Shown one piece after another: positions 1 through 37,084 of a stretch of 37,084 nucleotides of DNA. A program made the translations under genes and the position numbers. Numbering within the stretch: position 1 is the first letter of the stretch; the number at the start of each line of letters is the position of its first letter. The stretch lies in assembly GCF_019599295.1 (NCBI RefSeq), contig NZ_JAIEWN010000012.1, forward strand, positions 44,084-81,167. The letters are read 5' to 3'. The notes under the pieces were generated by a model. That model did not search any database, was not told where the DNA came from, and was given only the letters and a program-made list of their open reading frames with translations. This DNA comes from Oscillochloris sp. ZM17-4. Its GTDB lineage: Bacteria; Chloroflexota; Chloroflexia; Chloroflexales; Chloroflexaceae.

Positions 1-7
1 GATTCCT

Positions 8-50
8 TTGTATCGAGGTCGCGCGGCGAAGCCGCGCGACCTCGATACAA
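8..50. repeat. GAA-apex palindrome, copy A
   Basis: Perfect inverted repeat with 20-bp arms (8-27 and 31-50) and a GAA loop at 28-30, so the apex reads GGC-GAA-GCC. It lies 25 bp beyond the cobT stop codon, so in the RNA it could act as a 3' hairpin, but no T-tract follows. A short second hairpin with the theme GGGCGTAGCCC follows at about 59-70. It belongs to the same family as the copies at 1861, 4140, 4217, 5071, 7533 and 29009. The structure is seen directly; any role is inference. Confidence 0.85.
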
Positions 51-75
51 TCTGGCTTGGGGCGTAGCCCTAACG

Positions 76-1131
76 CTACTCCTTGTCGGCGACCCCGGCC
101 TCGCCGAAGGTCGCCATCTCGTCCAGGGCCTTGCAGGCGGCCTGCACCAGCGAGATGCCCAGCACCGCGCCGGTGCCCTCGCCGAGGCGCATGCCCAGGT
201 CGAAGAGCGGCTCCAGATCGAGGCGGGCGAAGACGGCCTGGTGGCCGCGCTCGACCGAGCGGTGGGTGGCGATCAGATAGGGCTGCGCGGCGGGGGCCAG
301 GGCGCAGGCGATCAGGGCGGCCGCCCCCGAGATGAAGCCGTCGATCATCACCGGCACGCGCCGGGCGGCCGCGCCGATCATCAGCCCGGCCATGCCGCCG
401 ATCTCAAAGCCGCCGACCTTCGCCAGCACGTCGAGGGCGTCGGCCGGGTTGGGCCTGTGGAGCGCCAGCGCGGCCTCGATTAGGGCGACCTTGCGGCGCA
501 GCCCGGCGTCGTCGACCCCGGCGCCGCGCCCGGTGACCTCGCCGACCGGCAGGCCGGTCAGCGTGGCGACGATCGCGCTCGACGGCGTGGTGTTGCCGAT
601 GCCCATCTCGCCGGTGGCCAGGATGTCGCACCCGGCGTCGATCATCATCGTGGCGACCTCGATGCCGACCTCGACCGCAGCCTGAGCCTGCGCGCGGCTC
701 ATCGCCGGCTCGGCGCTGAGGTCGGCGGTGCCGAGGGCGAGCTTACGGGAGATCAGGTCGGGGTGGGCCGGCAGGTCGGCGGCGACGCCGATATCGACCA
801 CCGCCACCTGGGCGCCGACGTGGCGCGATAGGGCGTTGATCGCCGCGCCGCCGGCCAGGAAGTTCATCACCATCTGCGGCGTCACCTCGGGCGGGAAGGG
901 GCTGACCCCCTGGCGGGCGACGCCGTGGTCGGCGGCCATCACCACCACGGCGGGCTTGCGCAGGCGTGGCCGGGGCGCGCCGGTGATCCCGGCGACCTGG
1001 ACCGACAGGGTCTCCAGCCGGCCGAGGGCACCCTGCGGCTTCGTCAGCTGATCTTGGCGGTCGGATGCGGCGATCATCGCGGCAGCGTCGAGCGGCCGGA
1101 TCTGGGCGATCGTGTCGGTGAGCAGAGTCAT
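76..1131 (-). CDS. cobT: Nicotinate-nucleotide--dimethylbenzimidazole phosphoribosyltransferase
   Basis: CobT transfers the phosphoribosyl group of nicotinate mononucleotide to a benzimidazole-type base and so activates the lower ligand of cobalamin. The 351-residue product has the usual family length. Near the N-terminus it has the LTKPQGALGRLE segment. In the middle are MAADHGV and the GEMGIGNTTPSSA signature. Near the C-terminus, LGEGTGA carries the catalytic glutamate (about residue 318). The ATG at 1131 is preceded by AGGAG seven bases upstream. It is the last visible gene of the minus-strand cobalamin operon, 45 bp after cbiA, with a hairpin in that gap. Family assignment is secure from the motifs. 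No cobS, cobU or cobC partner is visible, so those would have to lie outside the window. Confidence 0.97.
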   Translation of the reverse strand: MTLLTDTIAQIRPLDAAAMIAASDRQDQLTKPQGALGRLETLSVQVAGITGAPRPRLRKPAVVVMAADHGVARQGVSPFPPEVTPQMVMNFLAGGAAINALSRHVGAQVAVVDIGVAADLPAHPDLISRKLALGTADLSAEPAMSRAQAQAAVEVGIEVATMMIDAGCDILATGEMGIGNTTPSSAIVATLTGLPVGEVTGRGAGVDDAGLRRKVALIEAALALHRPNPADALDVLAKVGGFEIGGMAGLMIGAAARRVPVMIDGFISGAAALIACALAPAAQPYLIATHRSVERGHQAVFARLDLEPLFDLGMRLGEGTGAVLGISLVQAACKALDEMATFGEAGVADKE

Positions 1132-1147
1132 GGAAGATCTCCTGTTG

Positions 1148-1176
1148 GGGCGCAGCAGCGCCGTGCTGCTGCGCCC
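1148..1176 (-). repeat. Intercistronic hairpin between cbiA and cobT
   Basis: A 12-bp perfect stem (1148-1159 with 1165-1176) and a 5-nt loop fill the gap between the cbiA stop and the cobT ribosome binding site. No U-tract follows, so it is more likely an mRNA-stability or processing hairpin than a terminator. Its GGGCGCAG core resembles the small second hairpin that follows several GAA-apex palindromes. Confidence 0.6.
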
Positions 1177-2640
1177 TTACGATGATGATGCCCCAGCTGC
1201 GGCGACGAAGCGCGCCGCCAGCTCGGGGCGGGACAGGAAGTGCAGATGGACATAGGAGGCCAGGACGCTGCCGCGATGCGCGCCCTCGGGGGATGGCTCG
1301 GGCCGCATGGCGTCGGGCAGGCGCTGGTAGAGCCAGGGCAGCCCCTCCGGCCGAGCCTCCCAGACCGAGTAGTGAAACTCGTGGCCGCGCACGGCCTCGC
1401 CCGCCCGCCAGAGCCAGCTGTCGGCCTGGGCCCGCACGGTGCGGTAGCCCAGGGTGAGCCGCCCGGTCATCGCCGAGCGGCCGGGGAGCAGGCCGGCCAG
1501 CGGGTGCGCCTGGCCCTCGGCATCGACGACCGCCTCGGTCAGGTACATCAGGCCGCCGCACTCGGCGTAGATCGGCAGCCCGGCGGCGGCGGCGGCGCGC
1601 AGCGACTCCAGCAGGGGCCGGTTGGCGCTGAGCTGCGTGGCGTACAGCTCGGGGAATCCGCCGCAGAGGTAGACCGCCCCCGCGCCCTCGGGCAGCGCGC
1701 CATCGCGCAGCGGGCTGAAGAAGGCGATCCGCGCGCCCGCCGCGCGCAGCAGGTCGAGGTTGTCCTCGTAGATGAAGCTGAACGCCTCGTCGAGGGCCAC
1801 GGCGATCAGCGGCTGGCCGCCGTTGGGGTGTCGGGTCGCCACAGCCGCCCCCACGTTTTCTTTCTGATAGGTTTGGGCGGCGAAGCCGCCCAAACCTATC
1901 AGAAAGTGGTTCTGGGGCACAGCCTCAGGCATAGGGGGCGCGCTGCGGGCGACCTCCAGCAGGCGATCCAGGTCGACGCCGGCCTCGACGCGGGCGCGCA
2001 CCGCGTCGAGCCACGCCTGCCAGCGGCCCGGCTCGGCGGTGGGCACCAGGCCGAGGTGGCGCTCGGGCAGCGTGATCGCCTCCTCGCGCATCAGCGCGCC
2101 CAGCACCGGCAGGCCGACGCCATCCTTAATCGCCCGCGTCACCATCTCGGCGTGGCGCGGGCCGCCGACATTGTTGAGGATCACGCCGGCCACGCGCAGG
2201 CGCGGGTCGAAGTCGCGCAGCCCGGCGACGAGCGCCGCCGCCGTGCGGGCCATGGCCCGCACATCGAGCACGATCACCACCGGCGTGTCGGTCAGGCGGG
2301 CGATATGCGCGCTGCTGCCGGCGTCGTCGTCGCCGGCGTAGCCGTCGAAGAGTCCCATCACGCCCTCGATCAGGGCCAGGTCGGCCCCCTCGGCGCGGCG
2401 GGCCAGCATCGGGGCGATCTGCTCGGGCGGCACCATCCAGGCGTCGAGGTTCGCGCATGGCCGACCGGCGGCCAGCGCGTGGTAGCTGGGGTCGATGTAG
2501 TCGGGGCCGCACTTGAAGGGCGCGACCGCGAGGCCGCGCGCGGCCAGGGCCGCGATGATCCCGGCCGTGATCGTGGTCTTGCCGCTGCCGCTCATCGGCG
2601 CGGCGAGCAGCAGGCGAGGCAGGGCAGACCGCTCGCTCAT
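1177..2640 (-). CDS. cbiA: Cobyrinate a,c-diamide synthase (with palindrome-encoded insert)
   Basis: CbiA/CobB amidates the a and c side chains of cobyrinate using ATP and glutamine. The N-terminal synthetase domain shows the P-loop [10 protein letters not shown] (about residues 14-23) and KCGPDYIDP. The C-terminal glutamine amidotransferase domain shows the nucleophile cysteine in [10 protein letters not shown] and a late histidine in YVHLHFLS. The ATG at 2640 overlaps the cbiB stop (ATGA), which fixes the start; the open frame continues upstream only as a shadow of cbiB. At 487 residues it is a little longer than usual. Codons 246-260 ([15 protein letters not shown]) are exactly the 45-bp palindrome at 1861-1905, placed in the linker between the two domains. 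Both catalytic domains look intact, so the protein is probably functional. Confidence 0.96.
1861..1905. repeat. GAA-apex palindrome, copy B, in frame inside cbiA
   Basis: Perfect 21-bp arms (1861-1881 and 1885-1905) with a GAA loop at 1882-1884; one further C-G pair extends it to 1860-1906. It is 45 bp long, exactly 15 codons, and in phase with the cbiA reading frame. It falls in the interdomain linker after [10 protein letters not shown] and before [15 protein letters not shown]. The flank (about 1911-1925) contains a GGGGCACAGCC stretch that resembles the second hairpin following other copies. Confidence 0.9.
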
Positions 2641-3557
2641 GATGCGCCCCCTGAGAGAGCGACGGCCCCCAGGCCGACGACGAGCAGCGCCACGGCGGCC
2701 CGCGCCACCGCCCGCGCCTCGGCGACCATCGCCGCGTCGGCGGCCCGCGCGCCGTCGCCCAGCGTGTAGTGCTCGCGCTTGGTGAGTGTGGTGTCCAGCG
2801 CGCCGGCCATCGCGGCCATCGGCCAGCCGGCGTTGGGCGATGCGGTGCGCCCGTGGTCGCGCCACGTGCCGCGCCCGGCCTGCGCGCCACGGCCACAGAC
2901 GATCTGCGCCGCCAGGGCGAGCAGCGCCGCCGTCAGCCGGGCCGGCGCGAGGTTGAGCAGGTCATCGAGGCGGGCCGCCGGCTTGCCCAGGTGCTCGTAG
3001 CGCTCGCTGCGGTAGCCCCACATCGCGTCGGCGGTGTTGCTCAGGCGGTAGGCCGCCAGCCCCGGCAGGCCGCCGGCGAGGTAGGCCAGCGCCGGGGCCA
3101 CCAGGCTATCGGAGAGGTTCTCGGCCAGCGACTCGATCGCCGCCGCCGCCACCTCATCGGCGCTCAGCTCGCCCGTGGGCCGGCTCACCAGGTGCCAGCC
3201 GAGCAGCCGCCGCGCCTCGGCCAGGTCGTCCCGCTCCAGGGCGGCCTGCACCTCGCCGACGGCGCGGTCCAGCCCCCGGTAGGCCAGCAGGGCCGAGGCC
3301 AGCACGCCCTGGGCCAGCGGGTGGCGCGGGGCAAGCCCGGCCAGCGCGCCCGCGCCGCCCGCGCCGAGGCCCAGCCAGGCCGCGCCCCACGCCAGGCGCG
3401 CCCGGTCGCCCGCCGGGGCCAGCCGCTCGCCCAGGCCCATCCAGCGGCCCATCCAGACCACCGGGTGCCATGCGTTCGGCGGGTCGCCCAGCAGCGCGTC
3501 GGCGGCCAGAGCGATGAGCAGCGCCAGGGCGCGGGCGCGGAGCGTTCTTTGGCGCAT
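2637..3557 (-). CDS. cbiB: Adenosylcobinamide-phosphate synthase
   Basis: CbiB (CobD in the aerobic nomenclature) is an integral membrane protein that joins aminopropanol or its phosphate to adenosylcobyric acid. The 306-residue product opens with a hydrophobic helix and the family signature [18 protein letters not shown]. In the middle are [30 protein letters not shown] (read in two parts: [15 protein letters not shown], then [10 protein letters not shown]) and [10 protein letters not shown], which are characteristic of this family. The C-terminus carries [15 protein letters not shown] and a last membrane helix. It starts 3 bp after the cobO stop and its stop overlaps the cbiA start (ATGA), so it is translationally coupled on both sides. 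Confidence 0.95.
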
Positions 3558-3560
3558 GGG

Positions 3561-4118
3561 CTAGTACTCCACGCCCTTCTGCGCCCGGACGCCCTGCTCG
3601 CGGAAGGGGTGCTTGACCTCGCGCATCTCCGTCACCAGGTCGGCGAAGTCGATCAGCGCGTCAGGAGCGTCGCGCCCGGTGATAATCAGGTGCAGCATCG
3701 GCGGCTTGTGCGCGCGCAGCCAGGCCACCACCTCAGCCGCATCGAGCCAGCCGTAGTGCATCACATACGTGAACTCGTCCATCAGGAAGACATCGTAGTC
3801 GCCGCTGAGAATCTTCTGCTTGCACAGCTCCCAGCCGTGTAGCGCCTTGGCCTGGGTCTCGTCCATATCGCGGCTCATCCAGGTGAAGCCGTCGCCCACC
3901 GGGGTCAGCTCGATGCCCATGCGCGCGAAGGCGCGCAGCTCGCCGAAGCTGGCGTTCTCGTGCTTGAAGAACTGCACCCCGCCGATCCGCATGTCGCGGC
4001 CCCATGCCCGGGTGAGCAGGCCGATGGCGGCGGTGGTCTTGCCCTTGCCGTTGCCGGTGTTGACGATCACCAGCCCCTTCTTGATGCGCTTCGCCCGCGC
4101 GGGCGAGTCTTCAGCCAT
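3561..4118 (-). CDS. cobO: Cob(I)yrinic acid a,c-diamide adenosyltransferase
   Basis: This enzyme transfers the 5'-deoxyadenosyl group of ATP to the reduced corrinoid (CobA/CobO/BtuR family). The 185-residue product has the P-loop [12 protein letters not shown] at about residues 20-31, the FFKHEN segment, FLMDEFTY as the Walker-B-like strand, and [10 protein letters not shown] near the end, all family hallmarks. I chose the ATG at 4118, which has AAGGGAG eight bases upstream. The frame is open further upstream, but that extension only translates the palindrome at 4140-4188. It is 153 bp from btuD, and this gap is occupied by two GAA-apex palindromes that could set the relative expression of the import and synthesis halves of the operon. 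Confidence 0.95.
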
Positions 4119-4139
4119 AAGAGAATCTCCCTTGATGTT

Positions 4140-4188
4140 TCGTCTGCTGCCGATGTGCGAGCGAAGCTCGCACATCGGCAGCAGACGA
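4140..4188. repeat. GAA-apex palindrome, copy C
   Basis: Perfect 22-bp arms (4141-4162 and 4166-4187) plus one outer T-A pair, with a GAA loop at 4163-4165. It is followed on the plus strand by TTGGCTTGAGGGCGCAGCCC (from 4190), a small second hairpin shared with copies A and F. It lies immediately upstream of the cobO ribosome binding site, in tandem with copy D. Confidence 0.9.
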
Positions 4189-4216
4189 TTGGCTTGAGGG
4201 CGCAGCCCTCATCAGC

Positions 4217-4267
4217 CATATATCTGGTGGACATGCCAGCGAAGCTGGCATGTCCACCAGATATATG
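4217..4267. repeat. GAA-apex palindrome, copy D
   Basis: Perfect 24-bp arms (4217-4240 and 4244-4267) with a GAA loop at 4241-4243. The inner GCCAGC-GAA-GCTGGC is shared with copies F and G, but the outer arm sequence is unrelated. It starts 5 bp beyond the btuD stop codon, so it is the first structure after btuD in the transcript and could be a 3' end or a processing barrier. Confidence 0.9.
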
Positions 4268-4271
4268 ATCA

Positions 4272-5135
4272 TCACTCCCCGCGCAGCGGGGTGATCAGCG
4301 GCGTGCCGTCGAGCGGGTGGCGGCAGACCGCCACCGGCACGCCGTAGGTCGCGCCGATCAGCTCGGCGGTGAGCACCTCATCGGGCGCGCCGACGGCCAC
4401 CACGCGGCCGCCGGCGAGCAGGGCCAGCCGGTCGGCCACGCCGGCGGCCTGGTTCAGGTCGTGCAGGGTGATCACGACGGCCAGCCCGTCCTCGTGGGCC
4501 AGCCGGCGGGCCATGCCGAGGATGGCCGCCTGGTACTTGAGGTCGAGGGCGGCGGTGGGCTCATCGAGCAGGAGCACGCGCGGCTGCTGGGCCAGGGCGC
4601 GGGCCAGGATGGCCCGGCGCTGCTCGCCGCCGGAGAGCTCGGTCACCTGACGCTCGCGCATCGCCCCCAGGCCGGTGCGCTCCAGGGCCGCCTGCACGGC
4701 GGCGCGGTCGTCGGGGGCGAGGGGAAGCAGCCAGCCCCGGTGGGGCGCGCGGCCCAGCCCGACGAACTGCTCGACGGTGAGCGGCCAGAGCTCGGCGCCC
4801 TGCGGGGCCAGGGCCATGCGCCGGGCCAGCGGGCGCGGGCGCAGCCGCCAGATGTCCTGCCCCTCCAGGCTGACGGCGCCGCCGAGCGGGCGCAGCAGGC
4901 GGGCCAGGGCGCGCAGCAGGGTGGTCTTCCCGGCGCCGTTCGGCCCGATCAGGGCCAGCACCTCGCCCGGCCGGGCCTGGAGCTGCACCCCGTCGAGCAC
5001 AGCCCGCCCGCCCAGATCGCAGCGCAGATCCGTGGCCGCGAGCGAGCCCGCCGCGTGATCTGGCGATAGCATCTCCTGATGCGGTCGCGGGCGCGAAGCG
5101 CCCGCGACCGCATCAGGAGATAATGGTATCTTCAT
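4272..5135 (-). CDS. btuD: Vitamin B12 / cobalamin-type ABC transporter ATPase (palindrome near N-terminus)
   Basis: ATP-binding subunit of a FecCD-type importer that works with the neighbouring permease and lipoprotein. It shows Walker A GPNGAGKTTLL, signature LSGGEQRRAILARAL, Walker B VLLLDEPTAALD and the H-loop in VVITLHDLNQA, in the normal order. The product is 287 residues. The ATG at 5135 overlaps the btuC stop (ATGA) and has GGGGAGG upstream, so it is the coupled start. Residues 6-22 are encoded by the palindrome at 5071-5121, which inserts a Pro/Arg-rich stretch before the first strand of the domain. An ATG at 5072 just inside this insert is an alternative start, but its SD abuts the codon. 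Substrate is inferred from the riboswitch and neighbours; a haem or siderophore transporter would look similar. Confidence 0.9.
   Translation of the reverse strand: MKIPLSPDAVAGASRPRPHQEMLSPDHAAGSLAATDLRCDLGGRAVLDGVQLQARPGEVLALIGPNGAGKTTLLRALARLLRPLGGAVSLEGQDIWRLRPRPLARRMALAPQGAELWPLTVEQFVGLGRAPHRGWLLPLAPDDRAAVQAALERTGLGAMRERQVTELSGGEQRRAILARALAQQPRVLLLDEPTAALDLKYQAAILGMARRLAHEDGLAVVITLHDLNQAAGVADRLALLAGGRVVAVGAPDEVLTAELIGATYGVPVAVCRHPLDGTPLITPLRGE
5071..5121. repeat. GAA-apex palindrome, copy E, in frame near the start of btuD
   Basis: Perfect 24-bp arms (5071-5094 and 5098-5121) with a GAA loop at 5095-5097. The length, 51 bp, is 17 codons, so the btuD frame is kept. It begins 14 bp after the A of the btuD start codon and would put a very stable hairpin in the early coding region of the mRNA. 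Confidence 0.9.
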
Positions 5136-6136
5136 CGCGCGCCTCCCCAGCCGAGCATCCAGAGGAAGAACGGCCCGCCGAGCAGCGCGGTCAGCACGCC
5201 CACCGGCAGCTCCAGCGGGGCCATCACCGTGCGTGCGGCGCTGTCGGCGAGCACCAGCAGCAGCGCGCCGACCAGGGCGCTGGCCGGGATGAGCCGGGCG
5301 TGGCCGGAGCCGCAGAACAGCCGCGCGATGTGGGGCGCGGCCAGGCCGATGAAGCCGATCAGGCCGCCCGCCGCCACCGCCGCCGCCGTGGTCAGGCTGG
5401 CCGCCGCCACGATCGCCGCCCGCGCCGTGTTCAGCGGCAGGCCGAGGCTGCGCGCCACCTCCTCGCCGCCGGTCAGGGCGTCGAGGGGGCGGGCCAGCAG
5501 CCAGAGCGCGGCCAGGCCGACCAGCAGCGCCGGCCCGCTCATGGCCAGGGCCGGCCAGCTGCGCCCCGAGAGCCCGCCCAGCAGCCAGGAGAAGATCTCG
5601 TGGAGGTCGCGGTCGCTGATCAGCATCAGCAGCGAGACGATCGCCGAGAGCACGGTGCTGAGCGAGGCCCCGGCCAGCAGCAGCGCGGTGGCCGAGCTGG
5701 CCCGGCTGGCCATCGTGATCCCGTAGACCAGCATGACGGCGGCCATCGCGCCGATGAAGGCCGCCGCCGGCACGCCCACCCCGCCGATCCGCCCGATGAT
5801 CGCCAGGGTCGCCCCCAGCGCCGCGCCCCCCGAGGCCCCGATCACAAACGGGTCGGCCAGGGGGGTGCGGAACATGCCCTGGAAGGCCGCCCCGGAGCCG
5901 GCCAGCCCCGCGCCCACCACGGCGGCCAGCAGCACGCGGGCCAGCCGCAGGTCCCAGACGATCGTCACCGCCGTGGCGCGGACGTCGGGGCTGTCGGGCG
6001 CCAGCAGCGCCCGCGCGACCTCACCCGGGCTCAGCCAGACCGCGCCCAGCCCCAGGCTGAGCGTGCCGGCGGCGGCCAGCCCGATCAGCAGGGAGGGCGC
6101 CCATACCATCGGGCTCAGGCGGATCCGGCTGATCAC
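5132..6136 (-). CDS. btuC: FecCD/BtuC-type permease subunit
   Basis: Integral membrane subunit of the B12 importer. The 334-residue product has about ten hydrophobic segments and the typical family pattern: LGLGAVWLSPGEVARALL near the N-terminus, RLARVLLAAVVGAGLAGSGA then FRTPLADPFVIGASGGAALGA, and the coupling region GLIGFIGLAAPHIARLF near the C-terminus. The start is a GTG at 6136 whose last two bases overlap the btuF stop (GTGA); a later ATG, nine codons in, is possible. Its stop overlaps the btuD ATG. The tight overlaps indicate one transcript btuF-btuC-btuD under the riboswitch. Confidence 0.93.
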   Translation of the reverse strand: MISRIRLSPMVWAPSLLIGLAAAGTLSLGLGAVWLSPGEVARALLAPDSPDVRATAVTIVWDLRLARVLLAAVVGAGLAGSGAAFQGMFRTPLADPFVIGASGGAALGATLAIIGRIGGVGVPAAAFIGAMAAVMLVYGITMASRASSATALLLAGASLSTVLSAIVSLLMLISDRDLHEIFSWLLGGLSGRSWPALAMSGPALLVGLAALWLLARPLDALTGGEEVARSLGLPLNTARAAIVAAASLTTAAAVAAGGLIGFIGLAAPHIARLFCGSGHARLIPASALVGALLLVLADSAARTVMAPLELPVGVLTALLGGPFFLWMLGWGGAR

Positions 6137-7107
6137 TTCGGCTGCTCCGGGTAGAGCGCGGCCGCCATAGCCTCCAGGGCGTCGGCCAGGCGCGGGCCGG
6201 CCCGCGAGACCATGTTGCCGTCGATCAGGTAGATCCGGCCCGCGCGCACGGCGCCGATGTTCTCCCAGCCCGGCCGCGCGGCCACCTGCTCGGCGGTCAG
6301 CTTATCGCCGTGCGAGCTTGGCCCCAGGATCACCGCCGGGTCGCGGTCGATGACCGCCTCGGCGCTCACCTGCGGGTAGTCCTCCGTCGCATCGGCGAAG
6401 ATGCTGGCCGCGCCCGTCAGGCCGATCATCTGGCCGATGAAGGTGCCCGGCCCGGCGCTCATCAGCGGCTCGTCGAACACCTCGTAGAAGACGGTCGGCC
6501 GCTGCTCGGCCGGGATGCCCGCCACCGTCGCCTCGACCTTGGCGACCCGCTCGCGCATGGTCGTCACCACCGCCTCGGCATCCGCCACGTGGCCGGTGAC
6601 GTAGCCGATCTGCTGGATGTTGCTATAGACATCCTCAAAGGTCTTCGGCTCGAAGATCAGGGTGGGGATGCCCACGGCCGCCAGGGCCTCGGCCACCGGA
6701 GCCTGGGCCGCGCTGCCGCCGATCACCAGGTCGGGGCTGAGCGCGACGATCGACTCGACGCTGATCGTCTTGGCCGAGAAGCCGCCGATCTCGGGCAGGG
6801 CGTCGGCATCGGGCGGGTAGTCGCAGTAGGATGTGTCGCCCACCACCTGCGGGCCGGCTCCCACGGCGAAGAGGGTCTCGGTGACGGACGGGGCCAGCGA
6901 GACGATGCGCTGGGCGGCGGCCGGCAGGCTGACCTGGCGGCCGAGCGCGTCGGTGATCTGGATGCTGGCGGGCGCGGCGGCGGCGGGCTCCGCCGTGGGG
7001 GCGGATGTGGGCGCAGCGGCGGGCGGCTGGGCGGCGGGCGCGGCGGCGCAGGCCGCGAGGGCCAGGGCGACAAGGCATGCTGAGATAGCGCGGGTCATGC
7101 GGCTCAT
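6133..7107 (-). CDS. btuF: Cobalamin ABC transporter substrate-binding lipoprotein
   Basis: Periplasmic-binding-type lipoprotein (class III, BtuF/FhuD-like) that delivers corrinoid to BtuCD. The N-terminus has basic residues, a hydrophobic stretch and a lipobox ending LALAAC, followed by a long Ala/Pro/Thr linker typical of surface-tethered lipoproteins. The binding domain starts near ITDALGRQVSLPAAAQRIVSLAPS and includes LSPDLVIGG. I chose the ATG at 7107, which has GGGAG about seven bases upstream; a second ATG at 7098 starts MTRAIS and is possible. It is the first long gene of the cobalamin operon. Specificity for B12 is inferred from the riboswitch and the linked biosynthetic genes. Confidence 0.92.
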   Translation of the reverse strand: MSRMTRAISACLVALALAACAAAPAAQPPAAAPTSAPTAEPAAAAPASIQITDALGRQVSLPAAAQRIVSLAPSVTETLFAVGAGPQVVGDTSYCDYPPDADALPEIGGFSAKTISVESIVALSPDLVIGGSAAQAPVAEALAAVGIPTLIFEPKTFEDVYSNIQQIGYVTGHVADAEAVVTTMRERVAKVEATVAGIPAEQRPTVFYEVFDEPLMSAGPGTFIGQMIGLTGAASIFADATEDYPQVSAEAVIDRDPAVILGPSSHGDKLTAEQVAARPGWENIGAVRAGRIYLIDGNMVSRAGPRLADALEAMAAALYPEQPK

Positions 7108-7152
7108 GGGGGTGCTCCCGTAGATGGCAGATAGAAAAGACGGCAAACAGAA

Positions 7153-7179
7153 GCCCCAGCCTTCAGAGAAGACTGGGGC
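7153..7179 (-). terminator. Putative riboswitch-controlled terminator
   Basis: On the minus strand, GCCCCAGTCTTC pairs with GAAGGCTGGGGC (with a G-U pair) around a short loop, and the stem is followed by a T-rich run containing TTCTG, TTT and TTTT. It lies between the riboswitch and btuF, in the position expected for an expression-platform terminator. The hairpin is seen; switching by B12 is inferred from known cobalamin riboswitches. Confidence 0.6.
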
Positions 7180-7214
7180 GACAGGACTCCGGGCATGCCA
7201 TCGCAGGGAAGCGA

Positions 7215-7232
7215 CTATGGGGCGCGGGTCAT
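7215..7232 (-). CDS. Five-codon leader ORF (MTRAP) in the btuF leader
   Basis: ATG ACC CGC GCC CCA TAG follows a perfect AAGGAGG (7239-7245) with a 6-nt spacer. It lies between the B12 riboswitch and the terminator hairpin. Its first eleven bases, ATGACCCGCGC, match those at the internal btuF ATG (7098), which suggests an old start that was separated from its gene, or a translated leader peptide. The SD is the best in the region. Whether it is translated is unknown. Confidence 0.4.
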   Translation of the reverse strand: MTRAP

Positions 7233-7266
7233 GTTCGTCCTCCTTAGCTCGAGAAGGGGTGAACGG

Positions 7267-7399
7267 ATCGTACGAGGCAGGCTCCCTGGCTTCCGGCGTC
7301 CTGATCGGACCACCGGTTACAGTTGCGGCACAGCGCTGGACTCACACCAGCTTCCACCTTTACGCCCTAGCATCCGGGCTTGCGGGTCACCTCGACGAT
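7267..7399 (-). promoter_or_regulatory. Cobalamin (AdoCbl) riboswitch
   Basis: On the minus strand the conserved B12 elements occur in order: GGTGTGAGTCC, then GCCGCAACTGTAA, then the B12 box GCCAGGGAGCCTGCC (7276-7290). A closing P1 helix is formed by 7390-7399 with 7267-7277, with one bulged base. It lies upstream of btuF and so should control the whole minus-strand import and synthesis operon, normally reducing expression when adenosylcobalamin is plentiful. The boxes are seen directly; the regulatory outcome follows from the known class. Confidence 0.93.
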
Positions 7400-7426
7400 A
7401 TGAAGTTTGGTAGGTGCAACGGGCGA

Positions 7427-7432
7427 AGTATA
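7427..7432 (-). promoter_or_regulatory. Candidate -10 box for the cobalamin operon
   Basis: The minus strand reads TATACT about 30 bases upstream of the riboswitch P1 helix, a sensible place for the operon promoter. I see no convincing -35 box 16-18 bases upstream, so this is tentative. Confidence 0.3.
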
Positions 7433-7666
7433 CCACACGCGGTCTTGAGGGGCGGGACTTCGGGTGCGGTTTTGGTGAAGCTTTGGTGGCGAGGCCGCCA
7501 CAAACGCTACCACCATCTCGCCAGAGCCTCCTGTTGTTTTAGCCACAATGGCCAGCTTCGCTGGCCATTGTGGCTAAAACAACGCTGGGCTTGAGGGCGG
7601 CAGCCCTACGTCGTGGTGCGCCTGGGGCTGACACCCTGCGAAATCTGAGATCCGACAAACGGCCGC
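7433..7666. other. Intergenic region between cobalamin operon and SufT-like gene
   Basis: No gene is supported in this part of the roughly 560-bp gap between btuF and the SufT-like gene. It holds palindrome copy F, its second hairpin (about 7591-7606), and an imperfect short palindrome near 7484-7502 that may be a decayed relative. The rest shows nothing recognisable. Confidence 0.6.
7533..7583. repeat. GAA-apex palindrome, copy F
   Basis: Perfect 24-bp arms (7533-7556 and 7560-7583) with the loop TTC on the plus strand, that is GAA on the minus strand. It is followed by GGGCTTGAGGGCGGCAGCCC, the same kind of second hairpin as after copies A and C. It lies upstream of the riboswitch promoter and downstream of the SufT-like gene. 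Confidence 0.9.
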
Positions 7667-7984
7667 CTAGTAGAAGCCCAGCTCCTCGCGGGCGTCCTCG
7701 GACATGAGAGACGGGTTCCAGAAGGGCGTCCAGACCAGAGTGATCTTCACGTCCTCCAGGCCCTTGTAGACATCAGCCAGCGCCATCACCTCGCTGCGGG
7801 CCTGGTTGATGATCTGCGGCCCGGCCGGGCATGCCGGGGTGGTCAGGGTCATGTCGATATCCACGACGCGGCCCTCATCCAGCACATCCACCCGGTAGAT
7901 GAGCCCAAGGTTCACGATATCGAGGCCGATCTCGGGGTCGATGACATTGCCCAAGGCGGCGCGGACCATATCCTCAGTGATCAT
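7667..7984 (-). CDS. MIP18/SufT-like Fe-S assembly protein (DUF59)
   Basis: A 105-residue protein of the DUF59 family, whose members (SufT, PaaD, MIP18) assist maturation of iron-sulfur proteins. It shows the family opening ALGNVIDPEIGLDIVNLGLIY, read as ALGNVIDPEIG then DIVNLGLIY, and the conserved TTPACPAGP loop with a single cysteine. The C-terminus ends WTPFWNPSLMSEDAREELGF, as usual for the bacterial group. The ATG at 7984 has GAGG upstream. It is a single gene, divergent from the AspT-type transporter, so its precise client is unknown. Confidence 0.9.
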   Translation of the reverse strand: MITEDMVRAALGNVIDPEIGLDIVNLGLIYRVDVLDEGRVVDIDMTLTTPACPAGPQIINQARSEVMALADVYKGLEDVKITLVWTPFWNPSLMSEDAREELGFY

Positions 7985-8103
7985 AGCTCAACCTCATTCT
8001 TAACGCTTGGATATCGATATCATGATACCATACACGGCGGTATCCGCGCAGACAAAACCGCCGCCGCGCATCGTCGCGAGGGGGCGCGGAGAGAAGGTGT
8101 GTT
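7985..8103. promoter_or_regulatory. Divergent promoter region
   Basis: A 119-bp spacer between two divergently transcribed genes, with an AT-richer centre. The 12-bp perfect palindrome GATATCGATATC lies at 8010-8021 and could be an operator. TATCAT/TGATAC-like hexamers flank it on both strands, but no full promoter can be assigned. Confidence 0.3.
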
Positions 8104-9747
8104 GTGGTTCAGATCCTTATCGATAACCCGCTGCTGCTGCTGTTCGTCGTCTCGGCCATCGGTTATATCATTGGGCGGATCAAGATCGGCGGCGTGAGCC
8201 TGGGCATCGCCGCCGTGCTCTTCGTCGGCCTAGCCTTCGGCGCTCTGGATGAGAAGCTGAAGCTCCCCGATATCGTCTACCTGCTCGGCCTGGTGCTCTT
8301 CGTCTACATGATCGGCCTGAGCAGCGGCCCCGGCTTCTTCGCCTCGCTGCGCCGCAAGGGGCTGCGCGATAACCTGCTCGTCGCGGGGGTGATCGTGGTC
8401 TGCGTCGCGATCACCTTCGCCGCCCACAGCGTCCTCGGCCTGAGCGGCCCGCTCACCGCCGGACTGTTCGCCGGCAGCCTCACCAACACCCCCGCCCTGG
8501 CCGCCGTCCTCGAGCAGCTCAAGAACTCCCCCGCCGCCCAGCTCAGCGACCAGATGCTCGCCGAGCCGGTGGTCGGCTACTCGATCGCCTACCCCATGGG
8601 CGTCCTCGGCATGATCCTCAGCATCTACGTGCTCCAGCGGGTCTGGAAGATCGACTACGCCGCCGAGGCCCGCGCCACCCGCGACCTCGGCACCCCCAGC
8701 GAGAAGCTGATCAACCGCACGATCCGCGTCACCCAGCCCGCCCTCGCCGGCACCACCGTGGCCGAGGTCGTCGCCCAGACTGGGTGGAACGTGGTGTTCG
8801 GCCGGCTCCTCCACGACGGACAGGTCGGCCTGGCCACGAGCGGCTCGCGGCTGGCCATGGGCGACCTGGTGAGCGTGGTGGGCGACCCGGAGGATGTGGA
8901 GAAGGTCGTGGCGGCCCTCGGCGTCACCACCAGCGACCCGCTGGAGCTGGACCGGCACACGCTCGACTTCCGGCGCGTCTTTGTCTCGAACCCGCGGGTG
9001 GCCGGCAATCCCCTGCGCGAGCTGGCGCTGCCCGAGCGCTTCGGCGCGATCATCACCCGCGTGCGCCGGGGCGATGTGGACCTGCTGCCCCACGGCGATA
9101 TGGTGCTAGAGCTGGGCGACCGGGTGCGCATCGTCACCCGCCGCGAGAACCTCGACGCGGTGAGCGCCTATTTCGGCGACTCCTACCGCTCCCTGGCCGA
9201 GATCGACGTGGTCTCGCTGGGGCTCGGCCTGGCCCTCGGCCTGCTGCTCGGCATGGTGCCCGTCCCCCTGCCCGGCGGCGTCACCTTCCGCCTCGGCTCG
9301 GCCGGCGGCCCGCTGCTGGTGGCCCTCTTCCTGGGCTGGCGCGAGCGCACCGGCCCGATCGTCTGGAGCCTGCCCTACAGCGCCAACCTCACCCTGCGCC
9401 AGTTCGGCCTGATCCTCTTCCTGGCCGGCGTCGGCACCCGCTCGGGCTACAGCTTTGTCAACACGCTCTCGCAGGGCGGCGGCATCACCATCTTCCTGGC
9501 CGGCGCCCTGATCACCTGCGTGGCCGCCCTCTGCATGCTCTTCATCGGCTACAAGCTGTTGAAGATCCCGATGGGTCTGCTGATCGGCATGCTCGCCGGC
9601 CTCCAGACCCAGCCCGCCGTCCTCGGCTTCGCCTCCGAGCAGGCCGGCAACGATCTGCCGAACGTCGGCTACGCCACCGTCTACCCGATCGCCACCATCG
9701 GCAAGATCTTCGCGGTCCAGATCATCCTCTCGCTGCTGAGCAGGTAG
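8104..9747 (+). CDS. AspT/YidE-family transporter with two RCK_C domains
   Basis: A 547-residue membrane protein of the aspartate-alanine exchanger family (AspT/YidE/YbjL). It has two blocks of membrane helices separated by a soluble section. The first block includes LLGLVLFVYMIGLSSGPGFF and SLTNTPALAAVLEQL, the family's duplicated signature, and a related motif returns near the C-terminus (LQTQPAVLGFA). The middle (about residues 200-370) has two TrkA-C/RCK_C-like domains with the repeating theme 'L..gD.v.vvg'. The start is GTG at 8104. Members exchange amino acids or dicarboxylates, but the substrate cannot be read from sequence. A strong terminator follows. Confidence 0.9.
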   Translation: MVQILIDNPLLLLFVVSAIGYIIGRIKIGGVSLGIAAVLFVGLAFGALDEKLKLPDIVYLLGLVLFVYMIGLSSGPGFFASLRRKGLRDNLLVAGVIVVCVAITFAAHSVLGLSGPLTAGLFAGSLTNTPALAAVLEQLKNSPAAQLSDQMLAEPVVGYSIAYPMGVLGMILSIYVLQRVWKIDYAAEARATRDLGTPSEKLINRTIRVTQPALAGTTVAEVVAQTGWNVVFGRLLHDGQVGLATSGSRLAMGDLVSVVGDPEDVEKVVAALGVTTSDPLELDRHTLDFRRVFVSNPRVAGNPLRELALPERFGAIITRVRRGDVDLLPHGDMVLELGDRVRIVTRRENLDAVSAYFGDSYRSLAEIDVVSLGLGLALGLLLGMVPVPLPGGVTFRLGSAGGPLLVALFLGWRERTGPIVWSLPYSANLTLRQFGLILFLAGVGTRSGYSFVNTLSQGGGITIFLAGALITCVAALCMLFIGYKLLKIPMGLLIGMLAGLQTQPAVLGFASEQAGNDLPNVGYATVYPIATIGKIFAVQIILSLLSR

Positions 9748-9773
9748 CCTCACCAAGCTGCGCCGACCACAAC

Positions 9774-9803
9774 AGAAGAGCCGCCCGAAAGGGCGGCTCT
9801 TCT
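9774..9803 (+). terminator. Intrinsic terminator after the transporter gene
   Basis: A 13-bp perfect stem (9774-9786 with 9791-9803) closes on a GAAA tetraloop, 26 bp beyond the transporter stop codon. The right arm ends in TCTTCT, followed by TGGGTCT. Strong stem, weak T-tract. Confidence 0.8.
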
Positions 9804-9821
9804 TGGGTCTCATGTTTTGCT

Positions 9822-9909
9822 GGTGGGGAGGGAGATATTCGCTTTCAATCTCTCGAAGAGATTCGCGACCTTCGCCACAGACAAAATATTGGCGGGGAGG
9901 GAGAGATTC
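9822..9909. repeat. Imperfect 19-bp direct repeats near the integrase
   Basis: GGTGGGGAGGGAGATATTC (9822-9840) and GGCGGGGAGGGAGAGATTC (9891-9909) match at 17 of 19 positions. A small palindrome AATCTCT-CGA-AGAGATT sits between them. They lie at the left border of the mobile element and could be recombinase arm sites or remnants of attachment sites; no matching copy was seen at the right border. Confidence 0.5.
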
Positions 9910-9936
9910 TTCGTTAGATTTACGCTCCAGTATAGG

Positions 9937-9996
9937 AAAAACCAGGTGCCCACATTGAACCTACAGATGTTGGTTCAATGTGGGCACCTGGTTTTT
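9937..9996. terminator. Large 24-bp hairpin next to the integrase 3' end
   Basis: Perfect 24-bp arms (9937-9960 and 9973-9996) around a 12-nt loop. The arms are bordered by an A-run on the left and a T-run on the right, so it can end transcripts from both directions: the transporter side and the integrase, whose stop is at 10021. Its length and perfection also make it a candidate attachment or insertion site. Confidence 0.65.
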
Positions 9997-10020
9997 TGTT
10001 TGCGTTCTTACGTGTACCCG

Positions 10021-10977
10021 TTACTCAGCGACGTAGGCCGGGAGGCGCTCCACCGCCTCCCGCTTCCGCCGCTCGTCGAGACGCAGGTAAATCTGCGTGG
10101 TGTCCAGGCGCTTGTGCCCGAGTAGCACCTGGATCTCATGTAGGTTCGCGTTATGGTAGAGCAGCTGCGAGGCGAAGGTGTGCCGCAACTGGTGGGCGGT
10201 GATCGTGATGCCGTATCGCGGCAGCCACACCTTGAAGATGTTCGCGAAGGACTTGTACGTCAGCGGGAGACCGTCCTCACGCTTCCCACAGATCGCCTTG
10301 CCCCCAATGCGATCCACCGCTGGCACCTCCAGGTAAATGGCCAGCAGTGCGCTATGGATCGGAATGCTGCGGCTCTTTCCTCCCTTCCCATTACGCACTA
10401 CCAGACGCCGCTCCTGGAACTGAATATCCTTCCAGACCAGGTCGGACATCTCGGAGAGACGAAGGCCGGTGTAGAGCATCGTCATAATAGCGCGCCGGTT
10501 GCGTCGCCAGTACCATACCGTCTCCTCGTCCTGGCCCTGGGGGCTCGCAATCGCCTTCAGGAGCGCATCGAGCTCATCCTGGGTCAATGCCCGCGGTTCG
10601 GCCTCCGCCTTACTCGGCCACTGCTGACGCCAGGTCGGGTCATCATCGCGCAACCCCTCGCCCATCGCCCATTTGCAGAAATCGCGGATCACTGAGAGGT
10701 GGTTGCCGATTGTGCTCGCCGAGAGCGCACGGTCAGCCATGTCTTCACGATAGCGCCTTACCGCTCGCTCGTCCAGGTCGCTGAGGTCGGCATCCTCCCC
10801 AATCCAGTTGGCGACGGACTGGATCGTTCGCACATACTTGTCCCGACCACGCGGACGCCGATCATCACCCCGCAACCATCGGGAGTAGTGCGGGATGAGA
10901 TCTGTGATGCGCGTCGAAGACGTGAGTCCTGGGGTGTGGGAGGGGTGGTTACGCTCAGGCGGAACCATGCGACTCAT
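10021..10977 (-). CDS. Tyrosine recombinase / integrase
   Basis: A 318-residue XerC/XerD-like site-specific recombinase that probably inserts and excises the downstream element. The N-terminal SAM-like core-binding domain covers about residues 25-125. The catalytic domain shows the first arginine in YTGLRLSEM (about 168), the lysine in NGKGGKSRSIP, the HQLRH box (about 264), the second histidine in LLGHK and the nucleophile tyrosine in TTQIYLRL (about 296). All catalytic residues are present. The ATG at 10977 has AAGGGAG upstream. It is divergent from the replication and partition block and stands at the left end of the element, next to the large hairpin at 9937-9996. No excisionase was recognised. 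Confidence 0.93.
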   Translation of the reverse strand: MSRMVPPERNHPSHTPGLTSSTRITDLIPHYSRWLRGDDRRPRGRDKYVRTIQSVANWIGEDADLSDLDERAVRRYREDMADRALSASTIGNHLSVIRDFCKWAMGEGLRDDDPTWRQQWPSKAEAEPRALTQDELDALLKAIASPQGQDEETVWYWRRNRRAIMTMLYTGLRLSEMSDLVWKDIQFQERRLVVRNGKGGKSRSIPIHSALLAIYLEVPAVDRIGGKAICGKREDGLPLTYKSFANIFKVWLPRYGITITAHQLRHTFASQLLYHNANLHEIQVLLGHKRLDTTQIYLRLDERRKREAVERLPAYVAE

Positions 10978-11135
10978 AGCGAACTCCCTTACGCAGGTGG
11001 TGTCTGTTCACGCACCTGCACGCTAACGGCACCGCCCATTGCGGCACCGCTAGCCATGCATGCATACCACAAGCGGATTTTTTTCACCTGTATGGACTAT
11101 AGTCTGGATCGCTATTTCATAGAAGAGGCATAGCA

Positions 11136-11525
11136 ATGGAATATCTCACCGCCGGCATTCTGACGGGGATGTCCTGTGTCACTCTCGGCTACGCCGCCCT
11201 CCTCGACGCTATCCACGACCGCTATACCCCGGATCATATTTGGGTGACCGTCGCCGGGGGGTTTGTCATCGTTGGGGCGGGCCTCTGGCTCTGGCTCTGG
11301 CTCGTCCCACCACGCGCTGACCAACAATTCGATGCCTTCTGGCGCTTCGCCTTCCTCACCTGCACGGCCGGCTTCCCAATCATCGCCTGGCAGCTTGGCC
11401 AAAACCGCGCCCGCCGGAGCATCAGACGGCGGGACGGTATAAGCCCTGGAACTGGGAAGGCAAGCGGGGGTGAGATTGTAAGTGGAAGCGGAGGCCAGGA
11501 TGGCGAAGACGCGCGGCGGCCGTGA
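11136..11525 (+). CDS. Small membrane protein, first gene of the element's plus-strand block
   Basis: A 129-residue protein of unknown family. It has three likely membrane segments (about residues 5-25, 36-57 and 66-88), followed by a basic and then Gly/Ser-rich tail. The ATG has GAGG seven bases upstream. It overlaps the next gene by 26 bp in another frame, consistent with one operon. The region just upstream contains GACTATAGTC, which might be part of a promoter. I recognise no homologue. Confidence 0.65.
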   Translation: MEYLTAGILTGMSCVTLGYAALLDAIHDRYTPDHIWVTVAGGFVIVGAGLWLWLWLVPPRADQQFDAFWRFAFLTCTAGFPIIAWQLGQNRARRSIRRRDGISPGTGKASGGEIVSGSGGQDGEDARRP

Positions 11526-11826
11526 GGTTGTCGACCTGCTGGTTACGTACCTCGACTGGATTGATGAGGCCAGCAACCTTTCACGAAGTGACGTGCTGTT
11601 CGACCCTGAACGGGCCTACGCAGCGCTTGTACGCGTTGGCGACCAGACTGCTGCACTGCGCCAACTGATTCGGCAGCGCCTAGAGCCGATGCTCGAACGT
11701 ACTGCACGCAATGCCGCTACGGCCGCCCTTCCTGACCGTGTGGCCGCCCTTGAAGCGGAACTCGCCTCGCTCCGGGCACAGCTCGATGGACAGGGGCGGG
11801 TCATCCCACTCCGCAAGGTGGAGTGA
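11500..11826 (+). CDS. Small coiled-coil protein, unknown function
   Basis: A 108-residue protein whose C-terminal half (ALPDRVAALEAELASLRAQL) is a likely coiled coil. The middle is rich in Arg and Leu helices. I chose the ATG at 11500 because GGAGG lies five bases upstream; a GTG six codons earlier is possible. The stop overlaps the start of the replication initiator-like gene (TGATG), so the two are coupled. It may be a small regulator or partner of that protein, but this is only context. Confidence 0.65.
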   Translation: MAKTRGGREVVDLLVTYLDWIDEASNLSRSDVLFDPERAYAALVRVGDQTAALRQLIRQRLEPMLERTARNAATAALPDRVAALEAELASLRAQLDGQGRVIPLRKVE

Positions 11827-13082
11827 TGATGGACCAATCCATTTTTATCAAGCCGCCCAAGTTCGACCCCGCAGTCTGGCGTCCAGAGGTTCCCTTGCTC
11901 GTGATTATGCGCTGCACTGCACCTACATTGCCTAAGCAGCGGCGGCCGGCTAATCCCGCCTCACTCGTCTTTACCTGGCTTGCCTTCCGCTGGTTCACGG
12001 CCGCTTACCCTAAGCGACTCAAATTCAGCTCACGGTTGATCGCGAAGTGGATGGGTGCCAGCCAAGATAGTGTCCTCGTCTGGTCGAACCTGCTCGTTGA
12101 TCGTGGCCTCCTGCTCCGCACCGAGGGCAGTGAAGAGGACAATTGTTTCAAGCGCCCGCAGCCGGTCTATAGCATCCCACTGCAGGAGATCGAGGCCGAG
12201 AGTAACCGGCTTTCTTTGGAAATGGTGCTGAAATGGCAGCGTGGGCCGGATGATCCTGAATTACCACCTGAAGCCCAACTCTCACTCGACCTTTCGCATC
12301 AGAACGCCGAGGAAAACCCCAGCCATGCCCCTAATTCAGGGCATGGGCATGCCCCTAATTCAGGGCATGGGCATGCCCCTAATTCAGGGCATGGGCATGC
12401 CCCTAATTCAGGGCATGGGCATGCCCCTAATTCAGGGCATGCCATGCCCCTAATTAGGGGCACATGGATGGATGGATCGGATTCATGGATGGATGGATCT
12501 GCGCGCGCGCCGAAAAAGCGTGGTCGCCCTTCAAAGATCCCGCCCGCCCCCACGGCTGATGTCTACGCTGCCCACCCGACCTGGATCGTCGGCGGGCCAC
12601 TCCCCGCCCACCCACACGACCTCTGGAAGAACGCCTGTCCCGCACCCACCGCAGCACACGCCGACCAACTCGCCGCCCTCGCCGCCGAGCATGACACCCC
12701 TACCAGCGGTAATGGCTGGTACTGGGTCGGTCGGGCCATCCTCGCTGGTCTCCACGCGCAGGAGCAGTTGGGGCATCCGAACTACCTGCGCAACCTGCTG
12801 ATCCGCTGGCGGGCCGAGGATTCCTACGGCTCGGACCTCCCCCGCTCATCGAAGGAGACTGTCCATGCGCGACCAAAACGAGGCCCGCGACCCACCGGGC
12901 CCGCCCGCGGCCGATCGCGGGTGGTTTCAGCAGCGCCCGCAGCGCATCGCGGGGTCGCCCCCACTGGGGCCGCAGCGCCGGGAGATGCCGATCTCTCCCC
13001 CGAGCAGATCGCGGACGAGCTCGCCCGCCTTGACGAGCAGGCCCGCATCCAGCTGGAGCAGCGCCGGCGCACCCTCCGCTGA
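11826..13082 (+). CDS. Replication-initiator-like protein with internal iterons
   Basis: An 418-residue protein with no certain family. The N-terminal part (about residues 60-100, KFSSRLIAKWMGASQDSVLV) looks like a winged helix-turn-helix domain. The middle has five near-identical 8-residue repeats HAPNSGHG (about residues 167-205), encoded by 24-bp tandem repeats. An AT-hook-like KKRGRPSK follows, and then a helical C-terminal region. A helicase-loader gene follows directly, the order seen in lambdoid O-P modules and many replisome organiser genes. I therefore infer a phage or plasmid initiator whose own gene holds the origin. The last 70 codons overlap the next gene, and codon statistics there suggest frame errors (see findings), so the true C-terminus is uncertain. 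Confidence 0.6.
   Translation: MMDQSIFIKPPKFDPAVWRPEVPLLVIMRCTAPTLPKQRRPANPASLVFTWLAFRWFTAAYPKRLKFSSRLIAKWMGASQDSVLVWSNLLVDRGLLLRTEGSEEDNCFKRPQPVYSIPLQEIEAESNRLSLEMVLKWQRGPDDPELPPEAQLSLDLSHQNAEENPSHAPNSGHGHAPNSGHGHAPNSGHGHAPNSGHGHAPNSGHAMPLIRGTWMDGSDSWMDGSARAPKKRGRPSKIPPAPTADVYAAHPTWIVGGPLPAHPHDLWKNACPAPTAAHADQLAALAAEHDTPTSGNGWYWVGRAILAGLHAQEQLGHPNYLRNLLIRWRAEDSYGSDLPRSSKETVHARPKRGPRPTGPARGRSRVVSAAPAAHRGVAPTGAAAPGDADLSPEQIADELARLDEQARIQLEQRRRTLR
12325..12462. repeat. Iterons: five 24-bp tandem repeats plus a perfect palindrome (probable origin)
   Basis: Units start at 12325, 12349, 12373, 12397 and 12421 (the last cut to 20 bp). Each begins ATGCCCCTAATT and is itself a palindrome with two mismatched pairs. 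A sixth, diverged unit at 12445-12462 (TGCCCCTAATTAGGGGCA) is a perfect 18-bp palindrome. They lie inside the initiator-like gene. Tandem palindromic iterons in this place are typical of phage and plasmid origins; origin function is inferred. Confidence 0.7.
12463..12499. repeat. Paired 16-bp direct repeats beside the iterons
   Basis: CATGGATGGATGGATC occurs at 12463-12478 and 12484-12499, 21 bp apart (about two helical turns), directly after the iterons. An alternating GC run (about 12500-12511) follows. They may be further binding sites in the origin; in protein they encode WMDGS twice. Confidence 0.6.
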
Positions 13083-13836
13083 CCCTGACTGCTCGGTCTG
13101 TCGGGGCGCTGGCCACTACCTCTACGATGTGCCTTACGGCCATCCCCACTTCGGTCAACTCCAGCGCTGCCAATGTCTCGAAGCCGCCCAGGTTGCCGCC
13201 CGCCAGGCTGTGCTGGCCACTCGCGCCGCCGCCCTCACCACACAGCTTCAAGCCGAGCTCGGCCGGCTCCAGCACTGCACGCTGGAGAGATTCGACCCGC
13301 ACCGCCCGCTCCCCGGCAGCGTCGAGTGGGACGGGAAGGCCTATACGCCTGCGGAGCAACGCAAGAGTCTGCTCTGGGCCTACTCGGTCGCCCGCCAATA
13401 CGAGCCTGTCGAGAGCCTCTACATCCACGGCTCCTACGGCAGTGGCAAGTCACATCTAGCCGCCGGCATTCTCCACTCCCTGGCCGCGCGAGGTGTCGCG
13501 GGGCGCTACGGCTCGGCACCCGCCCTCTTACGCCTCGTGCGCCAGGGGTTCCGCGACGGCAGCGCGGATGACCGCCTGGAGGCGCTGATGACGGTTCCCT
13601 TGCTGGTCATTGACGACCTGGGCACGGAGCATGAGTCCGGTTGGAGCGAGGCCAGCTTGTTCGACCTGATCAACATTCGCTATCTGAATGACCGCGCCAC
13701 TATCTTCACGAGCAACGACCCCGTGGAGGCGCACCGCGACGAGCGCATCATCACTCGCATCAATGGCACCGCGCAGATCGTGACCCTGGTTGCTTTCGAC
13801 CATCGTCGACTCGGCCACGTCGCCGAGAGCGCTTGA
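12865..13836 (+). CDS. DnaC/IstB-like AAA+ helicase loader
   Basis: The 323-residue protein has a zinc-binding module CSVC...CQC (about residues 76-105), typical of DnaC/IstB-like loaders, then an AAA+ domain. That domain has Walker A HGSYGSGKSHLA (about 189-199), Walker B LLVIDDLGTE (about 246) and a sensor-1 strand TIFTSND. It would load the replicative helicase at the nearby origin. The ATG at 12865 has AAGGAG seven bases upstream. The first 72 codons overlap the initiator-like gene; in this overlap the better coding frame switches twice, so the N-terminal segment is doubtful while everything from the zinc module on is secure. A later start at 12985 is possible. Confidence 0.85.
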   Translation: MRDQNEARDPPGPPAADRGWFQQRPQRIAGSPPLGPQRREMPISPPSRSRTSSPALTSRPASSWSSAGAPSADPDCSVCRGAGHYLYDVPYGHPHFGQLQRCQCLEAAQVAARQAVLATRAAALTTQLQAELGRLQHCTLERFDPHRPLPGSVEWDGKAYTPAEQRKSLLWAYSVARQYEPVESLYIHGSYGSGKSHLAAGILHSLAARGVAGRYGSAPALLRLVRQGFRDGSADDRLEALMTVPLLVIDDLGTEHESGWSEASLFDLINIRYLNDRATIFTSNDPVEAHRDERIITRINGTAQIVTLVAFDHRRLGHVAESA

Positions 13837-13898
13837 CCGGCGCACCCACCCGCCACGCCGCGGGTCGGGTGCCCGGGATCAGCTCCAAGGAGGTTCAG

Positions 13899-14171
13899 AT
13901 GCCCTATCGTTCGCTGCATATGACCGGCGGCGTCGCCGCCCACCGCGCGCATCTGGCGATGCTCAGCACCCCGCCCAAGAAGCCCCATCGGCCCACACCT
14001 ATGCCGCCGCCGACTGCCGCCGGGCTGCGCGCCAACGCAACCTCTCTGCGCCGCGAGGCTGACAGCCTGGAGCATGACCTTGACGGCCCGGCTCCGGCGC
14101 TACGTAAGCAAGTCGCCGACCTGCGCGCCCTTGCCGATGACCTGGAGGCCCAGGCACTGGCATTGGAATAA
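13899..14171 (+). CDS. Small protein with C-terminal coiled coil
   Basis: A 90-residue protein. The first half is Pro/His-rich and the second (about residues 46-90, SLRREADSLEHDL and VADLRALADDLEAQ) is a likely coiled coil. The start is fixed by AAGGAGG five bases before the ATG at 13899. The family is unknown. It ends the replication block and is followed by two hairpins. Confidence 0.65.
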   Translation: MPYRSLHMTGGVAAHRAHLAMLSTPPKKPHRPTPMPPPTAAGLRANATSLRREADSLEHDLDGPAPALRKQVADLRALADDLEAQALALE

Positions 14172-14177
14172 GCAAAC

Positions 14178-14234
14178 GGCCCGGCTGCTGACACAGCCGG
14201 GCCACCGCAGGCGAACGTCCCGTCTCCTGCGGTG
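14178..14234 (+). terminator. Tandem hairpins after the replication block
   Basis: First stem GGCCCGGCT / AGCCGGGCC (14178-14186 with 14195-14203). Second stem CACCGCAGG / CCTGCGGTG (14203-14211 with 14226-14234), sharing one base with the first. An A-run at 14248-14252 but no T-tract follows, so termination is plausible but not certain. Confidence 0.55.
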
Positions 14235-14262
14235 CCGCCATCATACCAAAAAGGAACGTCCC

Positions 14263-14322
14263 ATGCCCGTCAACCAACGGTGGCATAATCCGCCACCACG
14301 CCCAGGCGAGGTGGCGCGATGA
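14263..14322 (+). CDS. Possible 19-residue leader peptide
   Basis: MPVNQRWHNPPPRPGEVAR is preceded by AAAAAGGAA and its stop overlaps the next start (ATGA). It could serve as a translated leader that couples to the membrane-protein gene. It is short and of unknown family, so the call is tentative. Confidence 0.35.
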   Translation: MPVNQRWHNPPPRPGEVAR

Positions 14323-15173
14323 GCAGCCGCTACCTCGATATGGTGCGCCACCAGCGCCGGCAGCGCGGCGGCTGGCAGTTCACGGCGAAAAGCCTGCTGG
14401 CGATCCTCGCCGGCGTCGCGATGATCGGCTCGGCGATCTACTGGTGGGGCGTGCAAAGCCAACTCACCAGCAATGCCATTGTCGCCGTGGCCTTCACCGC
14501 CATCCTCGTGCTGGCCCCGCCCAGCTTGACCTCCTTCCTCATCCCCTGGTCGCCCGGTGGCATGCTGCTGCAGAAAATCAACGCCCGCACCTGGGGCTAC
14601 GGCGTCATTATCGCGGCAGCGGTCTATCTCCTGTACTACTCGTTTGAGATCCAGTACAGCTGGTGGGCGATCCAACCGGTAGTAGCCAATAGCCACCTGA
14701 TTCTCCAGCAGGTGATCATCGGGATCATCGGTTTTATCATCATCCCGGCCTTGCTCTGGACACCTGTCACCAGCGAGGAACTGGTCGAGCAGGTGCGCCA
14801 GGCCCACCTCGTCCGCCGCTATGAGCTCCAGACCCAGGCTGATATCGCCATACTCCGCGCAACGCTCCTGCGGGCGCAGGAGAAGGCACTGATTGGCTTT
14901 GCGAACCTGACCGTTCAGGAGAAGGAAGAGCTCGCGTCTGTTATGCGTGGCCTGGTCAGAGGGATCGACACCACCCTGCGCGACATTGGTGAAAGCGTCA
15001 AGACCGTCAGCGGGGCAGCTATTCCGTTTGAGAGCCTCGACGATAACGATGACATCCGGGGTTACCTCGACTACATCCACGAATCGCTGACCGACAACGC
15101 GCTGCTCCCCCACCGCTCGGCTCGCCCCACATCGGCCTATCCTGCTGCCTACGATGAAAGGATCTCGCGATGA
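14319..15173 (+). CDS. Four-helix membrane protein, unknown function
   Basis: A 284-residue protein. Likely membrane segments lie at about residues 25-47, 52-72, 88-108 and 125-146. A long soluble helical C-terminal region (about 150-284) follows, including ELVEQVRQAHLVRRYELQTQ. The stop overlaps the parM-like start (ATGA), so the two are translated together. A membrane protein coupled to an actin-like protein and followed by an FtsK-like ATPase could be part of a segregation or transfer apparatus, but no homologue is recognised. Confidence 0.65.
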   Translation: MSSRYLDMVRHQRRQRGGWQFTAKSLLAILAGVAMIGSAIYWWGVQSQLTSNAIVAVAFTAILVLAPPSLTSFLIPWSPGGMLLQKINARTWGYGVIIAAAVYLLYYSFEIQYSWWAIQPVVANSHLILQQVIIGIIGFIIIPALLWTPVTSEELVEQVRQAHLVRRYELQTQADIAILRATLLRAQEKALIGFANLTVQEKEELASVMRGLVRGIDTTLRDIGESVKTVSGAAIPFESLDDNDDIRGYLDYIHESLTDNALLPHRSARPTSAYPAAYDERISR

Positions 15174-16282
15174 CCACGCTGCTCATCGCCGGAGACGCCG
15201 GCAACCGCAAGCTGAAGTTTCGGGACGCGGGGGAGAATTGGATCGCCGAGGACGCGTTGGTGCGGCACCCGACCCGCCTCTCGGACGACCTCGGCGGGGC
15301 GGCCCTCCGCCCGCTGACCTACCTAGAAGGCCCAGCCGGGATCGATTACGACGAGCGGGGCAAGCCGCGCCGCCGCCCCTTCCTGCTCGGCGTCGATGCC
15401 CAGCGGGCCGGCGGCCTCGACCAGGCCCGGATCGGCACCGCCCAGGTGCGGGTGGAGAGCGACGCCTACAAGCTCCAGCACCTGTATATGCTGGCCCGGT
15501 CATTGCCGCGCAGTCTGACGCACGACCTGACCGCCGGGCGACGCTGGAAGCCGAAGGATCTGGTCGAGGTGGAGGCCATGTTCGCCGGTGGCCTGCCCGG
15601 CGAGGACGCGGTTCACAAGCCGGCACTGCTGGCCTGGCTGCGCGGCAAAAGCGCCCATCGCTTCACCCTGGGTGAGACCGAGTTTCGCATCCGCGTGGCC
15701 GGCGCGCTGATCATCCCGCAGCACCTGGCCGCGACCTGCTCGCTCACCTTCAGCGCCACCGGCGCCCCGATCGCCAGCGGGGCGCTGCAGCGCAAGCGGC
15801 TGATGCTCGAGTCCGGTGGGGGCACCACCGACTATGGCGGCAGCGTGGGGCTCGATATTATCCCCGGCACCGAGGGCAGCGTGCGCAAGGGGGCCATCGA
15901 GATCGCGACGCTCGCCCGCGACTTCATTATGGGCGGCTACCCCGGCCTCCAGCTCAGCGTGCTGGACGTGCTCGCCGCGATGGATCAGGGAGAGCCCACC
16001 GTGTTTATCCGCGGCACCCCCACCAGCGTGCGCCGCGAGCTCCAGCAGGCCGCCGACATTGTGGCCACCGCGATCCTCACTGACGTCACCCCGAAGTGGG
16101 AGGCACACCTGAGCCAGGCCGAAGTCAATCTTGCCGGCGGCACCGGCCAGTGGATCTTGTCGGTCGTCCAGCGTGAGCTTGGCCAGATCGCCCCGGTGGC
16201 CCTGCTCGACGACGCGATCTTCCGGGTCGGCTGGGGGCTGGAGCGGCTGGCTCGCCACCGCATGCAGGCCGCCCAGCGCTAA
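15170..16282 (+). CDS. Actin-like ParM/Alp-family ATPase
   Basis: A 370-residue protein of the actin/Hsp70 ATPase fold, ParM/StbA-like. Phosphate-1 loop AGDAGNRKLKF lies at about residues 7-17, phosphate-2 loop LESGGGTTDYGG at about 212-223, and adenosine loop LAGGTGQW at about 321-328. Plasmid ParM proteins polymerise into filaments that push plasmid copies apart. The gene overlaps the preceding membrane-protein gene by 4 bp. It is followed by two 22-bp palindromes and a small ribbon-helix-helix-like gene, which together make a type II (ParMRC) partition cassette. Other actin-like proteins (MamK, phage Alp) are alternatives, but the small DNA-binding partner favours ParM. Confidence 0.8.
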   Translation: MTTLLIAGDAGNRKLKFRDAGENWIAEDALVRHPTRLSDDLGGAALRPLTYLEGPAGIDYDERGKPRRRPFLLGVDAQRAGGLDQARIGTAQVRVESDAYKLQHLYMLARSLPRSLTHDLTAGRRWKPKDLVEVEAMFAGGLPGEDAVHKPALLAWLRGKSAHRFTLGETEFRIRVAGALIIPQHLAATCSLTFSATGAPIASGALQRKRLMLESGGGTTDYGGSVGLDIIPGTEGSVRKGAIEIATLARDFIMGGYPGLQLSVLDVLAAMDQGEPTVFIRGTPTSVRRELQQAADIVATAILTDVTPKWEAHLSQAEVNLAGGTGQWILSVVQRELGQIAPVALLDDAIFRVGWGLERLARHRMQAAQR

Positions 16283-16413
16283 TCCCGCTCGGGAGCGGGA
16301 TTAAACGAAGTGGCGTTCTAGGCCGTTCTGGTGCCCAAAAACACCGGTCACGAACAAAACAAAACGTTGGACAACTCCACATTTTTCAGTCAATCCCGCT
16401 CCCGAGCGGGATT
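16281..16413. promoter_or_regulatory. Putative parC centromere/operator: paired 22-bp palindromes
   Basis: AATCCCGCTC-GG-GAGCGGGATT (16281-16302) and AATCCCGCTC-CC-GAGCGGGATT (16392-16413) are exact reverse complements of each other, separated by 89 bp of AT-richer DNA. The first begins on the last two bases of the parM-like stop codon; the second ends just before the SD of the parR-like gene. This is the expected layout for a centromere that is also an autoregulatory operator. Inference from position and symmetry. Confidence 0.6.
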
Positions 16414-16426
16414 GGAGGACAGCATC

Positions 16427-16723
16427 ATGACAACCCCTGGCGATCCTGAATGGATTCTGCGCCTAGAGGCGGATGACCCGCTCCAGGCGGAGATGATCAC
16501 CTACCTGCGGGCCATCCGCCGGCGCGGGCGCTACAGCCCGGTGCCGCGCATTCTGGCCCGCTGGGCCACCATCGGCTATCTCTTCGAGAGCGGGCGGGTA
16601 CCGATCGCTCGCAGCGGCACGCCCATACCAGGCGCAGCGGAGCCCATCGCCCACGATCTAGCGGCGGTACAGCGCGAGATCGCTGCAATCGAAGAGGGTG
16701 CATCCGCCTTCGCCTTCGAGTAG
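16427..16723 (+). CDS. ParR-like small DNA-binding protein (ribbon-helix-helix)
   Basis: A 98-residue protein. The N-terminal half fits strand-helix-helix: WILRLEA, PLQAEMITYLRAI, then RGRYSPVPRILARWATIGYL. This is like ParR/StbB adaptors that bind the centromere and the ParM filament end. The C-terminal half is flexible, ending in an acidic/aromatic helix, as in ParR where the tail contacts ParM. The ATG at 16427 has GGAGG eight bases upstream, and the operator-like palindrome abuts this SD. The assignment rests on size, secondary-structure pattern and neighbours, not on strong motifs. Confidence 0.55.
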   Translation: MTTPGDPEWILRLEADDPLQAEMITYLRAIRRRGRYSPVPRILARWATIGYLFESGRVPIARSGTPIPGAAEPIAHDLAAVQREIAAIEEGASAFAFE

Positions 16724-16847
16724 CCAGCAATGGCGTTCGAACAGGCGGGAACACCCACATGTCCCGATCACTGACGGAAAATTTCGCGTATACTACTGAT
16801 GAAAGGGCACCTGCGTGTTCTGCCCATTTCGCCCAAGCTCGCGGATC

Positions 16848-16871
16848 CGCCTCCCCCACGTTGTGGAGGCG
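16848..16871 (+). promoter_or_regulatory. Hairpin that hides the ribosome binding site of the next gene
   Basis: CGCCTCC (16848-16854) pairs with GGAGGCG (16865-16871). The right arm contains the GGAGG SD of the gene starting at 16876. Translation could therefore be limited by RNA folding. A TATACT hexamer (about 16788) lies upstream and may be part of a promoter. Confidence 0.4.
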
Positions 16872-16875
16872 CACC

Positions 16876-17418
16876 ATGTCCGTTAAGAGCCGCGATCCCA
16901 ATGCACCCACACCCTTGCGATACGAGCCCGGCGGCATCACAGGGTTCGCGATCGGGCTCGTCGGCATGCTGATGAGCACTATCGTTTGGGTTCTCGGCGC
17001 GCGCTGGACTGTCGATGGGCTCATCGTGATGTTCAACGCCGTCCTACGATTTCTCAACGCATCGTACCAAGCACCCATCCCGCCACATGTCCTGGTCTAT
17101 GTGATTCTCTCGCCAATGCCGCTGATCTTCTCGGTCGTGGAGTGGCGGCTGCCGTTTCGCCGCATTAGCGACGAGTGGCAGTTCGCCAAGCCGGGTGCCT
17201 GGCTCGTGTGGGGTGGCGTGTTTGCCTTCGACTGGTACACCACGTACCTCGGCCTGGGCGTGGATCCAGGCGAGGGGTCGGTGCGGTTCATGCGCCAGAT
17301 CGCCGCGAGCACGGTGGTTCGCACGCTCGTCGCGCTTGTACTCACCGCTGGGCCCGAGTGGTTGGCACGGGAAATGTGGGCGCAGCTCCGCTACGTGTTC
17401 ACCAGTAAGCGAAAGTAG
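16876..17418 (+). CDS. Multi-pass membrane protein, unknown function
   Basis: A 180-residue protein with about four membrane segments: GFAIGLVGMLMSTIVWVLGA, VLVYVILSPMPLIFSVVEW, WLVWGGVFAFDWYTTYLGLG and VVRTLVALVLTAGPEWLA. I chose the ATG at 16876 with GGAGG six bases upstream; an upstream ATG (16759) adds a poor extension. It lies between the partition genes and the FtsK-like ATPase with a 20-bp gap, so it may be a membrane partner of that ATPase. No family recognised. Confidence 0.65.
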   Translation: MSVKSRDPNAPTPLRYEPGGITGFAIGLVGMLMSTIVWVLGARWTVDGLIVMFNAVLRFLNASYQAPIPPHVLVYVILSPMPLIFSVVEWRLPFRRISDEWQFAKPGAWLVWGGVFAFDWYTTYLGLGVDPGEGSVRFMRQIAASTVVRTLVALVLTAGPEWLAREMWAQLRYVFTSKRK

Positions 17419-17438
17419 GCCCACAGAGGGAGGTTTCT

Positions 17439-18875
17439 ATGAGCTTGTTGTACCTCATCACACTTGCTGCACAGACCTCCCCTCCTGGGGGCGACTTCGG
17501 ATTCGAGGATGTGCCCTACCTTATCCTGGCGCTCATACTCGGTGGGGGCATCATTTTTCTCTCCACTACCCGCTGGGATCGGATGGGCCGTGAGGCACGG
17601 CAGCGGCGTCGTCCGCCCGCGCCCGAGGCTTCGCCCACGCCCGTCGCGCAGCGGCGTTCGGATCCGCCGCCCCAGGATGACCTCGCGGCCGCGCCAGCCC
17701 CTAACCCGCTGCAGATGAGCAGCATGCAGCGGCGGCACATGATCATCATCGGCGCGCCGGGCGACGGCAAGACGCAGACCCAGATCACCTTTATGGTTCG
17801 TGATATCGCCCGCGGCGACCAGGTGATCTGGGCATCGACCAACCTAGCGCTCTATCACTCGCGCGACCAGCGCACCGACCTGCGCCCGATCACACACCTG
17901 TTCGAGCATACCCGCGACGCGCTGGAGATCATGGCTGTGCTGCTGTGGGCCTCGGCTGAGGTGGATCGGCGCATGTCGTTCTACCACGAGGATATGCCCC
18001 ACGGCGACCCGGTCGTGATCTACGTGGACGAGCTCGGTGGCCTCTATCGCCGGTTTGGCGACCTGCTCGTCAATGCGATGCGGAACATTGGCGAGCAAGG
18101 CCGCAAAGTCGATGTATTTCTGGGCCTCGTCGCCCACAACGCGCTCAAGGAGTCCACTGGCCTGGACATGGCACTCAAGCCGCTCTTCCAGACCCGCCTG
18201 CTGGGCAATGTCGACCAGGCCACCTGGACGGCGATGGTCGGCCCGGGCATCAAGCTTCGCGGCGTGCCCGATGGGCGCGGCCTCTGGAATATGCCGGATA
18301 GGCGCAACCAGATTCATGAGGTGCAGGTCGCTCGGCCCACCGCCTGGGAGATCACCGACCTCGCCCGGCGCATGCCGCTCCCTGATTGGGAGCCCATCCT
18401 GGAACAGGCCGCCCCGTACCTGGAGCGGCTGCGCGCGACGCTAGCAGTCAGCACGAAGAAGGTAACCGAGACCCTGGCGGCCGCAGCCGGCGAGCTAGCC
18501 GGCGCGCCAAGCGAGCCCGAGGCACCCGAGCCTACCGAGGTACCCTGGGCACCCAGTGCGCTGCACTTGCAGGTGCGCGAGCTGGTCCAAGCCGCCACAC
18601 CGGAGATCCACCGCCTTGTGCGGGAGGAGGGACTGAGCCTGGCCAAGGCCCAGGAGCTGACCCAGACCTCTAACCGTGCCCTCGCCCGCCGCCTCGGCTT
18701 GGGGAGCGGCGGCGGCGCCGCCTCAATGAAGATTGGCGAAGCGATCAAAGAGTGGGAGGAGAATGGGGGCGTTCGCCTGTTCGACATTCCAGACGCCCCC
18801 CCAGCTAGCCGCCCTCGGGCCGTTCCGGAACGGGGCGAACGTGAGGAACGGGGCGAACGCGTGAACGCCGCCTAG
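17439..18875 (+). CDS. Membrane-anchored FtsK/HerA-type DNA translocase-like ATPase
   Basis: A 478-residue protein. One N-terminal membrane helix (about residues 27-43, LILALILGGGIIFLS) is followed by a Pro-rich linker and then an ATPase domain. The domain has Walker A GAPGDGKTQTQ (about 105-115) and Walker B VVIYVDELGG (about 192-201). GLVAHNALKES and TRLLGNVD correspond to the later FtsK/VirD4 motifs. The C-terminus (about 380-450) is helical and may include a helix-turn-helix (LSLAKAQELTQTSNRALARRL). Related proteins pump DNA through membranes (FtsK, TraB of actinobacterial plasmids, VirD4). It could mobilise the element or help segregate it. The start has GGGAGG upstream. Confidence 0.75.
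   Translation: MSLLYLITLAAQTSPPGGDFGFEDVPYLILALILGGGIIFLSTTRWDRMGREARQRRRPPAPEASPTPVAQRRSDPPPQDDLAAAPAPNPLQMSSMQRRHMIIIGAPGDGKTQTQITFMVRDIARGDQVIWASTNLALYHSRDQRTDLRPITHLFEHTRDALEIMAVLLWASAEVDRRMSFYHEDMPHGDPVVIYVDELGGLYRRFGDLLVNAMRNIGEQGRKVDVFLGLVAHNALKESTGLDMALKPLFQTRLLGNVDQATWTAMVGPGIKLRGVPDGRGLWNMPDRRNQIHEVQVARPTAWEITDLARRMPLPDWEPILEQAAPYLERLRATLAVSTKKVTETLAAAAGELAGAPSEPEAPEPTEVPWAPSALHLQVRELVQAATPEIHRLVREEGLSLAKAQELTQTSNRALARRLGLGSGGGAASMKIGEAIKEWEENGGVRLFDIPDAPPASRPRAVPERGEREERGERVNAA
18827..18859. repeat. Direct repeats at the 3' end of the ATPase gene
   Basis: GGAACGGGGCGAACG occurs at 18827-18841 and 18845-18859, an 18-bp period, in the last codons of the FtsK-like gene (protein RGER twice). 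Short direct repeats bound by an FtsK-like transfer protein are known for actinobacterial TraB systems; a similar role here is speculation. Confidence 0.5.
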
Positions 18876-18896
18876 TCAAACGGGTCACATCGCACA

Positions 18897-18932
18897 CAGA
18901 ACGCCCCCGGAGGTGCCTCCAGGGGCGTTCTG
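18897..18932. terminator. Bidirectional terminator between converging blocks
   Basis: Perfect outer stem CAGAACGCCCC (18897-18907) / GGGGCGTTCTG (18922-18932), with an inner GGAGG/CCTCC helix. It lies between the plus-strand ATPase gene stop (18875) and the minus-strand tail-module stop (18947), so it serves both transcripts. Confidence 0.8.
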
Positions 18933-18946
18933 CTGCCGTGGAACGC

Positions 18947-19300
18947 CTACGCCGAGGTGGGCGGCCGCTGCCAGTAGCGATACAAAATTTGCCGAGGTGT
19001 GAGGCCGCCGGCGTCCTCAAGCGGCTGGTTCACCTGGCCAAGGAACCAGGTCGCCATAGCCAGGATCGCCTGCGCTCGCTCCTTGGTCAGCTCAGCGCTC
19101 CCGCCAACACCGGCACCAGCTTCCGTAGTCGCGATCACGCTGGCCAGGTCATTGGCGTCGGCGATCGTCTCGGCCAGCTCCAGGGCCCGGATGATCGCCT
19201 TGGCGTACTCAACGACCCCATTGCATAGCAGCCCCCACTGCGAGAGCGGGTCGAGTTGGTCCAGGCTCGGAATAGAGGCCTCGATAGATAGGTTCGGCAT
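18947..19300 (-). CDS. Small phage-module protein, unknown
   Basis: A 117-residue protein at the 3' end of the tail module. It is mostly helical (GLLCNGVVEYAKAIIRALEL and ERAQAILAMATWFLG) with a Gly-rich turn in the middle. AAGGA precedes the ATG at 19300. It follows the lectin-like gene by 9 bp. Position suggests a tail-tip accessory or chaperone; I recognise no family. Confidence 0.6.
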   Translation of the reverse strand: MPNLSIEASIPSLDQLDPLSQWGLLCNGVVEYAKAIIRALELAETIADANDLASVIATTEAGAGVGGSAELTKERAQAILAMATWFLGQVNQPLEDAGGLTPRQILYRYWQRPPTSA

Positions 19301-19309
19301 GATGGTTCC

Positions 19310-20068
19310 TTACGCCAGCGCGTACTGCTGCGCCAGCAGGTTATGGACATTCGCCACCTCGGTGTCCGTCAGCTTGCGATTCCAGTGGATGACCTCGTGC
19401 AGCGCGGAATGGTACATGGTAGAAACTGTCAGCGTCTCGGCACTGCCCATCGTCCACGCGCCCCAATTTGCCGTTCCGGTGGTGTCGGGATAGGTACCGA
19501 TAAAACTCCCATTCATGTCCACCGTCCAGCGCGTGTAGAGGTTCCCACTACCCTCGTCATAGGGAAATGTACGAAACGTGATCACGTTCACCCCAAGCGT
19601 GCTCCAGATATACGCGACGACATCAGCATAGCTACCGGCGTTTGGCATGATGATACGTAGCATCTGATAACGGGAATCGAACCGGAGGAAGTTCGTGATG
19701 TTCAAAAAGACCCCGCCGGCCCCGACGTAGGCCAACGAACGCATCACCAAGGTCGTTGTCGTATAGCGCGACCCGTTACCAACATTCGTTACTCCGAAAG
19801 ACGACCCGGGGGGGCCTGCAATGGCGTCAAACCCATTAGAAAGCTGCGGCACACGCCACCACTGCGCACCACCATTTGCAATCCCAAATACCTGCTGGCC
19901 GGGAAGCCGCGAGGTCAGGTTCGTCACGAGCTGCGACTGTGAGTTGTACTCACAGTTGACATCGGCGCGCACCCAGAACGCACAATTCGTATCGCCCGAG
20001 GGATCGAAGTGTGTGGCGGTCGGCGTGGCCCGCCGCGATGGCTGATAGCGTCGAGGGTAGCCAAACAT
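19310..20068 (-). CDS. LamG/concanavalin-like phage surface protein
   Basis: A 252-residue beta-rich protein. The C-terminus HEVIHWNRKLTDTEVANVHN and YALA is the typical end of LamG/concanavalin-like lectin domains in phage fibres and minor structural proteins. The N-terminal PSGDTNCAFWVRADVN, with an F-W pair, also fits that fold. It is probably a sugar-binding tip protein. Its start overlaps the previous stop (TAATG). Confidence 0.65.
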   Translation of the reverse strand: MFGYPRRYQPSRRATPTATHFDPSGDTNCAFWVRADVNCEYNSQSQLVTNLTSRLPGQQVFGIANGGAQWWRVPQLSNGFDAIAGPPGSSFGVTNVGNGSRYTTTTLVMRSLAYVGAGGVFLNITNFLRFDSRYQMLRIIMPNAGSYADVVAYIWSTLGVNVITFRTFPYDEGSGNLYTRWTVDMNGSFIGTYPDTTGTANWGAWTMGSAETLTVSTMYHSALHEVIHWNRKLTDTEVANVHNLLAQQYALA

Positions 20069-20469
20069 TAGAAGTCGCCTCCGAAGATCAGGAACGACAC
20101 CTCTTTGCCGCTGGTCACCGCTACGGCTGGGGCGATGCTGATCGTCACATCGGCCGGTAGAATCAGGCTCGGGTCATTCGGGTCGAGCCACGTAAACCAG
20201 TCGGTATCGAGCAGGCTCCAGTTCGTCGTCGGCGTGATTGCCGACGCCGCCGGCAAGGTCACCGTGTCGAGCAGGTAACTCGTCCCGCTGCGCACTAACC
20301 ATACGGTAAACCGCGCCGCTGCAGTATCAGTTGAGGTGCCGACGACCGCGTGAATACGCGATCCACTTGACCCGGGCGTGAACACCGCCTTGGGGTTGGT
20401 GCCGTCGCTGTTGGTGAACTTGGTGAGCGCCACATTGGGTACGGCGACAAACTGCGGTGATGTGGCCAT
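20068..20469 (-). CDS. Small beta-rich tail-module protein
   Basis: A 133-residue protein with alternating short strands and many Thr/Ser/Val, including SRIHAVVGTSTDTAAARFTVWLV (read in two parts: SRIHAVVGTSTD and AARFTVWLV), and a glycine-rich C-terminus FLIFGGDF. It looks like a small phage structural or fibre-associated beta-sandwich. It is coupled to the lectin-like gene downstream and follows the fibre gene by 9 bp. No certain family. Confidence 0.6.
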   Translation of the reverse strand: MATSPQFVAVPNVALTKFTNSDGTNPKAVFTPGSSGSRIHAVVGTSTDTAAARFTVWLVRSGTSYLLDTVTLPAASAITPTTNWSLLDTDWFTWLDPNDPSLILPADVTISIAPAVAVTSGKEVSFLIFGGDF

Positions 20470-20478
20470 TGCTTTATC

Positions 20479-21603
20479 CTAGATGAAGGTGTTGAAGAGA
20501 TAGATCAGGCCACCTGGCCCGCTGTGTGTTCCGCTGCCTGAGCTGCCCCCGCCTGTCTCAATGGTTGGCGCGACACGGAATGAGGCCCGCGGCACCGTCC
20601 CGATGGCCGGCGCAGCGTCGAATATCACCGTCTCCACCGTCGCCAGCGCCGCCTCCAGCACCATCTCGATCGCCGACCACTCGTAGCCGTTCCACCGCGA
20701 CAGCCCGGTGATGCGCCACCACACGTGCGGGTCCTGGGCGGTGAGCGTGAAGAGCACGTTCGACGTGATATTGGTCGCGGCCGTCAGCCAGGTCACATTG
20801 TCGTCGGAGTACTCCAGCATGTAGCTAGCCATCCCGCCGAACCCGCCGTTTGTGCTCGCGTAGGCGGCCACCCTGGACACCGCCTTTGCCTCGGGCAGAC
20901 CCCAGGAAACGACCGGCTGCGTGTTGCCTGACGACCAGTAGGAACCGGTGATAGCGCCGTCCACCAGGCACGACGACGGGCTACTGCCGTAGAAGCCGCC
21001 ACTGTTGAATCCGTTGGCCGTAGGCGTAATGCCCAGCACCACGTTCTCGTAACTGGCCATCGTGAACGGCACCTCGGTGAGGTTGCCGCCGTCGTCGATA
21101 TACACCGACAGCGAGCTGGGGATGGCCGGCGCGGGTAGATCGAAGGTCTGGTTCACCCCGTCGACCAGGCCGATGAGCTGGACGGCGGTGAGCCAGTCGC
21201 TGCCGCCCCCTCCAGCGATCGTGCCCGGCGCCCAGGTCGAGCCAGTCCACACCAGCGCCTGGCCCACTTCGGGCGCATTGGCCGCGAGCGGTCGGCCCTG
21301 CAGGTTGATGGTGTCGCCCCCGCCGCCAGTGATGCGGGCCTTGCCGCCGCCCAGGAACGCCACTGTGCCGGCGTCGAACACCAGCGTGTCGATGTCGGTC
21401 AGCGCCGGCACCCCGTCGGGCTCCTCGACGTTCACCGTCCTGACCGCATCGGGGATCCAGCCCGCGGCGATCTGCCCGGCTCCGTCGGCACGTGGGATGC
21501 CCGAGGCGGTCGGCGTGGTCTGCACCTCGCTGGCCTCGGTCATGTCCGGGGTCACCACCAGCTCGCCGGTGGTCAGGTCTAGTTGTACGACCTTGCGCGC
21601 CAT
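20479..21603 (-). CDS. Tail fibre-like protein with galactose-binding-type domain
   Basis: A 374-residue protein. The N-terminal module (LDLTTGELVVTPDM, then IPRADGAGQIAAGWIPD) resembles the start of the next fibre gene, so it is probably a shared attachment segment. The C-terminal half (SRVAAYASTNGGFGGMASYM, LEYSDDNVTWLTAA, WWRITGL) looks like an F5/8-type C or similar carbohydrate-binding sandwich. A Gly/Ser-rich end follows. Receptor binding is inferred. Confidence 0.65.
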   Translation of the reverse strand: MARKVVQLDLTTGELVVTPDMTEASEVQTTPTASGIPRADGAGQIAAGWIPDAVRTVNVEEPDGVPALTDIDTLVFDAGTVAFLGGGKARITGGGGDTINLQGRPLAANAPEVGQALVWTGSTWAPGTIAGGGGSDWLTAVQLIGLVDGVNQTFDLPAPAIPSSLSVYIDDGGNLTEVPFTMASYENVVLGITPTANGFNSGGFYGSSPSSCLVDGAITGSYWSSGNTQPVVSWGLPEAKAVSRVAAYASTNGGFGGMASYMLEYSDDNVTWLTAATNITSNVLFTLTAQDPHVWWRITGLSRWNGYEWSAIEMVLEAALATVETVIFDAAPAIGTVPRASFRVAPTIETGGGSSGSGTHSGPGGLIYLFNTFI

Positions 21604-21613
21604 AGCTACCGCC

Positions 21614-22156
21614 TTAGAGCTTCACGATGTAGCTCATATCGATCTGCACTCGCACCGTGGCTCCGACCTCGACGACGAAGCCCAGACGCTGCACGATGTT
21701 GCCCGCCGCGCCGGGAGGCGTCTTGGTCACCCCGCCCGAGGTGCCGGCGCTCAGGAACACCGGCTTGCCCACGTCGGCGGTGGTGAAGCCGCTCAGCGGC
21801 ACCACCGGGTTGATGCCCCGCGTGAAGACCGAGGCGTTGGCCCCGCTGTTCACCGCCGCGCTCACGTAGCCGTGCGCCGGCTTGGTGTTGTCGGTGGCCA
21901 GCGCCTTCTGCACGCGCCGCGAGCCGCTGACGTTGTAGATGTTCACCCAGTCGCCGGCGCTGAGCGCCTCGCTGGCCTGGATCGTCTCCGAGCTGTCGCT
22001 GGTGCTCGGGAGGAACGAGCTGTCGAGCTTGCCGTCGGGGCCGGTGCGCAGGATCTTGTCCGCGTCGGTCGCGCCGGTGCTCTGCTGAATTGCGGTCTGC
22101 CGGACGATCTCGCCGGTCGTCGTGTCCACGTCGAGGAAATACTGGCCGGAAGGCAT
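21614..22156 (-). CDS. Phage fibre/decoration protein, paralogue of the upstream gene product
   Basis: A 180-residue protein. After the N-terminal DTTTGEIV segment and DKILRTGPDGKLDSSFLP, the last 115 residues align with the C-terminus of the 262-residue neighbour at 22174-22962. Shared features are 'G(D)W/FV.I', 'GYVSAAV/GFVAASV', 'G.PVFLS/GRTVFLS', 'TPPGAAG/TPPVGAG' and 'LG.V/FV'. AGGAG precedes the ATG. The two look like a tandem duplication of a fibre or decoration domain. Confidence 0.65.
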   Translation of the reverse strand: MPSGQYFLDVDTTTGEIVRQTAIQQSTGATDADKILRTGPDGKLDSSFLPSTSDSSETIQASEALSAGDWVNIYNVSGSRRVQKALATDNTKPAHGYVSAAVNSGANASVFTRGINPVVPLSGFTTADVGKPVFLSAGTSGGVTKTPPGAAGNIVQRLGFVVEVGATVRVQIDMSYIVKL

Positions 22157-22173
22157 GGCGGGCTCCTATGAGG

Positions 22174-22962
22174 TTACAACCTGAACCGATATTCGTACCT
22201 GACCAGCACGCTCACCACCGTGCCCGAGTGGATGGCCGTCACCGTGCCCAGCGGCTGAAGCAGCTGCCCCGCGCCGACGGGCGGTGTCCGGCTGATGCGG
22301 CCCGGGGTCGTGCTCAGAAACACGGTGCGCCCCAGGTCGGTCAGCGCGGCGTCTTCCAGGTAGGCGCACACGTTCTCCCCGGTGGGGTAGACCGGCGCGC
22401 CCTCGCCCGCGCCCACTGAGGCGGCCACGAAGCCCACCGCAGCGTGGGCGAAGTCGGTGGCGTCGGCCTTGTAGGCCAGCGCCGCGCTGCCCCCACCCAC
22501 GATCCGCACGAAGTCGCCAGCCTGGAGCGCCTCGCCGGTGGTCACCACCGCGATGTCGGCCTGGGCCAGTCGCGGGTCGTCGCTGCGCACCAGCTTCTGC
22601 CCCGAGGTCTCGCCCGCGCTGGCGACCGGCAGCCGGTTGATGTTCACTGTGCCGGTGGTCACCTGGTCGCCGTCGATCTCCAGTGTCTCGGGGTCGATGC
22701 CGCCTGCCCCTGGGAAGGTGCTCGGCTTGTTCTTGATCTCCGACCAGTCGACGTACTGGTCGGGGTTCTTGGTCTTGGCCACATACAGCGGCCCCACGCC
22801 GTGGACGAACTGGCGCTGGGCGCTGTGGGCGTCCACCTCGGCTGCGGCGGCGTCGCTCGCCTCGCCGGCGACGGCGGCCGCCGCCTCGCTGGCCTGGGTC
22901 GCCGATCGCGCCTTCAGCTGATCCGCTAATCGGCGCAGCGCGATGTCCATGTGCTGGCTCAT
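22174..22962 (-). CDS. Phage fibre-like protein with the same C-terminal domain
   Basis: A 262-residue protein. The N-terminal part is an Ala-rich helix (TQASEAAAAVAGEASDAAAA), likely a coiled coil. It is followed by a typical fibre segment (INRLPVASAGETSGQKLVRS) and the domain shared with the 180-residue neighbour. Its ATG overlaps the hub stop (ATGA). Probably part of the tail-tip fibre. Confidence 0.65.
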   Translation of the reverse strand: MSQHMDIALRRLADQLKARSATQASEAAAAVAGEASDAAAAEVDAHSAQRQFVHGVGPLYVAKTKNPDQYVDWSEIKNKPSTFPGAGGIDPETLEIDGDQVTTGTVNINRLPVASAGETSGQKLVRSDDPRLAQADIAVVTTGEALQAGDFVRIVGGGSAALAYKADATDFAHAAVGFVAASVGAGEGAPVYPTGENVCAYLEDAALTDLGRTVFLSTTPGRISRTPPVGAGQLLQPLGTVTAIHSGTVVSVLVRYEYRFRL

Positions 22963-25900
22963 CGGTCAACCACCCCGATCTGGGCGCAGATGGCCGTCAT
23001 GGCCGGCGACTGGGTCGCGGCCCACTGCACCCCGTTATGGGCAAAGATGGTCCAGGTGCCATCCAGGTTGGCCTCGGCCGCCGGCGCGGCCACGCTGACG
23101 CGCAGCGAGCCGGCCACGATGCGGCCCACGTTGGTCGTGCCGCCGGCCACCACCTGCAGCGCCGGCGTGGTGTCGATGGTCAGGATCTGGGCGATGCCGG
23201 CCCGGTTGCCGGCGAAGATGCCGAGCGCGCACACCGCCACCGAGCCGCCCGCCGCGATGGTGGGGCTGGGCACGCTGGCCCGGTAGTTGGCGGTCAGGCC
23301 GACGTTGTTGCTCCACGCCGCCAGGCCGCTGCGCCCGTTGGCGGGGTCGCGGGCTGCCTGGGGGAGGTAGGCCGTCTCGCCCACCTCGGCGATGCTCAGG
23401 CTGCCGGTGTCCACCCACAGCTCCCGGTCATCCCCGACCCCGATGCCGGGCCCACCGCCTCCGGTGTACTCCGCCGAGCCGTAGGCCCACAGCTCGCCGT
23501 CGTACCCGCGCACGAAGGTGCCCACATGGCGCATCGGGTCGGCGGTGGTGCGCTTCCAGTACGGCCAGTCACACGTCCCCGCGATACGGCCGGCCAGCGG
23601 AAGCCCCTGCTCGCCCACCACCAGCGACGAGCCCCGGTTGTTGTAGCCGTCGCTGCTGACCAGCCCGTAGGCCCACGTCGCGCCCTTGCCGGTGAAGGCT
23701 ACCCCGACGATGCGATGGATGCGGATCGAGTACGTGTCCCAGGGCGGCGTGAACACCTGCACCCAGCTCTGCCCCGCGTTACCCGTCCAATACAGGTTCT
23801 CATCCGTCCAGATCAGCCACTCCGAGCCGTTGCGCGGGTTGATGTCGATGCCGATCCACGCCGCGTTGGCCTGGGGCAGCGCGCGGAGCTGCCAGCCCAG
23901 CTCCGGTAGGTAGTGGCAGAGTTGGTCGCTGGCCCCGCTCTGCTGGTAGGGCAGCACCACCAACTCAGGTGGAACAACTGGGTTCACGGCGGTGCCGTAG
24001 CCGATGCGGTACGCCTGCGCCACCTCATCAATGGGGAATGCCGCGTGGTGGTTCACCAGCTTGTGCGGCCCGCCCGCCGAGGTGGTGCTGATGTAGCTGG
24101 CCACGAACTGGCCGGCGCCGGCCGCGCTGATCTTGTAGAGCGCCGTGGCCGGCCCGCTGTTCGCCAGGTAGGTGAGCTGGCCATAGAGGCCGTCCCTGAC
24201 CAGCGCCGCCGCGTCGCCGGTGGCGACAATGTAGCCCTCCTCGTACTGGGTCGCCGTGGCGGCCGAGAGGTCGATGGGCAGGTGCTCGACGGGCACGCCG
24301 CTCCAGTCAATGGCGTGGCCTTCCTCGAACTGCCAGGCGTCGCTGAGCTGCTCCGCCCCGGCGAAGATGGCCAGGTGGCCCCAGGGTGCCGAGGCCACCG
24401 TGCGGCAGACCGTCCCGTTGGCCCCGCTCAGCAGCACATCAACGTTCACCCCGTCGAAGCTGATGTACAGGTTGGAGCCGGCGCAGACGCGGATCTCGCT
24501 CGGGTTGGCCGGCGAGCTCTCGGCGTATTGTACGTCGCTCTCGAAGCTGAACAGCGGCGTCCAGCTCACCCCGCCGTCGCTTGAGCGCGCCAGCAGGCTG
24601 CCCGCCCCCACCAGCACCTCCTGGGGGTTGCCCTCGTTCACGAAGATGGTGTTCACCCCGCTCGGGAAGGTGAACAGCAGGTCGGGCACGGTCAGCAGTC
24701 GGTCGGCGGTGTGGTAGAGGTCGCCGTTGGAGAAGCCGCCCAGCAGCGGGCCCTGGTCGTTGATGTTCGGCACCGCCGTACAGTCGCCGCCGCTCGGCTT
24801 GTAGCTGCGCCACCCCGTCGGGCCGGCCAGTACGCGCCAGCCGTCGCTGCCTGCGGCCACGCTCAGCGAGCGGGTGAACTGCTCGGCCGCAGCCGGGGCC
24901 ACCGCCTTCGTGGTGTCGCGGCCCTCGCCGCTGCTGCTCTCCACGCTGAGCGTGATCGTCGCCCCCTCCAGGGTCGGGAAGATGAAGATCGGGTTCAGCT
25001 CGGTCGAGCTCGCCGGCTCGGGCTGGCGGTCGCCCGCGCAGCTCGCCGTCCACGAGCGGCTGGTGATCTCGAAGCCGCTCGGGTCGCTCGATGCGTCCTG
25101 GCACTCGACCACGGTCGAGATGGCCATGATGCCGGCCAGGCTCACCGGCTGCGTCTCGTAGCGCATCGTGAAGTCCGGGTTCGGCGGCGGGATGAGCGAG
25201 AAGTCACCGTCGGCGGGCTTCGCCCCGACGCTGATCGCCATCGTCATGGTGTCGTCGCTGGTCGAGATGCCGATGATGATCGCCGGCGTGTTCGTCAGGT
25301 AGCCCAGCTCCGGGTGGCGAAACAGGATGACGTCGCCCGGGCGCAGGTTCGGATTGAGCGGCGCGTTCACATCGACCTCGGTGGCCGCGCGGTTACGCCG
25401 CACGATCTCGCGCTCGGCGATGGCCTTGGCGCAGGCCTCGCTCTGGCAGTAGCTGAACTGCTCGACCACCGTGGAGCCAGTGACCCCGCTCAGGGTGAAG
25501 GTGGCGTCGGGGATGGTCTTGTTGGGCAGGCGCGGCCCCTTGGCCGTGTATGCCGCGACCACGCTCTCCTGGCCGATCATGGTGCGGTTGGCGTGATAGA
25601 AGCCGTACTCGTCGATATCGGCCCCGAACGCGTAGACGGGCGTGGTGCCGTCCGGGGCGGCCGGCCAGCCCGGGGTGTCGGCCACCTCGATCTGGCCGTT
25701 GGGCAGCACGAACAGGCCGCAGCCGCCGAACTTCAGCAGCGTGTCCAGCGCGCTGCTGATCGATGTGCCCTTGGCGATCGTGATGGCCACCACCGGCCCT
25801 AGCGCGTAGTCACCGCCTGGGTCGAAGACGCCGGCGATCTCGTTCGGCTGGATGCCGGCGGCGTCCAGCAGGTCGCCCACTGCGCCCACAAAGCTGCGCC

Positions 25901-26243
25901 CGTTCCAGACTAGGTCGTTGACCAGCGGCTCGTCGAGCCGGGCCAGGCTGTCCACCAGGCCAATCTCGTAGCTCAGCGGCAGATCGCTGATGGGGCGTGC
26001 CCCGAGCCGCCCGGTGAAGAAGGTCGTGCTCTCGCCATTGAGGGTCAGCGTCACCACCGCCTCAGCGCCGGCCGCGGCGCCGGGCAGCGTGCGGGTCTGC
26101 AGGGTGCAGATCCCGCGCTTCTGCGAGAAGCCGGTGGAGCGGCGCGGCAGGCCCTCGGCCAGCTCGATGGCCTCGCCGTCGAGGGTCAGGCTGGCCGACC
26201 AGACCTTGACCGGGCTCAGAATTTGACCGGCGCTGATGGCCAT
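22959..26243 (-). CDS. Tail hub fused to an Asp-box beta-propeller
   Basis: A 1094-residue protein. The first 370 residues resemble a phage tail hub (gp27/late-control-D type): VWSASLTLDG at the start, FFTGRLGARPISDLPLSYEI, GTSISSALDTLLKFGGCGLF, and RPGDVILFRHPELGYL. The remainder has at least two Asp-box (BNR) motifs, SSDGGVSWTPLF (about 555) and TGNAGQSWVQVF (about 822), so it probably forms a sialidase-like propeller that binds or cleaves glycans. GAAGGAG precedes the ATG. It follows the distal-tail-like gene by 2 bp. The hub assignment rests on position after the tape measure and length; the propeller motifs are seen directly. Confidence 0.75.
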   Translation of the reverse strand: MAISAGQILSPVKVWSASLTLDGEAIELAEGLPRRSTGFSQKRGICTLQTRTLPGAAAGAEAVVTLTLNGESTTFFTGRLGARPISDLPLSYEIGLVDSLARLDEPLVNDLVWNGRSFVGAVGDLLDAAGIQPNEIAGVFDPGGDYALGPVVAITIAKGTSISSALDTLLKFGGCGLFVLPNGQIEVADTPGWPAAPDGTTPVYAFGADIDEYGFYHANRTMIGQESVVAAYTAKGPRLPNKTIPDATFTLSGVTGSTVVEQFSYCQSEACAKAIAEREIVRRNRAATEVDVNAPLNPNLRPGDVILFRHPELGYLTNTPAIIIGISTSDDTMTMAISVGAKPADGDFSLIPPPNPDFTMRYETQPVSLAGIMAISTVVECQDASSDPSGFEITSRSWTASCAGDRQPEPASSTELNPIFIFPTLEGATITLSVESSSGEGRDTTKAVAPAAAEQFTRSLSVAAGSDGWRVLAGPTGWRSYKPSGGDCTAVPNINDQGPLLGGFSNGDLYHTADRLLTVPDLLFTFPSGVNTIFVNEGNPQEVLVGAGSLLARSSDGGVSWTPLFSFESDVQYAESSPANPSEIRVCAGSNLYISFDGVNVDVLLSGANGTVCRTVASAPWGHLAIFAGAEQLSDAWQFEEGHAIDWSGVPVEHLPIDLSAATATQYEEGYIVATGDAAALVRDGLYGQLTYLANSGPATALYKISAAGAGQFVASYISTTSAGGPHKLVNHHAAFPIDEVAQAYRIGYGTAVNPVVPPELVVLPYQQSGASDQLCHYLPELGWQLRALPQANAAWIGIDINPRNGSEWLIWTDENLYWTGNAGQSWVQVFTPPWDTYSIRIHRIVGVAFTGKGATWAYGLVSSDGYNNRGSSLVVGEQGLPLAGRIAGTCDWPYWKRTTADPMRHVGTFVRGYDGELWAYGSAEYTGGGGPGIGVGDDRELWVDTGSLSIAEVGETAYLPQAARDPANGRSGLAAWSNNVGLTANYRASVPSPTIAAGGSVAVCALGIFAGNRAGIAQILTIDTTPALQVVAGGTTNVGRIVAGSLRVSVAAPAAEANLDGTWTIFAHNGVQWAATQSPAMTAICAQIGVVDR

Positions 26244-26245
26244 CG

Positions 26246-26629
26246 TCAGCTCCTTCCGCCCGGCACGCCGAAGGTGACCTTGCCACGGTAGCCGTCCACG
26301 CCGCCGCGCAGCGGCACCACGTCAAACTTCAGGATGATCGCGGCCGAGGCGCTGCCCGCCGGCGAGACCAGCAGGGCGAGCGTGGCCGCACCGTAGGCGC
26401 TCTGCAGCGCCTCCCAGTAGGCCAGGGCGTCGGCCGGGTCGTCGGTGGGCTCAACCCAGATGTCGCAGTCCATCGTCCACTGGCGCGAGCGCACCGAGCG
26501 CTCGAAGCGGTCGGTGCCGATCAGCTTGCGGTCGGTGGCGTCGGCCTTGACCTGCCAGTGGGGCGTCTCGCCGCTATTCGGTACCACCACCACGAAGGGG
26601 ATGTCGTTGAAGGTGTAGTTGTCGCTCAT
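26246..26629 (-). CDS. Distal-tail-like protein
   Basis: A 127-residue protein between the tape measure and the hub, where siphophages encode the distal tail protein (Dit). It has alternating strands (YTFNDIPFVVVVPNSGE, RQWTMDCDIWVEP) and a C-terminal GYRGKVTFGVPGG. The call is mostly positional. Confidence 0.55.
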   Translation of the reverse strand: MSDNYTFNDIPFVVVVPNSGETPHWQVKADATDRKLIGTDRFERSVRSRQWTMDCDIWVEPTDDPADALAYWEALQSAYGAATLALLVSPAGSASAAIILKFDVVPLRGGVDGYRGKVTFGVPGGRS

Positions 26630-26633
26630 AGCC

Positions 26634-28787
26634 TTACACTCCGCTCAGGGTGAGCCGATTCACGGCGGCGGTAAATTGCGCGGTGGCCTCATCGAGGAGC
26701 TGGCGCTTGAGCTGGTCGAGCCGCTCCTGGCTATCCACCACCGGGTTGTTGATAGTGATACCGCCCAGATTGATGGTGTGGCCAGACGCTGGCGCGACCG
26801 GGGCGGCGCTGCCGCCTGCCTGGACGAGGCCCGCGCTGACCCAGGTCGGAGCGGCCGGCCGGGGCGTGCTGGTGATGGCCGAGGCCGTGGTGCGGCGCGG
26901 GTCGGTGATGGCCTCGTAGACCGAATTGGGCTGGATCTCGCCGTCGGCCGGGGCAACGAAGAACTCCGGCCCCTCCTCGCCGACGACATAGCGCACGCCC
27001 TTGCGCACATCGCCGCCCTTGGCCCGGAAGCCGCCGCCGCCGCCGTTCAGATTGCCGGTATCTCCCTTGCCACCGCCTCCATCGGGCGGGGGCTGATCCT
27101 GGATGCCCAGCGGCCCCTTGGCCCAGTCCGGCACCAGGGCGGTGAGCTTGTTGACGAACCACGTCGAGAAGCTCGACCAGCCATCGATGATGCCCTGCTT
27201 GAGGCCGCTGATCAGCGAGGCCCCCAGCGATCCGTCGGCGAAGGCCGCGCCCCAGAGCCGTTTCAGCTCCTCCCAGAGCGTCGTGAACATCGTTCCTAGC
27301 GCCGTGGTGAGCGCCGGCCCAGCCTTATCGCGGGCCCAGGTGGCGAACTGGGTGGCCCACTCACCGAGCTTGGCCAGGATATCGGGGGCCTTCTCAACGA
27401 TCCAGGTCAGGAACGCCCCCAGCAGCCCGCCCAGAGCCAGCAGGAGCGGCGGGATCTGCGGGGCCACCCACTCGACCAGCTTCAGCCCCCACGCGCCGAG
27501 TTGGGCCAACACGCCAGGCGCGCGCTCGGCGATCCAGCCAAGCAGCGCGGCCAGCAGGCCGCCGAGCTGCATCAGCAACGGCGGGATCTGCGGCCCGACC
27601 CAAGCCACGAACTGCGCGCCTACGGCCGCCAGCGCCTCGACGATGCCGGGCAGGGCCGCCCCCACCGCGTCGAGCAGTCGGCCGAGCATCTGGCCGAGGG
27701 CGGCCAGCAGCGGCGGGATCATCGGCAGCACCCAGGCCACGAACGCCGTGGCCCACATACCCAGCGTCGTGATGATGCCGGGGATGTACTGGCCGATGAA
27801 GCCGATCACGCTGGCCCCGATCTGGCCCAGGAACTGCATCAGCACCCCAAAGATTTGCGGGATGCCGGTCTGGAAGGTCTGCGCCGCCTGCTCGAGCATC
27901 GGGCCGAGCAGGGCGAAGCCGCCCGAGAGGATGATGAAGGCCCCCGCCCAGTCGCCCTGCAGCGCGGCCAGCACCACGTCCTTGAGGATACGACCGAGCT
28001 CCAGGAGGATAGGTAGCACCGGCCCGAGCGTCGTCGCGACGATGTCCTGGATGCCGCCGAAGTTCGTGGCGAACGCGCCGGCGAACAGGCCGACGAGGGT
28101 GATCAGGATGCCCAGCGGCGAGAAGAAGCCCAGGATGGTCTTGCCCAGAGTCAGCAGCAGGCCGATGGGGTTTTTGAGGCCAAGCAGGGCCGGGCCCATG
28201 CCGGTGAAGAGTAGTTTGAGTGAGGCGAGCGGGTTGGCCACGATGGCGACCATCTTCAAGCCGGTCACCCCGAGCACGGTGAAGATCTCGCCGAAGCCGG
28301 CCCGCAGCAGGCCGAGCGGGTTGAGCAGGGTGCGGAAGGCCGTGCCCATGCCGGGCAGCAGGGCGCGCAGACCGCCCAACGACTTCCCGAAGCCGAGCAG
28401 CATGCCGCCCAGCGGGGCCAGGAGCGCGCCGACGGGGGCGAGGACGGGCGCGAGGCTGGCGAACATGCCGGCTAGCGCCGGGCCGAAGCTCAGCGAGCCA
28501 AATAGGCTGGTGATCGCGCCGATGATCAGCGGCAGCTTGCCGCGTAGGTTCTCGGGGAGATACTGCGCGAGGCCGTCCACGAGTCGGCCGGCCAGCTGGC
28601 GGGCCTGGCCTAGCAGCTCGGGCGCGAGGCCGACGAGCGACTGGCTGAGCACCGTCAGGAAGGTCTTGATGGCCCCAGCCACGCCCTGGGCTCCGCCCTC
28701 CTGGAAGGTCAGGCGCGCGGCCCGCCAGGCGGTGCGGAGCGTGCCTACGAGGCGCAGCACAGCCGAAAGTCCGGGTGCCTGATGCAT
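26634..28787 (-). CDS. Tail tape measure protein, 5' end probably missing
   Basis: A 717-residue product rich in hydrophobic helices. The C-terminal part shows the classic tape measure signature GGDVRKGVRYVVGEEGPEFF followed by DGEIQPN. Three or more 44-residue repeats (theme WVxPQIPPLLxxLGGLL) lie at about residues 345-490. The first codon used here is the ATG at 28787, which has no SD. Further upstream the frame only translates an inverted-repeat region that looks like host DNA. The usual N-terminal tape measure region is not seen. I therefore regard the 5' end as lost or replaced, and the gene may be nonfunctional. Confidence 0.75.
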   Translation of the reverse strand: MHQAPGLSAVLRLVGTLRTAWRAARLTFQEGGAQGVAGAIKTFLTVLSQSLVGLAPELLGQARQLAGRLVDGLAQYLPENLRGKLPLIIGAITSLFGSLSFGPALAGMFASLAPVLAPVGALLAPLGGMLLGFGKSLGGLRALLPGMGTAFRTLLNPLGLLRAGFGEIFTVLGVTGLKMVAIVANPLASLKLLFTGMGPALLGLKNPIGLLLTLGKTILGFFSPLGILITLVGLFAGAFATNFGGIQDIVATTLGPVLPILLELGRILKDVVLAALQGDWAGAFIILSGGFALLGPMLEQAAQTFQTGIPQIFGVLMQFLGQIGASVIGFIGQYIPGIITTLGMWATAFVAWVLPMIPPLLAALGQMLGRLLDAVGAALPGIVEALAAVGAQFVAWVGPQIPPLLMQLGGLLAALLGWIAERAPGVLAQLGAWGLKLVEWVAPQIPPLLLALGGLLGAFLTWIVEKAPDILAKLGEWATQFATWARDKAGPALTTALGTMFTTLWEELKRLWGAAFADGSLGASLISGLKQGIIDGWSSFSTWFVNKLTALVPDWAKGPLGIQDQPPPDGGGGKGDTGNLNGGGGGFRAKGGDVRKGVRYVVGEEGPEFFVAPADGEIQPNSVYEAITDPRRTTASAITSTPRPAAPTWVSAGLVQAGGSAAPVAPASGHTINLGGITINNPVVDSQERLDQLKRQLLDEATAQFTAAVNRLTLSGV

Positions 28788-29008
28788 TGGCGTCGGGCCG
28801 ACGCATGCGCACCGGATGAATCTGCGTGTCGCCCATGCATGGGGTGCGCATGCGTCGGCCCTACCATGCCCCCGGCGGGGATGGGCCGCCCCGGCGGGCC
28901 GACACGGGCGGAGGGCGGTCAATCCGGTTTCGGTTCACCGAACGCACATGGGCGTCAGCCCCCCGGCGGGCGATGCGCCACAGCGTGACTTCTGCGGTAT
29001 TGCCAATA
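28788..29008. repeat. Inverted-repeat-rich junction between element and host
   Basis: Perfect 19-bp arms GGGCCGACGCATGCGCACC (28795-28813) and its complement (28843-28861) flank a 29-nt loop. Further GGCGGG-rich short palindromes follow, including TTCGGT-TC-ACCGAA at about 28928-28941. There is no credible gene. It looks like a REP/MITE-type repeat of the host chromosome and marks the right edge of the tail module. Confidence 0.6.
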
Positions 29009-29057
29009 TTGTGTTGGGGGAATATGCCAGCTTCGCTGGCATATTCCCCCAACACAA
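29009..29057. repeat. GAA-apex palindrome, copy G
   Basis: Perfect 23-bp arms (29009-29031 and 29035-29057) with TTC on the plus strand (GAA on the minus). The inner ATGCCAGC-apex-GCTGGCAT is shared with copy D. It lies about 95 bp upstream of cutC; another short hairpin (29106-29122) lies between them. Confidence 0.9.
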
Positions 29058-29152
29058 CAAGAAATGCTGTTGCCGGCGACAACGCTGCGCGCCGTGAGGG
29101 TGTGGGGGAGCAACGCGCTCCCATAAACATGACTGGGGTTGAAGGAGCTTCC

Positions 29153-29896
29153 ATGTCCAAAGACGTGCTGATCGAGGTCTGCATCGACTCGGTCGAGTCG
29201 GCGATCGCCTCCGAGCAGGGCGGGGCCGACCGGGTCGAGCTGTGCGACAACCTGATGGAGGGCGGCACGACGCCGAGCGCCGGGGCGATCGCCGAGGCCC
29301 GTGCGCGGATCGGCATCGCCCTGAGCGTGATGATCCGCCCGCGCGGCGGCGACTTCTGCTACTCCGAGGTCGATCTGGCGATCATGCGGCGCGACATCGA
29401 GGTGGCCAAGCAGCTCGGCGCCGACTGCCTCGTCTTCGGCATGCTCACGCCGGACGGCGACATCGATGTGCCACTCACCAGGGAGCTGATCGCCCTGGCC
29501 CGCCCGCTGCCGGTGACCTTCCACCGCGCCTTCGATGTGGCCCGCGACCCCTACCAGGCCCTGGAAGATCTGATCGCCGTCGGCGCGGACCGGGTGCTGA
29601 CGACGGGGCAGGAGGCCTCGGTGATCGAGGGGCTGGATCTGGTGGCCGAGCTAGTGCGCCGCGCCGCCGGGCGGATCATCGTGATGCCCGGCGGCGCGAG
29701 CGAGCGCCAGATCGGGCGGGTGCGCGCGGCCACCGGGGCGATGGAGTTCCACGTGCTCTCCACGCGCACGGTGGAGAGCGCTATGCGCTTCCGCAACGAG
29801 CGCGTCTTTATGGGCGGGACGCTGCGCCCGCCCGAGTATGAGCGCCAGGTGATCGACCCCGCCGCCATCAGGCGCATCCGCGCCGGGGCTGGGTAG
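29153..29896 (+). CDS. cutC: CutC family protein
   Basis: A 247-residue TIM-barrel protein of the CutC family, once linked to copper handling; the enzymatic role is still unsettled. It has the signature EVCIDSVESAIASEQGGADR, then VELCDNLMEGGTTPSAG near the N-terminus, VMIRPRGGDFCYSE, GMLTPDGDIDV, VTFHRAFDV and IVMPGGASERQI. The ATG at 29153 has GAAGGAG six bases upstream; the longer open frame upstream is not credible. It is a single gene that follows the repeats at the right border of the mobile element. Confidence 0.95.
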   Translation: MSKDVLIEVCIDSVESAIASEQGGADRVELCDNLMEGGTTPSAGAIAEARARIGIALSVMIRPRGGDFCYSEVDLAIMRRDIEVAKQLGADCLVFGMLTPDGDIDVPLTRELIALARPLPVTFHRAFDVARDPYQALEDLIAVGADRVLTTGQEASVIEGLDLVAELVRRAAGRIIVMPGGASERQIGRVRAATGAMEFHVLSTRTVESAMRFRNERVFMGGTLRPPEYERQVIDPAAIRRIRAGAG

Positions 29897-30346
29897 CAGG
29901 CAGATACACGCCGCACTGGTGCTGCTGCGACGAGGCTACGTCTGTGGCTGGCTACCAGGAATTGCCACCATTGGACGGTGCAGTCGGCTCGGATGGCATG
30001 AGGGACTGCATGTGTTGACGGCCACGACACCGACTGGTGCGATCACCGGAGGTTGTGCTTGACATGGGCCACCATAGTGTATCCCTGCGGATCTAAAGAG
30101 ACGCTGTGGATCTGGGTGTGAGGGGTAGATGGTGTCTATAGTAGGTGTCGTGCGCGAGCGACTTGCCGACACATGTGACTAGACGCGCTATAATGCGGCT
30201 ACGATGAGGTTTCAGGAGTCGGGAGCTGGGAGTCGCATGTCAGTGCTGGGGCTTTCAGATGTCCTGCGCATTACATTGTGGCGACCTGCCCCCTGACCCT
30301 GACCCTGACCCCTGTAGTGTTCAGCAGACGCAAAGGAGCATGCGCT
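29897..30346 (+). other. Intergenic region with candidate promoters
   Basis: 450 bp without a credible gene. A perfect TATAAT lies at 30189-30194 with TTGCCG 20 bases upstream (30163-30168), a possible promoter for the mutase gene. TTGACA occurs at 30059-30064 with only a poor -10 downstream. A triplicated CCCTGA (30291-30308) lies before the SD. No riboswitch recognised. Confidence 0.4.
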
Positions 30347-31930
<1,584 letters not shown>

Positions 31931-31948
31931 GCGCGGGCACGTAGATCA

Positions 31949-32003
31949 CACAGCACACGAACGCGGCAGGCGATGAAAGCGCCTGCCGCGTTCGTGTGCT
32001 GTG
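31949..32003 (+). terminator. 24-bp hairpin after the mutase gene
   Basis: Perfect arms (31949-31972 and 31980-32003) with loop ATGAAAG, 19 bp past the stop codon. The stem should stop or stabilise the transcript although only a short CCCTT follows. Arm length matches the GAA-apex family but the loop differs. Confidence 0.7.
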
Positions 32004-32017
32004 CGCCCTTCGCATCC

Positions 32018-32047
32018 TTCGCGCTCGCGTCTTCCGCGTGGTATACT
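32018..32047 (+). promoter_or_regulatory. Candidate promoter upstream of the pyrophosphorylase gene
   Basis: TATACT at 32042-32047 with a weak TTCGCG at 32018-32023 (18-bp spacer). A small palindrome GCTACG-CGA-CGTAGC follows just downstream of the -10 and may lie at the transcript start. Low certainty. Confidence 0.35.
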
Positions 32048-32126
32048 TGCTACGCGACGTAGCGCATCACAGAGCGAAAGAGCGCATTGGCGATCCTACT
32101 GACGAGCCAGGAAGCGGGGATATGGC

Positions 32127-34625
32127 ATGAAAGCTGTGGTCATGGCCGGCGGCGAGGGCACTCGCCTCAGACCGCTCACCATCAACCGCCCCAAGCCCAT
32201 GGTCTCGCTCGTAGACCGGCCCGTGATCCAGCATATCATCGAGCTGCTCAAGATCCACGGCATCACCGAGATCATCGTCACCGTCCAGTACCTCGCCAAC
32301 GCCATCCAGGACTACTACGGCGACGGGGCGGCCTACGGGGTCAGCATCACCTACTCGCTTGAGGAGGTGCCCCTCGGCACCGCCGGCAGCGTCAAGAACG
32401 CCGAGCACCTGCTGACCGAGCCCTTCCTCGTAATCTCCGGCGACGCGCTGACCGACTTCAACCTCTCGCAGATCATCGCGCACCACGTCAGCACCGCCTC
32501 GATGGCCACCCTCACCCTCACCCGCGTCGTCAACCCGCTCGACTATGGCGTCGTGATCACCGATGAGGAGGGCAACATCCGCCAGTTCCTGGAGAAGCCC
32601 AGCTGGGGCGAGGTCTTCTCCGACACGGTCAACACCGGCATCTATGTGCTCAACCCCGAGGTGCTGGCCTATATCGAGCGCGGCCGCAACACCGACTGGT
32701 CGAAGGATGTCTTTCCGCGCATGCTCAACCGGGGCGATAAGCTCCAGGGCTTCATCGCCAGCGGCTACTGGACTGACGTCGGCACGATCGAGGAGTATAT
32801 GCGCGCCTGCGGCGACTATCTCTCCGGCAAGGTCAACCTACCGCGCATCGGCCACAATATCGGCGGCGACATCTGGGTGGACGGGGACGCCGAGATCGCG
32901 CCCGACGCCCAGCTCCACGGGCCGATCTTCCTCGGCCACGGCGCGAAGATCAAGGGCGGGGTGATCATCCACGGGCCGGCCGTCATCCGCGACTACACCA
33001 TCGTCGATACGCGGGCCAGTATCGACCGCTCGATCATCTGGCGCAACTCCTACATCGGCGAGCGCGCCGAGCTGCGCGGGGCGATCGTGCTGCGCCAGTC
33101 CAACATCCGCTCGCGGGCCGTGCTCTTCGAGGGCGTGGTGATCGGCGACGGCGTGCAGATCGGCGCCGGCGCGGTCATCCAGCCCAACGTGAAGATCTGG
33201 CCCGGCAAGGAGGTCGATGAGGGCGCCACCGTCACCTCCAGCATCATCTGGGGCAGCCAGGGCCGCCGCGTGCTCTTCGGCCGCTACGGGATCTCCGGCC
33301 TCGTCAATATCGAGATCACCCCCGAGATGTGCGCCAAGGTCGGCGCGGCCTACGGCGCCACCCTGCCCCGCGGCTCCTCGGTCACGATCAACCGCGACGC
33401 CCACTATACCCCGCGCATGCTCAAGCGGGCGATCGTCGCCGGCCTGCCCTCCGCCGGCGTCAGCGTGACCGACCTGCAGAGCGTGCCCATCCCGGTGGCC
33501 CGCTACTACACCCACGCCAGCGGCGCCGCCGGCGGCATCCACGTGCGGCTCTCGCCCCTCGACAGCCGGGTGATCGAGATCAAGTTCTTCGACCAGCGCG
33601 GCCTCGACATCCACTCCACCGCCGAGCGCAAGATCGAGAGCACCTACTTCCGCGAGGACTTCCGCCGCGCGTACCTCGATGAGATCGGGCGCATCTCCTA
33701 CGGCAGCGCGGTCGAGGATATCTACACCTCCGCGTTTGTGCGCGCCCTGCTCCCCGAGACGGTCGACGGCATGAGCCGCGGGTTCAACATTGTGGTGGAC
33801 TACGCGAACTCCAGCGCCGGCGATATGCTCTCGCACATCCTGCGCCGCCTGCACGTCGACGCCGTCGAGCTGAATGTGAACCTCGACGAGAATATGGTCT
33901 ACCAGACCGCCGCGCAGCTTGAGGCGGCCATGAACCGCCTGGCCAAGATCACCGCCGTGGTGGGGGCGCAGTTCGGCGCGCGCCTCGACGCGGGCGGCGA
34001 GAAGATCTTCCTGGTCGACGACACCGGCGCCCGCCTGAACCCCATGCGCGCCCTGGCCGCGCTCACCGATCTGGCCATGCGCTCGGCCTCTGGCGGCGCG
34101 GTGGCCGTGCCGGTCACCGCGCCCCGCGTCTTCGAGACGATCGCCGCCCGCCACGGTGGCCAGATCATCCGCACTAAGGCCACCCTCGGAGCCCTGATGC
34201 AGACGGCCTCGCAGCAGCCCAACCTGCTGCTCCTCGGCGACGGCACCGGTAACTATATCTTCCCCAACTTCTACCCGATCGCCGACGGGATGTTTACCAT
34301 CGCCAAGCTCATGGAGCTGATCGCGCTCTCCGGCACCCGGCTCAGCGCGATCCTCGCCGGCCTGCCGCCCTACTACCTCGCGCAGACCCGCGTGCCCTGC
34401 CGATGGGAGAACAAGGGCAAGGTGATGCGCATCCTCAACCAGCAGTACGCCGAGCGCCAGGCCGAGCAGGTTGACGGGATCAAGATCGACCTCGGCAGCG
34501 AGTGGGTGCTCATCCTGCCCGACCCCGACGGCCCCTTCTTCCACGTCTATGCCGAGGGCTCCTCCGATGAGCAGGCCCGCGTCCTGATCGATAAGTACGC
34601 CGGCCTCGTGACTGGGCTGCAGTGA
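32127..34625 (+). CDS. Mannose-1-phosphate guanylyltransferase-like protein fused to a degenerate phosphohexomutase domain
   Basis: An 832-residue protein. Domain 1 (about residues 1-240) is a nucleotidyltransferase with [21 protein letters not shown], and GDALTDFNL. Domain 2 (about 250-375) is a left-handed beta-helix of hexapeptides ([13 protein letters not shown]). Domain 3 (about 380-832) has the fold of phosphomannomutase/phosphoglucomutase but with altered active-site loops. The catalytic-serine loop reads THASGAAGG instead of TASHNP, the metal loop reads DAGGEKIF (about 620) instead of DGDGDR, and the sugar loop GDGTGNYIF replaces GExSGH. Domain 3 is probably not an active mutase and may regulate domain 1. 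Role: NDP-sugar supply for glycans. Start codon ATG 32127. Confidence 0.88.
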
Positions 34626-34651
34626 AGGCTGAAGGCTGAAGGCTGAAGGCT
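34624..34651. repeat. Four tandem copies of GAAGGCT
   Basis: GAAGGCT repeats at 34624, 34631, 34638 and 34645, starting at the stop codon of the pyrophosphorylase gene. Simple tandem repeat likely produced by slippage. Confidence 0.8.
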
Positions 34652-34738
34652 GAATATCCGGCATTCACCATCACGTAACTCTCACCTATCCCCCATCGGT
34701 ATAGCTTCTGGCTGAGGCTTTACTGTTGGGGGATTGCT

Positions 34739-36129
34739 ATGCTGATCCGTCTCGCGATCGCCTGGATGGCCGGCGTCGTCATGGGCTCGCTCTGGTCGCC
34801 GGGGGCGGCCTGGCTGTGGGCGGCGGCGGGAGCCGGCCTGCTCGCCGCCCTGGCGCTGCGCCGCTCGCCGCGCGGGCTGGCTATCGCGCTGGCCCTGGCC
34901 TGCGTCACCCTGGGCGCGCTGCGCTACGGGGCCAGCGTGCCGCCCGCCGGCCCCGACGACGTGCGCCTGCTGGCCGGGCGCGGCGAGCTGACCCTCGTCG
35001 GCGCGGTGGCCGGCGACCCGACCCGCAGCGAGGAGGGCCAGAAGCTGCTGCTGCGAGTCGAGGCGGCCCGCCCGCGCGGCCGGGCGACTTCGACTACCGA
35101 GACTACCTGTCCCACCGGGGCATCCACGTCCTGATGCGCGACCCCGCCGACCTGCGGCTGCTCCCGGCTGCCGGCGGCGGCCCGCTGCGCCTGCTCTACG
35201 CGGCCCGCGAGCGCTGTCGGGAAACCCTCATCCGGCTCATACCCGAGCCGCAGGCCGCCCTGATCGTCGGCATCCTGCTCGGCATCCAGTCGAGCATCCC
35301 CGACGATGTGTACGCCGCGTTCTCGACCACCGGCACCAGCCACATCCTGGTCGTCTCCGGCTGGAACTTCACCATCGTGGCCGCGCTGCTGGGCGGGCTG
35401 ATGGAGCGGCTGCGCCTGGGGCGCTGGCCGGCCTTCTGGATCACCCTGGCGATGATGTGGGTCTACGCCATGTTCACCGGCGGCTCGGCGGCGGTGCTGC
35501 GGGCGGCGGTGATGGCCAGCCTGATGGTGCTGGCCCGGGCCAGCGAGCGGCGCAGCGAGCCCTGGACGCTGCTGCTGGCCGCCTGCTGGATCATCAGCGC
35601 GGCCGACCCGCACACCCTCTGGGACCTGGGCTTCCAGCTGTCGGCCATGGCCACCGGCAGCCTGTTCGCCTTCGCCCGCCCGGTGGAGGGCTGGCTCGGC
35701 GGGCGGCCGCCTTTCCGCTGGCCCTGGATGGCCCCCTTCACCGAGGCGCTCACCGCCACCCTGGCCGCCCAGGTGCTGACGCTGCCGCTCATCCTCTACG
35801 CCTTTGGGAACCTGTCGATCATCGCCCCGCTGGCCAACGTGCTGATCGTGCCGGTGGTGCCCTACGCGATGCTCTTCGGCAGCCTGGCCCTCGCCGGCGG
35901 CCTGCTCTGGCTGCCCCTCGGCCAGGCCCTCGGCGCGTTGCTCTGGCTGCCGCTGACCTGGATCGCCGGGGGCGTGGGCGTGCTCTCCCAGCCACGCTGG
36001 GCGGCAGTGCAGCTGCCGCCCTTCCCGCTCTGGCTGCTGCTGGTCTACTATGTGCTTGTCGGGGCGCTCTGGTGGCGTCGTGGGCGCGCACAGCCACCCG
36101 GGGGCTTGTCGGCGGCCGACACACGCTAG
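34739..36129 (+). pseudogene. comEC: comEC-like competence protein gene, frameshifted
   Basis: The 5' part (frame starting ATG 34739) encodes membrane helices and the start of the ComEC N-terminal domain up to about LLLRVEAARP. The 3' part, in a different frame from about 35075 on, continues with PGDFDYRDYLSHRGIHVLMR and the core competence domain (GILLGIQSSIPDD, GTSHILVVSGWNFTIV, DLGFQLSAMATG). The stretch usually found between these (about 40-60 residues) is missing, so a deletion plus frameshift at about 35070-35090 is the likely event, or an assembly collapse in GC-rich sequence. There is no C-terminal metallo-beta-lactamase domain. ComEC is the DNA-uptake channel. If the break is real, this copy is probably inactive. 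Confidence 0.75.
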
Positions 36130-36185
36130 GGGCGCATCAGGGGGAGGGTGCGCAGACGAGATACTATTGTATGTGGGCCAGGGCG

Positions 36186-37084
36186 CTACTCGCTGACGAG
36201 CAGGATCTTCCCGTTGCGCTGGCTGCCCTCGGCGTCAGCCACCGCCTGGTGGATCTGATCGAGGCCATACTCGGCGGCCACCGGGGCGCGCAGAGTGCCG
36301 TCGGCGACGAGAGGCAGGATGGAGCCGAAGAGCGCGGCCACCTGCCCGGGCGTGGCGGTGCGGAACCAGTGGGTGAGCCACCAGCCGCGCACCGAGGCCC
36401 CGCGAAACAGGAGGGTGCCCGGGTCGATGGTGAGGGGACTGCCGCTGATCGCCCCAAAGACGGCCATGGTGCCGCCCGGCCCGAGGGCCTGGGCTATGCG
36501 TGAGCCGCTCGCCCCGGCCACCGAGTCGAGGGCGTAGCGCACCCCGCGCGGGCCGACGGCCGCGGCCACCTGCTCCAGCACATCCTCATCATCCTCACCG
36601 ATCACCACATCGGCGCCCTCGGCCCGCAGCTCATCGGCCAGATCGCGGCGGCGCACCAGGTTGACCGTGTGGAGCCCCGCCCGGCGGGCGAGCTGGATCA
36701 CGAATCGGCCCACCGCCGAGTTGGCCGCGTTCTGGAGCACCCACGCCCCAGGCTCGACGCGCAGCACCTCGTGCAGCAGCAGCCACGCGCTGGTGGGGTT
36801 CACGAGCAGCATCGCCGCCTGCCGGTCGCTGAGGCCCGGAGGCACCGCCAGCAGCGCCGATGCGTCGACCACCATGTACTCCTGCCAGGTGCCGCCGACG
36901 CCCATAGGGGCCACCAACTGGCCCACCGCGAACCCGCGCACCCCCGGGCCAAGCGTCTCTATGACGCCGGAGCCCTCCATGCCGGGGGTGGCCGGCAGGC
37001 GCGGCAGGCTGCCATAGAGGCCGCGGATGGTAAACAGGTCGGAGGGGTTGATCGGCCGGGCGCGCATGCGCAGCAGCACCTGGC
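36186..37084 (-). CDS. MDR-family NADPH oxidoreductase (partial)
   Basis: At least 299 residues; the 5' end lies beyond the window. It belongs to the zinc-independent medium-chain dehydrogenase group, close to enoyl thioester reductase (MECR) and quinone oxidoreductase-like proteins. Motifs include NPSDLFTIRGLYGSLPRLPA, PGMEGSGVIETLG, a Rossmann site (NAANSAVGRFVIQLARRAG), and FGAISGSPLTIDP. No zinc ligands are evident. Likely function is NADPH-dependent reduction of an enoyl-CoA or quinone. It converges with comEC across a 56-bp gap. Confidence 0.9.
   Translation of the reverse strand, partial: QVLLRMRARPINPSDLFTIRGLYGSLPRLPATPGMEGSGVIETLGPGVRGFAVGQLVAPMGVGGTWQEYMVVDASALLAVPPGLSDRQAAMLLVNPTSAWLLLHEVLRVEPGAWVLQNAANSAVGRFVIQLARRAGLHTVNLVRRRDLADELRAEGADVVIGEDDEDVLEQVAAAVGPRGVRYALDSVAGASGSRIAQALGPGGTMAVFGAISGSPLTIDPGTLLFRGASVRGWWLTHWFRTATPGQVAALFGSILPLVADGTLRAPVAAEYGLDQIHQAVADAEGSQRNGKILLVSE

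Follow-up and report, generated by a model that had tools for sequence, protein, structure and literature searches.

A probable remnant of an ISAs1-type MITE read in frame in the inter-domain linker of CbiA in Oscillochloris sp. ZM17-4

The gene for cobyrinic acid a,c-diamide synthase (cbiA/cobB; positions 1177-2640, minus strand, 487 aa) of Oscillochloris sp. ZM17-4 carries, between the parts that encode its two domains, a long perfect palindrome. In our assessment there is a high probability that this hairpin is the remnant of an ISAs1-type MITE that settled in a tolerant linker, with the reading frame kept and with the perfection of the hairpin resulting from template switching. We propose that a non-autonomous element of about 152 bp with three hairpins would have entered the inter-domain linker in this Chloroflexaceae lineage, its transposition being supplied in trans by an ISAs1 transposase, and that the cbiA copy would afterwards have lost its termini plus part of the former linker, the reading frame staying as it was. 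Template switching during replication, which repeatedly recopies one arm onto the other, most likely kept the central hairpin perfect despite sequence drift. All positions refer to the window, that is the whole stretch of 37,084 nucleotides that was analysed.

The palindrome in cbiA and the element around it

The palindrome consists of two 22-bp arms around a GAA triloop (1860-1906). A sequence-only reading of this stretch had placed it at 1861-1905, in frame as codons 246-260 of CbiA. Indeed, 1861-1905 translates in frame as the 15 residues 246-260, and the true extent of the palindrome is one base more on each side. It is not a chance product, as no perfect arm exceeded 12 bp when the window was shuffled 20 times with dinucleotides preserved, and the stability of the DNA hairpin lies 12 SD above that of shuffles.

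Judged by alignment, the homologous unit in cbiA extends past the edges of the palindrome. When the palindrome plus flanking sequence was searched against the genome itself, many partial matches likewise ran beyond the palindrome, and a profile of the element (146 positions, built from about 60 fetched loci) aligned to at least 1821-1930 on the plus strand (nhmmer 77.6 bits, E 1.2e-22, profile positions 25-132). This decayed and terminally trimmed copy retains the three-hairpin core: a left hairpin with a heavily decayed 5' arm (1821-1855, plus strand), the central hairpin, and a small right hairpin (1912-1928, plus strand; CTGGGGC-ACA-GCCTCAG, one mismatch), the outer two being assigned by alignment to the element. 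Both terminal inverted repeats (TIRs) are gone, and neither a TIR nor a target duplication is recognisable at the site, so that a full-length insertion in cbiA is deduced from the family and not seen on site. A second partial copy, which is more degenerate (profile positions 62-130), lies at 6-73 on the plus strand (nhmmer E 4.5e-7).

The element is a MITE by each anatomical test that was run: it has TIRs, a fixed 10-bp duplication and the ends of an autonomous element without a transposase of its own. The full element of about 152 bp bears the TIR CAGGGCTNNTGCAACGTC at both ends, and the 29 copies that were read share a common plan in which these repeats enclose three hairpins, a long central one between a left one and a small right one. 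Full-length copies (n = 25) begin with CAGGGC and finish with GCCCTG, and have a length of 150-156 bp, apart from two that measure 176-178 bp and a doubtful pairing of 160 bp. At 18 of the 25 the flanking 10 bp are identical in at least eight positions, versus 0 of 600 mismatched flank pairs from the same copies; duplication lengths of 6-9, 11 and 12 bp gave background identity at the full-length copies.

The family is numerous. BLAST returned 77 matches in this genome (both strands counted), the element is present at no fewer than 43 places that score at least 45 bits, and the TIR pattern was matched 52 times here and 252 times in the same-genus genome G003, with no match for the reversed-pattern control. 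A hand-made consensus of 147 bp matches copies in each of the six genomes of the genus, with up to 95% identity over the full length. At E 1e-6 the family was found in 15 of the 41 genomes of the host's family and in 6 of 6 of the genus; it is also present in the genera g4, g5, g11 and g12, and was found at this threshold in none of the eight g9 genomes.

Genes for ISAs1-type transposases (PF13808 plus PF01609) are located within elements of 1.31-1.33 kb that carry the TIR of the MITE in five genomes (G026, G003, G023, G034 and G010), of which G003 belongs to the same genus. The ISAs1 element in G023 has exact 10-bp duplications, as have two others whose ends differ somewhat (L263 and L266). 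Since ISAs1-family insertion sequences of relatives bear its TIR, the element is classified as an ISAs1-type MITE, not as a Rickettsia-like repeat. The identical termini and the 10-bp duplications suggest that an ISAs1 transposase would move it in trans; no PF13808 gene was found in the draft genome, and the partner elements are known from relatives only. Three other candidates were rejected. The genome has five DDE_Tnp_1 (PF01609) loci, none with the TIR. The IS4 family, a first guess from the 10-bp duplications, was abandoned once ISAs1 elements with identical ends had been found, and a pairing of TIRs over 1.8-2.4 kb at some loci reflected weak chance matches of the ends.

Several other repeats were observed in the window. 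Five more perfect hairpins (4140-4188, 4217-4267, 5071-5121, 7533-7583 and 29009-29057) have arms of 23-24 bp and a GAA or TTC triloop (GCGAAGC), where d(GCGAAGC) is an extraordinarily stable DNA mini-hairpin. The neighbours of three of the five have a 'cttgagggc..gcagccct' stretch in common, which suggests a second MITE family. The palindrome at 5071-5121 lies within the first codons of an ABC ATPase ORF (4272-5135), with a later ATG after it, and is an in-frame insert at the N-terminus unless the start codon is misassigned. In addition, there is a tandem array at 12324-12467 with the 24-bp palindromic unit CATGCCCCTAATTCAGGGCATGGG, and there are long perfect hairpins with larger loops at 9937-9996 and 31949-32003 (arms of 25 and 24 bp, respectively).

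Copy-specific arms of the central hairpin

A comparison of the central hairpin in 64 copies yielded 42 distinct left arms; 51 copies have no mismatch over 21 pairs, with 34 differing perfect arm sequences. The unique arm pairs (n = 46) hold 124 compensated changes, where 2000 permutations gave 17.6 on average and 30 at most; it should be kept in mind that the copies share ancestry and the changes are not all independent. The same pairs show 19 one-sided changes, five of them inside the stem, and no non-complementary double changes. The compensated changes comprise 89 transversions and 35 transitions, and the central loops occur in both orientations (GAA 33, TTC 19). The cbiA copy itself departs from the consensus by three paired changes (TTTCTGATAGG versus TTTTTGTTGGG), which are exactly mirrored in the other arm.

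Template switching between the arms of an inverted repeat yields simultaneous arm copying and loop flipping (PMC8604942, PMC8794818). Read from the patterns across copies, rather than from dated events, the mirrored arms and flipped loops would fit such homogenisation. Repeated switching from arm to arm would make the perfection of the palindrome the outcome of a mutation process, and not of youth or of selection at the level of the protein. Stepwise compensation under selection on RNA is disfavoured, as it would leave one-sided or wobble intermediates and favour transitions.

It is nevertheless conceivable, and in our view unlikely, that selection keeps the hairpin for a function in RNA or DNA, be it as an mRNA hairpin, an internal attenuator or a protein-binding cruciform. 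The arms covary strongly and the sense-strand RNA of the region is predicted to fold very strongly (z -8.6), both as expected under this explanation, but the prevalence of transversions and the small number of one-sided intermediates are unlike stepwise compensation, and the outer hairpins of the cbiA copy have decayed. Moreover, an Rfam search with the hairpin matched no bacterial family, only eukaryotic microRNAs below threshold, which is the usual response to any long perfect hairpin. Transcription termination at this position is unlikely as well, because it lies inside a coding sequence whose downstream domain and catalytic residues are conserved. Selection for structure may still act on intergenic copies, and it does little to explain a hairpin inside the coding sequence of an enzyme.

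Returning to template switching, the hairpins of the whole family could be regarded as a record of a continuous process, in which arms change jointly, loops flip and perfection endures without selection, even within genes, where codons would be rewritten two at a time. We consider the case for this broader view to be evenly balanced.

The CbiA linker and other in-frame copies

The cbiA product corresponds to the NCBIfam equivalog PRK01077 (537 bits), and its gene is located within a B12 cluster together with genes for a phosphoribosyltransferase (DBI_PRT), CobD/CbiB, an adenosyltransferase and a FecCD/ABC/binding-protein transporter. The Pfam domains CbiA and GATase_3 flank the hairpin, in agreement with the earlier proposal that it is read in frame in the linker separating the two domains. 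The P-loop residues and C361/H465 are invariant among 35 sequences, so that the catalytic motifs are kept in both domains, as had also been claimed, and both domains look intact. The mean pLDDT of an AlphaFold2 model was 88.6, with values below 50 only at residues 193-197 and 247-270, and the insert is predicted to be disordered; a sequence search of the PDB gave no chain matching CbiA. We infer that the enzyme is very probably functional, with an additional disordered loop that most likely is carried along as a passenger and has no role of its own.

The insert had been described as a palindrome that adds 15 residues. In fact, the element-derived part comprises about 38 codons (approximately residues 237-274) and the net gain is about 20, for which reason further deletions have to be assumed. 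The inter-domain segment counts 44 residues here; in 27 homologues it ranges from 20 to 52 (median 24). The clean gap of 15-18 residues that an alignment of CbiA sequences had been expected to reveal does not exist, because the linker is hypervariable. In the closest relative (G005, 87% identical) the linker has 24 residues with a sequence unrelated to the insert, in G001 it holds a different repeat with 78 matches across that genome, in G003 a 73-bp inverted-repeat element that recurs, diverged, at two other places, and in G004 and G015 tandem repeats are visible. A linker that tolerates almost any sequence would account for the survival of the reading frame.

A second in-frame copy was found in a family-2 glycosyltransferase (L104:3026-3145), in a loop that counts 8-10 residues in orthologues from other genera and holds other inserts in G005 and G003. 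The same protein loops thus hold differing repeats or inserts in sister species (the CbiA linkers of G001 and G003, the glycosyltransferase loops of G003 and G005). As far as can be read from these sequences, tolerant loops appear to be colonised in frame recurrently across sister species.

Such copies are rare. Of the roughly 50 copies in this genome, only two are flanked by coding sequence on both sides, and in a set of about 70 from two genomes the copies in cbiA and the glycosyltransferase gene are the only ones with coding potential on both sides. The copies that precede ilvC, purD and a holin-like gene only seemed to have a coding context, since the proteins begin downstream of the element. 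Another copy (L105:3063-3164; G000:C1:223462-223554) separates the end of a cydA-like gene from cydB, where cydB is without its N-terminal part (Pfam match from profile position 38), as if an insertion had been accompanied by a deletion.

The sequence-only reading had drawn a parallel with the Rickettsia palindromic elements (RPEs). This parallel stands for the effect, a dispersed palindromic insert that is read in frame and that relatives do not have, and fails for the element itself, which has TIRs, 10-bp duplications and an ISAs1-type partner and is mostly intergenic. Compared by description, RPEs are similarly about 150 bp long, palindromic and in frame in protein genes whose function is apparently retained (PMC10969869), but they are mainly intragenic, whereas the element studied here is almost always intergenic and has the anatomy of a DDE transposon. 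We consider it very unlikely that the element is a selfish repeat of this kind, specialised for entering protein genes. The two in-frame copies do have an identical orientation and reading frame relative to the element, which may be chance with only two cases, and the consensus is open in five of six frames. This is no more than composition yields, as 53% of same-composition shuffles have at least five open frames, and we rejected a purpose-built open-frame design. Moreover, copies are nearly all intergenic, and the spread of the family is explained by the TIRs, the 10-bp target duplications and the ISAs1-type partner.

Two other explanations are extremely improbable. Perfect hairpins can come from template switching (PMC8794818) and perfect palindromes abound in this genome, but had the palindrome been made in place without a mobile element, the homology of the cbiA copy to the dispersed element, which continues past the palindrome for about 39 bp on the left and about 24 bp on the right with the order preserved, would have to be a coincidence at E 1e-22. 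Short hairpins and many intergenic copies would also suit a REP/BIME element mobilised by a RAYT (TnpA-REP) enzyme, but REPs are palindromes of 20-40 bp (PMC3733652) and a three-hairpin unit within TIRs, with 10-bp duplications, is the pattern of a DDE transposon.

Related repeats and implications

In-frame fusions between MITEs and host genes have been described before, most strikingly for the RPEs, and also for the RU repeats and the QMITE1 of Coxiella (PMC10969869, PMC2759123, PMC5896051). The enterobacterial RU-1, RU-2 and RU-3 (PMC2759123) and QMITE1 (PMC5896051) are similar in being MITE-like repeats translated within annotated proteins, and differ from the present element in sequence, host phylum and termini. 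Like the IS-derived MITEs of prokaryotes in general (PMC10969869), it is short and non-coding, shares the TIRs of an autonomous IS, is associated with target duplications and has many, mostly intergenic, copies. It differs from these in its three hairpins with GAA/TTC loops and in central arms that are private to a copy and yet almost perfectly mirrored. Inverted repeats homogenised by template switching show the same arm homogenisation and spacer inversion, coding DNA included, but the reported cases are single-site events (PMC8604942, PMC8794818), whereas here a single mobile element shows the signature in dozens of its dispersed copies. In the literature that we searched no description of this MITE family was found. 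The family is a MITE like those known, and its mirrored, copy-private arms are the feature that merits separate study.

The cbiA insert is a clear example of a MITE incorporated into an enzyme in a bacterium other than Rickettsia or the enterobacteria, and the anatomy, the target duplications and the likely transposase source of the element have been identified. It also calls for caution, in that covariation of arms is by itself no proof of a selected RNA structure. With dozens of mirrored, copy-specific arms per genome in related species, the family constitutes a data set for the rate at which template switching rewrites hairpins in bacteria.
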